Assembly: GCA_947475545.1 (NCBI GenBank)
Contig: CANJLL010000005.1
Span: 1-64,000 of the forward strand
DNA length: 64,000 nt
Direction of reading: 5' to 3'
Source: Chloroflexota bacterium
GTDB taxonomy: Bacteria > Chloroflexota > Limnocylindria > Limnocylindrales > CSP1-4
The position numbers and the translations under genes are program-made. Positions 1-64,000 of this stretch are shown here, piece by piece (within the stretch, counting starts at the first letter, position 1; each line of letters begins with the position of its first letter). The notes beneath the pieces are model-generated. The model was not told the origin of the DNA and searched no databases. It saw only the letters and a list, made by a program, of their open reading frames with translations.

Positions 1-70
1 CGGTCCTGACCTTGCGGCCCAAGGCGTCCCCGCCCACAACACCCTCGCACCCAACGAAAGCCGTCGCCCG
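1..70. other. Leader region before copA
   Basis: These 70 bases precede the copper ATPase start. No coding frame, strong Shine-Dalgarno sequence or hairpin stands out, and the window begins here, so any promoter or an upstream partner such as a copper chaperone or CsoR-type repressor would lie outside. Confidence 0.3.
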
Positions 71-2500
<2,430 letters not shown>

Positions 2501-2517
2501 AACCCGGCGCACAATAA

Positions 2518-2549
2518 ATCAGAGCGGCTCCCGAAGGAGCCGCTCTGAT
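2518..2549 (+). terminator. Hairpin terminator after copA
   Basis: A perfect 14-bp stem (2518-2531 paired with 2536-2549) with a CGAA tetraloop starts 17 nt after the copA stop. It lacks a long U tract, so it is a strong hairpin rather than a textbook intrinsic terminator. It would also serve readthrough from the opposite strand. Confidence 0.75.
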
Positions 2550-2753
2550 GCTGTCCCGGTGAAGGTATCCGCCGAAGCGGACGCTTCTGCCACGCGCCAA
2601 GGGCATCTATCACGTCGGCTGCACCGACTACCCTGACCCTACCTACCCATGACCTTGCCGCTGGGGCAGCGCTGCATTGCAGCAGCGAGATGTACTCTAC
2701 TCGGTCCGGCGCCCCTTGCCAAGGGTTTTGACGCGCCGAACGATGAAAATTCC
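2550..2753. other. Intergenic, no gene seen
   Basis: About 200 bases lie between the copA hairpin and the convergent cyclophilin gene. A small inverted repeat with a CGAA loop sits at about 2569-2582. No convincing coding frame, tRNA or riboswitch fold is visible. Confidence 0.4.
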
Positions 2754-3245
2754 TTAATCTTCCAGAATCGTCACATTCGTGATGGCGACGGGCTCGTTGG
2801 GGAGGTCCCGGCCGTTGCGCGGCGCGGCGACGATCCGGTCCACCACGTCCATCCCCTTGGTCACCGTGCCGAACAGGTTGTACTGCTTGGGCAGGCTGCC
2901 CATCAGGTCCTTCACGCAGATGAAGAACTGGGAGCCGTTGGTGTTGGCACCCGAATTCGCCATGGCCAGCGAGCCGCGCGTGTAGTCGCCCTTGACCGGC
3001 TCGTCCTCCCACTTGTAGCCGGGACCGCCGGTCCCGACCCGCCCGGTGTTGAGCGCGGACTTCTTGCCGAACTCGCCGTCGCCGCCCTGGATCACGAAGC
3101 CCGGGATGACGCGGTGGAAGATGACGTCGTCGTAGAAGCCCTGCTTCGCGAGGGCGATGAAGTTGGCCGCCGACTTGGGGGCACTCTCGTCGTAGAGCTC
3201 GATCTCGATGTCGCCGAGGTCGGTGCCGATGGTGGCGCGGGTCAT
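2754..3245 (-). CDS. Cytoplasmic cyclophilin-type peptidyl-prolyl isomerase
   Basis: This 163-residue protein is a single cyclophilin domain that catalyses cis-trans isomerisation of Xaa-Pro bonds. It has the family core: FHRVIPGFVIQGGD with the catalytic Arg, GSLAMAN, the GSQFFI strand and the LFGTVTKGMDVVD segment. There is no signal peptide or membrane span, so it should act in the cytoplasm. The ATG is preceded by GAAGGAG at good spacing, which fixes the start. It lies 41 nt downstream of a membrane-anchored cyclophilin gene on the same strand and ends in TAA. A paralogous soluble/anchored pair of this kind is common in high-GC bacteria. Confidence 0.93.
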   Translation of the reverse strand: MTRATIGTDLGDIEIELYDESAPKSAANFIALAKQGFYDDVIFHRVIPGFVIQGGDGEFGKKSALNTGRVGTGGPGYKWEDEPVKGDYTRGSLAMANSGANTNGSQFFICVKDLMGSLPKQYNLFGTVTKGMDVVDRIVAAPRNGRDLPNEPVAITNVTILED

Positions 3246-3286
3246 GTGGTCTCCTTCGAATGGGCTGCGGGAGGGGCGGTCTGGCC

Positions 3287-4132
3287 TCAGGGCTTGTTGA
3301 CGGTGACCGTGTCCATGGCCACCGGGTCCATGGCCGTGTTGCCGGAACCGGTGTTGGGCATCTTCGCGATCGCATCCACGATGTCCATCCCCGATGTCAC
3401 GGTCCCGAAGATGGCGTAGGTGTTGGTCTGGCCCAGCGAGTTCCTGTCATCGAGGACAACGAAGAACTGGGAGCCCTGCGAGTTTGGCACCGGCGTCCGG
3501 GCCATGGCAACGGTGCCGCGCTTGTAGGCGGTCGTGACCGGCTCATCCTTGATCGTATACCCGGGCTCCTTGCCCGCTCCCGTGCCGGCTCGGTCGCCAC
3601 CCTGGATGACGAAGCCGGGCACGATCCGATGGAAGACGACGCCGTTGTAGAAGCCGCACTCGGCCAGGGCGACGAAGTTGCCGGCGGCCAGCGGCGACAG
3701 GTCCGCCTTCACCTGGACCGCGATGGCACCCAGCTTGGTCGTCAGTGTCACGGTGCGCGTCTCGCCGGCCGGCAAGGCGGCGGGCGCCGCGCTCGGGCAG
3801 CCCGCCGGCTTGGCGCCGACGTTGGTGGTCGCGGTGGGCCCAACGCTGGGCCTGGGGGTGGCTGTCGCACCGGCGGCACCGGCGCCGATCGGCGGGATGG
3901 GGCCGGACGAGCCGCCGGCCCCGCCGATGCCGTTCATGACAGCCACCGCCACCGCCAGGACCACGAACAGGCCGATGACGCCCACGATCCCCATGGTGAG
4001 CATCCGTCGCCGCTGGTCCTCGGCCGAGCGACCCCCGCCCGACCGGCGGGCGGATTCGGACCCGCGGCGCTGCGGCCGGCCGGCGTGGTGGTCGGCGGGA
4101 CGGCCCGGCTTGTCTGGTCGGCGAGCGGTCAC
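3287..4132 (-). CDS. Membrane-anchored cyclophilin-type peptidyl-prolyl isomerase
   Basis: This is a 281-residue protein. A basic, Arg-rich N-terminus is followed by one transmembrane segment (MLTMGIVGVIGLFVVLAVAV), a Gly/Pro/Thr-rich linker and a C-terminal cyclophilin domain with FHRIVPGFVIQGGD and GSQFFVVLDD. The catalytic domain is therefore expected outside the cytoplasmic membrane, assisting folding of exported proteins. The start is a GTG whose last two bases form the stop of the upstream hisA-like gene (GTGA overlap at 4129-4132). The open frame continues upstream, but there it only antiparallels the HisA-like frame. The gene is followed by the soluble cyclophilin, so the two are probably cotranscribed. 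Confidence 0.9.
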   Translation of the reverse strand: MTARRPDKPGRPADHHAGRPQRRGSESARRSGGGRSAEDQRRRMLTMGIVGVIGLFVVLAVAVAVMNGIGGAGGSSGPIPPIGAGAAGATATPRPSVGPTATTNVGAKPAGCPSAAPAALPAGETRTVTLTTKLGAIAVQVKADLSPLAAGNFVALAECGFYNGVVFHRIVPGFVIQGGDRAGTGAGKEPGYTIKDEPVTTAYKRGTVAMARTPVPNSQGSQFFVVLDDRNSLGQTNTYAIFGTVTSGMDIVDAIAKMPNTGSGNTAMDPVAMDTVTVNKP

Positions 4133-4827
4133 GCGGCAGCCTCCGTGGCGGCGGGATAGTCGATCGCCCCCGAGAGGAGCGCTTCGCCGAGGATGATGCC
4201 CGTCGCGCCGGCATCGCGCACGCGGCGGATGCCGTCGAGGTCGCGCACGCCGCCGGCGACCAGGAGATCGGCGTCCAGCGTCCGGGTGAGCAGCGCCAGC
4301 TGCTCCAGCTCCGCGCCGGCTCCCGAGTGCGACAGCACGAACCGGTTGACCCCGCAGGCCTGCAGCTCGTCGAGCACGCCCCGCAAGGTGGGGACGCCCC
4401 GCTTCCACGGGAACGCGGCGAAGCGCTCCGGCCGCGGGTCGATCCCCACGGCCAGCCAGTCGCCGGCCACCGCGACGCACTCTCGCACCAGCCCCGGGTC
4501 CTCGACGGTGCTCATGCCCAGGACGATGCGCGTCGCGCCGGCGGCGAAGGCCAGGCGGATGGCGTCGGGGCTCTCCAGCCCACCGGCCACCTGGATGGGC
4601 GTCGCGACCCGCGCGGCGATGCTGCCGATGGCCTCGAGATTGCCCGGGGCGCCCCTGCGGGCGCCATCGAAGTCGACCAGGTGGATCACCGGGGCGCCTA
4701 GGCGCACGAAGTGCTCGGCGATCCGCTCGGGTCGGTCGGTCGGCACGCCATCGCCCGTGGCGGCACCCGGCCAGAACACGACACGCGACCGGCCCCGCTC
4801 AAGGTCGATCGCCGGCAGGACCTGCAC
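4129..4827 (-). CDS. HisA/HisF-family (beta-alpha)8 isomerase, HisA-like
   Basis: The 232-residue protein has the HisA/HisF barrel fold. HisA isomerises the ProFAR intermediate of histidine synthesis. Both acid-base aspartates align: Asp8 in LPAIDL and Asp130 in AVGIDPRPE. The phosphate loops QVAGGLES, VAGGVRD and IILGEALLSG are also present. The TDIxRDG motif of canonical HisA is replaced by LSHSGAGAE near residues 165-173, so activity on the normal substrate is uncertain. No other his gene is nearby. It lies directly after a DUF885 gene (1-nt gap) and overlaps the next cyclophilin gene by 4 nt. A divergent HisA, a dual HisA/PriA-like enzyme or a repurposed barrel are all possible. Confidence 0.75.
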   Translation of the reverse strand: MQVLPAIDLERGRSRVVFWPGAATGDGVPTDRPERIAEHFVRLGAPVIHLVDFDGARRGAPGNLEAIGSIAARVATPIQVAGGLESPDAIRLAFAAGATRIVLGMSTVEDPGLVRECVAVAGDWLAVGIDPRPERFAAFPWKRGVPTLRGVLDELQACGVNRFVLSHSGAGAELEQLALLTRTLDADLLVAGGVRDLDGIRRVRDAGATGIILGEALLSGAIDYPAATEAAA

Positions 4828-6549
4828 CTACGCCGCGCCCGGGCCGACCCCGGCGCCGTGGCCGGAGACCCGATGCCTGGACAGGCCCTCGCCCGCGAGG
4901 ATCCGCCGCTGGAAGCTGATGGGCAGGGAGCCGGCGCGCAGCAGCGAGTCGTGGAAGTCGCGCAACCGGAACGCCGGACCCAGGCGCTGCCGCTCGTCCT
5001 CGCGGAGCTGCAGGAGCATCACCTTGCCGAGCAGGTACGAGAGCTGGTAGGTGGGTGTGTACGTGTAGCGCGTGACCTCGGCGCGGGCGACGCCCAGCTC
5101 AAAGCGCGTCATCTCGCGCATGAACTGCGTACCGTCCTCGACGGAGAACTGGCCGCGCTGCATCTGGATGTCGAGGATGATCCGGCAGGCGCGCCAGATG
5201 GCATCCGTCGCGAGTCCCACCTGGAAGGCGGGCCCGTCGTCGAAGCCCTCCTCCCGCATCATCTGCTCGCTGTACATGCCCCAGCCCTCCACGAACTCCG
5301 TGGCGTCCAGCTGGAGGCGCGAGAGCGATGGGTGGAGCCGCGCCATCGACAGCTGCAGGTGGTGGCCCGGATAGGCCTCATGGATGCTGGTGTTGCTGAT
5401 GGCGCTCCAGTTGTGCTCGCGCATGGCCCCCGCGTCGTCGTCCACGGATGGGGTGACCACATAGATCCCCGCGGGGTTCGGGTCGAACTTGGGTGGCACG
5501 AAGTAGGCGGCCAGCGGGAGTGACTGGCGGAGGTGCCTCGGCGTCTCGATGACCTCGATCCGCTCGCCATCCGGGATGGTGGCCAGGCCGCGCTCGACGA
5601 TGTGGGCGCGCGCCCGGTACATTGCGCTGCGGTAGCCCTCGAGCGCCTCGGCGAACGTCGCTGGGTGGTCGCGCTTGACGCGGTCGACCACCGCGTCCTC
5701 GAGCGCGGCCGGGTCGATCTGCCTCGCCGCCGCCCGGCGCGCTGATTGCTGTTGCGCCAGCTGGTCGAAGCCGATCCGGAGGATCTCATCGGCCGTCAGC
5801 CCGTCCAGGGCCCGGACGCGGATCAGGTCGTCAAGCTTGTCGGAACCCAGAGCCCAGTCGTCCGTGCCGCTGTCGAGCGTGATCCGGAGCCAGCCGACGT
5901 ACTCCTCGATGGACCCCGCCGCCACCAGGATCGCCCGGTCCAGTCGTCGCTGCTCGATCGGACCCAGCACGCCGTGGCCGGCGGCCCCAATCTCCGCGAG
6001 GAAGTCGCGCAGGTACTTGGCCTCCTCGATCTCGAGTCCCTGCCAGAGGCGCACCTGGGGCACCGCCGCCCGCGTCCGATGCTCGGCCAGGAAGGCCGGG
6101 ACGCTCTCCAGGCGGCTCGCGATGGATGACAGGCGGTCGGCGAACGGCGCGAAGTCGCGGGCCATGAGCATGAACAGGGCATCGCCCAGCGAATCGAGGG
6201 CGAACGAGCGACGCTCCCACGTTCGCACCACCTCGGCGTGAAAGAGCGATTCGCGCAGGTGATGGAGCTCCAGCTCGCGCTCGAAGCGGACCCCGGGCGA
6301 GAGCGCGGCCACATCGAGCGCCTCGATCGTGGTCAGGTGCCGTCGGTCCCGCTCGATCTCGCCCAGGACCGCCTCGCGGCTCCCGTCACCCAGCTGGTCG
6401 TCCCAGAGGTGGATGCCGTGGCTGGTGGCGGTGGTGGGGTTGTCCCGGAGCACGCCCCGGAAGCGCTCCTCGACGAGGTCGTAGAAGTGGTCGTCCAGGG
6501 GCCCGGGCTGCGGTGCCGGGGCCGGCCGGGTGAGCTCGGAGTCCGTCAA
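4828..6549 (-). CDS. DUF885 family protein, putative zinc peptidase
   Basis: This 573-residue protein matches the DUF885 family, a mostly uncharacterised group related to zinc metallopeptidases. The family signature HEAYPGHHLQ lies near residue 390 and EFVEGWGMYSEQ near 420. Together they give the His/His/Glu pattern of a gluzincin-like site. There is no signal peptide. No ATG or GTG occurs before the conserved N-terminal LDDHFYDLVEERFR, so the TTG at 6549, overlapping the aldolase stop (TTGA), is the best start. Longer frames toward 7.1 kb only shadow the aldolase gene. The gene lies between the aldolase and the HisA-like gene in one minus-strand run. The substrate is unknown. Confidence 0.85.
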   Translation of the reverse strand: MTDSELTRPAPAPQPGPLDDHFYDLVEERFRGVLRDNPTTATSHGIHLWDDQLGDGSREAVLGEIERDRRHLTTIEALDVAALSPGVRFERELELHHLRESLFHAEVVRTWERRSFALDSLGDALFMLMARDFAPFADRLSSIASRLESVPAFLAEHRTRAAVPQVRLWQGLEIEEAKYLRDFLAEIGAAGHGVLGPIEQRRLDRAILVAAGSIEEYVGWLRITLDSGTDDWALGSDKLDDLIRVRALDGLTADEILRIGFDQLAQQQSARRAAARQIDPAALEDAVVDRVKRDHPATFAEALEGYRSAMYRARAHIVERGLATIPDGERIEVIETPRHLRQSLPLAAYFVPPKFDPNPAGIYVVTPSVDDDAGAMREHNWSAISNTSIHEAYPGHHLQLSMARLHPSLSRLQLDATEFVEGWGMYSEQMMREEGFDDGPAFQVGLATDAIWRACRIILDIQMQRGQFSVEDGTQFMREMTRFELGVARAEVTRYTYTPTYQLSYLLGKVMLLQLREDERQRLGPAFRLRDFHDSLLRAGSLPISFQRRILAGEGLSRHRVSGHGAGVGPGAA

Positions 6550-7691
6550 TCCCGGCTCCGTGTGCTGGTGGGGGAGGTGGCCGCCGGCGCGTCGACGGCG
6601 TGGACGGCCGGCGCAGCACGCAGGGCGACATCGACCGCGGCGATGACGCGGTCGATGTCGGTGGCCGTGACCCCGTGGTGGGTGACAGCCCGGATGGTGC
6701 CGTGCGGGTAGGCCACCATCAGCACGCCGCGCGCCTTGAGGCCGTCCAGGAACGCCGCGCGGTCGCGCGTCACGCCGAAGATCACGAAGTTGGTCCGCGC
6801 GCGCCCCGGGTCCAGGGGACCAGCCGTTGGCTGGGCGATACCACCGGGCGAGACGACGCCCGGGAGCGCGGCCAGGCCCTCCGCGAGCTGGCGCGCGTTG
6901 GCGTGGTCCTCCGCGAGGCGGGTCATCATCCCCGCGTCCCCGTCGCGCAGCGCGACCAGTCCGGCGGCCGCGACGATGCCCACCTGGCGCATGCCGCCGC
7001 CGACCAGCTTCCGGGCGCGGCGCGCCCGCCAGACGAAGTCCCTGGAGCCGGCAACGATGGAGCCGACCGGGCAGGCCAGGCCCTTGGACAGGCAGCACAT
7101 GACCGAGTCCGCGGGGCCCGCGAGATCGCGCGGCGTGACGCCCAGCGCGATCGCGGCGTTCCAGAGGCGGGCGCCGTCAACATGGAGCGGCACGCCCCGG
7201 TCGTGCGCGATCCGCGCCACCTGGCGGGTGTACTCGGCGGTCAGCGGCTGGCCCATCGAGTGGCCGTTGGTGTTCTCCAGCGCGACGAGGCCCGTGATGG
7301 GCTCGTGGACGTCGAGCGGGTCGCGGAACGCGCCGACGATCTCGTCGAGGTCCAGCGTGCCGTCCGGGCGCTCGCGCAGGGCGCGGATACTGGTCCCCAC
7401 GACGACGGCATGGCCCGCCGCCTCGTCGTCGATCAGGTGGCTCTCCGAGCCCGCGATGGTCTCCTGGCCGCGCCCCAGGTGGGCCAGCTGGGCGACGAGG
7501 TTGCCCATGGCGCCGGAGGCCACGAAGAGCGCGGCCTCCTTGCCGAGCAGCTCGGCGGCGCGCTCCTGGAGCGCGTTCACGGTGGGGTCGTCACCGAAGA
7601 CGTCATCGCCCACCTCCGCCGCGGCCATGGCTCGCCGCATCTCGGGGGTGGGCCGTGTGACCGTGTCGGAGCGCAGGTCGATCAGGTCCAT
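6546..7691 (-). CDS. ltaE: Low-specificity L-threonine aldolase (PLP-dependent)
   Basis: The 381-residue fold-type I PLP enzyme cleaves L-threonine or L-allo-threonine to glycine and acetaldehyde. The hallmark N-terminus MDLIDLRSDTVTRPT is present, with active-site His85 (SESHL), Asp172 and Arg175 in LHVDGARLWN, and the Schiff-base Lys203 in CLSKGLACPVGS. The C-terminus carries a 25-residue Ala/Thr/Ser-rich extension beyond the usual length of about 340. The ATG is preceded 9 nt upstream by TATACT, suggesting a nearly leaderless message. It is the first gene of a run through DUF885, the HisA-like protein and two cyclophilins. Confidence 0.93.
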   Translation of the reverse strand: MDLIDLRSDTVTRPTPEMRRAMAAAEVGDDVFGDDPTVNALQERAAELLGKEAALFVASGAMGNLVAQLAHLGRGQETIAGSESHLIDDEAAGHAVVVGTSIRALRERPDGTLDLDEIVGAFRDPLDVHEPITGLVALENTNGHSMGQPLTAEYTRQVARIAHDRGVPLHVDGARLWNAAIALGVTPRDLAGPADSVMCCLSKGLACPVGSIVAGSRDFVWRARRARKLVGGGMRQVGIVAAAGLVALRDGDAGMMTRLAEDHANARQLAEGLAALPGVVSPGGIAQPTAGPLDPGRARTNFVIFGVTRDRAAFLDGLKARGVLMVAYPHGTIRAVTHHGVTATDIDRVIAAVDVALRAAPAVHAVDAPAATSPTSTRSRD

Positions 7692-7700
7692 CGGTCGCGC

Positions 7701-7706
7701 AGTATA
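7701..7706 (-). promoter_or_regulatory. -10 box of ltaE
   Basis: TATACT on the minus strand lies 9 nt before the ltaE ATG, which would give a leader of only a few bases. No clear -35 hexamer is seen at standard spacing. Confidence 0.55.
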
Positions 7707-7745
7707 GGCTCGTTCCACCGTGGCCACCCCCGGCGTCAATCTTCG

Positions 7746-7776
7746 TTGGGCACGCACGGCCCGCAGGTGTTATCCT
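7746..7776 (+). promoter_or_regulatory. Probable promoter of tRNA-Asp
   Basis: TTGGGC at 7746-7751 and TATCCT at 7771-7776 are separated by 19 nt, and the tRNA begins 16 nt further on. The spacing is slightly long, so this is a prediction. Confidence 0.45.
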
Positions 7777-7791
7777 CCGCCAGCCGCAACT

Positions 7792-7868
7792 GGACCCGTG
7801 GTGTAGCGGCCAAACATGCCAGCCTGTCACGCTGGAGATCGCCGGTTCGAATCCGGTCGGGTCCGCCA
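7792..7868 (+). tRNA. tRNA-Asp (GTC)
   Basis: A complete cloverleaf can be drawn. The acceptor GGACCCG (7792-7798) pairs with CGGGTCC (7858-7864). The anticodon stem CCAGC/GCTGG encloses loop CTGTCAC with anticodon GTC at 7826-7828. The T arm is GCCGG-TTCGAAT-CCGGT. Discriminator G and the CCA end (7866-7868) are encoded. It is a single tRNA gene, divergent from ltaE, and is followed by a terminator. Confidence 0.97.
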
Positions 7869-7882
7869 TCCGCCTATACCTA

Positions 7883-7916
7883 CGCCCCGTTCGCCCGCCC
7901 GAACGGGGCGTTCTCT
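7883..7916 (+). terminator. Intrinsic terminator of tRNA-Asp
   Basis: An 11-bp perfect stem (7883-7893 with 7900-7910), a 6-nt loop and a following TTCTCT form a rho-independent terminator 14 nt after the tRNA. Confidence 0.85.
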
Positions 7917-7938
7917 ATGCCTGGCGACGCCCGGGCGG

Positions 7939-7944
7939 TACGAT
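7939..7944 (+). promoter_or_regulatory. -10 box of the capA-like gene
   Basis: TACGAT lies 7 nt before the ATG at 7952, so transcription would start at or within one or two bases of the start codon (leaderless message). Confidence 0.55.
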
Positions 7945-7951
7945 CGACGGC

Positions 7952-9631
7952 ATGATCCCTCCCTCACGGTCGTTCTCGCCGCGCCTTGGCGCGCTCATCG
8001 GCGCCCTGGCCCTCGTGCTGCTGGCGGTCGCGGCCGGCCTGCTGGGGTCGGGGCCACTCGCCGACCTGGCCGCTGCGGGGGCGGCCCCCGGCTCCCCAAG
8101 GATCACCGTCATGTCGGCCGCTCCGTTGGCCTCGCCCGTCCCTGTGGCCACACCCAGCCCCACGCCCCTCCCATCACCCACCCCCGCACCGTCGCCGACG
8201 CCGATCCCGCCGGTCGCCGTGGTCCCGGTCACCGGCTTCCGGAGCACGGCCACCGGGACGGATGCCGCCGAGGTGACCGCCGTGCTCGCGGGGACCAGCA
8301 AGCGCTACGCGGCCCTGGAAGTGGTCACGGCGGACCTGCCGGCGATCATGGCCGCCCTCGGCGTCGTTGCGCCGGTTGATCCCGCCCGCCTGATCTCCGC
8401 CGCCGACGCCGGGGCCCTGCGCACCGACCTGGCCGCGCACCCGGACCGGCTGGGCATGCTGCGCGCTTCCCAGGTGGATCCCTCGGTGCGGGCGCTGGGC
8501 TGGGAGGGCGCGCGGCTGTTCGGCGTGGGGAGGTTGGGGGAGCTCGCGCAGTGGCCGCTCCAGGCACGAATCGTGACCGGCGCCGGGGGCACCGCCGAGG
8601 CGCCCGCGTACGACCCGGCCTCGGCATGGACCCTGTTCGCCGGCGGTGACGTCTTCCTTGACCGCGGCGTCTACCTGACCCTGAGCGTCAACAAGAAGGG
8701 CGCGGACTTCGCGTACGACGGCGGCTCGGTCGTCATCACCGGCCATACCTGCTGCAGCCAGTTCGGCTGGACGCTGCCGGTGACCCAGCGGACGGGCGAC
8801 GACGGCGCGCTCCGGGCGCTCATCTCCGGGGCGGACCTGGCCATCGCCAACTTCGAGAACTCGGCGCCGGTCAAGTTCACCTGGCACCAGGACGGCACCG
8901 TGTTCAGCGGTGACCCGGCCCTGATCTCCGGGCTGAAGAACGCGGGGCTGGACTGGGTGGGCCTCGCCAACAACCACATGGGCGACGCCGGGGCGCAGGG
9001 GATCCGGGAGACGCTCGCCGCACTGGATGCGCTGGGGATCGCCCACGGGGGCGCGGGCACGGGGTACGACGCGGCCCACGCGCCCTCCCTGCTCACGGCC
9101 CGCGGCGTCAAGGTGGCGATCCTGGCGTACGACACGATCGCGCCGTACTACTGGGCCAAGACCGCGACGGCGGTCGGCTCGGCCCAGATGACCGCGGCCG
9201 CGCTGACGGCGGACGTCGCGGCGGCGCGGGCGGCCGGGGCGCAGGTGGTCATCGTGTTCCCGCACTGGGGCACCGAGTACACCACCACCCGCAGCGCCGA
9301 CCAGGTCACGCTGGGCCACGCCGCGATCGACGCGGGGGCCGACATGGTCATCGGCAACCACCCGCACTGGGCCGGCGCGGTGGAGCTGTACAAGGGCAGG
9401 CCCATCTGGCACGCGCTGGGCAACTTCGTGTTCGACCAGATCTGGTCCGAGCCCACGCTGGAAGGCATCACGCTGGAGCTGACGTTCAACGGCGCCAGCC
9501 TGGTCCAGGCCGTGATGCGCCCCCACCTGATCCTGGAGCGGACCCAGCCCAACTTCATGGACCCGGCCGGCTCAGGCAAGGTGGTGATGGACCAGGTCTT
9601 CAAGGCCTCGAAGGGGCTGCTTCCCTGGTAG
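7952..9631 (+). CDS. CapA/PgsA-family metallophosphatase-like protein
   Basis: This 559-residue exported protein belongs to the CapA family (calcineurin-like fold), whose founder takes part in poly-gamma-glutamate capsule synthesis or anchoring. An N-terminal hydrophobic segment (about residues 12-35) is followed by a Pro/Thr-rich linker and a poorly conserved domain, then the CapA domain from about residue 228. Its motifs are LFAGGDVFLDR, DLAIANFEN, GLANNHMGDAG, VIVFPHWGTEY, IGNHPHWAGAVE and HALGNFVFDQ, which carry the metal-binding Asp, Asn and His residues. No pgsB or pgsC neighbours are present, so a capsule role is not supported by context. The start is chosen from the -10-like TACGAT just upstream. 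Confidence 0.87.
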   Translation: MIPPSRSFSPRLGALIGALALVLLAVAAGLLGSGPLADLAAAGAAPGSPRITVMSAAPLASPVPVATPSPTPLPSPTPAPSPTPIPPVAVVPVTGFRSTATGTDAAEVTAVLAGTSKRYAALEVVTADLPAIMAALGVVAPVDPARLISAADAGALRTDLAAHPDRLGMLRASQVDPSVRALGWEGARLFGVGRLGELAQWPLQARIVTGAGGTAEAPAYDPASAWTLFAGGDVFLDRGVYLTLSVNKKGADFAYDGGSVVITGHTCCSQFGWTLPVTQRTGDDGALRALISGADLAIANFENSAPVKFTWHQDGTVFSGDPALISGLKNAGLDWVGLANNHMGDAGAQGIRETLAALDALGIAHGGAGTGYDAAHAPSLLTARGVKVAILAYDTIAPYYWAKTATAVGSAQMTAAALTADVAAARAAGAQVVIVFPHWGTEYTTTRSADQVTLGHAAIDAGADMVIGNHPHWAGAVELYKGRPIWHALGNFVFDQIWSEPTLEGITLELTFNGASLVQAVMRPHLILERTQPNFMDPAGSGKVVMDQVFKASKGLLPW

Positions 9632-9727
9632 TGGCGGACGTGCTGCGGGGCAACCAAACCGCGCACGGCGGGATCGCGCGGCCGCGACGGACTTGCGGGC
9701 CCGGCGGACCAGTTGGTCCGCCGCTGG

Positions 9728-10642
9728 CTACTTGATCCCGGCGAAGACGTCCGTCTCGGGGAGCATCGTGGTCACCCGGGACTCGCGCAGCACGTAGGCC
9801 TCGCGGGCCCATGCCTCGCGCCAGCCCTCCAGGCCCAACGACATGAACGGCCCGTCGTCGCTGATCTGCGTGACGTGCCGGCGGATGGCCTCCCACTTGC
9901 GGTCCAGGACGTCGGCGATGTCCACCCACGTCGTGATGGCCGAATCGGGGATGACCATCCTGGAGAGGCGGGCTTCGAACTCCGCCCGCTGCTCCTGGGG
10001 CAGGTCCGACGGAGCCTCCCACGGGGACCGCTCGCCACGGGCCGAGAGCCGCTCCGCCATCCCCTGCCGGACCGAGTCGGGGATGGCCTGCTCGTACAGC
10101 TTGAGCGGCATCCAGGGCTCCAGCCCGGCCTCCAGCTGCTCGGGGTACCAGTCCGGATCCCCCGCACGGTCGAACGCTCGAACGGCCACGTCGTGGGTCC
10201 GGATGTGGTCCGGGTGGCCGTAGCCACCGAAGTCGTTGTAGGTGGTCATCACGTCGGGCCGGTACGTCCGAACCAGCCAGACCAGGCGTCCGGCGGCCTC
10301 GTCGAGGTTTGCTCGCCAGAAGCAGCGCGGATCGTCGTTGCCCGGGGTGCCCACCATCCCGGAGTCCCGGAACCCGAGGTTCTCCCACTCCGTGACGCCC
10401 AGGACGGCCATCGCCGCGGCCAGCTCGCCCGACCGGATCTCGCCCAGCCGGCGGTGGTTCTCGGGGGTGGCCATCGCCGGAACGACGATCTCCCCGAGCG
10501 CGCCGTCGGTGCACGTGACCAGCACCACGCGGTCGCCCTCGAGCACCTGCCGGGCCATCAGGCCACCGGTGCCGATGGTCTCGTCGTCAGGGTGAGCGTG
10601 CACCGTCATGAGGGTGCGGGGCTGCCGACGCTTGGTTGTCAT
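9728..10642 (-). CDS. PIG-L family deacetylase, MshB/Mca-like
   Basis: The 304-residue zinc-dependent LmbE/PIG-L amidohydrolase has the metal motif HAHPDDE (His17, Asp20) and the distal GGYGHPDH segment (His143, His146). The N-terminal VHAHPDDE and GGYGHPDH context resembles MshB (GlcNAc-Ins deacetylase) and Mca (mycothiol conjugate amidase) more than GlcNAc-PI deacetylases, hinting at mycothiol or a similar thiol. No mshA, mshC or mshD gene is in the window, so the substrate is unproven. The ATG lies 7 nt after the -10-like TAGGAT. The gene is convergent with the capA-like gene. Confidence 0.87.
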   Translation of the reverse strand: MTTKRRQPRTLMTVHAHPDDETIGTGGLMARQVLEGDRVVLVTCTDGALGEIVVPAMATPENHRRLGEIRSGELAAAMAVLGVTEWENLGFRDSGMVGTPGNDDPRCFWRANLDEAAGRLVWLVRTYRPDVMTTYNDFGGYGHPDHIRTHDVAVRAFDRAGDPDWYPEQLEAGLEPWMPLKLYEQAIPDSVRQGMAERLSARGERSPWEAPSDLPQEQRAEFEARLSRMVIPDSAITTWVDIADVLDRKWEAIRRHVTQISDDGPFMSLGLEGWREAWAREAYVLRESRVTTMLPETDVFAGIK

Positions 10643-10649
10643 GTGGGAG

Positions 10650-10655
10650 ATCCTA
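10650..10655 (-). promoter_or_regulatory. -10 box of the PIG-L deacetylase gene
   Basis: TAGGAT on the minus strand sits 7 nt upstream of the ATG at 10642, the same layout as several other genes here. Confidence 0.5.
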
Positions 10656-10885
10656 CCCCGCGGCCTCGATCAGGTCGAACAGCAATCTTGCCCACCCCGC
10701 CGCGCGGCCCAACCCCGTCCCAGGCGCGGCCGTCCCGGTAACGCCCGGGGCGCCCCGCGGACCGCGGACGCCCCGTCAATCCTCGCAAGTGGTGCCAACC
10801 CACCGGGATTGCAGCGGACCTTTCGGCGGCAGCCCAGTACTTCGAGTCCCTGACGTCTGACGGCAGTCCGGGGGAACCTGCACGT

Positions 10886-11479
10886 ATGATTCAATCCTCG
10901 ACCCGGCTCCCGGCCGTTCGTACGGAGGAGTCCGCGTCGCCACTCGCCATCGAGAGCGCGCTCATCCCGTGGGTGGACCTGTGCCCCACGTATGAGACGG
11001 TGGTCTACACCATCGACCGCCGCCAGCGGGGCCTGATCGAGGTGTACGAGGGCTGGCGGATGAGCGATGTTCTCAACGACGATCCGCGCGTGCTCCTGTC
11101 GCGCGTCGCCGTGATGCCCCACGCCGGCGGGCTGCCCGGCCGGGCCCAGGAGATCTCGCTTCCCAGGGGCTCCGTGTACCTCGCGCACCTGGCTGGGCCG
11201 CGCGGCGACCGCGAGATGTTCCGGACCACGGTCAGGACGCCGATCGGCCTCAAGGCCGGCCCGTACCTGGTCCGCGGCTATCACCACACGCTGCCCGGCG
11301 CGCAGTCGATGCGTGTCTGGCCCCGCGAGCGAGCGATGGTGCCGCTGACGGATGCCTGGATCGAGTACCCGATGCGCACGCGCAGAGTCCGCGTGTCCGT
11401 CGATGCCGTGGCCGTCAACCGCCTCCTGGTGGACTGGGTGACCCTGGCGCCGTTCGACGACTTCGACCCACCCCGCTGA
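10886..11479 (+). CDS. Uncharacterised protein, family paralogue A
   Basis: The 197-residue soluble protein has no recognised family. It shares a block with two other products of this locus (13599-14228 and 14289-14885): VVYTIDRRQRG, a MSDVLN segment, LAGPRGD, GPYLVRG, LPLTDAWIEYP-like and VNRLL. The conserved core spans about residues 40-190. There is no signal peptide, membrane span or obvious catalytic cluster. The ATG at 10886 follows a purine-rich GGGGGAA. The gene converges on the ABC permease gene. A sensory or ligand-binding role is possible but unsupported. Confidence 0.7.
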   Translation: MIQSSTRLPAVRTEESASPLAIESALIPWVDLCPTYETVVYTIDRRQRGLIEVYEGWRMSDVLNDDPRVLLSRVAVMPHAGGLPGRAQEISLPRGSVYLAHLAGPRGDREMFRTTVRTPIGLKAGPYLVRGYHHTLPGAQSMRVWPRERAMVPLTDAWIEYPMRTRRVRVSVDAVAVNRLLVDWVTLAPFDDFDPPR

Positions 11480-11527
11480 CCTCCCGGTCAGCCTGCCGGC
11501 GACCGCCCTGCGGCCGGAGCGCCTCCG

Positions 11528-12292
11528 CTACAGCTCCCGGCGCCGAAATGCCCAGGACGCGAGGAGCGCCGCCGCCACGGTGATCCCGGCCGAGGCTGCC
11601 AGCGAGCCCGCCAGCTCGGGCGCCGGCCGACCCAGCGCCAGCGCGCCGCCCAGTGCGGCCAGGCCGCCGGGCAGGTAGGGCGCCACCGTGGGGATCGCCG
11701 ACGCGACCGCCAGCAGGATGAGCCCGCCGACTCCGATGGCCGCCCCACCCGCCGTCGAGCGCGACAGCGCGCTGCCCAGGAACGTGATGGCCGCGTACGC
11801 CACCAGCGAGAGCCAGAGGCAGCCCGCCAGCGCGGCCCAGCCGCCCACGCTGAGTGGCTCGAAGAGTGCCGCCGTGTAGGTCGCGGCCCCGGCGACCGCC
11901 AGCAGGGTGCCCACGCCCAGGGTGACCCCGATTGACGCCAGCTTGGCGGCGAGGAACGCCGCCCGCGTCGCCGGCTTGACCAGCAGGAACGCCGCGGTGC
12001 CGCGCTCAACCTCGCCGGCCACTGCGCTCATCGACAGCAGGACGGCCGCCAGGGCCCCGAACTGCGCGGCGTTCTTGAGGAGCTGCCCTACCGAGTCAAC
12101 CACCGTGGGGATGGGCATGGTCAGCCCGCCCAGCTGGTCGCCACCCACGGCCCGGATGATCTCCGGGGTGAACTTTGCGAGCAGCGGCGACAGGAAGCCG
12201 GAGAGCAGGAGCACGCCCGCCACGACCGGCAGGCGGAGCGTCCGCCAGGACTCCAGGAGCTCCTTGCCCAGGAGGATGCCGAAGCCGGTCAT
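11528..12292 (-). CDS. ABC-2 type transporter permease
   Basis: The 254-residue protein has about six hydrophobic segments and the ABC-2 permease layout: an N-terminal KELLESWRTLRL motif, then VAGEVERGTAAFLLVKPATR, the typical GxxxxELLxKP-like linker after the second helix. It should form the membrane part of an exporter. Its ATG overlaps the ATPase stop (ATGA at 12289-12292), indicating translational coupling. Together with the ATPase and the small PLDc_N protein it resembles the yxlE-yxlF-yxlG group of Bacillus. The substrate is unknown. Confidence 0.88.
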   Translation of the reverse strand: MTGFGILLGKELLESWRTLRLPVVAGVLLLSGFLSPLLAKFTPEIIRAVGGDQLGGLTMPIPTVVDSVGQLLKNAAQFGALAAVLLSMSAVAGEVERGTAAFLLVKPATRAAFLAAKLASIGVTLGVGTLLAVAGAATYTAALFEPLSVGGWAALAGCLWLSLVAYAAITFLGSALSRSTAGGAAIGVGGLILLAVASAIPTVAPYLPGGLAALGGALALGRPAPELAGSLAASAGITVAAALLASWAFRRREL

Positions 12293-13239
12293 CGGTTGGC
12301 CGCCACAATCCGCAGGAAGACCGTCTCCAGGTCTGGGCGCTGGCGCTCGAACGCCGCCAGCACCACGCCGCCCGCCACCACCGCCGGGAGGAGCTCGCGG
12401 CCCGCCGCGTCCACATCCGAGACACTCACCTGCAGCCCGCCCGCGCCCTCGACGACACCCGTGACCCAGGGTGCACCCCGCAGCCTGGCTGCCAGCACCG
12501 CGACGGCCGCCGCCTGGCCCGGCTCCGGGTCAAGGCGATAGACCGGCGACGCGTAGCGCTCCAGGAGCTCCGCGAGCGGCGCCTCGGCGACCAGCCGCCC
12601 GGCGCTCAGGATCCCGACCCGGTCGCACACGCGCTCGATGTCGTTGAGGACGTGCGTCGAGAAGACCACGGTGGTCTCCCCGCGCAGCGTCTGGACCAGC
12701 GCCAGCAGGTCGCGTCGCCCCTCCGGGTCCAGCGAGCTGACCGGCTCGTCAAGGAGCAGCACCGGCGGACGGCCGATCAGCGCCTGGGCGATCCCAAGGC
12801 GCTGTCGCATCCCGCCCGAGTACCCGCCGATCCGCCGCCGAGCCGCCCCCGCCAGGGCGACCCGCTCCAGCAGCTCGTGGACGCGGACCCGGAGCGCCGT
12901 GCCGGCCAGCCCGTGGAGTCGGCCCGCCAGCTCCAGCAACTCCTGGCCCGTCATCCACCCGTAGTAGCGCGGGTCCTGGTCTAGCACGCCGATCCGCCGG
13001 TGGAGGGCGGCTGGATCGGTGCCGACTTCGACGCCCGCCACGTCCGCGCGCCCCGCGCTGGCCTTGGTGAGGCCTGCCAGGAGCCGGAGCGTGGTGGTCT
13101 TGCCCGCCCCGTTGGGCCCCAGCAGCCCGAAGACGGAGCCCGCCGGGATGGCCAGGTCCAGGCTGTCCAGCGCGAGCACATCGCGGTAGCGCTTGGTGAG
13201 GCCCAGGGTCCGGATGGCGACCGCCGCGTCCACGGTCAA
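12289..13239 (-). CDS. ABC transporter ATP-binding protein (YxlF-like)
   Basis: The 316-residue ATPase energises the adjacent permease. It has Walker A GPNGAGKTT near residue 43, the signature YSGGMRQRLG, Walker B VLLLDEP with catalytic Glu, and the switch His of FSTHVLND. A C-terminal extension of about 90 residues (ASPVYRLDPEPG onward) is typical of exporter ATPases of the CcmA/NatA type. The TTG start at 13239 overlaps the upstream PLDc_N stop (TTGA). A GTG two codons further in (13233) is an alternative. Confidence 0.92.
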   Translation of the reverse strand: MTVDAAVAIRTLGLTKRYRDVLALDSLDLAIPAGSVFGLLGPNGAGKTTTLRLLAGLTKASAGRADVAGVEVGTDPAALHRRIGVLDQDPRYYGWMTGQELLELAGRLHGLAGTALRVRVHELLERVALAGAARRRIGGYSGGMRQRLGIAQALIGRPPVLLLDEPVSSLDPEGRRDLLALVQTLRGETTVVFSTHVLNDIERVCDRVGILSAGRLVAEAPLAELLERYASPVYRLDPEPGQAAAVAVLAARLRGAPWVTGVVEGAGGLQVSVSDVDAAGRELLPAVVAGGVVLAAFERQRPDLETVFLRIVAANR

Positions 13240-13436
13240 TCCTCGATCCGGCCGGCCGCAAGGTAGAGGAGCGGGCCCAGCAGCTCGCCGAAGACGATGA
13301 CCAGTGCCCAGACGCCCTTGTTGCCGCCGCGGACCCGGCGCTCGGGCCGGAGCAGGTCGCGCAGGGCCAGCGCCATCAGCAGCAGCTGGATCACGATCAG
13401 CGGGACCAGGAGCGGGAGGATCTCGTTGACGGTCAT
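13236..13436 (-). CDS. Small PLDc_N-domain membrane protein (YxlE-like)
   Basis: This 66-residue protein has two hydrophobic helices: one at the N-terminus (LLVPLIVIQLLLMALALRDL) and one ending in FGELLGPLLYLAAGR. This is the phospholipase D nuclease N-terminal (PLDc_N) domain, which has no phospholipase active site. In Bacillus subtilis the same order (yxlE, yxlF, yxlG) lies downstream of sigY, and YxlE affects SigY activity. No sigma or anti-sigma gene is present here. It is first in the operon, and its stop overlaps the ATPase TTG start. Codon pattern and position support it despite its size. Confidence 0.87.
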   Translation of the reverse strand: MTVNEILPLLVPLIVIQLLLMALALRDLLRPERRVRGGNKGVWALVIVFGELLGPLLYLAAGRIED

Positions 13437-13598
13437 GGCTGCCCTCCTGCGCTGCCGCCCGGGACCGCCCTCACGCAACCGATCAGCGGTGCGGGAACGC
13501 GCCGCGCCGGTGCGGTGTGGGCTGGTCAGGTGGCGTTGGGACCTTTGCGCCGACGCACCACGACTTCTGGCGGAGGGAGACGTTGCCCGGTCGACGTC

Positions 13599-14228
13599 AT
13601 GGTTGCGCTCGTGACCAGCATCTTCGCACAGCACGCCCTCCCCTCCACGCAGCACGCCCGCCCCATCGGGATCCTCGGCGACGTGGATGTCATCGCCTAC
13701 ACGGCTGACTGCCGCTTCATCGGACGCCTGCCCGCCGGAGCGTTCCCGCGCGGCCTCGACCGCGTCGGCGACTTGCGTGAGCTCTCGATCACAAGTGCCT
13801 CGGCCTGGCTGCTCGGTGCCGACCGGCCGACCGGGCGCGATGTGGTGACCATCCCCTGCGCCGATCTGTTCGCCTTCGAGCTGGTCGATCGGGCAGCGGA
13901 GCCCCCGCCGTTCCGCCGCCCACGCTTCCAGCAGGCGCTCACGCTCGGCCTGGGGCCGTACACCGCGCAGGGCACGACCCGTGTCCGGCCGGGCGGCGAC
14001 CCTGTGGCCGCCTTCGAGCGCTCCGCGGGCCTTGTGGTCCTGCGCGACGCCTGGATCGAGTACCCGGCGGCCAACGCCCGCCGGCGCCGCCTGGCCAACC
14101 AGCTCGTGGTCAACCGGGATCGCGCGCAGGCCCTCGGGCTGGCGACCGACCTGGACGCAGATACCCGTGATTACCAGGGCCGCCTCGTGGCGCTCCTGCG
14201 CGACGTGCAGCGACGTGTCCAGCCCTGA
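13599..14228 (+). CDS. Uncharacterised protein, family paralogue B
   Basis: The 209-residue protein is the most divergent of the three linked paralogues. Shared landmarks are VIAYTADCRFIG, LGLGPYTAQG, PGGDPVAAFERS, VVLRDAWIEYP and LVVNRD. The ATG at 13599 is chosen because family homology begins shortly after it. An earlier GTG frame at 13515 exists, with GGAGGGAG at about 13572-13579 rather far from the chosen ATG. The gene is divergent from the PLDc_N/ABC operon and 60 nt upstream of paralogue C. It has no membrane segment, signal peptide or known motif. The function is unknown. Confidence 0.68.
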   Translation: MVALVTSIFAQHALPSTQHARPIGILGDVDVIAYTADCRFIGRLPAGAFPRGLDRVGDLRELSITSASAWLLGADRPTGRDVVTIPCADLFAFELVDRAAEPPPFRRPRFQQALTLGLGPYTAQGTTRVRPGGDPVAAFERSAGLVVLRDAWIEYPAANARRRRLANQLVVNRDRAQALGLATDLDADTRDYQGRLVALLRDVQRRVQP

Positions 14229-14288
14229 CCGCCAACTAGTACGTTTGGCTGTCTGGTCCGGCGTCCTCGGGTGCAGAATAGTGGGCAT

Positions 14289-14885
14289 ATGATCCGGACC
14301 TTGCTCCGACCGTTCGACCGAAATGCTGCCAGCATCCGGCCTCGGGTCGACTTCACCGCCTACGCGGCCGATTGCCGGATCGCAGGACATGTCCTGCTGA
14401 CCGAATCGCGCCTGAGCGACATGCTCAACCGGCACGGCCAGTTTGTCGTCACGGACGCGATCGTGACCAGTTACGTCGGGGTGCCGGACTTGCAGCTGAC
14501 CGACGTGTCGCTCTACCGCGACGACCTGTTCGCTGTGCTGTTGACGGGGCCTCGCGGCGACCAGCAGAAGCGGCGCGCGACGGAGGCCATGGCGCTTGGC
14601 ATCAAGCTGGGCCCGTACCTGGTCCGCGGCCACATCCACGTCACGCCGGGTGCCGACCCGGTGGCCGCCTACAAGCGCGGGCGCGAGATGATCGTCCTCA
14701 CTGACGGCTGGATTCTGCGCGCCGACGGGACCGACGGGACCGACGGGACCGGGGGCCAGAAGGTGCGGGTCTCCGCGCTCCTCGTCAACCGGCTCCTGGC
14801 CGAGTGGGTCACGCCGGTCACGGTGGAAGATGCCGACGCCAGCGACGAGGGCCGGAGCGAGGCCTTGGGCGAGGCCGCCGTCTAG
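14289..14885 (+). CDS. Uncharacterised protein, family paralogue C
   Basis: The 198-residue protein is clearly homologous to paralogue A: FTAYAADCRIAGH, RLSDMLN, LTGPRGD, GIKLGPYLVRG, VTPGADPVAAYKRG, MIVLTDGWI and LLVNRLLAEWVTP. A 9-bp microrepeat (about 14719-14747) encodes a DGTDGTDGTGG loop inserted between the last two conserved blocks and could be variable between strains. ATG 14289 starts MIRTLLRPF, like the MIQ start of paralogue A. A GTG six codons upstream (14271) is an alternative. It lies 60 nt after paralogue B, probably in one transcript. The function is unknown. Confidence 0.7.
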   Translation: MIRTLLRPFDRNAASIRPRVDFTAYAADCRIAGHVLLTESRLSDMLNRHGQFVVTDAIVTSYVGVPDLQLTDVSLYRDDLFAVLLTGPRGDQQKRRATEAMALGIKLGPYLVRGHIHVTPGADPVAAYKRGREMIVLTDGWILRADGTDGTDGTGGQKVRVSALLVNRLLAEWVTPVTVEDADASDEGRSEALGEAAV

Positions 14886-15080
14886 CTGTCGCAGCCCACC
14901 TGCGCCTCCGCATCCCGCGGCTTCGGCGCCCGCTGGTCGTGCAATCCCGTGCAACCCCGCACGCGTCTTCCGGTCCTCCCCCGGCCCGCTGCTAGACTCG
15001 CCGACACCCGGGGATGGCGATCCGCCGCCCCTTCGTCGACTGACCGAATGCACGCCTGACCTGCCGGAGGGACCGCAGCC

Positions 15081-15902
15081 ATGACCGACGACCGCGAGCG
15101 CTGGGCGCTGATCCTGGGCGCCTCCTCCGGGATGGGTGAGGCCACCGGCCTGGCGCTGGCAAAGGCCGGCTACAAGATCGCGGGCATCCACCTCGACTTC
15201 CGGGCCGCCCTCACCCACGTCGAGGAGGTCAAGGCGAACATCGTCGCCGCCGGCAGCGAGGCCCTGTTCATCAACATGAACGCGGCCGATGACGAGAAGC
15301 GCGCCGCCGCGCTGGACGCGCTCGAGGCCCGCTTCGTCGAGGCACGTGCCGCCGGCCGCCACCCGTATGTCCGCGTCGTGATGCACTCGCTGGCATTTGG
15401 CTCGCTGGTCCCCTTCCTCGCGGAGGACCCCAAGGGCGCGGTTGACCGCAAGAAGATGGAGATGACCCAGGACGTCATGGCGAACAGCCTCGTCTACTGG
15501 GTCCAGGACCTGTACCGGCGCGGCTTCCTGGAGAGTGGCTCCCATATCTGGGCGATGACGTCCGAGGGATCAACCCGGGTGGTGCCGTCGTACGGCGTGG
15601 TCTCTTCGGCCAAGGCGGCCCTGGAGTCGCACATCCGCCAGCTGGCGATGGAGCTGGCCCGGACCGGTAAGGGGATCACGGCGAACTGCATCCGGGCCGG
15701 AGTGACCGACACCCCTGCCCTGCGGAAGATCCCGGAGGCCGCGCGCATGATCGAGATCACGATGGCGCGCAATCCAACCGGCCGAATGACCACGCCACAG
15801 GACGTCGGCAGCGCGATCGTCGCCCTGTCGGCCGAGGGCACGGGCTTCATCAACGGGGACATCATCTCCGTCGACGGCGGGGAGTTCATCACCGGCTCCT
15901 GA
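15081..15902 (+). CDS. Enoyl-ACP reductase-like short-chain dehydrogenase (FabI/FabL type)
   Basis: The 273-residue SDR protein has the nucleotide-binding GASSGMGEATG near residue 14 and the catalytic pair Tyr171-x6-Lys178 in SYGVVSSAKAALE. The Y-x6-K spacing, in place of the Y-x3-K of ordinary SDRs, is diagnostic of enoyl-ACP reductases such as FabI and FabL, which reduce trans-2-enoyl-ACP with NAD(P)H in fatty acid synthesis. The C-terminal GDIISVDGGEFITGS is also typical. A good Shine-Dalgarno GGAGGGA precedes the ATG. The gene stands alone, without other fab genes. A related saturated-substrate reductase remains possible. Confidence 0.87.
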   Translation: MTDDRERWALILGASSGMGEATGLALAKAGYKIAGIHLDFRAALTHVEEVKANIVAAGSEALFINMNAADDEKRAAALDALEARFVEARAAGRHPYVRVVMHSLAFGSLVPFLAEDPKGAVDRKKMEMTQDVMANSLVYWVQDLYRRGFLESGSHIWAMTSEGSTRVVPSYGVVSSAKAALESHIRQLAMELARTGKGITANCIRAGVTDTPALRKIPEAARMIEITMARNPTGRMTTPQDVGSAIVALSAEGTGFINGDIISVDGGEFITGS

Positions 15903-15976
15903 CCGGCGCCAGCGCGATGATCCGGGCGTTGGCCGGCTGCGGGCGTTGGCCTGACGGTTGACCCGGCGCTGGGAGT

Positions 15977-17029
15977 CTAGCCGGGCTCGGACGCCAGCCA
16001 GATCGTGAGTGGGCGGGCCGCGGGCGTCATCTCGAGCCGTCCTTCGGTCGTCGCCCACCACGCGGCCAGGCCCTCGTGGCGCGCCGCCTCCCCGATCCCG
16101 CGGGCGCCCTCGAGGAAGAGCGCCTTGCTCCAGATCTCGGCCCAGGCCGGGTCACGACCGGCGACCGTGACCGCGTCCAGTCCTTGCCCGCCCGGCGCGC
16201 CTGTCCGCGGGTCGATCAGGTGGTGGACGGTCTGGCCGCCCGCGGCGGCCCAGCGCCGCAGGCGGGTGGATGACGTGGCGACCGACCAGCCGCCCGGCAG
16301 GGCGACCACGGCCAGTCCGTCACGGCGCCCGCTCGGATCCTCAATATCGATGAGCCACGGTCCATCCGGGCCATGACCGCGCGTGGCGATATCCTGCCCG
16401 GCGTCGATCAGGAAGCCCCCGCCCGCGGCCAGGAGCGGCTCCAGGTCCGTGGCGGCGATGCGGTTGGCGGCCCAGCGGAGGGCCAGCCCCTTTCCGATCC
16501 CGCCCAGGTCCACCGGGACGTCCACTCGGATCACGCCCCGCCCCGTTCGGCGCAGCACTCGTCCATCGGCCCGGCGGACCGCGAGGGTCACTGGCCTGTG
16601 GGCGTCGCCGGCATCCCGGATTGGGGCGCCCGCGTAACCGATCCGCTCAAGCGCGACGAGGACGCGGGGGTCGAACCGCCCGCCCGTCCGGCGATGGGCG
16701 CGATCCGCGGCGGTCAGCGCCCGGACGAGGAGCCGGCCGGCCTCGGCGTCCTGGCCGGTCCTGCGGTTGATGGCCGTGAGGTCGCTGCTGCCTCGGAAGC
16801 GGGACAGGGCCTGCTCCGCGGCCTCGAACGTCGCGAGGACAGTGGCCCACGCAGCCGCGGCGCGGGCGGCGTGATCGACGTCTCCAGCGGTCCCCGTGGC
16901 TTCTACGACGCCCGTCGGCGCGCTGGCAATCAGGCGGAGGGGCGACGCCATGGCCTCGCCCGCAAACCGCCACTCCCCCGGCGGGAGCGGAGCGACCAGA
17001 CCCGGACCGTCGGCACGTGCCTCGGTCAC
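15977..17029 (-). CDS. ApbE-family FAD:protein FMN transferase (divergent)
   Basis: The 350-residue protein fits ApbE enzymes, which attach FMN from FAD to Thr/Ser of extracytoplasmic redox proteins. It shows GGRFDPRVLVALERIGY, VDLGGIGKGLALRWAA, AAGGGFLIDAGQDI, SVATSSTRLRRW and HHLIDPRTGAP. The segment AWAEIWSKALFLEG replaces the usual ADALATALF, changing the Mg-contacting Asp and Thr to Glu and Lys. No signal peptide is seen. The GTG at 17029 begins 4 nt after the preceding stop; a GTG at 17056 overlapping that gene is possible. It ends an operon starting with a heme-type membrane protein, so its target may be encoded there. Confidence 0.83.
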   Translation of the reverse strand: MTEARADGPGLVAPLPPGEWRFAGEAMASPLRLIASAPTGVVEATGTAGDVDHAARAAAAWATVLATFEAAEQALSRFRGSSDLTAINRRTGQDAEAGRLLVRALTAADRAHRRTGGRFDPRVLVALERIGYAGAPIRDAGDAHRPVTLAVRRADGRVLRRTGRGVIRVDVPVDLGGIGKGLALRWAANRIAATDLEPLLAAGGGFLIDAGQDIATRGHGPDGPWLIDIEDPSGRRDGLAVVALPGGWSVATSSTRLRRWAAAGGQTVHHLIDPRTGAPGGQGLDAVTVAGRDPAWAEIWSKALFLEGARGIGEAARHEGLAAWWATTEGRLEMTPAARPLTIWLASEPG

Positions 17030-17033
17030 GGCG

Positions 17034-17756
17034 TCAGACTTGGCAGTTCCAGACACCGTTGTCCTCCAGTTTCGGCTGGACACAGGGCGATGGCATGGGT
17101 GGGATGGGCCTGTTCGACGGCCAGCTGGCCGGAACGCCCGGCGGGTACGTGGCGGCGGGGGCCGGGGTCGGGACGGCGGTTGGCACTGGTGGGATGCCCG
17201 GGAGGATGGCCCCGGCCGCAGCGCCGCCGGGCGTGCCGTTGCCCGCCGCCAGGGGGGCGCGCGTCGGCAGGACGACGCCCGTGTTGGCGAGCGCCTGGTG
17301 GAGAAGCGACAGGCGGGCACGCGCTGCCGCGAGCGCCGTGCGCAGCGACTGGGCCGAGTTGGTATCGCCGCCCAGGCGTGCACCAACCTCGTCCATCCCG
17401 GCCGCGAGGCCGGCGGACGCGGCGATGATCGAGTCGAGTTGCGCCTGCAGGTCGTCGGAACGGGCTTGCTCGGCGGCGAGCTCGGCCTCCAGCTGCGCGA
17501 CACCGGGCCCGGGCTCCGGGAACCTGGCCACGCTGGCGGTCCACGACGAGGCCAGGTCGATCGTCAGCACCGTGCCACCCAGCACGGCTATCACGAAGAG
17601 GAACGTGACGAGACGCCGGGTCAGCGCGGCCCGGTCCGCCCGCACGTCGGGTCGGGCCGGTGCCATGCGGTGGGCGGCCGGGCTTCCACCCGTCCGCGCC
17701 GATGGCTCGGCCGCCGGGCTCCCGCCGCTGAGGCCGGCGCGGACGCCTGCCGTCAT
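17034..17756 (-). CDS. Single-span coiled-coil protein, unknown
   Basis: This 240-residue protein is unrecognised. A disordered Arg/Ala-rich cytoplasmic N-terminus (about 45 residues) leads to one transmembrane helix (LVTFLFVIAVLGGTVLTIDL). A heptad-rich region follows (about residues 85-155: VAQLEAELAAEQARSDDLQA), then a Pro/Ala/Thr-rich tail ending with two Cys (PSPCVQPK and NCQV) that could form a disulfide or bind a cofactor outside the membrane. The ATG overlaps the upstream stop (ATGA at 17753-17756). It is the third of three similarly built products between a heme-type membrane protein and ApbE, suggesting a structural or electron-transfer complex. That role is inference. Confidence 0.7.
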   Translation of the reverse strand: MTAGVRAGLSGGSPAAEPSARTGGSPAAHRMAPARPDVRADRAALTRRLVTFLFVIAVLGGTVLTIDLASSWTASVARFPEPGPGVAQLEAELAAEQARSDDLQAQLDSIIAASAGLAAGMDEVGARLGGDTNSAQSLRTALAAARARLSLLHQALANTGVVLPTRAPLAAGNGTPGGAAAGAILPGIPPVPTAVPTPAPAATYPPGVPASWPSNRPIPPMPSPCVQPKLEDNGVWNCQV

Positions 17757-18277
17757 GGCTTTCCGGACGCGCCGGTGGTCGCGATCGGGACCGGCTTTGG
17801 GGCGGGTGTGACGAGCGGCGCCGCCGCGACCGAGGTGCTCTGGCGGACGGGCGCGCTGGTGGCCGCCGGCCGCGCGGTCGGGATGCTGTCAGGGAGCACG
17901 CCTGCTTCCGCCTGCAGGCTGTCGATCCGTCCGGTCAGGTCGGCGATCCGCGCCTCGTACGCCGCGATCGACGCGACCAGCGAGGTGTAGGCCTCGCTGG
18001 CCTCGCCGTAGCGGGCCCGGGCCACGTCGAGGCTGCCGGACAGGCGGTCGTGGCCGTCGGCGAGCTGACCCAGCGCGCTCACGATCGGCGCCTTCTCGGC
18101 CGCGACCGCCGATTCCGAGGCCGCCTGGAGGGCCGTCGTCCCCGCCAGGAAGACGGAGTAGGTCCCGGCGGAGAGCCCGAGGAGGACCGCGACGTGGGCC
18201 GGGATCCGCGGGAACGACCGGCGTCTCGGGGGGGACGCGCGGCGCCCGGTGTCCTCGTTGGCCTCAGTCATCGTCAT
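17753..18277 (-). CDS. Single-span coiled-coil protein, unknown
   Basis: This 174-residue protein has a basic N-terminus, one hydrophobic segment (HVAVLLGLSAGTYSVFLAG), a predicted coiled coil of about 70 residues (KAPIVSALGQLADGHDRLSG onward to LQAEAG) and a Thr/Pro/Ala-rich tail. It shares this plan, but no detailed identity, with the genes on both sides. It starts at ATG 18277 within the last codons of the upstream gene (14-nt overlap); an internal ATG two codons later is also possible. No Cys, His cluster or SGAT-like flavinylation motif is present. The function is unknown. Confidence 0.68.
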   Translation of the reverse strand: MTMTEANEDTGRRASPPRRRSFPRIPAHVAVLLGLSAGTYSVFLAGTTALQAASESAVAAEKAPIVSALGQLADGHDRLSGSLDVARARYGEASEAYTSLVASIAAYEARIADLTGRIDSLQAEAGVLPDSIPTARPAATSAPVRQSTSVAAAPLVTPAPKPVPIATTGASGKP

Positions 18278-18731
18278 CGTCGTGGTGCCGGGGCGTGGGT
18301 GTGGCGACCGGCCGGCTGGCAGTGCTGGTCGGGGCCTTGGTGGCCGTGCGCACGGGCGCGGGGGTCGGCGTCGGATCGGGCTCGGGGGTCGGTTGTGCCG
18401 CGAGCGCGTCCTTGGCCTGGGTGAGCTCCAGGCGGAGGGACTCGGTGGCGGCCTGGTCGGACACGGCCATGGCGTTGGCCATCTGGATCATCTGGGCCAG
18501 GCTGTCGGAGCCGCCCGCGAGCCGGTCGATCTGGGTCCGGATCGACGCGGCCTTGGTCTCGGCGGCCTCGATGCGCGCCTGGAGCTCGAAGATCCCGGCG
18601 GGCGGCTCCACCTTGGTGGCCGAGGCGAGCGCCCATTCCGCGGCGGTCCCGATGGCGAGGCCACCGGCCACCAGGCTCAGGGTGGCGCCCGTCGTGATCA
18701 CGGCCCGCCGGACGATGAGGTTGAGATGCAT
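18264..18731 (-). CDS. Single-span coiled-coil protein with His/Asp tail, unknown
   Basis: The 155-residue protein has an N-terminal hydrophobic segment (AVITTGATLSLVAGGLAIGT) that could be an anchor or signal. A heptad-rich stretch (about residues 45-110: IFELQARIEAAETKAASIRT) and a Thr/Pro linker lead to the unusual end RHHDDDDD, a potential metal-binding tail. It is the first of the three small proteins after the heme-type membrane protein, with 9 nt between genes. The coiled coils suggest that the three may assemble with one another. No known family is recognised. Confidence 0.68.
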   Translation of the reverse strand: MHLNLIVRRAVITTGATLSLVAGGLAIGTAAEWALASATKVEPPAGIFELQARIEAAETKAASIRTQIDRLAGGSDSLAQMIQMANAMAVSDQAATESLRLELTQAKDALAAQPTPEPDPTPTPAPVRTATKAPTSTASRPVATPTPRHHDDDDD

Positions 18732-18740
18732 GCGGCCCTC

Positions 18741-19454
18741 CTACAGGGTGGTGGAGAAGGTTGGGCGGGCCTGCCGGGCGACCCAATATCGATAGGAGAC
18801 GGCGGCCACGACGAACAGCCCGGAGGCGCCGTACAGGCCGACCATGGCCACCGAGTCGGTGCCCGCGAGGACGCCGTGGAGCCATGCGATGGGGAAGATG
18901 ACGTGGCTGATTCGATGAATCCGGAGCCACAGGCCGGCGGGGAGGAGCTTGGTGTAGCGGGCCGTCAGGCCGGTGAAGAGCAGCGCCCACAGGGCGAGCG
19001 TGCCCAGCGCCATGGCCGGAGTCCGGTACGCGGAGGCACCCGGGATCAGCGCCCCGAGCAGTCCCACATCGGCCCATTCGTCCAGGACGGTGGTGACGAT
19101 GTGCGCACCGAGGAAGGCCAGCACGAAGACCCACGCGTTCTCGTGCCACGGGAAGAGCAGCTTCGAGAGCTTCCACGTCGACTTGTTGGTGGGGTGGCTC
19201 AGGATCAGGCCAAGAGAGATCTGAATCGAGAGCATGACCAGGGTGGTGAACCCCGCAGCCCTCGTGGCGAGCCAGATCTGGACCGCCGCCTGCCGCGCGG
19301 AGACGGGTGGCGCCACCTCCTGGGTGGCCGCGAGGATCACGATCCCGGCGACGGCGAGCACCGCAAGGAACGTCCCGGCGCGCAGGCGCATCGGCGGTCC
19401 GGTCTTGGCGGCGGGCCTGGCCGGTGGGGCCAGGCGGCGTGCGTCAGCGGTCAT
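18741..19454 (-). CDS. Ferric-reductase-like transmembrane heme protein
   Basis: The 237-residue integral membrane protein has about six helices and resembles the ferric-reductase-like transmembrane domain (YedZ/MsrQ/FRE superfamily), which carries b-type heme between paired histidines. Candidate ligands are the His residues of PWHENAWVFVLAFLGAHIV and LRIHRISHVIFPIAWLHG. It has no FAD or NAD domain, so electrons must pass to or from partners. The ATG at 19454 begins MTADARRLAPP; the longer frame upstream has no family similarity. It heads the operon of three coiled-coil proteins and ApbE, and a perfect 13-bp inverted repeat lies 39 nt upstream. Confidence 0.8.
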   Translation of the reverse strand: MTADARRLAPPARPAAKTGPPMRLRAGTFLAVLAVAGIVILAATQEVAPPVSARQAAVQIWLATRAAGFTTLVMLSIQISLGLILSHPTNKSTWKLSKLLFPWHENAWVFVLAFLGAHIVTTVLDEWADVGLLGALIPGASAYRTPAMALGTLALWALLFTGLTARYTKLLPAGLWLRIHRISHVIFPIAWLHGVLAGTDSVAMVGLYGASGLFVVAAVSYRYWVARQARPTFSTTL

Positions 19455-19492
19455 GGGGCTCCCGGTACGGCTTGCCTGCCCAGTACGAGTCG

Positions 19493-19521
19493 CAGATCGC
19501 CGAAAAGGTTTCGGCGATCTG
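19493..19521 (-). terminator. Perfect 13-bp hairpin between znuB and the heme-protein operon
   Basis: Arms 19493-19505 and 19509-19521 pair perfectly around a 3-nt loop. It lies 139 nt after the znuB stop and 39 nt before the start of the ferric-reductase-like gene on the same strand. It may terminate zinc-operon transcripts, but no U tract follows, so an operator or attenuator for the downstream operon is equally possible. Confidence 0.5.
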
Positions 19522-19659
19522 GGTCGATGTTGGGCGGCCCGGCACTCGCGGACGAGGGGGCCGATGGTCCCGGGGCGTGCGCCCTTGGGGGTCAGGTCGG
19601 GGCGTGACCGATGGCTGGTGCGGCCCGTCGACGGGCGCCAGGGCCCCGTCCGGCGGGCC

Positions 19660-20508
19660 TCAGGGCGCGGACGTGCCTCGTCGCCGGCGGCTCGCCAGGC
19701 CCGTCCGTGGCCCCAGCACCAGCGCCAGCCCGAAGACCGCGGTCTCCACCAGCACGATGGTGGCGCCGCTGGCCACGTTGAGCCAGTAGCTGGCATACAG
19801 CCCGAGGATCGCGCCGCCCACGCCGATGACGACCGCGAGCAGCATGAGGCGGTTGAAGTGGATGGACAGCAGCTGGGCCGTGGCCGCCGGGGTGATCAGC
19901 ATGGCCACCACGAGGATGATGCCCACGGCCTGCAGGCTGACCACGATGGTCAGCGCCACGAGCACCAGGAAGAGGTACTCGAGCAGCCCCACCGGGAGGC
20001 CGGAGGCCGCCGCCGCCAGCGGGTCGAACGTGGCGTACAGCAGCTCCTTCCAGAGCACCAGCACGACGACCAGGATCAACGCTCCCAGGGCCACCAGGCT
20101 CACCAGGTCACCCGTCGAGATGGCCAGGATGTTGCCGAACAGGAAGCTGAACAGGTCGGCGACGAAGCCCTTGATCGCGCTGTACCAGAACAGGCCCAGG
20201 GCGAACATGCCGACGAAGATCACGCCGATCGCCGTGTCGGTCCGGATCCTCGTCCGGCGGATCACCAGGCCAATGCCCAGCGCCGTCCCGACGGCCGCCA
20301 CCCCGGCGCCCAGCAGGAACGGCACCTTGAAGACGAACGCGGCCACCAGCCCCGGGAAGGCGGCGTGGCTGACGGCCTCGCCGATGAACGCGAGGCCCTT
20401 GAGCACGACATAGGTGCCCACGACGGCGCAGACGGTCCCCACGAGGATCGCGGCGAGCATGGCCCTGACGAAGAAGGCGTGCGTGAGCGGGTCCACCACG
20501 AGCTCCAC
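19660..20508 (-). CDS. znuB: Zinc ABC transporter permease ZnuB
   Basis: The 282-residue protein has eight to nine hydrophobic helices and matches the ABC-3 (metal) permease family. Typical segments are GLAFIGEAVSHAAFPG, AVGIILVVAMLITPAATAQLL and the Gly-rich GVGGAILGLYASYWLNVASG. It moves Zn(II) delivered by ZnuA using ATP hydrolysis by ZnuC. The start lies 3 nt after the znuC stop, and the gene is last in the zur-znuA-znuC-znuB operon. Manganese or iron transport cannot be excluded from sequence alone, but the linked Fur-family gene and the binding-protein ligands favour zinc. Confidence 0.92.
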   Translation of the reverse strand: MELVVDPLTHAFFVRAMLAAILVGTVCAVVGTYVVLKGLAFIGEAVSHAAFPGLVAAFVFKVPFLLGAGVAAVGTALGIGLVIRRTRIRTDTAIGVIFVGMFALGLFWYSAIKGFVADLFSFLFGNILAISTGDLVSLVALGALILVVVLVLWKELLYATFDPLAAAASGLPVGLLEYLFLVLVALTIVVSLQAVGIILVVAMLITPAATAQLLSIHFNRLMLLAVVIGVGGAILGLYASYWLNVASGATIVLVETAVFGLALVLGPRTGLASRRRRGTSAP

Positions 20509-20511
20509 GGA

Positions 20512-21498
20512 TCAGCCCTCCCCGTCGGTGGTGGAGCCGGCGTCGCGCGATTCATCCCTGGTGGCCGGCCGCGGCCCCCGGTGGCGGTGCGGCTGGGCGG
20601 GGCGCGACTCCTCGTGAAAGTGCGCCTCGCGGCCGTGCGCCTCGTCGTGGTGGTGGGCGTCATCGAGGATCGCCCGCTGGCCGCCGAGAACCAGCACATG
20701 TCCGCCGTAGGTCCGCGCCAGCACGTCCGGGTCCAGGATCAGCGAGGCGGGCCCAAAGGCCACCACGGTCCGGTTGATGGCCGCGACCTGCTGGAACCGC
20801 TCCGCGGCCGTGGGCAGGTCGTGGGTGGTGGCGATCACGGTCTTGCCGCGCTTCGCCTCACCCTCCAGGATGTCCATCAGCTCCTGCTGCGTGGTGATGT
20901 CCACCCCGGTCACCGGCTCGTCGAGGAGGAACAGGTCCGGCTCTGACGCGAGCGCGCGGGCGAGGAAGACGCGCCGCCGCTGCCCGCCGGACAGGGCCCC
21001 GATCTGGGTGCCCGCATGCTGGGCCATCGAGACCTTCTCGAGCGCGGCCGTGACCGCGCGGTGATCGTCGCGACCGGGCCGGCGCAGGACGCCGAGAGCG
21101 GGATAGCGCCCCATCATCACCACGTCCTCGACCGTGACGGGGAACTGCCAGTCCACGGTCTCCGCCTGGGGGACGTAGGCCACGCGCCGCGCCGCGACGC
21201 CGGGCCGGTGACCCAGGACCTCGACGCGACCTGACCACGGCTTGAGCAGCCCGGCGATCAGCTTGAGAAGCGTGCTCTTGCCGGCGCCGTTGGGGCCGAC
21301 GACCGCGAGGAGGGAGCCCGCCTCCACGGCCAGGTTGACCCCATTCAGCGCGAGGCGATCGCCGTAGCCGGCGGTGACGTCCGACAGCCAGACGTCGGCA
21401 TGGGCACGGGCGTGGCCCGCATCGATGCCGGCCGCGCTGCCGATGGGCGGCAGGTGGCTGGCGTGCTCGTGGGAGCGAGCATCGTGCGGGTGCGTCAC
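20512..21498 (-). CDS. znuC: Zinc ABC transporter ATPase ZnuC with His-rich tails
   Basis: The 328-residue ATPase shows Walker A GPNGAGKST, signature LSGGQRRRVFLARALA, Walker B LFLLDEP and switch His in ATTHD. It is longer than usual because both ends are His-rich: seven His in the first 35 residues (VTHPHDARSHEHASH onward) and eight near the C-terminus (DDAHHHDEAHG onward). These tails could bind zinc for sensing or storage in the cytoplasm. The GTG at 21498 lies 13 nt after the znuA stop with a G-rich ribosome-binding site, and the upstream frame extension lacks support. Confidence 0.92.
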   Translation of the reverse strand: MTHPHDARSHEHASHLPPIGSAAGIDAGHARAHADVWLSDVTAGYGDRLALNGVNLAVEAGSLLAVVGPNGAGKSTLLKLIAGLLKPWSGRVEVLGHRPGVAARRVAYVPQAETVDWQFPVTVEDVVMMGRYPALGVLRRPGRDDHRAVTAALEKVSMAQHAGTQIGALSGGQRRRVFLARALASEPDLFLLDEPVTGVDITTQQELMDILEGEAKRGKTVIATTHDLPTAAERFQQVAAINRTVVAFGPASLILDPDVLARTYGGHVLVLGGQRAILDDAHHHDEAHGREAHFHEESRPAQPHRHRGPRPATRDESRDAGSTTDGEG

Positions 21499-21511
21499 CG
21501 GCCCACCCCCA

Positions 21512-22450
21512 TCACCTGAGCGCCGCCACGATCCGGTCCACGTCCCATCGAATGAGCCCCTCGTAGCTGTCGGCCGGGGCATCCCCCAGCGTGTCGTCGT
21601 ACAGGTTGGATTCCACGACCATGCGTGCCTCGTCGGCGATCGCGTGGGCCAGCTTGTCGCTGAACTGCGCCTCGGAGAAGATCGCCCGGGCCCCGGACGA
21701 CTTGATGGCCGCCAGCAGGTCGGCGATCTCCCCGGCGGACGGGTCCTGGCCCGGGGTCGAGATCACGGACCCGATGACCTCCAGGCCGTACGCCTCGGCG
21801 AAGTACGGGAAGGCATCGTGCAGCACGATGACCTTGCGGTTGGCCTGGGGCACGGCCGCGAGCTGTGTCCGGGTCCACGCGTCCAGCTCGGCGAGCCGTG
21901 CGTCGAACGCCGCCGCCTGGGTCGCGATCTGCGAGGCCTTGGCCGGGAGGATCGCCTCGAGCGCCGTGGCGATCGCCGCGACGTAGCTGCGGGCGTGGGC
22001 GACGTTGAGCCAGGCGTGTGGGTTGGCCAGGCCCTCCTCGACGAGGATGGAGCCCGGCGGCAGCGCGTCGCCCAGCCTGAGCACCGGACCCTTCGACCCG
22101 ACGGTTCCCACGAGATCCGTCAGCGGGTCGTCCAGGCCCAGGCCGTTGACAACGACCAGCGAGGCCTCGGAGATCGCGACCAGCGTGGCGGGCCGGGGGT
22201 CGAAGGTGTGGATCTCGCCGCCCTTGGGCACGAGGCTGGTGACCCTGATGAGCGACCCGCCGACACGTGCGACGAGGTCGGCGAGGACGGTGGTGGTGGC
22301 CACGACACGGATGGCGCCCGGCTCGGGAGATGGCAGGTCCGGGGCCAGCGCCGACCCATCTGCGGCGACGCAGCCGACGAGCGCGAACGAGAGGGCGGCC
22401 ACGCCCGCGGCCAGGCGCACGACGATCCCGCGCGGCGACCTCGGGGTCAT
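21512..22450 (-). CDS. znuA: Zinc-binding lipoprotein ZnuA (cluster A-I SBP)
   Basis: The 312-residue solute-binding lipoprotein captures Zn(II) for ZnuBC. The N-terminal signal ends in a lipobox with Cys27 (FALVGC). Likely metal ligands are His81 (GGEIHTFDP), His145 (LANPHAWLN) and His211 (VLHDAFPYFAEAYG), plus an acidic residue near the C-terminus (NLYDDTLGD). The three-His arrangement favours zinc over manganese. The long His/Asp-rich loop of some ZnuA proteins is missing; instead, the ATPase carries His-rich tails. The ATG overlaps the zur stop (ATGA at 22447-22450). Confidence 0.93.
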   Translation of the reverse strand: MTPRSPRGIVVRLAAGVAALSFALVGCVAADGSALAPDLPSPEPGAIRVVATTTVLADLVARVGGSLIRVTSLVPKGGEIHTFDPRPATLVAISEASLVVVNGLGLDDPLTDLVGTVGSKGPVLRLGDALPPGSILVEEGLANPHAWLNVAHARSYVAAIATALEAILPAKASQIATQAAAFDARLAELDAWTRTQLAAVPQANRKVIVLHDAFPYFAEAYGLEVIGSVISTPGQDPSAGEIADLLAAIKSSGARAIFSEAQFSDKLAHAIADEARMVVESNLYDDTLGDAPADSYEGLIRWDVDRIVAALR

Positions 22451-22884
22451 TCGGCGGTCCGCTCGCCGGCCTGGCAGGCGGGGCAGCGCCCGAAGAGCTC
22501 AAGGCGGTGGCTGTCGATCCGGAAGCCGGTGCGGCGAGCGACCTCCGTGACGACGACCGCCAGCTCGGCGTCGTCGAAGTCCACGACCGTGCCGCAGCGC
22601 GAGCAGACGGCATGGTGGTGATGGCGCGGGGCGCACTCCACGTAGGCATGCGCTCCGCCGGGGAGGTCGATCCGCTCAAGCGCGCCGGCGTCGCGGAGCA
22701 GCTCCAGCGTCCGGAAGATGGTGGCCCGGCCCAGGGGCACCTCGCGGAGCTGGGCGTCCGCGGCGATGTCCGCCGCGGTGAAGTGACCGGTCCTGGCGGC
22801 GATCAGCTCGGCGACCAGGCGACGCGGGCGTGTCTGCCGGAGGCCGGCGCGGTCCACGGTGGGCACGGATGGCGTCTCTGTCAC
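22447..22884 (-). CDS. zur: Fur-family zinc uptake regulator (Zur)
   Basis: The 145-residue Fur-family repressor has an N-terminal winged helix (about residues 12-80, with PLGRATIFRTLELLRDAGAL as recognition region) and a C-terminal dimerisation/metal domain. Structural zinc would be held by Cys94/Cys97 (CSRC) and Cys134/Cys137 (CPAC); the regulatory site includes the PRHHHHAVC histidines. Position at the head of znuACB identifies it as Zur. GTG 22884 is preferred because the -10 box TATCAT ends 7 nt before it. The frame can be extended to a TTG at 22908, but that would place coding sequence over the operator. Confidence 0.9.
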   Translation of the reverse strand: MTETPSVPTVDRAGLRQTRPRRLVAELIAARTGHFTAADIAADAQLREVPLGRATIFRTLELLRDAGALERIDLPGGAHAYVECAPRHHHHAVCSRCGTVVDFDDAELAVVVTEVARRTGFRIDSHRLELFGRCPACQAGERTAE

Positions 22885-22891
22885 GCCGATG

Positions 22892-22907
22892 ATGATACTC
22901 AGTATCA
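22892..22907 (-). promoter_or_regulatory. Zur operator overlapping the -10 box of zur-znuACB
   Basis: TGATACT-C-AGTATCA at 22893-22907 is a perfect 7-1-7 inverted repeat. On the minus strand its end forms TATCAT (22897-22892), 7 nt before the zur GTG. A bound repressor would cover the -10 box and transcription start. The size and symmetry fit Fur/Zur boxes. Confidence 0.75.
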
Positions 22908-22937
22908 ACTAGACAGGTCAAGCCGGCGGGCCTGTCG

Positions 22938-23831
22938 TCAGCGTTCGAGCAGCGACTCCACGATCGGCGTCCAGGTCACCCGGAGGTCCGTGCCGATCGC
23001 GAGGGCGCCGTAGCCCAGGCGATCGTGCACCCACTCGAGCCCGGCCAGCCCCATCGGGAAGGCCGCGGTCGCGTAGGCATCCGCCCAGGTCAGGCTTGGC
23101 CCCACGACCGTGAGGCTGAGCAGCTCGCCCGGCGCGTTGCCACCCCGCGGGTCTCGCAGGTGGCCCGGCCGCTGGTATTGGCCCGAGGTGGCGACCGCGC
23201 GGTCGCGGACCAGGAGGACGGCGGCGATCGAGCCGGGCTCCAGCGGGTGCTGGATGCCGACCCGCCAGGGCGTCGGCGCGCCAATCGCCCGGTCGCGCGG
23301 GCCCGCGCCGGGCTCCGGTCCGCCCGCGGCCAGCACGTCGCCCCCGGCGTTGATGGCGTAGTCACGCAGGCCGGCCGCCTCGAGCACCGCCGTGCCCTCC
23401 TCGATGGCCCAGCCCTTCACGATCCCCGAGGGATCGAGGCTGCCATCCGGCCGGTGGCCGCGGGCGTCGAACGTGCCGCCGCTGATCCGGCGCAGGTCCT
23501 CGCAGGCCCCCAGGATCCAGCGCAGGTCCGGGCTTGCGTCCTCCTCGGCCAGCTCACCCCTCGAGATGCGCGACACCTCGCTGTCCGGGCGGTATGGGCT
23601 GAAGCGCCGGTCGATGTCCGTCAGCACGGCGAAGAAGGCGTCGAGGATGGGCGCGAGGGCCAGGTCCGGGATCCGGTCCCGGACATCGACGCCGACGGTG
23701 GTCCCCATCACCGTCTCCACGCGCGGCAGGCGGTCGCGGACACCGGGTGACAGGTTCGCGCCGGTCACCAGGGCTGTGCCGGGCGACGCGGCCAGACCCC
23801 GTCGCGCTGGTTGGTCCGCCGCCTCGCCCAT
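22938..23831 (-). CDS. apbE: ApbE-family FAD:protein FMN transferase
   Basis: The 297-residue protein has the canonical ApbE motifs: VMGTTVGVDV, RRFSPYRPDSEVSRI, GGTFDARG, DPSGIVKGWAIEE, INAGGDVLAAGG, AVATSGQYQRPG and the Mg-binding TWADAYATAAFPMG with Asp and Thr retained. It should transfer FMN onto the neighbouring FMN-binding-domain protein, encoded 16 nt upstream, whose SGAT motif is the acceptor. No clear signal peptide is present, so the reaction site is uncertain. It is the last gene of the module 25839-22938 (reductase, flavoprotein, ApbE). Confidence 0.92.
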   Translation of the reverse strand: MGEAADQPARRGLAASPGTALVTGANLSPGVRDRLPRVETVMGTTVGVDVRDRIPDLALAPILDAFFAVLTDIDRRFSPYRPDSEVSRISRGELAEEDASPDLRWILGACEDLRRISGGTFDARGHRPDGSLDPSGIVKGWAIEEGTAVLEAAGLRDYAINAGGDVLAAGGPEPGAGPRDRAIGAPTPWRVGIQHPLEPGSIAAVLLVRDRAVATSGQYQRPGHLRDPRGGNAPGELLSLTVVGPSLTWADAYATAAFPMGLAGLEWVHDRLGYGALAIGTDLRVTWTPIVESLLER

Positions 23832-23847
23832 GGCCTGCGGCTGTCGG

Positions 23848-24411
23848 TCAGCCGTGGGCCGCGTCGAGCGCGGCCTGGAGCGAGGCCTGGTAGGCGCGGC
23901 TGGTGTACGTGGCCCCGGACACGATCTGGATGCTGGCGCTCTTGGCGGTGAGGGCCTCGTTGCGGAGCACGGGGCTGCTCCATGTCGAGATGGAGCCCGA
24001 CCGACCGCCCGTCGGGAGCCGCACCGCGGCGATGTCCGCGATCGCGCCGTTGACCACGGTGACCTGGACCTGGACGGGGCCGTAGCGGGTCTGGACCAGG
24101 GTGCCGGTGAACACCTGTCCGCCGGCCACGACCGGCGCCTGGGTGGGCTGCGTGGTGGGGGGCTGCGTCGCCCGCGGGGTGGTCCCGCCGCCCGCCGCCG
24201 TCGGCGTGGGTCCGGCGGTCGCCGTCGCGCGCGCGGTCCGGGGTGGGGCGGTTGGCGCGGCCTGTTCGGTCGGATCGGGTGTGCCGCCGGACCGTGCCGT
24301 CACCGCGAGGGCGATCTCGTCGGGGCTCTTGAACCCGACCAGCAGGGCCGCGGCGAGGACCAGGCTGGAGATCACCAGCCAGAACCGGGCGTGGAGGGAC
24401 GGCTCAGGCAT
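23848..24411 (-). CDS. FMN-binding domain protein, predicted flavinylated
   Basis: The 187-residue protein is anchored by an N-terminal helix (FWLVISSLVLAAALLVGF), has a Thr/Pro linker of about 60 residues and a C-terminal FMN-binding domain (about residues 98-186, as in NqrC/RnfG). The flavin acceptor is expected to be Thr168 in VSGATYTS. The Asp often found three residues before the Ser is Gln162 here. The domain lies outside the membrane and probably carries electrons from the neighbouring heme/FAD reductase. The ApbE gene follows 16 nt later. Confidence 0.9.
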   Translation of the reverse strand: MPEPSLHARFWLVISSLVLAAALLVGFKSPDEIALAVTARSGGTPDPTEQAAPTAPPRTARATATAGPTPTAAGGGTTPRATQPPTTQPTQAPVVAGGQVFTGTLVQTRYGPVQVQVTVVNGAIADIAAVRLPTGGRSGSISTWSSPVLRNEALTAKSASIQIVSGATYTSRAYQASLQAALDAAHG

Positions 24412-24438
24412 GACCGGTCACCGGGCGGTCGGCGGTCA

Positions 24439-25839
24439 TCAGTATTCGAACCGTTCCACGTGGACCTGGCTCCGCGGCACGCGCAGCTGATGGAGCGTCT
24501 GCTCCACCCGGTCCATCATCGGGCCCGGGCCGCAGATGTACACGTCCTGCTCGCAGATATCGGGCACTATCCGCCACAGGTTGTCCGGCGCGAGCGGGTC
24601 CTCCGGCATCGCCGCCGACCCCCGCCGTCCAACGAGGTACTCGACCCGGGCGCCCCGGGTGGCGGCCAGCGCATCGATCTCCTGGCGCAGCACGAGGTGC
24701 TTGGCCTGGCGCGCGCGATAGAGGAGGGTCAGCTCGCCCGGATGGGCGGAGAGTGCCTCCAGGAGCGCGCGCAGAGGCGCGATGCCGATCCCGCCGGCGA
24801 TCAGCGTCACCTTGCGGCGCGTCCGCTTGGCGCCGGTGAGGATCCCGTACGGGCCCTCGGCCCAGACGCGGGTCCCGGGCCGGAGCCGCTGCATGGACCT
24901 GGTGTCATCGCCGAGCGCCTTGACCGTGATCCGGAGCCAGCGACCGTTGGGCGCGGCCGACAGCGAGAACGGGTGGCCGCTCCACCAGCGCGGACCGGCC
25001 AGGAAGCGCCACACGAACCACTGGCCCGCCCGCGTCGGGAGCTGGTCGAGGCGATGGCCGGTGATGTAGATGGACGCGACCCCGTTCCCCTCGTTGACGA
25101 CCTCGGCGACCCGCAGCCGGTGGCGAAGGTTGAGCCAGATGGGGTGGCCCAGGCGGAACACCACGATCAGGGCGGCCGCCGCGACGTACAGCGCGATCCA
25201 GTAGGCGCTGGCCAACTGGTCGTGCATGAAGTCCGCGCCCACGCTCAGCTGGTGCAGGAAGCCCAGGGCGATGGCCGCGTAGGCCAGCAGGTGGAGCAGG
25301 AACCACGCCTCGTACGACAGGCGCGAGCGCGCCGCCCGGACGGAGCTGATCCCCACCGCCAGGAAGATGGCGAACCCCAGCACGGAGAGGGCCACCCAGT
25401 CGAAGGTGGTCAGGATGGTCCATGCCTCGCCCAGGAAGGAGGCGTGGTCCCCGATCGAGTAGCCGAGGATCGTGAAGATCCCGTGCGCCACAATCAACCA
25501 GACCGCAGCGAAGCCCGTCCAGCGATGGGCCCACGCCAGGCGGTCGATGCCGAAGACCTGGTCCAGCCACGGGCTCCGGGACATGAGCACCAGCTGCACG
25601 AGCGACAGGTAGGCGGCAAACAGCCCGGTCAGCTGGCCGATCGCGGTGAAGGCGGCCCCCGGCGCCTCCAGCCCGTCCAGCCCGCCGTGGCGCACCCACA
25701 TCGCGGCGACGATGGCGGCGTTGGCCAGGAGCAGCCACAGGATGTCGAAGGAGATGACCGGCCAGATCCGAGGCAGCGGCACCCGCACTGGAGCAACCGG
25801 CATGGCGGCGACTGGGGCGGGGCGGCCGGGTGACTGCAT
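24439..25839 (-). CDS. Ferric-reductase/FNR-type membrane oxidoreductase
   Basis: The 466-residue protein fuses six membrane helices of the ferric-reductase type (about residues 25-235) to a cytoplasmic ferredoxin-NADP reductase-like module. Heme ligands are probably in AHRWTGFAAVWLIVAHG and FLLHLLAYAAIALGFLHQ. FAD is bound by HPFSLSAAP, NAD(P)H by LIAGGIGIAPLRALLEAL and CGPGPMMDRVE. There is no 2Fe-2S domain. It should carry electrons from NAD(P)H across the membrane via heme to the flavinylated partner encoded 27 nt downstream. The final acceptor is unknown. Confidence 0.9.
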   Translation of the reverse strand: MQSPGRPAPVAAMPVAPVRVPLPRIWPVISFDILWLLLANAAIVAAMWVRHGGLDGLEAPGAAFTAIGQLTGLFAAYLSLVQLVLMSRSPWLDQVFGIDRLAWAHRWTGFAAVWLIVAHGIFTILGYSIGDHASFLGEAWTILTTFDWVALSVLGFAIFLAVGISSVRAARSRLSYEAWFLLHLLAYAAIALGFLHQLSVGADFMHDQLASAYWIALYVAAAALIVVFRLGHPIWLNLRHRLRVAEVVNEGNGVASIYITGHRLDQLPTRAGQWFVWRFLAGPRWWSGHPFSLSAAPNGRWLRITVKALGDDTRSMQRLRPGTRVWAEGPYGILTGAKRTRRKVTLIAGGIGIAPLRALLEALSAHPGELTLLYRARQAKHLVLRQEIDALAATRGARVEYLVGRRGSAAMPEDPLAPDNLWRIVPDICEQDVYICGPGPMMDRVEQTLHQLRVPRSQVHVERFEY

Positions 25840-25994
25840 CTCCGGAGCCTCTGCCCGCTCCCTGAAACGTTCCTAAAACCCTGTCGGTTGCGGGCCAACG
25901 GTCCTGCCGCAACGGGCGATTCGGCTCCCACTCGGCACCGGCGTTCGTGCGATCCTCGGGGACGGGGGCCGGCACCTCGATGCCGGCGACTACG
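25840..25994. promoter_or_regulatory. Divergent promoter region
   Basis: About 155 nt separate the divergent reductase and DsbA-like genes. A hairpin of 7 bp (25968-25974 with 25981-25987) precedes the DsbA-like start, and TACGAT (25991-25996) there looks like a -10 box. No operator can be named. Confidence 0.4.
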
Positions 25995-26894
25995 ATGAGG
26001 TTCACCGTGCCGTCCCAGCCGCCCGCCAAGCCGTCCTCCCCGCCCCCGACCCGCCGTGAGCGGCGGGAGTTGGAGCGGGCGCAGACGCCGCGGGTCCGGG
26101 CCCGGGCTGCGGCCCAGAAGCCCCCCGTCTGGCGGTCGCCCCTCGCCCTCGTGAGCGTCGCGGCGGTGGTCGCGATCGGCATCCTGATCGTGCTCCTCCA
26201 GAAGCCGTCCGCCTCCACGGCCAACCTGCAGGCGCCGCCCGCCAATGCGATCAGCGTGGCCGCGGCGTCCCTGGTTGATGGCGAGCAGGTGGGCAAGGTG
26301 GACGCGCTGGTCAAGATCGAGATCTGGGCGGACTTCCAGTGCCCCATCTGCGGCACGCTGGTGCGGGACTACTTCCCCCGGCTGACGACGGACTTTGTCC
26401 TGACCGGCCAGGCCAGGATCGTCTCGCATGACATCGCGATCCTCGGCGCCACGGCCGACAACGAGTCCGTCGGCGCAGCCGTCGCCGCCCGGTGTGCCGG
26501 GCCGCAGGGCAGGTACTGGGCCTTCCACGACTGGCTGTACTACAACCAGGATGGTGAGAACAAGGGCGCATTCAGCGCCGATCACCTCAAGCAGATCGCC
26601 GATGGCGTGGGCGTGGATCGGGCCAAGTGGGATGCCTGCATCGCCGAGACGGCCCAGACGCAGGCGATCCGGGCGAGCACCGCCGATTCCGCTTCGCTGG
26701 GGGTCAACTCCACACCGTCCTTCCGGATCGCCGGGGGCCAGATCTCGTCCGGCCTCCCGCGCGCCTACGCGGACCTGGCCGCCCTGGTCCGCAAGGCCCT
26801 GCCCAGCGCCTCCCCGGCCAAGGCGACCGCGGCTCCCAGCACGGCGGCCAGCCCCGCCGCCTCCACGGCCGCCAGCCCAGCCGCCAGCAAGTGA
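25995..26894 (+). CDS. Membrane-anchored DsbA-like thiol oxidoreductase
   Basis: The 299-residue protein has a basic cytoplasmic N-terminus, one transmembrane helix (about residues 49-68) and an exported thioredoxin-fold domain of the DsbA/Thioredoxin_4 type. The active site is Cys116-Pro-Ile-Cys119 in FQCPICG, and the cis-Pro loop is NSTPSF. A further Cys in DACIAE may pair elsewhere. The C-terminus is an Ala/Ser/Pro repeat tail. The VKOR gene follows 8 nt later, so the pair forms an oxidative folding system. ATG 25995 is used, but it overlaps TACGAT; GTG 26007 would fit a leaderless message. Confidence 0.88.
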   Translation: MRFTVPSQPPAKPSSPPPTRRERRELERAQTPRVRARAAAQKPPVWRSPLALVSVAAVVAIGILIVLLQKPSASTANLQAPPANAISVAAASLVDGEQVGKVDALVKIEIWADFQCPICGTLVRDYFPRLTTDFVLTGQARIVSHDIAILGATADNESVGAAVAARCAGPQGRYWAFHDWLYYNQDGENKGAFSADHLKQIADGVGVDRAKWDACIAETAQTQAIRASTADSASLGVNSTPSFRIAGGQISSGLPRAYADLAALVRKALPSASPAKATAAPSTAASPAASTAASPAASK

Positions 26895-26902
26895 GCTGAC
26901 GG

Positions 26903-27421
26903 ATGCTGCTCCGGCGCGCCCCGGTCCGACCCATCCTCGGGCTGCACCCGGGCACGATTCTCGCGTTCCTCGATGCGCTCGGCCTGGCCATCGCCTCGTA
27001 CCTGGCCTCCGTGGAGCTGGCCGGCGAGCTGCCGTACTGCGGAGCGCTCCATGGCTGTGAGCAGGTCGCGCTCAGCGAGTACAGCCGCATCGGCGGAATC
27101 CCGGTGGCCGTCTTCGGCGTGATCCTGTCGCTCCTGCTGCTGACCCTGGCGCTCGTCTGGCGGCGCACCAACTTCTACGGCCTGCTCCTCGCCCACTACG
27201 GGCTCTCGCTGGCGGGCGTGATCTTCGAGGTGTACTTCCTGTACACGCAGGTCGTGGTCATCAAGGCGGTGTGCATCTGGTGCGCGTCGTACGGCCTGTC
27301 GCTGGTCGCGCGCTTCGTCGTCGCGCTGATCGTGTGGATACGCCAGCCACCGCCGGACAGGGCGGAAGACGGCGATCTCGGCGAGGACGAGACGGGCGAC
27401 GTGGAGGCTGATGGCGCCTGA
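26903..27421 (+). CDS. Vitamin K epoxide reductase family protein (VKOR)
   Basis: This 172-residue, four- to five-helix membrane protein regenerates disulfide-forming partners using quinone. Both required Cys pairs are present: the loop pair Cys46/Cys52 in LPYCGALHGCEQV and the catalytic CxxC Cys124/Cys127 in AVCIWCASYG. It should reoxidise the DsbA-like protein encoded immediately upstream, replacing DsbB, as is usual in actinobacteria, cyanobacteria and many Chloroflexota. The acidic C-terminal tail overlaps the next gene by 11 nt. Confidence 0.93.
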   Translation: MLLRRAPVRPILGLHPGTILAFLDALGLAIASYLASVELAGELPYCGALHGCEQVALSEYSRIGGIPVAVFGVILSLLLLTLALVWRRTNFYGLLLAHYGLSLAGVIFEVYFLYTQVVVIKAVCIWCASYGLSLVARFVVALIVWIRQPPPDRAEDGDLGEDETGDVEADGA

Positions 27422-28808
27422 CCCGCGTCAGGGGCCTGATCCGCGCCCCGGTCCGACCCTCGGGCGGGGAGCGGGCCTCGCCTTCCGACCCCCGACGGTC
27501 GACCGGTCGTTCGAACGCCGCATCGTGGTTGTCGGGATCCTCCTGACCGCCCTCTATCTCGTCGCCGCACTGGCCAGCACCGGGCTCGCGCCCGCGGACC
27601 GCCGCGGCGTCTGGCTCCCGCTCCACCTGGCCCTGGCTGGCGGCGCATCCACGGCGATCGCCGCCGTCATGCCCTTCTTCGTCGCGGCGTTTGCCGCCGT
27701 GCCGCCCGCCGACGGCCGTCTCCGCTCCGCCGCCGTCGCGCTGGTGAGCGTGGGCGCGCTGCTGGTTGTCGTGGGCATGACCGGCGATACGGCGATCCTG
27801 GCGGCGGCCGGCGGCGTCGCCTACGTCGTGGGAATCGCCCTGACGGGCCTCGCAGTCGTTCGCCCGGTCGGCGGCTCGCTGGGGCCCAGCCGTGGGCTCG
27901 TGACGCGAGCCTACGTCGTCGCGCTCGTGAATGTCGGGGTCGGGGTGTCGCTGGCGACCCTGCTCCTGGCCGGCTGGGCGCCGGTTGCCGGGGCGTGGCT
28001 GACCGCCAAGCCGACCCACGCCTGGCTCAACGCCATCGGCTTCGTGTCGCTCGTCGTTGCGACCACCCTGCTCCACTTCTTCCCGACGGTGGTGGGCGCG
28101 CGGATCTCGGCCAAGCGGTCGGCTCGCGGCGTGGTGGTCGGGATCGGTGCCGGCGCGCCGCTCGCGGCGGCGGGGACGCTGGTGGGCATCGGGTGGCTCG
28201 CGGCCGTTGGCGCCCTGGCGGTGCTGGTGGGGGCGATCTCGCTGGCCGCGATGGCGCGTCACACCTGGCGCACGCGCGGCGGCTGGACGACGGACCTGCC
28301 GTGGCATCGCTTCGCGCAGGGCGGCCTGGCCAGTGGCATCGGGTGGTTCATCGTGGCGGCGGCGATCATGGCCTGGCGGACGGTCGATGCGGCGCTCTCC
28401 GGCGCCGGGCTCGTGGGCGGCCAGGCCGCGGCTCCCACGGCGGCCGCCCAGCTCGCATCAGCCTGGTCGACCTCCTGGGTGGCGGCGCCCCTGGTCGCCG
28501 GCTGGCTGGGGATCACCTTCCTCGCGTCCGCGACGCACCTTCTGCCGGCCGTGGGCCCAGGCTCGCCGATCGCGCACGCCCGCCAGCGCCGGATTCTTGG
28601 ATGGGGAACCGCGCCACGATTGCTTGCGCTGGATGCGGGCTGCCTGCTCCTCGCGCTCGGGCTGCCGCTGGGCCTTGATGGGCTGGCTCGCCTTGGAGCG
28701 GCCCTGCTCGCCGTCGGCGCCGGAGCCACGACGCTCCTGCTGGTGGCAGCGGTGGCCGCCGGCGCACCGGGCGGGACGGCCGCCGGCGGGCAGCCAGCCC
28801 GGCGCTGA
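27411..28808 (+). CDS. Polytopic membrane protein, unknown
   Basis: The 465-residue protein has about twelve hydrophobic helices and a Pro/Arg-rich N-terminus. Histidines inside helices (VWLPLHLALAG, THAWLNAIGFVSL, LLHFFPTVVGA, ASATHLLPAVG) recall heme-copper-oxidase-like or NnrS-like heme/copper membrane proteins, but I cannot assign a family. It overlaps the VKOR gene by 11 nt and converges on the copper nitrite reductase gene across a shared terminator. In several high-GC genomes a similar multi-helix protein neighbours nitrite reductase, so a role in copper or nitrogen-oxide metabolism is a reasonable guess. Confidence 0.72.
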   Translation: MAPDPRQGPDPRPGPTLGRGAGLAFRPPTVDRSFERRIVVVGILLTALYLVAALASTGLAPADRRGVWLPLHLALAGGASTAIAAVMPFFVAAFAAVPPADGRLRSAAVALVSVGALLVVVGMTGDTAILAAAGGVAYVVGIALTGLAVVRPVGGSLGPSRGLVTRAYVVALVNVGVGVSLATLLLAGWAPVAGAWLTAKPTHAWLNAIGFVSLVVATTLLHFFPTVVGARISAKRSARGVVVGIGAGAPLAAAGTLVGIGWLAAVGALAVLVGAISLAAMARHTWRTRGGWTTDLPWHRFAQGGLASGIGWFIVAAAIMAWRTVDAALSGAGLVGGQAAAPTAAAQLASAWSTSWVAAPLVAGWLGITFLASATHLLPAVGPGSPIAHARQRRILGWGTAPRLLALDAGCLLLALGLPLGLDGLARLGAALLAVGAGATTLLLVAAVAAGAPGGTAAGGQPARR

Positions 28809-28910
28809 ACGGCCAACCCGACCGCCCGAACGTCGGCCCGACGCCGACGACGCCCCGACCACCACCGACGAACCCCCGACCGCGATCGCCACGCCGCCGG
28901 CCCGGCAACA

Positions 28911-28940
28911 GCGAACGCCCGGCCGGGGCCGGGCGTTCGC
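28911..28940. terminator. Bidirectional hairpin terminator
   Basis: A perfect 14-bp GC-rich stem (28911-28924 with 28927-28940) lies between the convergent membrane-protein and nitrite reductase genes and could stop transcription from both sides. Confidence 0.75.
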
Positions 28941-28999
28941 TGGCGTCAAAGGCGAGGGTTCGTGGGCCGCTCGGCGCCTCGCCGGCTGCTCACGCTGGG

Positions 29000-30394
29000 C
29001 TACTTCAGGGGATCACCGTCGCCGGCCTTCAGCAGGCCCAGCGCGCCGCGCCCAACGAAGTTGAAGGCGTGGGTGACGATCGGGTAGAGGCCGTCCTCGG
29101 GCATGTTGAGCTCGACGTAGGCGCCCTGGGCGGGGGACAGGTCAACCGCCTGGGAGCCGTAGTTGCCCGCGTTGCCCTTGAGGAGCTGGACGCCTTCCTT
29201 CATGACCGTGTTGAAGATCGTCCCGACGATGTGGAACGAGCTGTCGGTGTTTGGACCGGCGTTCAGGATGAAGATCCGGACGGAGCCGCCGGTCTTGGTC
29301 TGGAGCGGGTTGTCCTTGTACTGGTTGGCGACGCCGTTGAAGACGACGTAGTCGGGCGCCGGCGCGGCCGCCGAGGCGGCGCTCAGGGAGACCGGCTGGC
29401 CCTGGGGGCCCAGGTACCACTCGCTCTGCACGAGCGCGTACTCGTTGTCGACCGGCTTGAGCCCTTCCTTGGGCTCCACGATGACCATGCCGTACATGCC
29501 GTTGGCGATGTGATGGAGCGCCGGGGCCGTGCCGCAGTGGTACATCCACACGCCGGCGTAGTCGGCCTTCCACTCGTACAGCTTCTCCTTGCCCGGGTCG
29601 ATCGACGTCATCTCGTCGTTCCAGGCGACCTGGCTGGCGTGGAAGTCCACGGAATGCGCGAGCTGGTTGGTGGCCGGGTTCTTGAGGTGGATGCGGATGG
29701 TGTCACCAACCTTGACCCGGATCACCGGGCCGGGGACGGTCCCGCCGAAGGTCCAGACCGCCACCGCGAAGCCCGGGGCGACCGTCATCTGCTTCTCCTG
29801 GATGACCAGGTCGATGTCGTGCGTGGTCCCCGGCAGGAGCGCCGGGGCCTTCGCGTCGAAGGGCGTATAGGCCGGGGCCTTGGGATCCGGTTGCGTGGCG
29901 GTGACCGGGGCCGGTCCGCCGTGGTCATCGGCGCCGGCGCTGGTGGCCGTGCTGCCCTTGACCGTGATGGCGCCCTTCATCCCGGCGTCCGCGTGCCCGG
30001 GGATGGAGCACAGGAAGGTCAGCCCGCCGGCCGGGATGTTGACCTTGACACTGATCGCCTTGCCCGCCGCCGCGACGCCCTTGGTGCCGTCGGCAAACGT
30101 GATGTCGTGCTGCAGGGCGCCGGTGTTGTTGAGCGTCACCGTGTAGATGCCTGCCTTGGCGACCTCGAGGTCCTTCGGCGTGAAGCCAAGGTCGACCGAT
30201 TCGATCTTGAGCTCGCCCAGGGCGGGGCCCGTAACGGCGGCGGGTGCGGCGGGTGCGGCACTGGCGGCGGGCGCGGCCCCCGCCGCACCCGCTGGGGCGA
30301 AGGTCCACGCGGGGGGCTTCTGCGCGACGCAGGCGGAGGTGACGAGCGCGACGGCCGCGCTACATGCGACGAGTCGGGCGAGACGGCGCGACAT
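29000..30394 (-). CDS. nirK: Copper nitrite reductase with N-terminal cupredoxin domain
   Basis: The 464-residue exported protein reduces nitrite to NO. An N-terminal signal (possible lipid attachment at Cys22) and Ala/Pro linker precede a plastocyanin-like domain with type 1 ligands His96, Cys129, His134 and Met139. Two cupredoxin domains of NirK type follow: AHSVDFHAS (His247 type 1, catalytic Asp250, His252 type 2), MYHCGTAPALHHIANGM (His286 type 2, Cys287, His294 or 295 and Met300 type 1), SFHIV (His388) and THAFNF (His442 type 2). All copper ligands are retained. The fused cupredoxin probably feeds electrons. Start ATG 30394 has GGGAAGGGAG upstream. An Rrf2 regulator gene lies upstream. 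Confidence 0.92.
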   Translation of the reverse strand: MSRRLARLVACSAAVALVTSACVAQKPPAWTFAPAGAAGAAPAASAAPAAPAAVTGPALGELKIESVDLGFTPKDLEVAKAGIYTVTLNNTGALQHDITFADGTKGVAAAGKAISVKVNIPAGGLTFLCSIPGHADAGMKGAITVKGSTATSAGADDHGGPAPVTATQPDPKAPAYTPFDAKAPALLPGTTHDIDLVIQEKQMTVAPGFAVAVWTFGGTVPGPVIRVKVGDTIRIHLKNPATNQLAHSVDFHASQVAWNDEMTSIDPGKEKLYEWKADYAGVWMYHCGTAPALHHIANGMYGMVIVEPKEGLKPVDNEYALVQSEWYLGPQGQPVSLSAASAAAPAPDYVVFNGVANQYKDNPLQTKTGGSVRIFILNAGPNTDSSFHIVGTIFNTVMKEGVQLLKGNAGNYGSQAVDLSPAQGAYVELNMPEDGLYPIVTHAFNFVGRGALGLLKAGDGDPLK

Positions 30395-30620
30395 GGCAGA
30401 TGCTCCCTTCCCAGAACCAGAAACTGTATTGACGCTATACGAATATGCCGGGACTGCGACTTGTAGGGCAGGGGCCGAATAGCCCACGAATCGCATGACG
30501 AATGGACGGTGGCTGTGCCGCATGGGGAGCAAGGGGTAGTCGCGCCGCGTGGTTGGGGCCCCGTGCTGGGCCGATGGGCGCCCCGGGCGCCCCCGGGCTT
30601 GCCGCCAGGCGGGCGGGAGG
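30395..30620. promoter_or_regulatory. nirK upstream region
   Basis: This 226-nt gap separates the Rrf2 gene stop from nirK. It contains AT-richer sequence at 30424-30450 (minus-strand CATATT and TATAGC) that could be the -10 region, and a strong Shine-Dalgarno at about 30403-30412. No clear palindromic Rrf2/NsrR box was found by eye. Confidence 0.4.
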
Positions 30621-31088
30621 TCAGCTCCGGGCGAGCTCGCCCGCCTGGCCCGTCGGAAGCGGCGACGTGTCGAGGAGTCCACCCCGCTTGGCCAACTCCG
30701 ACAGCGGGCTGCCGCGCAGGGTGTCCCGGAGGACGGCGGTGGCCGCGGCGAAGGAGTCGTGGACGGCGCATCGGCCGTCCTTGCCGCACGGGCCGCCGCG
30801 CAGCACGCAGCGGGCCGGCTCGCTGTCGCCCTCGACGGCCTTCACGATCTGGAGCAGGTTGATCTCGATGGCGGGGATTGCGAGCCGGTAGCCACCGGTT
30901 CGCCCGGGATGCCCGATCACCAGGCCCGCCCGTGACAGGTCCGTCAGCACGTGGGGGAGGAACCGGACGGGGATGCTCATGCGCTCGGCGATCCGCGGGG
31001 CGCTGAGCCAGCCGTCGCCGTCGTGGGAAGCCAGGGCGAGCATCGGGCGCACCGCGTAATCACCTCGGAGCGACAGCACGACTCGCAT
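30621..31088 (-). CDS. Rrf2-family regulator, NsrR-like
   Basis: The 155-residue protein starts MRVVLSLRGDYAVRPML, the usual Rrf2 N-terminus, followed by the winged helix (IAERMSIPVRFLPHVLTDLS) and the wing GRTGGYRL. Three Cys in RCVLRGGPCGKDGRC (spacing C-x6-C-x5-C) form a probable Fe-S cluster site, as in NsrR and IscR. Placement just upstream of nirK suggests control by nitric oxide. An ATG seven codons earlier (31109) is possible, but family length favours 31088. Confidence 0.87.
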   Translation of the reverse strand: MRVVLSLRGDYAVRPMLALASHDGDGWLSAPRIAERMSIPVRFLPHVLTDLSRAGLVIGHPGRTGGYRLAIPAIEINLLQIVKAVEGDSEPARCVLRGGPCGKDGRCAVHDSFAAATAVLRDTLRGSPLSELAKRGGLLDTSPLPTGQAGELARS

Positions 31089-31193
31089 CAGACCGCAGTT
31101 CTGGCCCATAGAGCGACATGACGCCGAAGGTGGCCAGTGGTCCGGTGCCGCCAGCCCACGGATGCTCCCCGGTTCGTCGTCTTTGGGCCGCGG

Positions 31194-32435
31194 CTACCGT
31201 CCGGTCGGTTCGCCGTACCCCGTCAACTCGACGTAGGCCTGGCCGGCCAGTGCTCGCCCGTTCCGGGTGGCCCGCACGACCTGCGATCCCTCCCAGTAGA
31301 CGACGCCGGTCGTGGCGCGCGTGTCCAGCTCCTGGTCGGCGACCGACGGCCGGAGGTCGATGACCAGGCCCTCTCCGGGGAGGACCACGACCCAGCCGGC
31401 CGGATAGGCGAGCCCGGTCCTGGGGCTCTGCCACGTCCCCAGTGGCGTGACGGTGAACGCCGATCGATCCAGCCGACGGGCGGTCCCGCCCGCATCGACC
31501 AGGGTCCCGTAGACCAGGGGGTAGCCGCCGGCGCTGTCGCGGACCAGCGAGAGGGTGATGTCCGTGCCGTCGTCGAGGTTGACGGCGTACCAGTCCCAGC
31601 CGCCGCCCACGGCGATGAAGTCGCCCCACTGGTGATCGAACCAGGCCAGACCCTGGACCTGCAGCGTCCGGGCCCCGATCCGAACTGTCCCGGCGGCCGT
31701 CATCCGGGTCCGCGAGTAGTAGTACGAGCCGCCCGCGGGGCCGAAGTCCACGTAGCCGTCGTTGTCGTGCAGCGCGGGTCCCTTGGTCGGTGCCAGCTGG
31801 AGGGCGAGGCCAAACCCGCCCGCCGCCGCGCTCTCGGCGGAGAGCCGGTCCTGGCCGCTCAACCCGCCCATGACCCAGGGCGTCACCGGCGCCCCCGCGG
31901 CACCCGAGGCCCCGGGTGCCGCGGGGGCGAGGCCGGGAATGAGGCCGGCCAGCGGGTTCAGTCCCGTGATGGCCAGCGCGTAGCCATCGCCGGCCCGTGC
32001 GGTCTGGTCCACCTGCGGCCCGATCTCGCCCCGCTGGTCGTACAGGAAGCGTCCGCCGGTCTCGTCCGTGAGGGCGAGGTGCGAGGCCCATGTCACCGGA
32101 AACTGCCCTCGCTCCGCGCGGAAGATGACGAACTCGAAGCCCCACGTCCCGCCGGCCGTGTCGCGCAGATGGCCCGTGTAGTACCACCACTCGGTGAGCC
32201 GGTCGTGGGGTCGGTCGTCGCGCGGCAGCGCGACTGCGATGGGATCCGGGGCGCGGCTGGGACCGATGGAGGCGGCCGGCACGGGCGGCCGGGCGGCCGT
32301 GGGATTGGCGAGGATTGGCGCCCCGCCACTGGAGCAGGCCGCGACCAACAGCAGCGCGAGCGCCGGCCCAATGAAGGCTCGGAGCGCGTGAGTTCGAAGC
32401 GCGAGGGTTCGCGTGGTCATCCGGCGGGCGCTCAT
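31194..32435 (-). CDS. CrtC/AttH-like lipoprotein (hydroxyneurosporene synthase superfamily)
   Basis: The 413-residue protein has a lipoprotein signal (LALLLVAACSSGG) and a lipocalin-like two-barrel fold of the CrtC/AttH family: RLTEWWYYTGHL, WGFEFVIFRAERG, GSYYYSRTRM, WFDHQWGDF and the C-terminal LTGYGEP. The family includes carotenoid 1,2-hydratase and many exported proteins of unknown role. No carotenoid genes are nearby. The ATG overlaps the stop of the MMPL transporter gene (ATGA at 32432-32435), so the two work together; lipid or hydrophobic ligand handling outside the membrane is plausible. AttH-like proteins often accompany exporter permeases. Confidence 0.85.
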   Translation of the reverse strand: MSARRMTTRTLALRTHALRAFIGPALALLLVAACSSGGAPILANPTAARPPVPAASIGPSRAPDPIAVALPRDDRPHDRLTEWWYYTGHLRDTAGGTWGFEFVIFRAERGQFPVTWASHLALTDETGGRFLYDQRGEIGPQVDQTARAGDGYALAITGLNPLAGLIPGLAPAAPGASGAAGAPVTPWVMGGLSGQDRLSAESAAAGGFGLALQLAPTKGPALHDNDGYVDFGPAGGSYYYSRTRMTAAGTVRIGARTLQVQGLAWFDHQWGDFIAVGGGWDWYAVNLDDGTDITLSLVRDSAGGYPLVYGTLVDAGGTARRLDRSAFTVTPLGTWQSPRTGLAYPAGWVVVLPGEGLVIDLRPSVADQELDTRATTGVVYWEGSQVVRATRNGRALAGQAYVELTGYGEPTGR

Positions 32436-34753
32436 TCGGCCGGGGCCTCCACACTGGCCTCCGGGGCCGGGGCGAACCGCTCGACGAACCGCTCCAGTCG
32501 GCGTGGGATCCACCAGTTCCAGTCGCCCAGGAGCCGCATGGTCGCCGGGACCATGAGCGCCCGGACGACGGTGGCATCGAGCGCCACGGCAATCGCCATC
32601 CCCAGGCCCAGCGCCTTGATCAGCACGATATCCGCGAAGGCGAAGGAGCCGGCCACGACCACCACGATGAGCGCGGCCGAGGTCACGATGCGGCCGCTCC
32701 GCTCCAGGCCGCGGGCCACGGCCTCGCGGTTGTCGCCCGTCTTCTCCCAGATCTCCTTCATGCGCGACAGGATGAAGACCTCGTAGTCCATGGACAGCCC
32801 AAAGAGGACGCAGAAGAGGATCACCGGCTGGGTGGTCTCCACGAAGCCAACCGGCCGGAAGCCCAGGAGCGCCGAGAGGTTGCCGTCCTGGAAGATCCAG
32901 ACCAGCGCCCCGAAGGACACCACGATCGACAGGCTGTTCATCACCAGCGCCTTGAGCGGCAGGATCACCGAGCGGAGCAGCAGGAAGAGCACCAGGTAGG
33001 TCGTGATCAGGATGAATGCGCCGGTCCGCGGGAAGTCCGCGGCGATCCGGTCCACCACGTCCACCACGTCGGCTGCCCCGCCGCCGACGAGCACCGTCAC
33101 CCCGGGCGGGGGTGCCAGCGGCCCGCTGGTGCCGCGCAGGTCGGCGACCAGGGCTCGCGCCTCGGGACGATTGGAGCCGAACCCGGTGGTGATCGTGAAA
33201 GCAGTGATCGCGCCCTTCGTGGTCGCCGCCAGCTCCTCCTGGACAAAGCGGTCCGGGGGACCGGCCGGGTTGGCGTACAGCAGCTGGTAGGCCGCCAGCG
33301 CGATCCGCGGGTCCACGTCCACGTAGCCATCGACCCTCTCGATCCGCGGGTCGGCGGCCAGGCGGCGCGAGTATTCGTACAGCGCGGCCACGTTGTCCGG
33401 CGACGTGGCCGGGCCCTGGGTACGGATCGCCAGCGAGATGGGCGCGAACGGGCCCTCCCCGAAGGCGCTCACCAGCTGGTCGTAGGCGACGCGCGACGGC
33501 ACGTGCTCGGGGAGGATCGTGGAGTCGGGCGCGTTGAAGCGGACATGGAGGAAGGGGGAGCCCAGGAGCAGCAGGACGGCGAGCACGGGCACCAGGACCG
33601 CCACCGGCCGGGCCATGACCACCCGGGCGAGGCGCGACCACGGGCCGTCCGCGTCGGGCAGGACGGTGATCCGCCGCACGCGGAAGCGGTCCAGGTGGGC
33701 GCCCACCAGCACCAGGAGCGCGGGGAGGAGCGTGAGGGCCGCCGCCATCGCCACCGCGACCACAATCGCGCCCGCGATCCCCACCGAGCGCAGAATCATG
33801 AACTCGAAGAGCACCAGGCCCAGCAGGCCCAGCAGCACGGTCAGCCCGGAGAAGAAGACCGCCCGCCCGGCTGACGCGACGGTGGCTTCGACCGCCCGTG
33901 CTACCCGGTCCGGACCGGTCCGGAGCGCCACCTCCTCGCGGAATCGGCTGGTTACCAGGAGCGAGTAGTCAACGCCCAGGCCCAGGCCCAGCAGCGTGGC
34001 GAGGTTGAGCACAAAGATGCTCATCGGGGTCAGCGTGGCGACCTGGGCGATCGTGGCGAGGGCGATGATCACGGCCGCCCCGCCCACCACCAGCGGCAGG
34101 GCACCGGCCACGACCGACCCAAAGACCAGCAGCAGCGCCAGCGCGGCCAGCGGCAGCGAGATCAGCTCGCTCCGGCGGAGGTCCTCCTCGGAGACCAGCT
34201 GGACGTCCTCGTAGAAGGCCGGGCCGCCGGCCAGGCCAATCTCGATCCCGGGCTGCGGCTGGATCGCCGCCTTGATGAAGGGCAGGGCCGCCGGCGAGTC
34301 ATCGGGCGGGAGGTCGAGCAGCACGACGTCGTAGGCGGTCGTCCCGTCGGCCGAGACCTGGCTGGGTGCCTGGAGATGGCTCCGGATCCCGGTCACGTGG
34401 GCGGCGATGGCCACTCCGGCGGTGGCGCGAGCGGCCCCCAGCTCGAACTCCAACGTCCCGGCCCGGAGCGTGGTGGCGTGGTAGACGATGACCACCGCCG
34501 AAGTTGGCGCGCCCAACTCCTGCTCCAGGAGCTGCCGCGCGCGGGCCGCCGGCAGGTCGTCCAGGGTGAAGCCGCCGGACCGGAGCGCCGTGGTGATGCG
34601 CGGGGCGAGGGGCGCGGCGACCAGGAGGAGGAGGGCCCACGCGACCAGGAACCAGCGGTGACGGCGAACGACGACCCGGCCCAGGCGGTCGAACACGCCG
34701 CCGGCCGGCGTGGAGCGCAGGGTCCCGGCGGGGCCCATCGCGGGTGGGGTCAT
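32432..34753 (-). CDS. MMPL/RND-type transporter
   Basis: This 773-residue membrane protein has twelve predicted helices in two repeats, each with a large extracytoplasmic loop, as in the MmpL branch of the RND superfamily. Typical segments are GLGLGVDYSLLVTSRFREE in the first half and GLSMDYEVFILSRMKE in the second, carrying the proton-relay Asp-Tyr pair. Substrates of the family are lipids, glycolipids or hydrophobic compounds. ATG 34753 lies 7 nt after TACGAT, whereas the ATG at 34762 would overlap that box. The downstream lipoprotein overlaps by 4 nt, suggesting an exporter-lipoprotein pair. Confidence 0.92.
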   Translation of the reverse strand: MTPPAMGPAGTLRSTPAGGVFDRLGRVVVRRHRWFLVAWALLLLVAAPLAPRITTALRSGGFTLDDLPAARARQLLEQELGAPTSAVVIVYHATTLRAGTLEFELGAARATAGVAIAAHVTGIRSHLQAPSQVSADGTTAYDVVLLDLPPDDSPAALPFIKAAIQPQPGIEIGLAGGPAFYEDVQLVSEEDLRRSELISLPLAALALLLVFGSVVAGALPLVVGGAAVIIALATIAQVATLTPMSIFVLNLATLLGLGLGVDYSLLVTSRFREEVALRTGPDRVARAVEATVASAGRAVFFSGLTVLLGLLGLVLFEFMILRSVGIAGAIVVAVAMAAALTLLPALLVLVGAHLDRFRVRRITVLPDADGPWSRLARVVMARPVAVLVPVLAVLLLLGSPFLHVRFNAPDSTILPEHVPSRVAYDQLVSAFGEGPFAPISLAIRTQGPATSPDNVAALYEYSRRLAADPRIERVDGYVDVDPRIALAAYQLLYANPAGPPDRFVQEELAATTKGAITAFTITTGFGSNRPEARALVADLRGTSGPLAPPPGVTVLVGGGAADVVDVVDRIAADFPRTGAFILITTYLVLFLLLRSVILPLKALVMNSLSIVVSFGALVWIFQDGNLSALLGFRPVGFVETTQPVILFCVLFGLSMDYEVFILSRMKEIWEKTGDNREAVARGLERSGRIVTSAALIVVVVAGSFAFADIVLIKALGLGMAIAVALDATVVRALMVPATMRLLGDWNWWIPRRLERFVERFAPAPEASVEAPAE

Positions 34754-34760
34754 CGGCACC

Positions 34761-34766
34761 ATCGTA
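34761..34766 (-). promoter_or_regulatory. -10 box of the MMPL operon
   Basis: TACGAT (minus strand) ends 7 nt before ATG 34753. The box itself contains part of the more upstream ATG, which helps choose the start. Confidence 0.55.
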
Positions 34767-34861
34767 CTTGCGCGCGCCGAATCGCTCAGGCGGCGCCTTG
34801 GGACGGACCGTCATCTGCTAGCATGTGACGCTGACGCTCCGCCAGCTTTCGAGGGCCCAAG

Positions 34862-35182
34862 GTGCAACTGTTCACGGTCATCTTCGAGCGTCCGGTCGAG
34901 TTCGGTATCTCGACGCTCGTCGTCGCGGTCATGATCCTCGTGATGCTCAAGGCCGCAATGTCCGCGGAGCATCACGCGGGCTGGGTCAGCCGGATCACCG
35001 GTCCCAACGGCAAGTGGTTCTTCGGGCTGCTCTTCGTGGCCTGGGCCCTGGTCTTCGGGATCGGGCTGCAGTTGGTCCCCCACGAGGGTGCCAACTCGCC
35101 ATACGGCGGCCTGGGGCTGATCGCCATGTTCTCGGGCTTCTTCATCATGATGGGCTTCCTCTGGGCGGTCATCGGGGAGTAG
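34862..35182 (+). CDS. Small membrane protein, unknown
   Basis: The 106-residue protein has three hydrophobic segments: FGISTLVVAVMILVMLKAAM, WFFGLLFVAWALVFGIGLQL and GLGLIAMFSGFFIMMGFLWA. The GTG start is preceded by GAGGG. It has no recognised family. The gene is divergent from the MMPL operon and followed by an intrinsic terminator, so it forms a single-gene unit. A possible -10 box TAGCAT lies about 40 nt upstream. Confidence 0.75.
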   Translation: MQLFTVIFERPVEFGISTLVVAVMILVMLKAAMSAEHHAGWVSRITGPNGKWFFGLLFVAWALVFGIGLQLVPHEGANSPYGGLGLIAMFSGFFIMMGFLWAVIGE

Positions 35183-35227
35183 CCCCGCCTCCCAGTCGCG
35201 GGCTACGCGGCCCGCTCCACCTGCCCA

Positions 35228-35257
35228 GGCCCCGGTTTCATCACCGGGGCCTTTGTG
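35228..35257 (+). terminator. Intrinsic terminator after the small membrane protein gene
   Basis: A 9-bp stem (35228-35236 with 35243-35251), a TTCATC loop and a T-rich tail (TTTGTG) make a good rho-independent terminator 45 nt after the stop codon. Confidence 0.8.
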
Positions 35258-35289
35258 ATTCCAGGAGCCGGATCGCGTCCCCGTTGGGC

Positions 35290-35295
35290 TATCCT
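35290..35295 (+). promoter_or_regulatory. -10 box of the MFS gene
   Basis: TATCCT lies 6 nt before the ATG at 35302, consistent with a leaderless transcript. Confidence 0.5.
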
Positions 35296-35301
35296 CCGCG
35301 G

Positions 35302-36549
35302 ATGCGTGCCAGGCTCTACTACGGCTGGATCATGGTCGCGGTCACCGCGACCGTCGCCCTCGTCACCGCGGGCACGCGCGCTGCCCCCGGGGCGTTCCTG
35401 CTCTCGATGCAGGCCGACACCGGCTACTCCAAGACAGAGCTGTCCATCGCTGCCGGCGTGGGCCTTCTCCTGTATGGCCTGGCCGGCCCGCTGGCCGGCG
35501 CCCTCATGAACCGTCTGGGGGTGAAACGGGTCGCCGCGATCAGCGTGTTGACCACCGCCACGGCCCTTGTCCTCACCAGCCTGTCGCACGAGATCTGGCA
35601 GTTCGCGATCTTCTTTGGCCTGGTGACTGGCCTCAGCACCGGCCTGGTCGCCAGCTCCTTCGGCGCGATGGTGGCCAGCCGCTGGTTCGTCAAGCACCGC
35701 GGCATGGTGACTGGCGTCTTCGGCGCCAGCTCCAGCGTGGGCCAGCTGATCTTCATCCCGATCCTGGCCATCCTGGCGACCACCATCGGCTGGCGGAACG
35801 GGGCCGTCCTGATGGCAGCGGTCACCGCGGTCCTGATCGTGCCGGTCCTGATCTTCATGCGCGACGACCCGGGGTCCATGGGCCTGGCGCCCCTGGGTGC
35901 CGCTCCGGGGACGCCCATCGTGACGGCCAAGCCCAAGGCGGATCCGGGGATCATGCGGCGGGCCGTCGGGTCGCGCGACTTCTGGCTGCTGGCCGGCACG
36001 TTCTTCACGTGCGGCGCCACCTCCTCCGGGCTGGTGGGACAGCACTTCATCGCCTTCTCGCACGACCACGGGTTCGAGACCAGCGTGGGCGCCGGCGCCC
36101 TGGGGCTCATCGGCGCCTTCAACTTCGTCGGCGTGCTGGGCTCCGGCTGGCTGACGGACCGATACGACCCGCGCAAGCTGCTGGCCACGTACTACATCCT
36201 GCGCGGCGTCAGCCTGATCCTGATCTCGTTCTTCCTGGACAGCACGCTCAACATCACGGTCTTCGCGATCTTCTTCGGCCTGGACTACTTCGCCACGGTC
36301 CCGCCGACGGTGGCGCTCACGGCGGACCGCTTCGGGCGCCAGAACGTCGGCGTGGTGTACGGCTGGATCTTCGCGTCGCACATGCTCGGCGGCGCCATGG
36401 CGGCAATCTTCGCGGGCGCGATTCGAGATGCCCTGGGCGAATACGTGGTGGCGTTCGTGGTCGCGGGCTCCCTGGCCGTGATGGGCGGGCTGCTGGCGCT
36501 CCAGATCCGGCGCGGCACGCCGGCCCAGCGGGTGTTGGCGGCGGCCTAG
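35302..36549 (+). CDS. MFS transporter, oxalate/formate antiporter-like
   Basis: The 415-residue protein has twelve predicted helices and the major facilitator layout of the monocarboxylate/oxalate-formate antiporter branch: YYGWIMVAVTATVALV at the start, GPLAGALMNRLGVKRV in loop 2-3, GLVASSFGAMVASRWFVKHRG and GWLTDRYDPRKLL in the second half. It probably moves a small organic acid; the substrate is unknown. The ATG at 35302 is supported by the -10 box 6 nt upstream and by homology starting at MRARLYYGW. Its stop is shared with the convergent SirB1 gene in the tetranucleotide CTAG. Confidence 0.87.
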   Translation: MRARLYYGWIMVAVTATVALVTAGTRAAPGAFLLSMQADTGYSKTELSIAAGVGLLLYGLAGPLAGALMNRLGVKRVAAISVLTTATALVLTSLSHEIWQFAIFFGLVTGLSTGLVASSFGAMVASRWFVKHRGMVTGVFGASSSVGQLIFIPILAILATTIGWRNGAVLMAAVTAVLIVPVLIFMRDDPGSMGLAPLGAAPGTPIVTAKPKADPGIMRRAVGSRDFWLLAGTFFTCGATSSGLVGQHFIAFSHDHGFETSVGAGALGLIGAFNFVGVLGSGWLTDRYDPRKLLATYYILRGVSLILISFFLDSTLNITVFAIFFGLDYFATVPPTVALTADRFGRQNVGVVYGWIFASHMLGGAMAAIFAGAIRDALGEYVVAFVVAGSLAVMGGLLALQIRRGTPAQRVLAAA

Positions 36550-37379
36550 TTCCGGCGGTCTCCGAACGTGATCATCGCCCGGCGAACCTGGCCGGCATCG
36601 CCCGCCAGTGGGGCCAGCTCCAGGTAGGCGCCCAGCAACGCCACGGCGTCGCTGAAGCGGCCCATCCGGCCCAGCAGCAGGCCCCGGTCGCGCGAGTGCT
36701 CGATTTCCGCGGGCTCCAGGACCTCGAGCAGCTCGATGGCCGCGAGGCCGGCCGGCCAGTCGCGCGCGGCAAGCCGCGCCACGCGCAAGTTGCGCAGGAC
36801 GCGGGCGAGGATGGCGCGCCGGGCCGCGGGGCGGAGCATCGCCTCCGTCAGGGCCAGTCGCGAGCCCAGGGAGCGGCGGATCAGGATCTGGCAGTCGTCG
36901 CGGGTGAGCCGCCGGCCGCGGTCGGCCGGGTCGAGGAGGAGCCCTTCCGGACCGCCGACGATGAAGTGCCCGGGCAGGCCCACGCCGTGGAGCGGCAGGC
37001 CGACGCGCCACGCGACCTCCAGCTGGACGATCGCCAGGCTGATCGGCAGCCCCACCCGCTGGTCGAGGACGGCGTCGAGCAGCGAGTGCTCCGCCTTCGC
37101 GCCCTGGCCGCGGGCGGCGGCGCGGAAGCCGGCCGCCCGGAAGAGGACCAGGTTGACGCGCTCCACCAGGCCATCGATCGAGGCGTCTGTGCCGGTGCCG
37201 GTGCCGATCAGGCGCGCCAGCCGGTCCAGCTCCGCGAGCGATGGTCCGGGCTCCACGTGGGGACGCTCCGCGGCCGCGATCAGGAGGGCGCCGCGGGCGA
37301 GGTCGATGTCGCGGTCTGGGCGGGTGACCAGATCAGCGAATGAGGCGCGGTTGGCGGCGCGGACGCGGTCGAGGTTCAT
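36546..37379 (-). CDS. SirB1/transglutaminase-like and TPR protein
   Basis: The 277-residue protein matches the SirB1 N-terminal (Transglut_core2) family: LIERVNxVLF-like VERVNLVLFRAAGFRA, LDQRVGLPISLAIVQLEVA, GVGLPGHFIVGG and LLLDPADRGRRL. A helical C-terminal region of TPR type follows (LEPAEIEHSRDRGLLLGRMG). The Cys of true transglutaminases is not present in the core, so no peptidase or transferase activity is assumed; the family function is unknown. ATG 37379 lies 9 nt after the -10-like TAGAAT. Confidence 0.85.
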   Translation of the reverse strand: MNLDRVRAANRASFADLVTRPDRDIDLARGALLIAAAERPHVEPGPSLAELDRLARLIGTGTGTDASIDGLVERVNLVLFRAAGFRAAARGQGAKAEHSLLDAVLDQRVGLPISLAIVQLEVAWRVGLPLHGVGLPGHFIVGGPEGLLLDPADRGRRLTRDDCQILIRRSLGSRLALTEAMLRPAARRAILARVLRNLRVARLAARDWPAGLAAIELLEVLEPAEIEHSRDRGLLLGRMGRFSDAVALLGAYLELAPLAGDAGQVRRAMITFGDRRN

Positions 37380-37388
37380 GGGGGCGGG

Positions 37389-37394
37389 ATTCTA
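37389..37394 (-). promoter_or_regulatory. -10 box of the sirB1-like gene
   Basis: TAGAAT on the minus strand lies 9 nt before the ATG at 37379, matching the short-leader layout of neighbouring genes. Confidence 0.45.
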
Positions 37395-37503
37395 CGCCGG
37401 TCGGTCTGCCGGCCCGCCGGCCCGCCGGCTCACCGGCCTCGATTGGCCCCGTGCTACGCTCCCGGACCAAAGCTCAATTTCGTGCCATGGAGATGCGCCA
37501 GTC

Positions 37504-37956
37504 GTGAGCCAGGGACTCGTCCCCCAGGGTCAGCTCCAGCTCCGCGCCGCGCCGGCGGGGCTCCCGGACGACGCCACGTCGCCCCCGGTGGTCGCCGAAT
37601 CTGCTGACCCGTTCAGCTCGCTGCGGGTGCTGCAGCTCCTCGCCCGCATCCCGCGCGGACGAGCCGTTCGCCTCGCAGCGATCGTCGACCGACTCAACGC
37701 CACGCACCTGGACTGGCTCTTCACGCTCCCCGTCGTCACGGACGTGGCGCTCCAGCTCCACGCCAACTGGATGGCGGACTACCGCAGTTCGTCCGGGGTG
37801 GTGGTGGAGGACGGGGAGCAGGGTCCCACCATCACGCTGGAGGACTCGCCCCGGGTCGATCCCTGGATCGTGCGCCAGGCGCAGCGCGAGGCCGCCGCGT
37901 GCCGGGAGCAGCTGCTGGTCTTCAGCCGCCAGGATCGTGTCTCGGGCGACGGCTGA
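37504..37956 (+). CDS. Hypothetical protein
   Basis: This 150-residue soluble protein belongs to no family I recognise. The central part (LRVLQLLARIPRGRAVRLAA, then VDRLNATHLDWLFTLPVVTD) looks helical and could be a helix-turn-helix-like region; the rest is acidic. The GTG start overlaps the stop of a six-codon mini-frame (37487-37507, MEMRQS), forming GTGA, which may couple translation. There is no signal or membrane segment. The gene lies between the sirB1-like gene and pabB. Confidence 0.6.
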   Translation: MSQGLVPQGQLQLRAAPAGLPDDATSPPVVAESADPFSSLRVLQLLARIPRGRAVRLAAIVDRLNATHLDWLFTLPVVTDVALQLHANWMADYRSSSGVVVEDGEQGPTITLEDSPRVDPWIVRQAQREAAACREQLLVFSRQDRVSGDG

Positions 37957-38063
37957 GGCAGGCTCGCCAGCGCGTTCGAGCCGGGGCCACTCGTGGGCGC
38001 CCGGCGGCCATCCCGAGGCAGGCGCCTGGCGCCTCGCGCCTAGGCCGAACGCGCCGCTCGGCC

Positions 38064-38069
38064 TATGAT
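38064..38069 (+). promoter_or_regulatory. -10 box of pabB
   Basis: TATGAT sits 6 nt before the GTG at 38076, so pabB mRNA probably begins at its start codon. Confidence 0.55.
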
Positions 38070-38075
38070 CGCGGC

Positions 38076-39611
38076 GTGACCAGCGACGCCGAGGAGGCCC
38101 GCACCATCTCGCGCCCCACCCTCGCCGCCGCGCGCTCCCCCCTCCCGCCTGGCGTTCGGCTGGAGCTCCTCCCCGCGCTCGGCGACCTGGCGCCGGTGGA
38201 GGTGGCGGCCCAGCTGCGCGACCTGCCCGGCGTCACGCTCCTGGAGAGCGCCCGCGCCGGCCGTAACGCGCGCTGGTCCTACCTGGTCGCGGATCCCATG
38301 GCCGAGCTCAACGCCCCGACCGACGGTCTCGACCCGTTCGCCGACGCCCGGCGCCTGGTCGCCCGCCTCGCCCCGCCGCCGCTCGCCGGGGTCCCGTTCG
38401 CCGGCGGGCTGGTGGGCTACGTCGGCTACGACGTGGGTCGGCGGCTGGAGCGGCTCCCGTCCATCGCCGCGCCCGACCAGGACCTGCCAGAGCTCCACCT
38501 CGCGCTCCACGACTGGGTGGTGGCATGGGATCACCGCACGGGGCGGGCGTGGCTGGCGGGCCGGGTGCTGGATGGCGACGAGGCGCGCCTGGACCACCGG
38601 TTGGCCCAGGTCCGGGACCGGCTCCATGGGCTGGGCGGCGGCGGAGCGGCGGTCGCCCGCACGCCTGCCGGCGACCGCCCCGGGACCGGGCTCCTCGCCG
38701 CGGTCAGCCATCACGACACTCCGACGGCGGTCCGCGGTGGCGTCGCGGCGCCCGCGCTCCGCTTCGTTTCCGGGCTCAGCAAGGTCGCGTACGTCGCGGC
38801 GGTGGAATCGCTCCGGGCCGCCATCGCCGAGGGTCAGCTCTACCAGGCCAACCTGGCCCGTCGCCTCGCCACCCCGTTCGACGGCGACCCGTGGTCGCTC
38901 TATCGCCGGCTCCGTGGCGGAGACCCGGCCAGGTTCGGGGCCTTCGTGGACCTGGGCCGTGTGCCGGGCGCCGGCCGTCGCGGGCTGATCTCCGCGTCGC
39001 CGGAGGAGTTCCTCGCCGTGACGGCGAGTGGCCTCGTGACCGCGGACCCCATCAAGGGCACCCGCTCGCGCGGCCTGGACGCGGACGAGGAGCGCAACCT
39101 GGCCCGCGATCTCCTGGGGAGCGCCAAGGACCACGCCGAGAACGTGATGATCGTAGACGTCCTGCGCAACGACCTGGGGCGCGTCTGCCGGCCCGGATCG
39201 GTGCGGGTGCCGCGGCTGACTCGCCTGGAGCGCGCGGGCGCCGTCCAGCACCTGGTCTCCACCATCACCGGCCGGCTGCGACCGGGCCTGGGGCCCTTCG
39301 ACCTGCTGGCCGCCGCCTTCCCCGGCGGCAGTATCACGGGGGCACCCAAGATCCGGGCCATGGAGCTGATCGAGCGCCTGGAGCCCGTCCGCCGCGGCCC
39401 GTACACGGGGGCGCTGGGCTGGATCGGGCCGGACGGGGCCATGGAGACCAGCATCCTGATCCGGACGTTCGTCGCCGACGGCCGACGGCTGACGCTCCAC
39501 GTGGGCGGCGGGATCACCTGGCGGAGCGATCCGCTCACCGAGTGGGAGGAGACGCGGACGAAGGCACGCGGACCGCTCGCCGCGATCGGGGCGTTCGAGG
39601 TGCTGGCCTAG
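38076..39611 (+). CDS. pabB: Aminodeoxychorismate synthase component I (PabB)
   Basis: The 511-residue chorismate-using enzyme has the full C-terminal domain: EGQLYQANLARRL, LISASPEEFLA, ADPIKGTRSRG, HAENVMIVDVLRNDLGRV, AAFPGGSITGAPKIRAMELI and HVGGGITWRSDP. PIKGT with the catalytic Lys marks PabB rather than anthranilate synthase TrpE. The N-terminal part contains GLVGYVGYDVGRRLE. It makes 4-amino-4-deoxychorismate for p-aminobenzoate and folate; the lyase gene pabC lies 1.6 kb downstream. A glutaminase subunit (PabA) is not seen. GTG 38076 is supported by TATGAT 6 nt upstream. Confidence 0.92.
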   Translation: MTSDAEEARTISRPTLAAARSPLPPGVRLELLPALGDLAPVEVAAQLRDLPGVTLLESARAGRNARWSYLVADPMAELNAPTDGLDPFADARRLVARLAPPPLAGVPFAGGLVGYVGYDVGRRLERLPSIAAPDQDLPELHLALHDWVVAWDHRTGRAWLAGRVLDGDEARLDHRLAQVRDRLHGLGGGGAAVARTPAGDRPGTGLLAAVSHHDTPTAVRGGVAAPALRFVSGLSKVAYVAAVESLRAAIAEGQLYQANLARRLATPFDGDPWSLYRRLRGGDPARFGAFVDLGRVPGAGRRGLISASPEEFLAVTASGLVTADPIKGTRSRGLDADEERNLARDLLGSAKDHAENVMIVDVLRNDLGRVCRPGSVRVPRLTRLERAGAVQHLVSTITGRLRPGLGPFDLLAAAFPGGSITGAPKIRAMELIERLEPVRRGPYTGALGWIGPDGAMETSILIRTFVADGRRLTLHVGGGITWRSDPLTEWEETRTKARGPLAAIGAFEVLA

Positions 39612-39616
39612 CGGTC

Positions 39617-39688
39617 GAATTCGCTTGACGGACAAGCGAATTCAGGCGACACTCGTGTCGATACTATCCGCTCGTAGATCAAGCGAAT
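39617..39688 (+). promoter_or_regulatory. Inverted repeats upstream of fic, probable operator
   Basis: An 11-bp perfect inverted repeat (GAATTCGCTTG at 39617-39627 and its complement at 39633-39643, 5-nt spacer) precedes the Fic gene. A third half-site CAAGCGAAT at 39680-39688 runs into the Fic start codon. A second small palindrome (CGACAC/GTGTCG) lies at 39647-39660. The layout suggests binding by a dimeric regulator, perhaps the Fic protein through its C-terminal winged helix. Confidence 0.6.
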
Positions 39689-40805
39689 GCCGCTGCACCT
39701 GACCTACCTCCCGCGCGTCGAGATCCTCGACCGGCTCAACCGATGGGAGACGGCCGTCCACGTGGGTCTTGACCTGTCACCGGCCAGCTGGCGTGCGGCC
39801 GTCATCTGGGACGCCGCCCGCGACGCCAGCATTTCTGGCAGCACCGGCATCGAAGGGAACCCGCTGACGCCCGCCCAGGTCGAATCCGTTCTGGGCGGCG
39901 CATCCGTTCAGCAGGACGACGTCCACGTCCTCGAGGTCGTGAATTACAACCGCGCGCTGGGCATCGCACGAGACGCCGCGGCGCGGCCAGGCTTCGAGTG
40001 GACGCACGAGATCATCCACCAGGTGAACGCGGCGGTGACCGCCGGCCTGCCGACCGACACGCATGGCCGCTATCGAGCCCCCGACGAAGATGCCCACGTC
40101 GGGATCTTCGCGGGACCCAGCCCCCTGGTGGTCCAGTCGCTGATGACGGAGCTCCTGGACTGGCTGCGAGGGTCGTCTCAGACGTCGTCGCTCATGCGGT
40201 CGGCCCTGGTGCACCTCAACCTGATCGCGATCCACCCGTTCATGGACGGCAACGGCCGGACGGCCAGGATCCTCGCGGCGATGGCGCTGATGGAACACCG
40301 CATCCCCGCCACGGAGCTCATCTCGATCGAGGCGTACCTGCGGCGCAACCGCGACGAGTACGTCTCGATGCTCAGGACGACGCTCGGCCATTCCTACGAC
40401 CCCGACAACCACCCGGTCACGGAGTGGCTGGACTACTACACCCGCATCTCCATCGACCGACTGGATGTTCGTGATCGGATCCTGGATGCGCTGCCGGGCG
40501 ATATCGGCGTCATCTACGCGGCGCTCGTTGACGCCGGCGATCCTCCCGAGTGGGCCTCGATCCTCCTGTGGGCCAGGATCAGCCGCCTGCGCACCGAGCG
40601 GGTAGCAGAGCTGATGCACCGGAGCGGATCGGCCGCGCGGGCGCTGATGGCGCAGCTGGTCGCCCGCGATTGGCTCATCCCGTACGGGCGAACCCGGGGT
40701 CGATGGCACGGACCGTCGCCTCGACTCGCCGCGCTCCCGCTCCGCGTCCCGACGCTGATGCACGGGCTCGCCGACGGCGACCCGCTGGCGCTGTTCGAGG
40801 GATAG
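39687..40805 (+). CDS. Fic/DOC family AMP-transferase-like protein
   Basis: The 372-residue Fic protein has the complete motif HPFMDGNGRT with catalytic His183; such enzymes attach AMP (or similar) to Ser/Thr/Tyr of target proteins. The N-terminal inhibitory motif STGIEGN, with Glu56, identifies a class II (self-inhibited) Fic, so the protein is regulated within one chain. The C-terminal third (ARISRLRTERVAELMHRSGS onward) resembles a winged helix. Single-gene Fic proteins of this build are common and usually not toxin-antitoxin pairs. The ATG overlaps a repeated half-site, suggesting autoregulation. Confidence 0.9.
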   Translation: MPLHLTYLPRVEILDRLNRWETAVHVGLDLSPASWRAAVIWDAARDASISGSTGIEGNPLTPAQVESVLGGASVQQDDVHVLEVVNYNRALGIARDAAARPGFEWTHEIIHQVNAAVTAGLPTDTHGRYRAPDEDAHVGIFAGPSPLVVQSLMTELLDWLRGSSQTSSLMRSALVHLNLIAIHPFMDGNGRTARILAAMALMEHRIPATELISIEAYLRRNRDEYVSMLRTTLGHSYDPDNHPVTEWLDYYTRISIDRLDVRDRILDALPGDIGVIYAALVDAGDPPEWASILLWARISRLRTERVAELMHRSGSAARALMAQLVARDWLIPYGRTRGRWHGPSPRLAALPLRVPTLMHGLADGDPLALFEG

Positions 40806-40968
40806 CCAGGCCGTGGCCGATTTCCTGGATTGTGGTGCGGTCGCCCGACTCGACGACCGCTTCCCCAGGCGGCTTCTTCCCACGGGCGAGCCCATCGAGC
40901 GGGCCTGGCAGGATCGGGGGCGCGTGTGACTTCTCCGGCGGCACGCCTGATCACCCGTGGCCGGGAGC

Positions 40969-41000
40969 GTCGCCAGATTCCCACCCGTCTGGCGTTGGGC
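40969..41000 (-). repeat. REP-like palindromic repeat, copy 1
   Basis: The unit contains CGCCAGATTCCCA and GGCGTTGGGC with a variable centre. Read on the minus strand it gives GCCCAACGCC...TGGGAATCTGGCGAC, the same as copies 5 and 6. Confidence 0.65.
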
Positions 41001-41136
41001 AGCCGCTGCAGTCGCCCCGGCCACTGCAGCGACCGCGTGGAGCGCAATCATCGCCACATGCCCGCCCCATGAGCAGGCGGCGATGAATCCGGTCGTGAAC
41101 CGCCGCGCGGCTGCCACTCGCCCCGATACCCCTCGT

Positions 41137-41166
41137 CCAACGCCATCCCCTCGGGAATCTGGGGAG
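41137..41166 (+). repeat. REP-like palindromic repeat, copy 2 (degenerate)
   Basis: CCAACGCCAT and GGGAATCTGG match the family at both ends, with a changed centre. It lies 136 nt from copy 1 in the opposite orientation. Confidence 0.5.
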
Positions 41167-41246
41167 TTCAGCGAGGCCGCAGCAGGCGGGCGGTTCATCG
41201 CGCGCCCGCGCCTGGCTCGCCCGGGTCCTCGACGCGGCTGCGCCCG

Positions 41247-41252
41247 CATAAT
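41247..41252 (+). promoter_or_regulatory. -10 box of pabC
   Basis: CATAAT lies 3 and 6 nt before the two consecutive ATG codons at 41256 and 41259; the leaderless rule seen elsewhere favours the second. Confidence 0.45.
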
Positions 41253-41255
41253 CCG

Positions 41256-42197
41256 ATGATGCACCCCACCAGCGCCTGGATCGATGGTCGGCTCGTGCCG
41301 GCCGGTGCGCCCCACCTGTCCGTGACGGACCGCGGATTCCAGCTGGGCGACGCCGTCTTCGAGACGCTGCGCGCCCGGGCGGGTCGCTCCATCGAGCTGG
41401 ACCGCCACGTGACGCGGCTCCGCCACTCCCTGGAGGTGCTGGAGATCAACGCGGGCCCGGACCTGGAGGCGCGCCTGGCCGCCGGGATTCGCCAGCTCCT
41501 GGACGCCGAGGGGCTGGGCGGGCCGGACGGTGATGCGGCGGTCCGGATCACGATCAGCCGGGGTGCCGCGCCCGGTCGCGGCACCCTCCCGCCGGCGGGC
41601 ACGCACCCCACCGTGGTGATCCAGGCCTGGCCCATGCAGCCGCCACCGGCCGCCCAGCTGACGGAGGGGCTGAACGTGGTCATCTCCAGCGTCCGGCGCG
41701 ACCCCGAGAACCCGATGTCGGCGGTCAAGTCCACCAGCCGCGCCGATTCGGTGTACGCCCGGCTGGAGGCCACGCGCGCCGACGCCGACGACGCCATCTT
41801 CCTGACGACCGACGGCTACCTGTCCGAGGGCACGGCCGCGAACCTCTTTCTCCTGGTCGACGGTCGGCTGATCACCCCGTCGCTGGCGTGCGGGATCCTG
41901 GAGGGGACCACCCGGGCCTGGTTGCTGGGCTGGGGAGAGCGGGCCGGCCTGCGCCCGGACGAGGGCCTCTTCACGACGCGCCACCTGGCCGAGGCGGACG
42001 AGGCGTTCATGTGCAGCAGCGTAGCCGGGGTGATCCCCGTGACCCGCTTCGAGGGCCGTTCGATCGGGGCCGGACGACCCGGACCATGGACACGGCGTGC
42101 CCGGGCCGACCGGGAGGCCTGCTTCGACGGGCAGCCGGCGCCGGCATCCGACGCGTCCGGGGCGCCCGGTTCGGATCCCGGGGCGGCAACCGCGTGA
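41256..42197 (+). CDS. pabC: Class IV aminotransferase, probable aminodeoxychorismate lyase
   Basis: The 313-residue fold-type IV PLP protein shows DRGFQLGDAVFETLRA, the Schiff-base Lys of SAVKSTSRADSVYARLEA, YLSEGTAANLFLLVDG and TPSLACGILEGTTR. These fit 4-amino-4-deoxychorismate lyase or a branched-chain/D-amino acid aminotransferase; closeness to pabB favours the lyase, which yields p-aminobenzoate and pyruvate. The C-terminus has an unusual disordered extension of about 45 residues. ATG 41256 or 41259 may be used. The stop overlaps the next gene (GTGA). Confidence 0.83.
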   Translation: MMHPTSAWIDGRLVPAGAPHLSVTDRGFQLGDAVFETLRARAGRSIELDRHVTRLRHSLEVLEINAGPDLEARLAAGIRQLLDAEGLGGPDGDAAVRITISRGAAPGRGTLPPAGTHPTVVIQAWPMQPPPAAQLTEGLNVVISSVRRDPENPMSAVKSTSRADSVYARLEATRADADDAIFLTTDGYLSEGTAANLFLLVDGRLITPSLACGILEGTTRAWLLGWGERAGLRPDEGLFTTRHLAEADEAFMCSSVAGVIPVTRFEGRSIGAGRPGPWTRRARADREACFDGQPAPASDASGAPGSDPGAATA

Positions 42198-42712
42198 ACC
42201 GCGACGATCTGGTCAGCCACACCCGCCAGCTGATCGACGAGGGTGAGCGCCTCCTGGCCGCCCCGGCGATGGGCGGCCTCCAGCTCTGGCTCCAGCTCTC
42301 CGACGACCTGCTCCGGACGGCCTGGGGGAACATGGACCGCTTCCACATGGCGTGGCTGTCCGTGGGGCGCCCCAGGGCCGTAATCCGCGGCCGCCCGCTC
42401 ACGGCCCAGGAGGAGGCGGCCTACGTCCGCGAGGTGGTGACCGCCAAGAGCGCCGTGCTGCTGGGCAGCCTCGATTCGGCGCAGCGCGGGCTGCCGTTCG
42501 TCGGCGAGACGGGCGGGGTGGGCCCGGGCGGCGGTTCGGCCGCGGCGACCAGGGAGGCCGGGGAGGCCGGGCCGGGATCGGCCGGCCGCGCCGAAAGGCC
42601 GTCGCTGTCGGCGGTCAGCAACGACCTGGCGGAGGCCCGCCGACTGGCCGAGGCGCACCGCGACCAGCACCCTGGCCCGCGCGCCCCGCGCCCGGAGAAG
42701 ATGCAGCGATGA
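42194..42712 (+). CDS. Hypothetical protein coupled to pabC
   Basis: This 172-residue protein has an N-terminal helical part (VNRDDLVSHTRQLIDEGERL, LQLWLQLSDDLLRTAWGNMD) and a disordered Gly/Ala-rich C-terminal half. It shows no known motif. Its GTG overlaps the pabC stop (42194-42197) and its stop overlaps the next ATG (42709-42712), so it sits in a three-gene translationally coupled operon. No function can be proposed. Confidence 0.65.
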   Translation: MNRDDLVSHTRQLIDEGERLLAAPAMGGLQLWLQLSDDLLRTAWGNMDRFHMAWLSVGRPRAVIRGRPLTAQEEAAYVREVVTAKSAVLLGSLDSAQRGLPFVGETGGVGPGGGSAAATREAGEAGPGSAGRAERPSLSAVSNDLAEARRLAEAHRDQHPGPRAPRPEKMQR

Positions 42713-44082
42713 CGGACGGCCCAGGGGCCAGCGGCAGGCCAACGGACCGAGCGGGGGCCCGCCCCACCACCCCCGCCATGGGCGGTACCCGCGAGGTGCC
42801 CGTCCCGGATGCGATCGCGCGTGATTACCTCCTCCTTGCGCTCCGGCTGGACCAGCACATCCCCGGGTTCGTGGACGGCTACTTTGGCCCCGCCGATCTC
42901 AAGGCCAGGGTGGACATGGAGCAGCTCCGCTCCGGCGCCCGCCTGCGCGACGATGCCACCGCCCTGCTGGCGCGCCTGGATGCCGAGGTGCCCGACCCCG
43001 CCCGCCGCCGCTGGCTGGCCGTGCAGGCGCGGGCACTCGAGGCACATGCCGCTTCCCTCGCCGGCGACCCAATCGCGTACGCCGACCACGTCGCCGCCTG
43101 CTTCGACTGGCGCCCCGTGCGACTGCCGGACAGCCAGTTCGAGGCCGCCGCCGAAGAGCTCGACTGCCGGATCCCCGGACCCGGCACCCTCGAAGAACGG
43201 CTGCGCGCCTGGGATGCCGCGCTGACCATCCCGGCCGAACGCCTCCCCGCGGTCGTCGACTGGCTGGTGGGCCGGTTTCGCGGCAGCGCAACCGCAACGT
43301 TCGGCGTCCCGTCCGGCGAGGAGCTCCGGGTCAGCCTGGTCACCGACAAGCCCTGGTCGGGCTACAACTGGTATGACGGCGGCCTCCGCTCGCGGGTGGA
43401 GCTGAACGTTGAGCTGCCCATCCGGGCGCCCGACCTCCTGCGCACCGTGTCGCACGAGACGTTCCCCGGGCACCACCTGGAGCACGCCTGGAAGGAGGCC
43501 GGCCTGGTGATGGCCCAGGGCCGCCTGGAGCACAGCGTGCTGCTGATCAACACCCCCGAATGCCTGATCAGCGAGGGCCTGGCCAACCTGGGCTACCAAT
43601 TCGTCATCCCGCCGGCGGCCGAAGCCGGACTGCTGGCGGAGCTCTTCGATCGGGCCGGTCTGGCTCTCGCCGCGAACCCGGTCCACGCGCGAGAGGTGGC
43701 GGACACCCTCGCCGCGATCCGGCCGGCGCGCCACGTGCTCCGGGCGATCGGCGGCAACGCGGCCCTGCTGCGCCACGAGGACGACCTGGATCGGGCCGCG
43801 GTACTGGACTACCTGGTGGCCGTGGGCCGTGACACCCCCGAGCGCGCCGCGCAGCGCATGGACTTCGTGGAGCACCCGCTCTGGAAGACGTACGTCTTTG
43901 TCTACTACGAGGGCGAGGAGCTGCTCCGCCGCTGGCTGGAGGCGGTGCCCGCAGACGAGCAGGCCACCCGCTTCAACCGGCTGCTCCGCGAGGCGCCCAC
44001 GCCCTCGGGCATCGCGGCCGAGCTCATGGCAGGCGAACCAACGGACGACGCGCGGACCGGAAGCGAGCGCCCGACCCCCTAG
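42709..44082 (+). CDS. DUF885-like putative metallopeptidase
   Basis: The 457-residue protein has the gluzincin-like signature SHETFPGHHLEHAWKE near residue 247 and CLISEGLANLG near 287, giving the His/His/Glu pattern of the DUF885/peptidase MA group. It is only distantly similar to the DUF885 protein at 4828-6549. There is no signal peptide. The ATG overlaps the upstream stop. The stop is shared with the convergent acetyltransferase gene in the tetranucleotide CTAG. The substrate is unknown. Confidence 0.78.
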   Translation: MTDGPGASGRPTDRAGARPTTPAMGGTREVPVPDAIARDYLLLALRLDQHIPGFVDGYFGPADLKARVDMEQLRSGARLRDDATALLARLDAEVPDPARRRWLAVQARALEAHAASLAGDPIAYADHVAACFDWRPVRLPDSQFEAAAEELDCRIPGPGTLEERLRAWDAALTIPAERLPAVVDWLVGRFRGSATATFGVPSGEELRVSLVTDKPWSGYNWYDGGLRSRVELNVELPIRAPDLLRTVSHETFPGHHLEHAWKEAGLVMAQGRLEHSVLLINTPECLISEGLANLGYQFVIPPAAEAGLLAELFDRAGLALAANPVHAREVADTLAAIRPARHVLRAIGGNAALLRHEDDLDRAAVLDYLVAVGRDTPERAAQRMDFVEHPLWKTYVFVYYEGEELLRRWLEAVPADEQATRFNRLLREAPTPSGIAAELMAGEPTDDARTGSERPTP

Positions 44083-44594
44083 CCCTCGGCGGCCAGCTCC
44101 CGCACGAAGATCGCCCGGTCCTCGCGGCCCCATTCCTGGTCGGGGTACGCGGGGACGCCGTACAGGCGCCGGGTGCCCGGCAGGCCCTCCGGCACAAAGC
44201 CCGCCGCGCGCAGGAAGGCGATGGCCACCGGGTCGCCCGGCCAGGCCGGCTCGACAAGTCGCGCGGCGCCGTGCTCCAGTGCATCCGCGGCCGCCCCCTC
44301 GTGGAGCCGCCGGCCCACGCCATGGCGGCGCAGGCCCGGGGCGACAGCGGCCGAGACGATGACGAAGTCTGCCGGGTGGCCCGGGCTCACGAAGCCCACG
44401 AGGTAGCCGGCCAGCTCGCCGTCCAGCGCGTGGGCGATCCACGAGGTCCCCGCGAAGTGCTCAAACCAGAGCCGCGACAGGATCCCGGGGACCTGGCGGC
44501 GGCCCCACCAGTCGTCGAGCGCCGTCGTGATCACCGCGTAGTCCGTCGGGGTGGGGCGGCGGAGCAGGAGGTTCAATGGCGGGCGTGACGGCAC
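44079..44594 (-). CDS. GNAT family N-acetyltransferase
   Basis: The 171-residue protein fits the GNAT fold: an N-terminal LLLRRPTPTDYAVITTALDD, the acetyl-CoA loop VAPGLRRHGVGRRLHEGAAA (the R-x-x-G-x-G/A pattern) and a C-terminal AFLRAAGFVPEG. It transfers an acetyl group to an amine; the acceptor is unknown. The GTG at 44594 is the best start because homology begins within ten residues of it. The membrane-protein gene lies 32 nt upstream on the same strand. Confidence 0.87.
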   Translation of the reverse strand: MPSRPPLNLLLRRPTPTDYAVITTALDDWWGRRQVPGILSRLWFEHFAGTSWIAHALDGELAGYLVGFVSPGHPADFVIVSAAVAPGLRRHGVGRRLHEGAAADALEHGAARLVEPAWPGDPVAIAFLRAAGFVPEGLPGTRRLYGVPAYPDQEWGREDRAIFVRELAAEG

Positions 44595-44626
44595 GGTGGC
44601 TCTCCGGTGCGGCTCAGCGGTGAGGT

Positions 44627-45115
44627 TCAGCGGCTGCCCAGCCACGCGGCCACCGCGGCGATCGCGATCATGACGGGGACGAGCAGCCCAAGCGTCTGGC
44701 CAAGGTAGTCCAGCGGGCCCAGGACGCCGCCCTGCGGCAGCGACAACAGCCACGACCCAAGGACGCCCACGAGGACAACGGCGATCGCCAGCCCGATCGC
44801 GGCGGCGGTCCGGCTGGTCGGCGCGCCCGGCGCGCTCGACCCCGGGCCGTCGCTGGCGCGCAGCGCCTGGCCCACGAGGTAGGCCGCCACCCCGGGCACG
44901 GCGACCAGCCCTGCGGTGATGGCCAGGAGCCCGCCAAGGAGCGCGATCGCCGCGGCGGCGATGACCGCGATCAGCGCCGCGCCCCAGATGCCGGCCAGGC
45001 CCCGGCGCCTGGCCGTGGTCCCCCGGCGGACCCGATCGTCGTTGGCGCGGCCCGGGCGGAAACCCGATGCACCGCTGGTCGGGCCGGACGTGGGGCTGGA
45101 GGTGGGGTTGCTCAT
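44627..45115 (-). CDS. Small polytopic membrane protein, unknown
   Basis: The 162-residue protein has a Thr/Ser/Arg-rich N-terminus and four hydrophobic helices (GIWGAALIAVIAAAAIALLG, LLAITAGLVAVPGVAAYLVG, IGLAIAVVLVGVLGSWLL, LGLLVPVMIAIAAVAAWLG). ATG 45115 begins MSNPTSSPTSG. No family is recognised. It is probably cotranscribed with the GNAT gene downstream. Confidence 0.7.
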   Translation of the reverse strand: MSNPTSSPTSGPTSGASGFRPGRANDDRVRRGTTARRRGLAGIWGAALIAVIAAAAIALLGGLLAITAGLVAVPGVAAYLVGQALRASDGPGSSAPGAPTSRTAAAIGLAIAVVLVGVLGSWLLSLPQGGVLGPLDYLGQTLGLLVPVMIAIAAVAAWLGSR

Positions 45116-45205
45116 GCGCAGATCGTACCCGCGCACCCGGCGAGGGGCCGAGCGGCAGGGCGCTTGGGGCCTCCCGGACGCGTGGCAACCCACCGGGCGG
45201 GGCGG

Positions 45206-45211
45206 TAGACT
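45206..45211 (+). promoter_or_regulatory. -10 box upstream of 45220
   Basis: TAGACT lies 8 nt before the ATG at 45220, again leaving almost no leader. Confidence 0.45.
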
Positions 45212-45219
45212 CCACGTCA

Positions 45220-45702
45220 ATGAGTCATCCCAGCCTGGGCCTGCCCCCGCGCGACATGAGTGCCGGCGATCCCGCGGCCGCGGCCGCCCTGCATGCTGGG
45301 CGCGCCCGCCTCGCCGAGCGCGCCTTCGAGGCCGCCGTGGCCGCGGATCCGTCCCTCACGCAGCGTCACGACCAGCCGGCGCTGCAGCGCCTCCTCGATG
45401 ACACGGCCACGTTGATCGAGAGCGTCTCGCGCTCCGTTGCCTCGGCGGACCCGGGCGTTACCCGCGCGTGGGCAGAGATGGCGGTCCCGGTCTACCGCCG
45501 CCACCGCGTCTCCCTGGACGACCTGGTGACCATCGCCACCGCCATCGGGACCGTCCTCGACGCGACGCTCGCCCCGGAGGCCGCCGCCCATGCCGGCGCG
45601 GCAATCGCCGCCGCCATCGACGTCTATCACTGGCACCGCCGCCTGGGCGGCGATGCCCGCAAGCGGAACCGCATCCTCCACGCCATCTACAAGGGCGCCT
45701 GA
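45220..45702 (+). CDS. Hypothetical protein, helical, RsbRD_N/PucR-N-like
   Basis: The 160-residue, mostly helical protein contains LDDTATLIESVSRSVASADP, VYRRHRVSLDDLVTIATAIG and a basic end (RRLGGDARKRNRILHAIYKG). The pattern resembles the helical N-terminal domain found in RsbR-D and PucR-type regulators, but the match is weak. It is followed one base later by a DUF433-type gene, which suggests a two-gene unit. Confidence 0.6.
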   Translation: MSHPSLGLPPRDMSAGDPAAAAALHAGRARLAERAFEAAVAADPSLTQRHDQPALQRLLDDTATLIESVSRSVASADPGVTRAWAEMAVPVYRRHRVSLDDLVTIATAIGTVLDATLAPEAAAHAGAAIAAAIDVYHWHRRLGGDARKRNRILHAIYKGA

Positions 45703-45703
45703 G

Positions 45704-46018
45704 ATGACCATCAAGTGGGTCACGTCGGATCCGCTCGTCATGAACGGGGAGCCGTTCTGCTATGGCTCACGGATCACCGTCCGCCAGCTCCTCCAGGAGC
45801 GCGAGAACGGCGCGGGTCTGACCGTGCTGATCAAGAACCACCCCGAGCTCAGGACCATGGGCATCGCCGCCGCGTATGCGTACGCCGCCGCGGACCGCGC
45901 CCGCTATGCCGAGTTCTTCGAGGCGGACGGCTCGCTCGCCGGCCCGGGGTACACGGAGGCGGAGGCCGCCAGCCTGCCCCAGCAGTACCGCCTGCCAGGG
46001 GTGGTCGTCAAGCCCTGA
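45704..46018 (+). CDS. DUF433-family protein, antitoxin-like
   Basis: The 104-residue protein shows the DUF433 pattern GEPFCYGSRITVRQLLQERENG, then LTVLIKNHPELRTMGIAAAYAYA, which forms a small winged-helix DNA-binding fold. DUF433 proteins are often antitoxins next to a PIN or DUF5615 toxin; none is encoded here, so it may be a stand-alone regulator. The ATG begins one base after the preceding stop. Confidence 0.78.
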   Translation: MTIKWVTSDPLVMNGEPFCYGSRITVRQLLQERENGAGLTVLIKNHPELRTMGIAAAYAYAAADRARYAEFFEADGSLAGPGYTEAEAASLPQQYRLPGVVVKP

Positions 46019-46330
46019 GCCTGGCGCCCGCTCGCGGGCGGATGGTCGACATCGGGCCCATCGGGCCCATCGGACGCGCTCGGCCATCGGGCTGTTCATT
46101 CGAAGCCGCCGGCGCCGGCTTCGGCTGCCCCCGCCCCGTCCGGCCGTCCGGCCCACCCGCGCCGGCCCGCCCGTCGCGTCGCGGCTTCGGCGCCGGGGCT
46201 CGCCGCCGACCGTGGCCCTGCCGTCGCCTGATCGCGCCCGCCGGTCCACCCTGCTGCGGGCAGTCAGGTGGCCCTTCAGTGGTAACCTCTGGACTTGTCC
46301 ACCCGGACGCTCCGGAGATTGCACCCCACC
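46019..46330. promoter_or_regulatory. Intergenic region before the sufT-like gene
   Basis: These 312 bases hold no supported gene. A 9-bp direct repeat (GGGCCCATC twice) lies near 46053-46072. A TAACCT box at about 46282-46287 may serve as the -10 of the next operon, giving an approximately 40-nt leader. Confidence 0.4.
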
Positions 46331-46690
46331 ATGACTGACACCGCTGGTTCATCGGAGACTGGCGTCTCCACCCCCGCCGCCGCACCCGGCGCCGCGCCGT
46401 TCTTCGACGCGGAGCGCCGTGCCATGGAGCTGGCCGTCCTCGACGCCCTGCGCACCGTGGTGGATCCCGAGATCGGGATGAACGTCGTCGAGCTCGCGCT
46501 TATCAAGCAGGTGATCCTGGGCAAGGATGAGTCCGAGATCAAGATGATCCTGACCACGCCGTTCTGCCCGTACGCCGGGTCGATGATCCAGCAGGTCAAG
46601 GAGGCGGCCGAATCCGTCACGGAGCATCCCGTGAAGGTCACGCTGCTGGCCGAGCGCTGGGACCCGCGCGAAGCCGGCTTGATGTGGTGA
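46331..46690 (+). CDS. MIP18/DUF59 family Fe-S assembly protein (SufT-like)
   Basis: The 119-residue protein is a DUF59 domain protein: LDALRTVVDPEIGMNVVELAL and TTPFCPYAGSMIQQVKEA, including the conserved Cys. SufT and related proteins help mature Fe-S proteins. The suf genes lie 1.8 kb downstream, which supports this role. An Ala/Thr-rich N-terminus of about 25 residues precedes the domain. It is followed 7 nt later by the cobalamin adenosyltransferase gene, so the two are probably cotranscribed. Confidence 0.87.
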   Translation: MTDTAGSSETGVSTPAAAPGAAPFFDAERRAMELAVLDALRTVVDPEIGMNVVELALIKQVILGKDESEIKMILTTPFCPYAGSMIQQVKEAAESVTEHPVKVTLLAERWDPREAGLMW

Positions 46691-46697
46691 TGACCGC

Positions 46698-47342
46698 GTG
46701 ACGCCCACCGGGCCAGAGACGCGGCCCGCCCTGGGGATCGCGTCGGTCGTGGCCACGGGCCGCGGGGACGACGGCACGACCGGTCTCCTGTACGGGGGCG
46801 CGCGCATCCGCAAGGACGACCTCCGAACCGAGGCGTACGGCACGATCGACGAGGCCGTGGCCGCCCTGGGGCTGGCCCGCGCCAACCTGGCGGGTCTGCC
46901 TGACCTGGCGGCGCTCATCCTGCGATTCCAGCGTGAGCTCTTCGTCGCGGGCGCCGAGCTGGCGACCAACCCGGACGCGTGGGACCGCCTGGCCGACGAC
47001 GTGACGCGCGTCTCCGCCGCCATGGTCGGGGGCGTGGAGACGGTCCTCGTCGACGTCGAGGCGCGGATCACCATGCCGCGTGAGTTCGTGGTGCCGGGCG
47101 AGACCGTGGCCTCGTCGGCGCTGGAGATTGCCCGTACCGTGCTCCGACGCGCCGAGCGGCGGGCGGTCGAGCTGGATGCGGCCGGGCTGGTGCCTGGACC
47201 CCATCTGGTACGGTATCTGAACCGGCTCGCCGATCTGCTCTGGGTGCTCGCGAGGGCGGCGGAACAGGCGGAGGCCAGGACGGCAACACCATCCCGGGCC
47301 GATCGGTCCGCACGGACCGGCCGGACAACAGCGAAGTCGTGA
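46698..47342 (+). CDS. Cob(I)alamin adenosyltransferase (PduO/MMAB type)
   Basis: The 214-residue enzyme converts cob(I)alamin and ATP into adenosylcobalamin. Diagnostic motifs are TGRGDDGTTGLLYGG near residue 20, RTEAYGTIDEAVAALG, and RYLNRLADLLWVLARAAE near the C-terminus with the Arg/Asn residues that contact ATP and corrin. The usual MMAB length is about 185-200; a short basic tail extends it. GTG start. It lies between the SufT-like and Bax-inhibitor-like genes with very small gaps. Confidence 0.92.
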   Translation: MTPTGPETRPALGIASVVATGRGDDGTTGLLYGGARIRKDDLRTEAYGTIDEAVAALGLARANLAGLPDLAALILRFQRELFVAGAELATNPDAWDRLADDVTRVSAAMVGGVETVLVDVEARITMPREFVVPGETVASSALEIARTVLRRAERRAVELDAAGLVPGPHLVRYLNRLADLLWVLARAAEQAEARTATPSRADRSARTGRTTAKS

Positions 47343-47343
47343 G

Positions 47344-48048
47344 ATGAACAGCCAGTACTCGCCTCAGCAGCTCCCGTCCCAGATCGGTATGCGTCCGCCG
47401 GCGGCGCTCGCGGCGGCGTTCCTGACCCAGGCCTTCATCTGGATGTTCAGCGGCCTGCTCCTCACGGCCGGTGTCGCGGCCGCGGTGCAGGGGAGCAAGG
47501 GGCTCCTCGCGTTCGCCGCCGACGGCTTTCTCCTCATCGTGATCGCTCAGTTCATCCTGGTCGTGGTCATCAGCTCCGCGATCAGCCGGATCGGCGCCAC
47601 GGTGGCACTGGGCCTGTTCTTCGTCTATGCGGCCAGCATTGGGCTGACGGTCGGGGTCATCGTGCAGCTGTACACCGGCGCCTCGGTGGTCTCGGCGTTC
47701 CTCTCCGCGTCGGCGATGTTCGGTGGAGCCGCCCTTTACGGCGCGGTGACCAAGCGCTCGCTGGCCGGCATCGGCGGCTACCTGACCATGGGCATCTTTG
47801 GCCTGGTCATCGCGTCGCTGGTCAACATGTTCCTGGGCAGCGGCCCCATCGGGTTCGTGATCTCCGCCATCGGCGTGGTCATCTTCACCGCCCTGACGGC
47901 GTACGACGTGCAGCGGATCTCCGCCGGAGACCTGGCCGCGCGGCTGGGTTCGATGGAGAAGGCGGCGGTCGTCGGAGCGCTGCAGCTCTACCTCGACTTC
48001 ATCAACCTGTTCCTGTTCATGCTCCGCCTGATAGGGTCCCGCCGCTAG
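47344..48048 (+). CDS. Bax inhibitor-1/YccA family membrane protein
   Basis: The 234-residue protein has seven hydrophobic helices and the family features GLFFVYAASIGLTVGVIVQL, FLSASAMFGGAALYGAVTKR and TALTAYDVQRI near the end, where an Asp is part of the pH-sensitive latch of BI-1 proteins. Bacterial members can form calcium leak channels, but their role is unclear. It begins one base after the adenosyltransferase stop and is followed by a strong terminator. Confidence 0.92.
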   Translation: MNSQYSPQQLPSQIGMRPPAALAAAFLTQAFIWMFSGLLLTAGVAAAVQGSKGLLAFAADGFLLIVIAQFILVVVISSAISRIGATVALGLFFVYAASIGLTVGVIVQLYTGASVVSAFLSASAMFGGAALYGAVTKRSLAGIGGYLTMGIFGLVIASLVNMFLGSGPIGFVISAIGVVIFTALTAYDVQRISAGDLAARLGSMEKAAVVGALQLYLDFINLFLFMLRLIGSRR

Positions 48049-48061
48049 CCGGAACCCTCCG

Positions 48062-48090
48062 GCCGGGCCCTGCCTCGAACGGGGCCCGGC
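48062..48090 (+). terminator. Hairpin after the Bax-inhibitor-like gene
   Basis: A 9-bp stem (48062-48070 with 48082-48090) and 11-nt loop lie 14 nt after the stop. It is weaker than the hairpin that follows. Confidence 0.5.
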
Positions 48091-48112
48091 GCCACACGAT
48101 GCGCGCCTGAAC

Positions 48113-48146
48113 GCGGCCCCGGCTCCTGCCGGGGCCGCTTCGATTT
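48113..48146 (+). terminator. Intrinsic terminator upstream of the suf region
   Basis: A perfect 11-bp stem (48113-48123 with 48128-48138), a TCCT loop and a T-rich TTCGATTT tail form a convincing rho-independent terminator. Confidence 0.82.
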
Positions 48147-48447
48147 CCGCCCGGCGCCGAACCGCCGGACGGCACCGAACCCCGATTCTGCAGACCGCTC
48201 ACCCAGTGAGCACGCTGGCGGGCCTGTCTGTCAGCTTCGCCGGCAGGGGGCCGGTTCACGCACGGACCCGGGATGAACGGGCAGGCGGTTCTCGGGAACG
48301 CGCAGCCCCTGGACGTTACGGAGCAACTCCCGCGATACGGCTCATGGGTGGACGTACTGGAAGACCGCCGTCGCGTACGGGTTCTGCCCCGCCACCCGGC
48401 TCCACTTGCGCCCCGCCGCCGCCCCGCCGTCGCTCCCTACCGCACGG
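48147..48447. other. Gap upstream of the suf promoter
   Basis: About 300 bases lie between the terminator and the suf promoter. An 83-codon ATG frame (48273-48524) runs through it into the promoter and operator without family similarity or ribosome-binding site and is not called. No RNA gene is recognised. Confidence 0.4.
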
Positions 48448-48503
48448 TTGCGCGATCGCCGCCGGGAGGGCTACACTCAATCCCGATCATAATGGTCGGA
48501 ATT
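48448..48503 (+). promoter_or_regulatory. suf promoter with 25-bp palindromic operator
   Basis: TTGCGC (48448-48453) and TACACT (48472-48477) with an 18-nt spacer look like a promoter. A 25-bp imperfect palindrome at 48479-48503 (arms AATCCCGATCAT and ATGGTCGGAATT about a central A; two mismatched pairs) covers the expected start site. It is the likely binding site of the Fe-S cluster repressor encoded just downstream. CATAAT within the palindrome is an alternative -10. Confidence 0.65.
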
Positions 48504-48524
48504 ACGACGAGGATACTCCCCTGA
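48492..48524 (+). other. Ten-codon leader frame (MVGITTRILP)
   Basis: A short ATG frame lies at the start of the suf transcript and ends in a TGA that overlaps the CTG proposed as the start of the Rrf2 gene (CTGA at 48521-48524). It may couple translation. No attenuator hairpin is obvious. Confidence 0.4.
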
Positions 48525-49066
48525 GCCAGCGCACCAGCTTCCACGGCAGCGGCGCCATCGCCTTCTCAACGAAGGGCGAGTACGGCGTGCGGCTGATGGT
48601 CCAGCTGGGACGCCGGATGGGTGCCGGGCCCGCGTCGCTGGCCGAGATTGCCGCGGCAGAAGGCCTGCCTCGAGCGTACCTCGAGCAGCTCGTGATGAGC
48701 CTCCGCGAGGCGGGCCTGGTGATCAGCACCCGCGGTGCGCACGGCGGCTATGAGCTGAGCCGTCCGCCCGACCAGATCCGGATGAGCGACGTCCTGCACG
48801 CCCTCGAGGGGCCCATCGCCCCGATGATCTGCGCGACGGACGACCCGGAGCACGCGAGCGTGTGCGGTCGGAGCTCAGCCTGCACTGTCAACGTGATGTG
48901 GCTTCGCGTCCGCGATGCCATCTCCGGCGCACTCGATGCCATGACGCTGGCCGATCTCGTCCCGTCGCGCCCGGTCCATATCGAGGCCGCCTCCACGCCG
49001 CAGCAGCGCGAAGCGCGCACGCTGCGCCACCCATCCGCCAGCCAGGGAGCCGTGACCGTCTCGTGA
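48521..49066 (+). CDS. Rrf2-family Fe-S cluster regulator of suf genes (SufR-like)
   Basis: The 181-residue repressor has the Rrf2 pattern FSTKGEYGVRLMVQLGRR, EIAAAEGLPRAYLEQLVMSL and wing STRGAHGGYELSR. Three Cys (C-x10-C-x5-C in ICATDDPEHASVCGRSSAC) should hold an Fe-S cluster. It probably represses the suf operon when clusters are plentiful. No ATG, GTG or TTG lies between the promoter and the conserved domain; the only in-frame candidate is CTG 48521, with GAGG 9 nt upstream and overlapping a leader-peptide stop. The 3' end overlaps sufC (GTGA). Confidence 0.85.
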   Translation: MSQRTSFHGSGAIAFSTKGEYGVRLMVQLGRRMGAGPASLAEIAAAEGLPRAYLEQLVMSLREAGLVISTRGAHGGYELSRPPDQIRMSDVLHALEGPIAPMICATDDPEHASVCGRSSACTVNVMWLRVRDAISGALDAMTLADLVPSRPVHIEAASTPQQREARTLRHPSASQGAVTVS

Positions 49067-49929
49067 GCAGCGACAACACCCTCGTCATCCGCGGCCTCCG
49101 GGTCGCCCCGTCCGCCAAGCCCGACCGCGAGATCCTCAAGGGCATCGACCTGGAGGTGAGCCCGGGCGAAGTCCACGCCATCATGGGCCCCAATGGCTCG
49201 GGCAAGACCACCCTCGCCTACGCGCTCATGGGCCACCCGGCCTACGTGATCACGGGCGGCAGCGTGACCTGGAAGGGCCACGACGTCCTGGCGATGTCCG
49301 CCGACAAGCGGTCGCGCCTGGGCATGTTCCTCGCCTTCCAGTACCCCACGTCCATCCCCGGCCTCTCGGTTGCCAGCTTCATCCGCAGTGCCCTCAACGC
49401 CCGGCTCCAGGGCATCGACCGGAACCCCGATGTGGATCCCACGGATCCCCTGAAGGGCGGCATCTCCATGCGCGACTTCCGGGCGAAGATGCGCCAGAAG
49501 ATGGCGATGCTGAAGATGGACGAGGGCTTTGCGTCCCGGTACGTCAACGACGGCTTCTCCGGAGGCGAGAAGAAGCGCCTCGAGATGCTCCAGATGGCGG
49601 TCCTGGAGCCGGAGATGGCCATCCTCGACGAGACGGACTCGGGCCTCGACATCGACGCCCTCCGGATCGTCGCCGAGGGCGTCAACGCCATGCTCAACCC
49701 CAACCTGGGTGTGTTGGTCATCACCCACTACCAGCGCCTGCTCGACTACATCGTCCCGAGCGTGGTTCACGTGCTGGCGGCCGGCCGCATCATCAAGAGT
49801 GGCGGACGCGAGCTGGCCCTGGAGCTTGAGAAGGACGGCTACGGCCCCATCCTGGAGGCCGCCGGGCTGTCGGCCGCGCTGATTGACGACGCCGCGCTGG
49901 ACGCGGATCCCGCCGAGGCCGTCCGCTAG
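49063..49929 (+). CDS. sufC: Fe-S assembly ATPase SufC
   Basis: The 288-residue ABC-type ATPase shows Walker A GPNGSGKTT, the SufC-specific LAFQYPTSIPGLSV, signature FSGGEKKRLEMLQMA, Walker B MAILDETDSGLD and switch His in VITHYQRLL. SufC normally works as SufBC2D on Fe-S cluster scaffolding, yet no sufB or sufD gene is in this window. The GTG overlaps the regulator stop. About 15 extra residues occur at the C-terminus (DDAALDADPAEAVR). Confidence 0.95.
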   Translation: MSSDNTLVIRGLRVAPSAKPDREILKGIDLEVSPGEVHAIMGPNGSGKTTLAYALMGHPAYVITGGSVTWKGHDVLAMSADKRSRLGMFLAFQYPTSIPGLSVASFIRSALNARLQGIDRNPDVDPTDPLKGGISMRDFRAKMRQKMAMLKMDEGFASRYVNDGFSGGEKKRLEMLQMAVLEPEMAILDETDSGLDIDALRIVAEGVNAMLNPNLGVLVITHYQRLLDYIVPSVVHVLAAGRIIKSGGRELALELEKDGYGPILEAAGLSAALIDDAALDADPAEAVR

Positions 49930-49993
49930 GCCCCGGCCCAGCGTGGACACGGACCCGGCCGAAGCAGGCGAACGCGAAGGCAGACCAGACGAC

Positions 49994-51292
49994 ATGACCA
50001 TGACCTCCGAATCCGGCACCGACGCCCCTGGCAGCGCGGCCGATCCGCGCATCCGCGACGGGCGGCTGGTGGCCGAGGTCATCCGGGCCGACTTCCCCAT
50101 CCTGGGGACGACGGCGCACGGGCTGCCGCTCGTCTACCTGGATTCGGCGGCCACCAGCCAGAAGCCGCTCGCCGTCATCGAGGCGCTCGACGGCTACTAC
50201 CGCGGCTACAACGCCAACGTCCACCGCGGGATCTACGACATCAGCGAGCGCGCCACCTCGGCGTACGAGGGCGCGCGGGCGCGCATCGCCGCGTTCATCA
50301 ATGCCCCCGAGTCGTGCGAGCTGATCAACGTCAGGAACGCCACCGAGGCGATCAACCTGGTGGCCTGGTCGTGGGGCCGGGCCAACATCGGCGAGGGCGA
50401 CGTCATCGTCCTCACGGAGCTGGAGCACCACGCCAACCTGGTCCCGTGGCAGCTCCTGGCTGCCGAGAAGGGCGCCCGGCTGGAGTTCATCCCCATCACC
50501 GACGAGGGCTACCTCCGCCAGGAGGTCTACGCCGAGCTGCTCAAGCTCAAGCCAAAGCTCGTCGCCTTCACCCACGTCTCGAACACCCTCGGCACCATCA
50601 ACCCGGTCGCCGAGATGACCGCCCAGGCCCACGCGGCCGGCGCGCTGGTGCTGGTCGACGGCGCACAGGCCGTGCCCCATCTGCCCGTGAATGTCCAGGC
50701 GCTGGGCGTCGACTTCTACGTCTTCTCGGGCCACAAGATGCTTGGCCCCACCGGCTCCGGCGGCCTGTGGGCCCGCCGCGAGCTGCTGGAGGCCATGCCC
50801 CCGTTCATGGCCGGCGGCGACATGATCCGCACGGTCACGCTCCGGGCCAGCACCTGGAACGAGCTCCCGTGGAAGTTCGAGGCTGGGACCCCGGACATCT
50901 CCGCCACCATTGGCCTGGGCGCGGCGGTGGACTACCTCACCGGCCTGGGGATGGCCCGTGTCCGGGCGCACGAGCAGGAGCTGGTGGCGTACGCCCTGGA
51001 GACCATCGAGGAGAAGGTCCCCGGCATCAGCCTGTACGGGCCCCGGGACGCGGCGCGGCGCGGCGGCGTGGTGCCGTTCAACCTGCCGGAGGCCCACCCC
51101 CACGACGTGGCGCAGCTGCTCGACCGGGTCGGCGTCTGCGTGCGAGCCGGGCACCACTGTACGATGCCGCTCCACGAGCGGCTGAACCTGCCCGCCACCG
51201 CGCGGGCCAGTTTCTCCGTCTACTCAACCCGCCAGGATGTCGATGCGCTGGTGGACGGCCTCCGGGACGTCCAGCGGATCTTCCGCTCCTGA
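49994..51292 (+). CDS. sufS: Cysteine desulfurase SufS
   Basis: The 432-residue class II cysteine desulfurase removes sulfur from L-cysteine and passes it to SufU. It has the PLP-binding Lys in SGHKMLGPTG, the catalytic Cys in VCVRAGHHCTMPLHE, and VYLDSAATSQKP and NVHRGIYDISERAT at the N-terminus. It is the normal length for SufS (about 410) with a short N-terminal extension. The gap to sufC is 64 nt and to sufU 24 nt. An ATG two codons later is also possible. Confidence 0.95.
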   Translation: MTMTSESGTDAPGSAADPRIRDGRLVAEVIRADFPILGTTAHGLPLVYLDSAATSQKPLAVIEALDGYYRGYNANVHRGIYDISERATSAYEGARARIAAFINAPESCELINVRNATEAINLVAWSWGRANIGEGDVIVLTELEHHANLVPWQLLAAEKGARLEFIPITDEGYLRQEVYAELLKLKPKLVAFTHVSNTLGTINPVAEMTAQAHAAGALVLVDGAQAVPHLPVNVQALGVDFYVFSGHKMLGPTGSGGLWARRELLEAMPPFMAGGDMIRTVTLRASTWNELPWKFEAGTPDISATIGLGAAVDYLTGLGMARVRAHEQELVAYALETIEEKVPGISLYGPRDAARRGGVVPFNLPEAHPHDVAQLLDRVGVCVRAGHHCTMPLHERLNLPATARASFSVYSTRQDVDALVDGLRDVQRIFRS

Positions 51293-51316
51293 CGATACGC
51301 TACAGTCGGGCACCCC

Positions 51317-51730
51317 ATGGACGATCTCTACCGCGACTACATCCTGGAGCACTACCGGCGGCCCCATAATTTCGGGCCGCTGGAGGACGCCTCCGTCACC
51401 CGCGAGGGCGCCAACCCGCTGTGCGGCGACCGGATCACGCTCCAGCTGGGCGTCGTGGATGGCGTCGTGCAGACGGTGGGCTTCACCGGTCGCGGCTGTG
51501 CCATCAGCCAGGCATCGGCCAGCCTGCTCACCGACGAGATCAAGGGCAAGCCGCTAGCGGATGTGCAGTCGTTCGGCGCCGACGACCTGCTGGAGCTCCT
51601 GGGCATCCAGATCAGCCCCGCGCGCCTCAAGTGCGCGATGCTCTCGCACGACACACTCCGCGGCGCGCTCGCGCTGCTCGCCGAGTCCGGCCCCGAAGCG
51701 GACAAGGACCCGGCCGGGGCAGCGACATGA
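51317..51730 (+). CDS. sufU: Sulfur transfer protein SufU
   Basis: The 137-residue zinc protein accepts persulfide sulfur from SufS. The ligands Cys (NPLCGD) with its Asp, Cys (RGCAISQASASLL) and Cys (RLKCAML) are conserved, and the N-terminal YRDYILEHYRRPHNFG is typical. Longer than IscU, with the SufU-specific insertion. A TACAGT box 10 nt before the ATG may be an internal promoter. Confidence 0.94.
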   Translation: MDDLYRDYILEHYRRPHNFGPLEDASVTREGANPLCGDRITLQLGVVDGVVQTVGFTGRGCAISQASASLLTDEIKGKPLADVQSFGADDLLELLGIQISPARLKCAMLSHDTLRGALALLAESGPEADKDPAGAAT

Positions 51731-51904
51731 TGCCGGGCTGCTGCAGGTGTCTGCCGCCGGCCTGATCGCAGGCCACACCCACGCGGCGACCGCCGCCGTT
51801 CGACCGGCACCGCCGGCCAGACGCCTCGGACCCGCCCTCGCCCGAGCCGCTCGCCCTCGCATACCCTTTGCCAGCCGAAGCCACCACCGGAGTCCCGTCC
51901 CGCC
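51731..51904. other. Gap between sufU and the rhodanese-MoeB gene
   Basis: This 174-nt gap separates the Fe-S genes from the CysO pathway genes. No terminator, promoter or coding frame is convincing, so it is unclear whether the two groups are cotranscribed. Confidence 0.35.
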
Positions 51905-53110
51905 ATGCCGAAGTCCTATTCCGACCTCCTCCGCGAGGCCCGCACCAAGGTCCGCGAGGTGACCGCCGCCGACGTGGACGTGCTGCGAGCCCGCGGCGGC
52001 CTGACCATCGTGGATGTCCGCGAGGACTCCGAGCGGGCGCAGGGCTACATGCCCGGCTCGGTCCACATCAGCAAGAGCTACATCGAGGGGCAGATCGAGG
52101 CCGCGATCCCCGACCGGAATCAGCCCGTGGTCCTGTACTGCGCCGGCGGCGTCCGCTCGCTGTTTGCGGCCGCGACGCTCCAGGAGCTGGGCTACGCGGA
52201 CGTGGCCAGCATGGCCGGCGGGTTTCAGGCCTGGAAGTCCGGCGGCTACGCGTGGACGGCGCCGGTCAACCTGACCGCGGAGCAGAAGCAGCGTTACAGC
52301 CGCCACCTCCTCATCCCCGAGGTCGGCACGGACGGCCAGAAGAAGCTCCTCGACAGCAAGGTCCTGCTGATCGGTGCCGGCGGCCTGGGCAGCCCGGCCG
52401 CGCTCTACCTTGCCGCGGCGGGCGTGGGCACCATCGGCCTGGTGGACTTCGACATCGTCGACCTCTCCAACCTCCAGCGCCAGGTGATCCACACCACCGA
52501 CCGGATCGGCGAGAAGAAGGTCGAGTCGGCCCGCAAGGCCATCAACGCCCTGAACCCCGACGTCAAGGTCATCGCCCACGAGGAGATGCTCCTCCCCGAC
52601 AACGTCGAGCGGCTGATCGCCGGCTACGACGTGGTCCTGGACGGGACCGACACCTTCGAGACCCGCTACCTCCTCAACGACGCCGCGGTTGCCGCCAACA
52701 TCCCGGTGGTCCACGCCAGCGTCTTCCGGTTCGAGGGCCAGCTGACGGTCTTCCAGCCCTACAAGGGGCCGTGCTACCGGTGCCTCTACCCCGCTCCGCC
52801 CCCGCCCGAGCTGGCCCCCGGCTGCTCCGTCGCCGGCGTCCTGGGCGTGGTGCCCGGGATCATGGGCCTGCTCCAGTCCTTGGAGGTCCTCAAGCTGCTG
52901 ATCGGGATGGGCGACACCCTCGCCGGGCGCCTGCTCCTGTTCGATGCCCTCGATACCACCTTCACCGAGCTGCGCCTGAAGCGAGATCAGTCGTGCCCGG
53001 TCTGCTCCGATGCCGCGCAGGCCGCCCGCGCCGCCGGCAAGCCCCTGCCGGTTCCCAACTTCGGGTCCGACGCATTTGTTTTGGGCGGCCCCCTTGGAGG
53101 AGCTTCGTGA
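51905..53110 (+). CDS. Rhodanese-MoeB/ThiF fusion, sulfur-carrier activating enzyme
   Basis: This 401-residue two-domain protein has rhodanese at the N-terminus (residues 15-120, catalytic Cys79 in VLYCAGGVRS) and an E1-like adenylyltransferase at the C-terminus (from about 130: YSRHLLIPEVG, GAGGLGSPAALYLAAAGVG, NLQRQVIH, CYRCLYP and CPVC zinc Cys pairs). It should adenylate the carrier protein encoded next and load sulfur as thiocarboxylate. In MoeZ of mycobacteria the order is reversed (E1 then rhodanese). The stop overlaps the carrier gene (GTGA). ATG is preceded by GTCCCGCC, no clear SD. Confidence 0.9.
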   Translation: MPKSYSDLLREARTKVREVTAADVDVLRARGGLTIVDVREDSERAQGYMPGSVHISKSYIEGQIEAAIPDRNQPVVLYCAGGVRSLFAAATLQELGYADVASMAGGFQAWKSGGYAWTAPVNLTAEQKQRYSRHLLIPEVGTDGQKKLLDSKVLLIGAGGLGSPAALYLAAAGVGTIGLVDFDIVDLSNLQRQVIHTTDRIGEKKVESARKAINALNPDVKVIAHEEMLLPDNVERLIAGYDVVLDGTDTFETRYLLNDAAVAANIPVVHASVFRFEGQLTVFQPYKGPCYRCLYPAPPPPELAPGCSVAGVLGVVPGIMGLLQSLEVLKLLIGMGDTLAGRLLLFDALDTTFTELRLKRDQSCPVCSDAAQAARAAGKPLPVPNFGSDAFVLGGPLGGAS

Positions 53111-53385
53111 GCACGGTCTGGATCCCGCAGGTCCTGCGCGCCTCGGTGGGCGGCGCCAAGACGATCGACGTCCCCGGAGCCACGGTGGGCGCGCTGATCA
53201 CCGCACTTGTCGCGCAGCACCCTACCCTGCACAGCCAGCTGCTCACGGACGAGGGCGAGCTCAACCGGTTCGTCAACGTCTACGTCAACGGCCAGGACGT
53301 GCGCTACCTGGGCGGGCTGGAGACGGCCGTCGAGGACCGCGACGAGGTTCGCCTGCTGCCGGCGATGGCGGGCGGGGCGGCCTGA
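53107..53385 (+). CDS. cysO: MoaD/ThiS-like sulfur carrier CysO with GG-AA end
   Basis: The 92-residue ubiquitin-fold protein (VGALITALVAQHPTLHSQLL, RFVNVYVNGQDVRYLGG, EDRDEVRLLPAMAGGAA) is the sulfur carrier of a CysM pathway: its C-terminal glycine is turned into a thiocarboxylate. Here the chain ends Gly-Gly-Ala-Ala, two residues beyond the functional diglycine, so trimming is probably needed, as in QbsE-type carriers. The neighbouring JAMM protease could do it. GTG start overlaps the E1 gene stop; 13 nt separate it from cysM. Confidence 0.9.
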   Translation: MSTVWIPQVLRASVGGAKTIDVPGATVGALITALVAQHPTLHSQLLTDEGELNRFVNVYVNGQDVRYLGGLETAVEDRDEVRLLPAMAGGAA

Positions 53386-53398
53386 GGTCCGGCCGGGC

Positions 53399-54439
53399 AT
53401 GAACACGCTCCGGGCGGCCCCCCCGGGCGAGGACGGCGGGTTCGACCGGGAGCTCGGGCCGCGCGACGCGGCCGAGCCGCGCGGCGTCCAGCGCCACGCC
53501 GGCCCATACGCCGACATCCTGGACGCCATCGGCCACACGCCGCTGGTGGAGATCCCGCGCATGTCGCCCAACCCGCGCGTGCGAATCTTCGCCAAGCTGG
53601 AGATGGCCAATCCCACGGGGTCGGTCAAGGACCGCGTGGCCAAGTACCTGGTGGAGGACCTGGAGCGCCGTGGAGCGCTGGGGCCGGATTCGATCATCCT
53701 GGAGCCCACCTCCGGCAACACCGGCATCGCCCTCGCGATGATCGGACGGCGGAAGAGCTACCGGGTGGCGCTGGTCATGCCGGACAACGTGACGGCGGAG
53801 CGGCGCCAGATGGCCGCGCTCTTTGGCGCCGAGGTGATCGACTCGCCCGGCCACCTGGGGAGCAACGGCGCCATCGCGCTGGCCAAGGTCCTGGTGGCGC
53901 GCGACCCCCGGTTCGTGATGCCGTACCAGTACGGCAACCCGGCCAACGCGCTGGCCCACTACGAGACCACGGGACCGGAGATCCTGGCCGACTGCCCGGA
54001 CGTCGACGTGTTCGTCGCCGGGATGGGGACGTCCGGGACGCTGATGGGCGTCTCACGCTTCCTCCACGAGCACCGGGCGGGGGTGCGGGTGGTGGCGGCC
54101 GAGCCGCTCCCCGGCGAGAAGGTGCAGGGGCTGCGCTCGCTGGACGAGGGCTTCGTGCCCGAAATCTTTGACTCCGCGCTGATCGACGCCAAGTACTTGG
54201 TCTCCAACCGTGATGCGGTGGCCGCCCTGCGCGACCTGGTGTTCAAGGAGGGGATCTTCGGCGGCCCATCGTGCGGGGCGGTGCTGGTCGCGGCCGCCCG
54301 GGAGGCGGCGCGGATGGAGTCCGGGACCATCGTGGCGCTGCTGCCCGACGGCGGGTGGAAGTACCTGTCCGCGGGCACGTTCTCGCGCGAGTTGGACGAG
54401 ATGGAATCGGACCTCGAGGGCGGGGTCAACTGGTGGTGA
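53399..54439 (+). CDS. cysM: Cysteine synthase CysM (O-phosphoserine type, CysO-dependent)
   Basis: This 346-residue PLP enzyme has Lys77 in NPTGSVKDRVAK, the substrate loop EPTSGNTGIALAMIGRRK and the C-terminal DGGWKYLSAGTFSREL, the mycobacterial CysM-like end. It forms cysteine on the carrier protein CysO from O-phosphoserine. Between CysO and the JAMM protease, it is the central enzyme of a thiocarboxylate cysteine pathway that resists oxidants. A 36-residue N-terminal extension precedes the domain. The stop overlaps the next GTG (GTGA). Confidence 0.92.
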   Translation: MNTLRAAPPGEDGGFDRELGPRDAAEPRGVQRHAGPYADILDAIGHTPLVEIPRMSPNPRVRIFAKLEMANPTGSVKDRVAKYLVEDLERRGALGPDSIILEPTSGNTGIALAMIGRRKSYRVALVMPDNVTAERRQMAALFGAEVIDSPGHLGSNGAIALAKVLVARDPRFVMPYQYGNPANALAHYETTGPEILADCPDVDVFVAGMGTSGTLMGVSRFLHEHRAGVRVVAAEPLPGEKVQGLRSLDEGFVPEIFDSALIDAKYLVSNRDAVAALRDLVFKEGIFGGPSCGAVLVAAAREAARMESGTIVALLPDGGWKYLSAGTFSRELDEMESDLEGGVNWW

Positions 54440-54918
54440 GCGACCATCCCGGACCGCCGCCGGCCAGCCATCCCGGGCCGGCGTCCGTCTCGTTGCCGCG
54501 CGCCATTCGCGAGGCCATCGTGGCCCAGGCAACGGCCGAGCTGCCCAACGAGGCGTGCGGGTTGATCATCGGCACCGGCTGGGCGGGCGAGGGCGGCACG
54601 CCGCTCCGCTACGCGCCCTGCCGCAACAAAGCGGCCTCCCCGTACCGCTACGAGGTCCACGCGCAGGACCTGCTCCGTCTGACGATCGAGGCGGACGACG
54701 CCGACCACGTCTTCTGGGGCATCGTCCACTCGCACACCCACACGCCGGCCCGCCCGTCCCCCACGGACATCGGCCTGGCCTTCTACCCCGACGCGCTCTA
54801 CCTGCTGGTCTCGCTCTCGCCGGACGAGGCGGACCCGGCCACGGGTGCCGAATCGCTGCGGGCCTGGCGGATCCTTGGCGGGGTGGTGTCCGAGGTGGGG
54901 ATCACGCTCGAAGACTGA
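54436..54918 (+). CDS. mec: JAMM/MPN metalloprotease Mec
   Basis: The 160-residue zinc protease has a complete JAMM motif: Glu39 in PNEACGLIIG, and His98-x-His100-x7-Ser108-x2-Asp111 in VHSHTHTPARPSPTDIG. Mec releases cysteine from the CysO-Cys adduct and may also trim the Ala-Ala tail of CysO. GTG 54436 (or 54433) overlaps the cysM stop. A 20-residue disordered N-terminus precedes the domain. Last gene of the cluster. Confidence 0.92.
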   Translation: MSDHPGPPPASHPGPASVSLPRAIREAIVAQATAELPNEACGLIIGTGWAGEGGTPLRYAPCRNKAASPYRYEVHAQDLLRLTIEADDADHVFWGIVHSHTHTPARPSPTDIGLAFYPDALYLLVSLSPDEADPATGAESLRAWRILGGVVSEVGITLED

Positions 54919-55012
54919 CCGGGTCCGCCCCAGTTGCGGGCGCCGCGGGCCCTATCATGGCAGGGCCGGCCGCGCCGCTGGGAGGTCGCGCCGGCATCGA
55001 TGTGGAGGGGAC

Positions 55013-56101
55013 ATGCAGGGACAGTGGCCGCGGGCGATCGCCGCGCTCGTGGTGTTCGCCGTCGCGACGGCCGTTGGCGTCGCCGTCCTCGGGCGGTTCG
55101 ACACCGCGCCCGACTCCACCACCTTCGTCAATCAGGTCACCGCCGATTCGTTCGCCCTGATCCTGGCCATCGCGATGGTGCTGGGCGCCGTGGTGTTCTT
55201 TGCCCTGGAGTACCGCCAGACCGGCGGGTTGGCCAGCATCGCCAGCCAGTTCACCACCCGCACGTTCGTGCTCATGCCGGTGGCCATCGCCATCAACATC
55301 GCGCTGGGCACCGCCCTCGCCTACGCCCTCAAGATCCCGATCTACATGGACTCCATCGGGACCATCCTGGTGGGCGTGCTGTGCGGGCCCATCGCGGGCG
55401 CCGTGACGGGGGCGCTCGGCAACATCCTGTGGGCCTACGTGATCCCCCCGCCCTTCCAGTACCCGCCTGGCGCTGCGTTCGCCATCGTCGCCGCAGTGAT
55501 CGGCCTGATCGCGGGTCTGGCCGGTCGGCTGGGCGTCCTCAAGCCGCGTCCCAACCGCTCCCTCCGCGAGCTGGCCACGGGCGGTACAGCCGCCACGGTG
55601 CTGATCGCCGTCATGGCCTTTCTGGCGTTCCAGGGCTACGCGAAGATCATCGGGGCCGCCAACCTGACGCCCCAGGGCGACAACACCATCCTGGTGATCC
55701 TCAGCTGGCTCGCGTTGGCGCTGGTCATCGGGGCCATCCTGGGGCTGATCGCGCTGCTGGCCATTCGACGCGACCTGACGGCTGCGTACACCGTGGTCAC
55801 GGGTGTCATCACCGGCCTCATCTGTGCGCTGATCTCGGCGCCCATCGCGGCGGGCGTCTTCGGCGGCGTCACGGCATCCGGCACGGACTTCCTGGTCGCC
55901 GCCTTCCGCCAGGCCGGTGCGGACCTCCAGGCGGCCACACTGGGCCAGGGCCTGATCAGCGACCCAATCGACAAGGTGATCACGTTCTTCGTGGTCTACG
56001 TCATCGTCGGCTCCATGGCCCGGCGGACCAAGGCACGCTTCCCGCAGGGCGAGCGGCTCCTGGACGCGGAATCGCTCGACGCGGCAGAGCAGCTGGCCTG
56101 A
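55013..56101 (+). CDS. ECF transporter substrate-binding (S) component
   Basis: The 362-residue integral membrane protein has about ten hydrophobic helices; the first half resembles the S components of energy-coupling factor importers (IPIYMDSIGTILVGVLCGPI, GALGNILWAYVIPPP). The sequence is longer than standard S units (about 180-200), so it may contain extra helices. A good ribosome-binding site GGAGGGG precedes the ATG. Genes for T and two ATPase subunits follow, giving a full group I ECF transporter. The substrate is unknown; a nucleoside hydrolase gene nearby hints at nucleosides or a pyrimidine-like vitamin. Confidence 0.85.
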   Translation: MQGQWPRAIAALVVFAVATAVGVAVLGRFDTAPDSTTFVNQVTADSFALILAIAMVLGAVVFFALEYRQTGGLASIASQFTTRTFVLMPVAIAINIALGTALAYALKIPIYMDSIGTILVGVLCGPIAGAVTGALGNILWAYVIPPPFQYPPGAAFAIVAAVIGLIAGLAGRLGVLKPRPNRSLRELATGGTAATVLIAVMAFLAFQGYAKIIGAANLTPQGDNTILVILSWLALALVIGAILGLIALLAIRRDLTAAYTVVTGVITGLICALISAPIAAGVFGGVTASGTDFLVAAFRQAGADLQAATLGQGLISDPIDKVITFFVVYVIVGSMARRTKARFPQGERLLDAESLDAAEQLA

Positions 56102-56184
56102 GCCTCCCCGACCGGCCGAACCCGAACCCTGGACAGGCGCTCCGCGACACCGCGGGAGCGCCTCCGAACCCGGCCGATGCCGGC

Positions 56185-56967
56185 GTGCCTTCACCCGAAA
56201 CGCCCGCGCCCGCGGCCACCCTCTGGCACCGGCTGAACCCCCTGACCAAGCTGGTCGCCGCCATCGCCACCGGCGTCGCCGCGCTGATCGCCGGGGGCCT
56301 TCTGATCCCGCTGGCGCTCATTGCCGGCGCCGTGCTCCTCCCCGCCGCGTCGGCCGGCGTCCTGCCCCGCCTCATGCGCGCCGTGCTGGTCCTGACGCTC
56401 CCGCTCGCCGTCAGCGTGCTGGTGGTGAACCTGCTCTTCTTCCCCGCCGGCCAGGACGTGCTGTTCCGGCTGGGGCCGCTCACCGGCACGGCCGACGGCC
56501 TCCGCTACGGCGTCGAGGTGCTGGTCCGCCTCCTGGCCCTCTCCGGCGGGGTCACGCTCTTCTACCTGACCACGCGACCTGGTGACCTGACGCTGGACCT
56601 GGAGCGGCGCGGGGTCTCGCCTCGGGTGGCGTTCGTGGCCAACGCGAGCATCGGCACGGTGCCGGCGATCCTGGAACGCGCCGAAGCGATCACGCAGGCG
56701 CAGCGGGCGCGCGGGCTGGACACCGAAGGCGGCCTCCTGGCGCGGGCGCGCGGGATCGTCCCCATCGTGGGGCCCGTGATCCTGGGCGCCATCGCCGAGG
56801 TGGAGCGGCGGACGCTGGCGCTGGAGGCGCGTGGCTTTGGTCGGCCGGGGCGGCGGACGCTGCTCTGGGAGCCGCCGGATTCGGGGGCGCAGCGCGCGGC
56901 GCGCTGGGCGATGGTGCTGGCGCTGCCCCTGCTCGCGGTCCTCCGTGCGACGGTGGGGCTGCCATGA
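56185..56967 (+). CDS. ecfT: ECF transporter transmembrane (T) component EcfT
   Basis: The 260-residue coupling protein contains the EcfT/CbiQ core: HRLNPLTKLVAAIATGVAAL, five to six helices, and the Ala-Arg-Gly coupling motifs QAQRARGLDTEGG and LALEARGFGRPG that contact the ATPases. GTG 56185 gives a usual length. A CTG at 56098, overlapping the S-component stop (CTGA), would add 29 Pro/Ala-rich residues and provide coupling; it is a possible start. Confidence 0.9.
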   Translation: MPSPETPAPAATLWHRLNPLTKLVAAIATGVAALIAGGLLIPLALIAGAVLLPAASAGVLPRLMRAVLVLTLPLAVSVLVVNLLFFPAGQDVLFRLGPLTGTADGLRYGVEVLVRLLALSGGVTLFYLTTRPGDLTLDLERRGVSPRVAFVANASIGTVPAILERAEAITQAQRARGLDTEGGLLARARGIVPIVGPVILGAIAEVERRTLALEARGFGRPGRRTLLWEPPDSGAQRAARWAMVLALPLLAVLRATVGLP

Positions 56968-57051
56968 CGTGCGCCGCCGCCCCGGACCCGACCCGCCCCG
57001 TGACGCGCGGTGGCCGCATGACCTTGGTGGCCGCATGACCCGGGAGCGCGC
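56968..57051 (+). repeat. Imperfect triplicate before ecfA1
   Basis: Three near-identical 17-nt units (about 57011-57062), each containing GCATGAC, occupy the start region of the ATPase gene. The last unit holds the ATG that is used; earlier ones contain out-of-use ATG codons and could bind ribosomes. Confidence 0.45.
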
Positions 57052-57930
57052 ATGACTCTGGTCGCCGAGGGCCTCTCGTATCGCCACGCGGGCGCGTCCC
57101 GTGTCGCCCTGCGCGACATCAACCTCTCACTCGCCGACGGCGAGGTGGTGGGCGTCGTGGGCGCCAACGAAGCGGGCAAGAGCACGCTCTGCCTGGTGCT
57201 CGCCGGATTGGCGCCGCGCGTGGTGGGCGGCCAGCTCGCCGGCCGGCTGCTGATCGACGGGGAGGACGTCGCTGGGCTGGCGCCGCATCGGCTGGCGGGG
57301 CGGGTGGGGATCGTGTTCGACGACCCCGGGACGCAGCTCTCCGGCGTGGCGGTCACCGTTTACGAGGAGGTGGCCTTCGGGCCGTCGAACCTGGCGGTGG
57401 GCCGGGCCGAGCTGATCGAGCGCACCGAATGGGCACTCGACCTGCTGGGCATCCGCGCGCTGGCCGGGCGCGACCCGGCGCGGCTCTCGGGTGGGCAGCA
57501 GCAGCTGGTGGCGATCGCCTCGATCCTGGCGATGCGCCCACGCCACCTGGTGCTGGACGAGCCCACCGCGCAGCTGGACCCGGCTGGCACGGCGCTGGTG
57601 GGCGAGGCGCTGCAACGCCTGGCGGCGTCTGGCGTCTCGGTGCTGCTGGTCGAGCACAAGACGGACCTAGTTGAACGCCTGGCCTCGCGGGTGCTAGTGC
57701 TGGACGGCGGGCGAGTGGCGCTCGAAGGGCCCGCGAGCGACGTCCTGGTCGACCCGCGCCTCCCCGGGCTGGGTGTGGCGCCGCCCGCCCGGGTTCGACT
57801 GCGCAGCCGATTGGCGGAGGCCGGGCTCGAATCGCCCGCGCTGCTCGAGGCGATCGCGGCCGCTTCGGCGGCTTCGGTTTCGGCCCCGCAGGGCCCCGCT
57901 TCGGCGGTTTCGGCCGGAGGCCCCGCGTGA
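57052..57930 (+). CDS. ecfA1: ECF transporter ATPase EcfA1
   Basis: This 292-residue ATPase has Walker A GANEAGKST, in which Glu replaces the usual Gly-Ser pair, a variant seen in ECF ATPases. Q-loop FDDPGTQLSG, signature LSGGQQQLVAIASILA, Walker B HLVLDEPTAQLD and switch His in VEHKTD are intact. A Pro/Ala/Ser-rich C-terminal tail follows. It pairs with the ATPase encoded next, which overlaps it by 4 nt. Confidence 0.9.
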   Translation: MTLVAEGLSYRHAGASRVALRDINLSLADGEVVGVVGANEAGKSTLCLVLAGLAPRVVGGQLAGRLLIDGEDVAGLAPHRLAGRVGIVFDDPGTQLSGVAVTVYEEVAFGPSNLAVGRAELIERTEWALDLLGIRALAGRDPARLSGGQQQLVAIASILAMRPRHLVLDEPTAQLDPAGTALVGEALQRLAASGVSVLLVEHKTDLVERLASRVLVLDGGRVALEGPASDVLVDPRLPGLGVAPPARVRLRSRLAEAGLESPALLEAIAAASAASVSAPQGPASAVSAGGPA

Positions 57931-58754
57931 CCGAGCTCCGCCTGGAGGGCGTCCGCTTCGACTATCCCGGCGGCGTCCGGGCGCTCGACGGTGTCGACCT
58001 GGTCATCCGTCCCGGCGAGCGGGTGGCGCTGGTGGGCCAGAACGGGTCGGGCAAGACCACGCTGGTCCGCCACCTGGACGGGTTGCTGCGGCCTACCGCC
58101 GGGCGCGTGCTGGTTGGCGGCGTGGACGCCGCGGGGCTCACGGTGGCGCGGCTGGCGCGGACAGTGGGGCTGGCGTTCCAGGATCCGGACAGCCAGGTGT
58201 TCGCGTCGTCGGTGCGGGCGGAGGTCTCGTTTGGGCCGCGCAACGTGGGGCTGCGCGGCGCGACCCTCCAGGCGGCGGTGGACTGGGCGCTGGAATCGGT
58301 GGGGCTGGCGGGCGAGGCGGCCACCAACCCGTTCGATCTCGGCGTCTCGCGGCGGAAGCTGCTGACGATCGCGTCGGTCCTGGCGATGGGGACGCCGGTG
58401 GTGATCCTCGACGAGCCCACCACGGGCCAGGACCTGCGTGGGGTGCTGCGGATCGAGTCGATCCTGGACGGGCTCACGGCGCAGGGCCGGACGGTGATCG
58501 CGATCACGCACGACCTGCGCTTCGCGGCCGAACGCTTCGACCGGATCGTGGGGATGCGCGCGGGCAAGATGATCCTGGACGGCCCGCCCGAAACGGTCTT
58601 CGCGGCGTCTGCGTGGCCCGCGCTCCGCACCACCTGGCTGGAGCCGCCGCTCCCGGCGCTGGTGGGGGAGCGCCTGGGCCTGGGCTCCACGCCCACGGAC
58701 GAGTCGCTGGTGGCGGCCGTGGGTTCGACCGGTGGCGCTGCTCTGTCAGGTTGA
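57927..58754 (+). CDS. ecfA2: ECF transporter ATPase EcfA2 (degenerate signature)
   Basis: The 275-residue ATPase shows Walker A GQNGSGKTT, Q-loop FQDPDSQVFA, Walker B VVILDEPTTGQD and switch His in ITHDLR. The LSGGQ signature is replaced by DLGVSRRKLL, so the signature-dependent half-site may be weak, making the ATPase pair asymmetric. GTG start overlaps the ecfA1 stop (GTGA). It completes the S-T-A-A' set. Confidence 0.9.
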   Translation: MTELRLEGVRFDYPGGVRALDGVDLVIRPGERVALVGQNGSGKTTLVRHLDGLLRPTAGRVLVGGVDAAGLTVARLARTVGLAFQDPDSQVFASSVRAEVSFGPRNVGLRGATLQAAVDWALESVGLAGEAATNPFDLGVSRRKLLTIASVLAMGTPVVILDEPTTGQDLRGVLRIESILDGLTAQGRTVIAITHDLRFAAERFDRIVGMRAGKMILDGPPETVFAASAWPALRTTWLEPPLPALVGERLGLGSTPTDESLVAAVGSTGGAALSG

Positions 58755-59055
58755 GCGGGACGTTGGCCGGGTGGCCGCGGCTGGTGACGATGCGTACCGC
58801 CCAGATGATCGGGCGGGCTCACTTCCGGTCATCACGGCGAGATTGAACGGGTAGGCGCTGCGAAGGCCGTACGTGTTCAAAGTCAAGCCCGGAATGAACG
58901 GTTGACCCGATCGGGGCCTTGGGACCGGTAGGTGGCGACCCATCCTCGTTGAGCACCTTCCTGCTGCCGAGCGGCGCGGAGAGGGCGACCGTGACCGGGG
59001 TGGTTTGGAGATCAAGCGTGCCGGGGAGGAATGTCCAGACACCCGAGCAGCCGAT
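58755..59055. other. Gap after ecfA2
   Basis: These 300 bases lie between convergent genes. A 98-codon minus-strand frame (58746-59042) has no family similarity and is not called. No terminator with T tract, tRNA or riboswitch is recognised. Confidence 0.35.
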
Positions 59056-59277
59056 TTAGATTCGGACCTCGGACTGGGTCTCCACCACGCTGATCGGCCG
59101 GCACCACTCGTGTGGATGGCCCCACGTGATCACGGTGAGGGTGTGGTCATCCTGGGTCTCGTAGCTGCGGAACGGGCGCAGCGTCCCGGGCGAGCGCAGG
59201 CAGGCGACGATCAGCACGAGGATCACCAGGAGCGGCACGGCCCACGGCCACAGGCGCCGGAGCCGCGGTTGCCGCAC
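59056..59277 (-). CDS. Small single-span membrane protein
   Basis: The 73-residue protein has a basic start and one helix (WPWAVPLLVILVLIVACL), then an exposed tail with HPHEWCRPIS. It starts at GTG 59277, 11 nt after the nucleoside hydrolase stop, with CGAGG upstream. It could be a lipoprotein-like or membrane accessory of the hydrolase, but no family is known. Confidence 0.55.
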   Translation of the reverse strand: MRQPRLRRLWPWAVPLLVILVLIVACLRSPGTLRPFRSYETQDDHTLTVITWGHPHEWCRPISVVETQSEVRI

Positions 59278-59288
59278 GGGATGCCTCG

Positions 59289-60362
59289 CTACCCGGCGTC
59301 CGGCGGGTAGAGTGCGAGCGCCAGCGCGCCGACGCGCGTGACCCAGCGGCCCAGGAATTCGGCCCCGTCCAGCTCCGTGGCCACGTCCACGTTTGGCGGC
59401 TTGCCCGTCAGCCCGCGGAAGTCGGCGACCGTCATCGCCCCCGCCGGCCCGGAGCCCGTCTCCACGTCCACGAAGACCGCTTGCGTCCGGGCCAGCGCGG
59501 GGTCCAGCGCGGCCACGACCACCATGGGGTCGTGGATGTGGGCGCCGTAGAAGCCGTCCCACTTGGCGTGGAACTCGAAGTAGAACCGGAGGGCGTCGGC
59601 GACAAACCGGACCATGGGGTTGCCGGCCGCAGGTACGGCGGGCAGGAGCGGCTCCTCGCCGTCGGCGCGGGCGATGGGATCGTCAATGCGGCTGCCGGCC
59701 AGGCGGGCCAGGCGGATCACGTGGTCGGGGCGGATGGGCGAGCGCTCCGTGACATCCAGGCCCAGGACCACCGGACGCGCGATGGTGGGATCCGCGTCGA
59801 GCGCCGTGGCCCACGCGCGATAGACCATCCAGGCGGCCTCGGGGTCCACCTGCATGTTCCACTCGGCGGCCGGGGTGGTGTTGCCCTGGACGCGGAACGC
59901 CCCACCCATGACATAGACACGTCGAAGCAGTCGCGGTAGGCGCGGCTCAACCTGGAGCGCGGCGGCCAGGTTGGTGAGCGGGCCCAGGGTGACCAGGGTC
60001 AGCTCGCCGGGGCGGCGGCGCGCCTCCTCGGCGATGAGGTCGACGCCCGACCGGGCCGAAACGCGGGCGCGCGCCGGCGGGAGCACCGCGTAGCCGATCC
60101 CCCTGGGCCCGTGGGTATCCTCTGCGGTTTTGAGCGGGCGGAGGAGCGGGGATTCGCGGCCCAGCGCAACTTCCACGTCGCTGCGGCCGGCCAGCTCCAG
60201 CACGGCCAGGGTGTTGGCGGCCACCTGCTCGCCCGGGACGTTGCCGGCGACGCACGTGACCGCGACGAGGTCCGCGTCCGGGGAGGCGGCGGCGTACAGC
60301 AGGGCCATGGCGTCGTCGATCCCGGTGTCGACATCCAGGATCAGGGGGAGGGGTTGGGTCAC
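59289..60362 (-). CDS. Nucleoside hydrolase (IunH/RihA-like)
   Basis: This 357-residue enzyme hydrolyses ribonucleosides to base and ribose. The N-terminal calcium-binding motif ILDVDTGIDDAMALLYAA is intact, VTLGPLTNLAAAL and YVMGGAFRVQGNTTPAAEWN follow, and GAHIHDPMVVVAALDP contains the late His/Asp. GTG 60362 is preceded by TACGAT 6 nt upstream, which suggests a leaderless transcript. Convergent with the ECF operon; salvage of an imported nucleoside is plausible but unproven. Confidence 0.92.
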   Translation of the reverse strand: MTQPLPLILDVDTGIDDAMALLYAAASPDADLVAVTCVAGNVPGEQVAANTLAVLELAGRSDVEVALGRESPLLRPLKTAEDTHGPRGIGYAVLPPARARVSARSGVDLIAEEARRRPGELTLVTLGPLTNLAAALQVEPRLPRLLRRVYVMGGAFRVQGNTTPAAEWNMQVDPEAAWMVYRAWATALDADPTIARPVVLGLDVTERSPIRPDHVIRLARLAGSRIDDPIARADGEEPLLPAVPAAGNPMVRFVADALRFYFEFHAKWDGFYGAHIHDPMVVVAALDPALARTQAVFVDVETGSGPAGAMTVADFRGLTGKPPNVDVATELDGAEFLGRWVTRVGALALALYPPDAG

Positions 60363-60368
60363 GGACGC

Positions 60369-60374
60369 ATCGTA
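60369..60374 (-). promoter_or_regulatory. -10 box of the nucleoside hydrolase gene
   Basis: TACGAT on the minus strand lies 6 nt before the GTG at 60362, the expected distance for a transcript starting at the start codon. Confidence 0.5.
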
Positions 60375-60414
60375 CGCGGCCCAGCCGAGCCGGGCCCGGC
60401 CGCGTAGCGCTCGG

Positions 60415-60475
60415 GTCTTCGGAGCCCGTGCCGGCCTGTCACTTCGCGCCGGCCGTCTTCGGAGCCCGTGCCGGC
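60415..60475 (+). repeat. 21-bp direct repeat
   Basis: The same 21 bases occur at 60415-60435 and 60455-60475, 40 bp apart, in an intergenic region next to the palindromic repeats. Confidence 0.7.
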
Positions 60476-60500
60476 TCGCCCGGCCTCGGTGCGCTGTTTT

Positions 60501-60533
60501 CGCCGGATTCCCATGGGGATGGCGTTGGGTGAC
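60501..60533 (-). repeat. REP-like palindromic repeat, copy 3
   Basis: Plus-strand CGCCGGATTCCCATGG and GGCGTTGGGTGAC are the reverse of copies 5 and 6; direct neighbour of copy 4. Confidence 0.7.
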
Positions 60534-60538
60534 GGACC

Positions 60539-60572
60539 GTCGCCAAATTCCCATGGTGATGGCAGATGGCGA
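60539..60572 (-). repeat. REP-like palindromic repeat, copy 4
   Basis: GTCGCCAAATTCCCATGG with GGCAGATGGCGA forms a head-to-tail pair with copy 3, only 5 nt apart. Confidence 0.65.
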
Positions 60573-60634
60573 GAACAATGGACGGCCGCGTGCTCACCCG
60601 AGCGTGATCCGCCCCGCCGCCAGCCCGCGGTCAA

Positions 60635-60666
60635 CGCCCAATGCCATGGGGTGGGAATCTGGTGAG
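60635..60666 (+). repeat. REP-like palindromic repeat, copy 5
   Basis: CGCCCAATGCCATGGGG and TGGGAATCTGGTGAG, opposite in orientation to copies 3 and 4. Confidence 0.7.
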
Positions 60667-60746
60667 ATCCCTCCGGGACGGGTCGCCGCGCCCCGCCGTC
60701 CAGCCGCGCCGTCCAGCCTCGGCGCGCCGCACCGCGTCGGCTTCCC

Positions 60747-60752
60747 TACACT
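60747..60752 (+). promoter_or_regulatory. -10 box of purK
   Basis: TACACT lies 7 nt before the ATG at 60760, suggesting a leaderless purK-purE transcript. Confidence 0.55.
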
Positions 60753-60759
60753 CACCCCG

Positions 60760-62145
60760 ATGACGAACCAGCGCCACGTTCCTCGCCGGTGGGTCCGGCC
60801 GGATGCGATCGAGGAGGCCCTCCGCCCGTCGGGTCAGTCGAGGGCCGGCCCGGCCGAAGGGTCGACGCCAGGGTCGGCCTCGGGCGCCCACGCCCCCGCC
60901 TCGGCCTCGACCCCTGCCGCCGCGGCTTCGAACGCGAACGCCGCCTCGTCGGCCGCCTTGTTGGCTACACCGTCGACCGTCCCTGCCCCCATCCTCCCGC
61001 CCGCCACCATCGGCATCCTGGGCGGCGGCCAGCTGGGCCGGATGCTGGGCCTCGCGGCGCGCGAGCTTGGCTATGGCGTAGTGGTGCTGGACCCCGACGC
61101 CCACTGCCCCGCCGCCGCCATTGCCGACCGCGTGGAGGTGGGCGGCTACGACGACGTGACCGCCGCCACCCGCCTGGCCCGCTCCGCCGATGTCGTGACG
61201 TACGAGCTGGAGCACGTCGCGCTGGCGGTGGTGGACGCCGTGGCCGCGGTCGGCCGCCCAGTCCGGCCCGGACGTCTCGCGCTCAAGGTCACCCAGGATC
61301 GGCTGGAGGAGCGCGCGTTCCTGGAGGGGATCGGGGTGCCGGTGGCGCCCCACCGGATCGTGACCGACCAGGCCAGCCTCGCCACGGCGGCCTACCAGTT
61401 GGACCTGCCGCTCCGGCTGAAGGCGGCCACGGGCGGGTACGACGGGCGGAGCCAGGTGCGCATCGCGGCCGTCGGGGAGCTGGGTAACGCGATCGACCTC
61501 CTGGGCCGCCCCGCCGGGGAGCGGCTCCTGCTGGAGAAGGAGCTCCCGTTCGAGTGCGAGCTGTCGGTGGTGGTGGCGCGCGCGGGCGATGGCACCGTGG
61601 CGGCGTTCCCCGTGGGCCGCAACCTGCACGATCGCGGGATCCTGGCCGAAAGCGTCGCGCCGGCGCCCATTCGCGACGGCGTGGCCGCGCGGGCGCAGGA
61701 CCTGGCGATCCGCATCGCCGAGGCGCTGGGCGTGGTGGGCGTGATGACCGTCGAGCTGTTCCTGCTGCCGGACGGCTCGCTGGTGGTCAACGAGCTGGCG
61801 CCGCGGGTGCACAACAGCGGCCACTGGACCATCGAGGCCGCCGTCACGTCGCAGTTCGAGCAGCACATCCGCGCGATCTGTGGACTGCCGTTGGGGAGCG
61901 CGGAGCTGCGGGGCGCGGCGGCGACGGTGAACCTGCTGGGCACGGGACGGCGGCGCGCGGCGCGGCTGGCAGGGATCCCGGCGGCGTTGGCCACGCCCGA
62001 CGTCCACCTGCACGTCTACGATAAGCGCGAGGTCTTTGACCGCCGGAAGATGGGCCACGTGACTGCGTTGGGCCGGACGGTGGAGGAGGCGCTCTCGCGG
62101 GCACGGGCGGGCCGGGCCGCGCTCACCTGGACGGGGGACGACTGA
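60760..62145 (+). CDS. purK: N5-carboxyaminoimidazole ribonucleotide synthase PurK
   Basis: This 461-residue ATP-grasp enzyme carboxylates AIR to N5-CAIR in purine synthesis. Motifs: [72 protein letters not shown] and [14 protein letters not shown]. The first 78 residues are an Ala/Ser/Pro-rich extension not found in PurK of other bacteria and probably disordered. The stop and the purE start overlap (TGATG). ATG chosen from TACACT 7 nt upstream. Confidence 0.93.
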
Positions 62146-62744
62146 TGGCGGGGTCGAACGAGGGGGGCGCTGGGGCCTCGAAGCCGGAGCGCGCGGGCGA
62201 GGGATCCCCCGGGTCGAAGCCGGCGGGCATGCAGCCCGAGGCCGGACCGAAGGTCCGGCCCGTCGTCGGCGTCGTCGGTGGCAGCCGGTCGGACTTCCCG
62301 GTGCTGGAGAAGGCCATCGCCCTGCTGGATTCGTTCGGCGTGCCCTGCGAGCTGCGGGTGGTCTCCGCCCACCGCACGCCCGACCACCTCGCCCGCTACG
62401 CAGAGACGGCGCCCGGGCGCGGGATCAGGGTCATCGTGGCGGGTGCCGGCGGTGCCGCGCACCTGCCCGGGATGCTGGCTGCCAAGACGATCCTCCCCGT
62501 CATCGGCGTGCCCATCCCCACGCAACACCTTGGCGGGCTGGACTCGCTGCTCTCCATCGTCCAGATGCCGCGCGGGATCCCGGTGGCCACGGTGGCGATC
62601 GGGAACGCGGATAACGCCGCCCTGCTGGCGATCGCGATCCTCGCGCTCTCCGACACAGGCCTCGCCGCGCGTCTGGCTGACTATCGGGCCGCGCTGACGG
62701 CCTCGGTCATGGCCGATGAATCCAACGCGGAGCCGCTCGACTAG
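62145..62744 (+). CDS. purE: N5-CAIR mutase PurE (class I)
   Basis: The 199-residue enzyme moves the carboxyl group of N5-CAIR to C4 of the imidazole ring. It has [20 protein letters not shown], the active-site [16 protein letters not shown] and [17 protein letters not shown], followed by [18 protein letters not shown], all typical for class I PurE. A Gly/Ser/Pro-rich N-terminal extension of about 38 residues parallels that of PurK. Overlaps purK by one base. Confidence 0.94.
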
Positions 62745-62752
62745 GTCAGTGG

Positions 62753-62796
62753 GCCCATCGCGGCTCGGAACAGCGCCCATCGCGGCTCGGAACAGC
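62753..62796 (+). repeat. Perfect 22-bp tandem duplication
   Basis: Two identical 22-base units (62753-62774 and 62775-62796) abut each other 8 nt after the purE stop. The unit includes CTCGGAACAGC. Confidence 0.85.
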
Positions 62797-62912
62797 GCCC
62801 TGCCCAACTCCGTTCTCACCAGATGACCGCCAGGATGTCATTGGACGAGACCTCGGCGATGCTGGCCCCGGAATCCTAACCAGATGACCACGTGCCGGTC
62901 CGCTGGCAACAA

Positions 62913-62942
62913 ATCGGGCCGGATCGGGCCGGATCGGGCGGG
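62913..62942 (+). repeat. 10-bp tandem repeat, three units
   Basis: ATCGGGCCGG occurs at 62913-62922 and 62923-62932, followed by the variant ATCGGGCGGG, directly before the palindromic repeat copy 6. Confidence 0.75.
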
Positions 62943-62957
62943 TTCGCGGCCCGGATC

Positions 62958-62992
62958 GTCGCCCAATGCCATCGGGGTGGGAATCCGGCGAG
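62958..62992 (+). repeat. REP-like palindromic repeat, copy 6
   Basis: GTCGCCCAATGCCATC, then TGGGAATCCGGCGAG: the best-preserved copy, with near-complementary ends that can fold. Confidence 0.7.
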
Positions 62993-63076
62993 TCCCGGGT
63001 CTCGGGGGCGAATCGCCAGCCAGGTCAGCCGCGGGGCCGGACGCGAAGCCGCTCGGGCAGGATCATCCCCAAACGC

Positions 63077-63113
63077 AAAGCGGCGGGCGCCGCCCGAAGG
63101 CAACGCCCGCCGC
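63077..63113 (-). terminator. Intrinsic terminator of the htrA-like gene
   Basis: On the minus strand a 10-bp stem (63113-63104 with 63089-63080) is followed by TTTGCGTTT, 13 nt after the protease stop. Confidence 0.75.
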
Positions 63114-63126
63114 GTGGAAAGAGAGG

Positions 63127-64000
63127 TTACGCGTCGCCGGGGGTTCGACCGTCGGCTGCCGTGTCGTTCGAAGCCTCGTCGTTCGCGGCCGGGGCGCCGA
63201 CCGCGACCGTCAGGTCATCGGCACCGCGGACCAGCTGGACCTCGTAGGCTCCGGGAGCGCCCGCGGCGATCGCTTCGACCAGCGCGTCCGCATCGGCCAC
63301 GGTGCGACCCGCCACGGAGACGATCAGGTCGCCCTGCTGGATGCCGGCGAGGTCGGCCGGTGAGCCCTCCTCGACCCCGCGGACCAGGAGGCCCTCGCGG
63401 TCAGGGAGACCCACCGAGCGGCGGAGTCGACGGGCGACGTGGGACGGCGCGATGGCCACCCCCAGTCGCGCCCGCTCGGCGGATTCGCCGCGGCCCAGGG
63501 ACTCCACCCGTGCCTTGAGCGCCGCGTCGGCGGGCCGGGCCAGGTAGAACCCCTCGCCGAGGCGGTTCGTGTTGATGGCGAGGAGCCGCCCCTCCGCGTC
63601 GAGCAGCGCCCCGCCGGATGAGCCCGGCGCCAGGGGAGCTGTGTGCTCCACGCTGCCGTCGATCCGGCGACCACCGGGGCCGCGGAAGGCCCGCGCCACC
63701 GCGGAGATGGTGCCGAAGGTGACGCGCGTGCCCCCGGACGGCGAGGCCGCCGCGCCGAAGACCACGCTGCCGGGCTGCAGCTGATCGGCTGCGCCCCAGG
63801 CGAGCGGTGTGGCGGACGCGGTGTCCGCCTTGATGACCGCGAGGTCACCGTCCACGTCGATGCCGACGACGCTCCCGACGACGCGCCGGCCGTCCGCGAA
63901 GCTGATCATGGCCTCGGGACCGCGGACGTTGTGGGCATTGGTGAGGACGAGGCCGGCGGCGATGACGACGCCGGAGCCGCGCTGGCGGCGGCCGATCCCC
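63127..64000 (-). CDS. HtrA/DegP-type serine protease with PDZ domain (5' end beyond window)
   Basis: The gene enters from the right edge; 291 codons of its 3' part are visible. The trypsin-like domain has the catalytic His in LTNAHNVRG, Asp in GDLAVIKAD and Ser in APGSSGGALLDAEG. A PDZ domain follows (about the last 110 residues, EGSPADLAGIQQGDLIVSVAG). HtrA proteases degrade or refold damaged proteins, usually outside the cytoplasm; the anchor or signal would be in the missing N-terminus. A Met codon at 63909 lies after the catalytic His and is not the start. A terminator follows. Confidence 0.9.
   Translation of the reverse strand, partial: GIGRRQRGSGVVIAAGLVLTNAHNVRGPEAMISFADGRRVVGSVVGIDVDGDLAVIKADTASATPLAWGAADQLQPGSVVFGAAASPSGGTRVTFGTISAVARAFRGPGGRRIDGSVEHTAPLAPGSSGGALLDAEGRLLAINTNRLGEGFYLARPADAALKARVESLGRGESAERARLGVAIAPSHVARRLRRSVGLPDREGLLVRGVEEGSPADLAGIQQGDLIVSVAGRTVADADALVEAIAAGAPGAYEVQLVRGADDLTVAVGAPAANDEASNDTAADGRTPGDA

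Follow-up and report, generated by a model that had tools for sequence, protein, structure and literature searches.

The described systems closest to the locus analyzed here are the MsrQ-like flavinylation systems (Meheust et al. 2021, PMC8238504), in which a ferric-reductase-domain (FRD)-type haem membrane protein is combined with ApbE and an extracytoplasmic partner, typically a substrate with an FMN_bind domain. The published acceptor site of ApbE is [S/T]GA[S/T] (PMC11334425, PMC8238504). DUF2271 and DUF3570 substrates, which were found through gene context and motif, have no FMN_bind domain and are themselves folded domains (PMC8238504). In FMN_red proteins, the acceptor site, a Ser/Thr demonstrated experimentally, is located on a disordered C-terminal tail beside the protein's own conserved flavin pocket (PMC11334425). 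In engineered proteins, a C-terminal flavin-tag of seven residues, D-x-x-[S/T]-G-A-[S/T], is enough for modification by ApbE; Ser is accepted, and changing the Asp of the motif to Ala had only a minor effect in Klebsiella (PMC12052999). Genomes with orphan apbE genes remain, and ApbE substrates must therefore be missing (Meheust et al. 2021, PMC8238504). In the literature searched, no additional work turned up on ApbE substrates that are disordered or modified at a C-terminal serine. The locus described below shares with the MsrQ-like systems the haem protein, the ApbE, and an extracytoplasmic partner, but this partner is a predicted coiled coil tagged at its C terminus, and the haem protein lacks an NAD(P)H domain.

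The window, a 64,000-nt stretch of DNA, comes from a 3.2-Mb Chloroflexota MAG (G000), which is close to a MAG of an uncultured lake Chloroflexi. Positions 15977–19454 contain five ORFs, all on the minus strand; since adjacent ORFs overlap or nearly abut, the arrangement is operon-like. The order on this strand is HEME, COIL1, COIL2, COIL3, and ApbE1. HEME (18741..19454) is a 5-TM haem-type membrane protein with two bis-His pairs, assigned below to the FRD (MsrQ-like) superfamily. COIL1 (18264..18731) has a predicted N-in single-TM anchor, a coiled coil, and a tail ending in RHHDDDDD, while COIL2 (17753..18277) combines the same kind of anchor and a coiled coil with a disordered tail that carries a flavinylation-like tag. 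COIL3 (17034..17756), a single-TM coiled-coil protein, has the C-terminal end PCVQPKLEDNGVWNCQV and no tag. ApbE1 (15977..17029), a homolog of FAD:protein FMN transferases, begins with GTG, although a start at 17056 is also possible. A sequence-only reading of this DNA had described five genes at this place, with three small single-TM proteins between a haem protein and an ApbE, and the gene positions agree; the RHHDDDDD end that it mentioned belongs to COIL1 and the two Cys near an end to COIL3. Upstream of HEME, also on the minus strand, are the genes of a ZnuA/ZnuC/ZnuB-type metal ABC transporter and a Fur-family regulator (19660..22866; PF01475, PF01297). Farther upstream lie ApbE2 (22938..23831), which has a canonical ADAYAT motif, an FMN-binding-domain protein with SGAT (23848..24411; PF04205, 3.8e-8), and a ferric-reductase/FNR fusion (24439..25839; PF01794 and PF00175) that belongs to the FMN_bind cluster.

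When the query P0001 was compared with 201 relatives, 100 matched at E <= 0.001, and ~35 of the matched loci were considered orthologs by identity (42–99%) and gene order. Genes in the fetched regions of relatives were called by a codon-bias script. The relatives share a core of four genes, HEME-COIL1-COIL2-ApbE1, found in two families (f1 and f4) of the same class. COIL1 and COIL2 follow HEME in 33/33 relative loci with enough sequence (in L062 and L066, the sequence stops before COIL2 could appear), and ApbE1 comes next in all but one of the loci with sequence left. COIL3 is present only in the window and in its congener G001. The proposal of a conserved five-gene order thus holds for the four-gene core and fails for COIL3, which is restricted to the genus; the wider idea, a conserved redox operon in which ApbE likely acts on the small proteins, appears right in kind. 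Since some COIL1 orthologs are most similar to COIL3, the latter may be a COIL1-type duplicate. COIL1/COIL2 DNA is 99.8 to 100% identical between the window and G001, and several neighbors are 85 to 89% identical; the former identity probably results from recombination and was therefore rejected as evidence of selection.

According to the sequence-only reading, none of the small proteins had a visible SGAT-type motif. However, the C terminus of COIL2 reads T-T-G-A-S-G-K-P and matches the published site. The predicted tag, TTGASGKP, covers residues 167 to 174 (17756..17779, minus strand), TGAS at residues 168 to 171 being an exact [S/T]GA[S/T], and the predicted FMN acceptor is Ser171 (codon 17765–17767). 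Orthologs of COIL2 have variable lengths and tails and similar ends, e.g., TTGASGKP, TSGASGG, TTRASGG, CTTASGKPC, TSASGKP, and TTGGSGRP. In the last 10 residues, [ST]x[AG]S is present in 33/33 non-redundant orthologs (shuffled tails: mean 2.4, maximum 8) and the exact [ST]GA[ST] in 17 of the 33 (mean 0.31, maximum 3); since the rows are related, these shuffle counts are not probabilities of independent events. In ends aligned on the Ser, which fixes the Ser column (33/33), position −1 is Ala/Gly in 33/33, position −3 is Thr/Ser in 33/33, and position +1 is Gly in 31/32. Information is low over most of the tail and higher in the last ~10 residues, the tag being the best-conserved stretch of an otherwise variable disordered tail; the third base of the Ser codon varies among orthologs. 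About half of the orthologs depart from the exact motif (TTAS, TSAS, GGS, and TRAS), in some orthologs the tag lies between Cys residues (NACTTASGKPC), and the consensus is roughly [QNHS]-x-T-[TS]-x-[AG]-S-G. The suggestion that the small proteins carry a new acceptor motif was right in spirit, except that TxGASG, located at the extreme C terminus, is a variation on the published motif. Overall, the tag looks like a flavinylation site, and we consider this a strong prediction. A sortase or PEP-CTERM sorting signal was considered and rejected, as there is no TM segment after the tag and no LPxTG.

The AlphaFold2 model of COIL2 consists of a single helix (27–127) and a disordered tail (128–174) only, in which no flavin-binding fold is detectable, and the FMN_bind profile (PF04205) did not match COIL1, COIL2, or COIL3. 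COIL2 thus resembles FMN_red proteins in the placement of its putative acceptor on a disordered C-terminal tail but differs from them in having no recognizable flavin pocket. It likewise resembles the engineered flavin-tag, a short C-terminal tag modified by ApbE (modification of COIL2 being a prediction), but the COIL2 tag is natural and lacks the leading Asp, position −6 being mostly Q, N, H, S, or V. As with the DUF2271/DUF3570 substrates, there is no FMN_bind domain, and COIL2 was recognized through gene context and motif; unlike COIL2, those substrates are folded. What is most likely new is that coiled-coil anchors carry a flavinylation tag at the C terminus and need no flavin-binding domain for it, and proteins of the COIL2 type would be a candidate class of ApbE substrates invisible to FMN_bind, DUF2271, and DUF3570 profile searches.

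The tag also occurs outside the core operon. Among loci picked by HEME or ApbE similarity, independently of the tag, [ST]G[AG][ST] was present in the last 10 residues of 26/88 small single-TM proteins located no more than 2 genes from an ApbE, compared to 2/61 controls (Fisher 1.9e-5, a value inflated by relatedness). A scan of 1092 called proteins revealed 5 tag-like ends away from an ApbE, 4 of which belong to COIL2 or type-B small proteins. In G137, G159, and G143, an ApbE adjoins a soluble Cys-containing protein of 93 to 100 amino acids (type F) that has no TM segment, is unrelated to the coiled coils, and ends in SASGH; a distant homolog in G089 has the end AHATSGASGLGTYGGE. On the ApbE tree, the type-F enzymes form the sister group of ApbE1 (SH-aLRT of 100 for the joint clade), and we regard type F as the most informative recurrence of the tag. 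In G511, which lies outside the window's class and was found only after the tag had been described, two small proteins with ITGASG and HATTGASGVP are located beside ApbE and HEME in a different gene order. Across the phylum, operons with ApbE and an FRD-like HEME encode small anchored proteins, one or two per operon, and often one has an acidic end and one a C-terminal Ser motif: [ST]GGS in type B, TxQSG in type C, THVS in type D, and TTRxS in type E. Types B to E cluster on the ApbE tree; the motifs of types C and D deviate from the published consensus. It is possible, although we would put it somewhat short of an even chance, that Chloroflexota possess a general natural “flavin tail-tag,” whereby ApbE clades would modify a C-terminal Ser of small anchored or soluble proteins lacking an FMN-binding fold through clade-specific motifs (TxGASG, SGGS, TxQSG, THVS, and TTRxS), in the cytosol and before export.

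HEME contains two bis-His pairs, H104-x13-H118 and H180-x12-H193, which would form two haem sites in the membrane and whose four His are invariant in orthologs and align with the His pairs of HEME-b. The window HEME has no Pfam match, and a search of PDB profiles with HEME orthologs gave none either; PF01794 matches 4/15 HEME orthologs (best 5.8e-7). In hhalign, HEME matches HEME-b homologs at 99.8%, and 10/11 of the latter match PF01794. The AlphaFold2 model of HEME, made from three sequences, has a mean pLDDT of 45, and membership is therefore based on profiles: judged by this transitive evidence and by the four invariant, appropriately spaced His, HEME probably belongs to the FRD superfamily.

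ApbE1 matches PF02424 (2.7e-38, 132.5 bits with a cut-off of 25.6) and has ApbE matches in PDB. S253/S254, H269/H270, E298, and K302 are invariant in its orthologs. Compared to S241, H257, and D285 of the V. cholerae enzyme, the Ser and His are thus invariant and the Asp position is Glu298 in all orthologs, the metal-site Asp/Thr of known ApbEs being replaced by Glu298/Lys302. The window protein has AGQD, most relatives AGGD. No N-terminal hydrophobic segment or signal peptide was found in 87/87 ApbE genes examined, and cytosolic ApbEs are known (PMC12052999). By charge distribution, COIL2 is N-in in 27/33 orthologs, and its tail is therefore predicted to be outside. With an ApbE that looks cytosolic, attachment of FMN would precede export. 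ApbE2, whose likely substrate is canonical, also lacks a hydrophobic N terminus, so the mismatch of an enzyme that looks cytosolic with a substrate that is exported applies throughout this set and is not specific to COIL2.

From sequence comparisons, we consider it likely that COIL2 represents an ApbE substrate of a new kind, with a C-terminally tethered FMN, in a compact electron-transfer unit with an MsrQ-like two-haem cytochrome. ApbE1 would take FMN from FAD and esterify it to Ser171 in the TTGASG tag. The COIL1 tag may be modified as well in some relatives: 7 COIL1 orthologs have an additional TxGASG before the end, which is mostly acidic and often contains His. COIL1 is N-in by charge in 32/33, and a heteromeric assembly of two or three jointly encoded coiled coils is plausible; the coiled coils of COIL1 and COIL2 would associate with each other and keep the tails beyond the cytoplasmic membrane on their N-in single-pass anchors. 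The two-haem HEME would then draw electrons from the quinone pool or another donor and deliver them to the tethered FMN, which could act as a swinging arm on a loose tail instead of in a folded pocket. That FMN functions on a bare tether is a testable idea. The locus further points to possible new specificities of ApbE and to flavinylation ahead of export, and flavinylation before export would be relevant to the making of exported flavoproteins.

Several other explanations were weighed. The sequence-only reading offered the FMN-binding protein 5 kb away as a partner of ApbE1. That protein is present, and in both the window and G001 one co-directional gene block holds it together with ApbE1, but the reading overlooked a second apbE: the FMN-binding gene directly precedes apbE2, and the two likely form a separate flavinylation pair with the SGAT protein as substrate. 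FMN_bind had no match in 19 relatives with this type of HEME, relatives retain HEME-COIL1-COIL2-ApbE1 where an FMN_bind gene is missing, and we find the proposed link scarcely credible. DUF2271 and DUF3570 likewise had no match in these 19 relatives or in the window's genome, and several of the 19 have a single ApbE match (e.g., G088, G094, G073, G071, and G082); since the relative MAGs are 65 to 95% complete, absence is no proof for any single genome. Alternatively, the C-terminal Ser motif could serve another purpose (a protease or sorting signal, another modification, or a protein contact) while ApbE1 acts on something else. This would suit the TxQSG and THVS ends of types C and D, which are not [S/T]GA[S/T], the apparent separation of a cytosolic ApbE1 from an extracytoplasmic tail, and the cluster of G011 (L056), where COIL2 retains TTGAS without ApbE1. 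It is nonetheless unlikely, given that about half of COIL2 tails contain the exact ApbE motif, that the Ser is kept in all, that unrelated proteins associated with ApbE1 or its sister clade have the tag as well, and that no other known substrate was found in the 19 relatives.

It is highly improbable that ApbE1 has no transferase activity and is an FAD pyrophosphatase or a structural subunit, with coiled coils that only scaffold HEME. A scaffold would need no tag, whereas that of COIL2 is strongly conserved; the catalytic His and Ser are invariant, and the Glu/Lys that occupy the metal-site positions in all ApbE1 orthologs, and that would otherwise speak for inactivity, are common in the phylum's other operon types. 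Some ApbE homologs (Ftp) are, however, hydrolases (PMC4767422), and activity may be switched by one point mutation (PMC12052999). The orientation could also be the reverse, with a cytosolic (C-in) flavinylated tail whose FMN accepts electrons in the cytosol and delivers them to HEME, not outward, as the signal-less ApbEs and the type-F tag carriers without a TM segment might suggest. We regard this as improbable, since the charge distribution described above indicates N-in/C-out for most COIL2 and nearly all COIL1 proteins, and Cys-flanked tags would suit a disulfide outside the cytosol, DsbA/VKOR genes being near in 13/33 loci.

If COIL2 indeed carries a tethered FMN outside the membrane, the final electron acceptor would most likely be a metal ion. 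COIL1, with its acidic end in which His is often present, may bind cations. A Znu-type gene is present no more than 6 genes upstream in 18/33 relative loci (directly upstream in 16), and flavinylation has been linked with iron reduction and uptake (PMC8238504). The COIL1 end, the frequent metal transporter/Fur context, and the published iron link together weakly favor a role in reductive metal acquisition. The electron donor, none being encoded in the cluster, is assumed to be quinol by analogy with MsrQ. Type-B relatives have additional genes for ferredoxin and for a NuoF-like protein, the latter being also present in some published MsrQ-like clusters (PMC8238504).

When the window was compared with the corresponding locus (L037) of a congeneric genome, COIL1 and COIL2, the single-span coiled-coil anchors (17753–18731), and the FMN-binding gene (23848–24411) were 99.8 to 100% identical at the DNA level, and the Znu metal transporter genes and ApbE1, the FAD:protein FMN transferase homolog, were 85 to 89% identical. 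Judged from these sequences, the mosaic probably reflects recent recombination among congeners.

The C-terminal end of COIL1 varies among relatives. In three orthologs (L051:5863–6615, L052:3866–4627, and L071:2038–2817), the acidic tail is replaced by a longer region (YRVYCL...IVVP), which is possibly folded; a Pfam search with one of the three gave no match. A small protein adjoining ApbE and the MsrQ-like HEME protein in L117 (5640–6125) takes the acidic tail to an extreme, ending in a run of ~20 Asp.

Two other operon types of the phylum also encode small anchored proteins. In type B (L073, L075–L081, L087, and L126–L132), these accompany ApbE and HEME-b (a PF01794-type haem protein), are rich in Ser/Thr/Gly, and end in [ST]GGS; several operons also encode NuoF-like proteins and ferredoxins, or two-component regulators. 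HEME-b carries a fused C-terminal region of ~150 to 200 amino acids in L072 (7129–8289) and L126–L130; the window's own genome likewise has such a fusion. In type D (L091, L104, L114, L122, L124, and L125), tiny anchored proteins adjoining ApbE end in HVS, in most cases THVS, and are usually preceded by genes for two larger proteins.

Other window genes recur near the HEME-COIL-ApbE1 cluster in relatives. Often found there are members of a block comprising an exported cupredoxin- and multicopper-oxidase-domain protein (29000–30394) and the adjoining Rrf2 regulator (30621–31109), CrtC-like lipocalin, and MMPL genes. Homologs of three similar-looking ~200–amino acid proteins (10886–11479, 13599–14228, and 14289–14885), whose genes surround an ABC transporter pair in the window, also lie close to the cluster.
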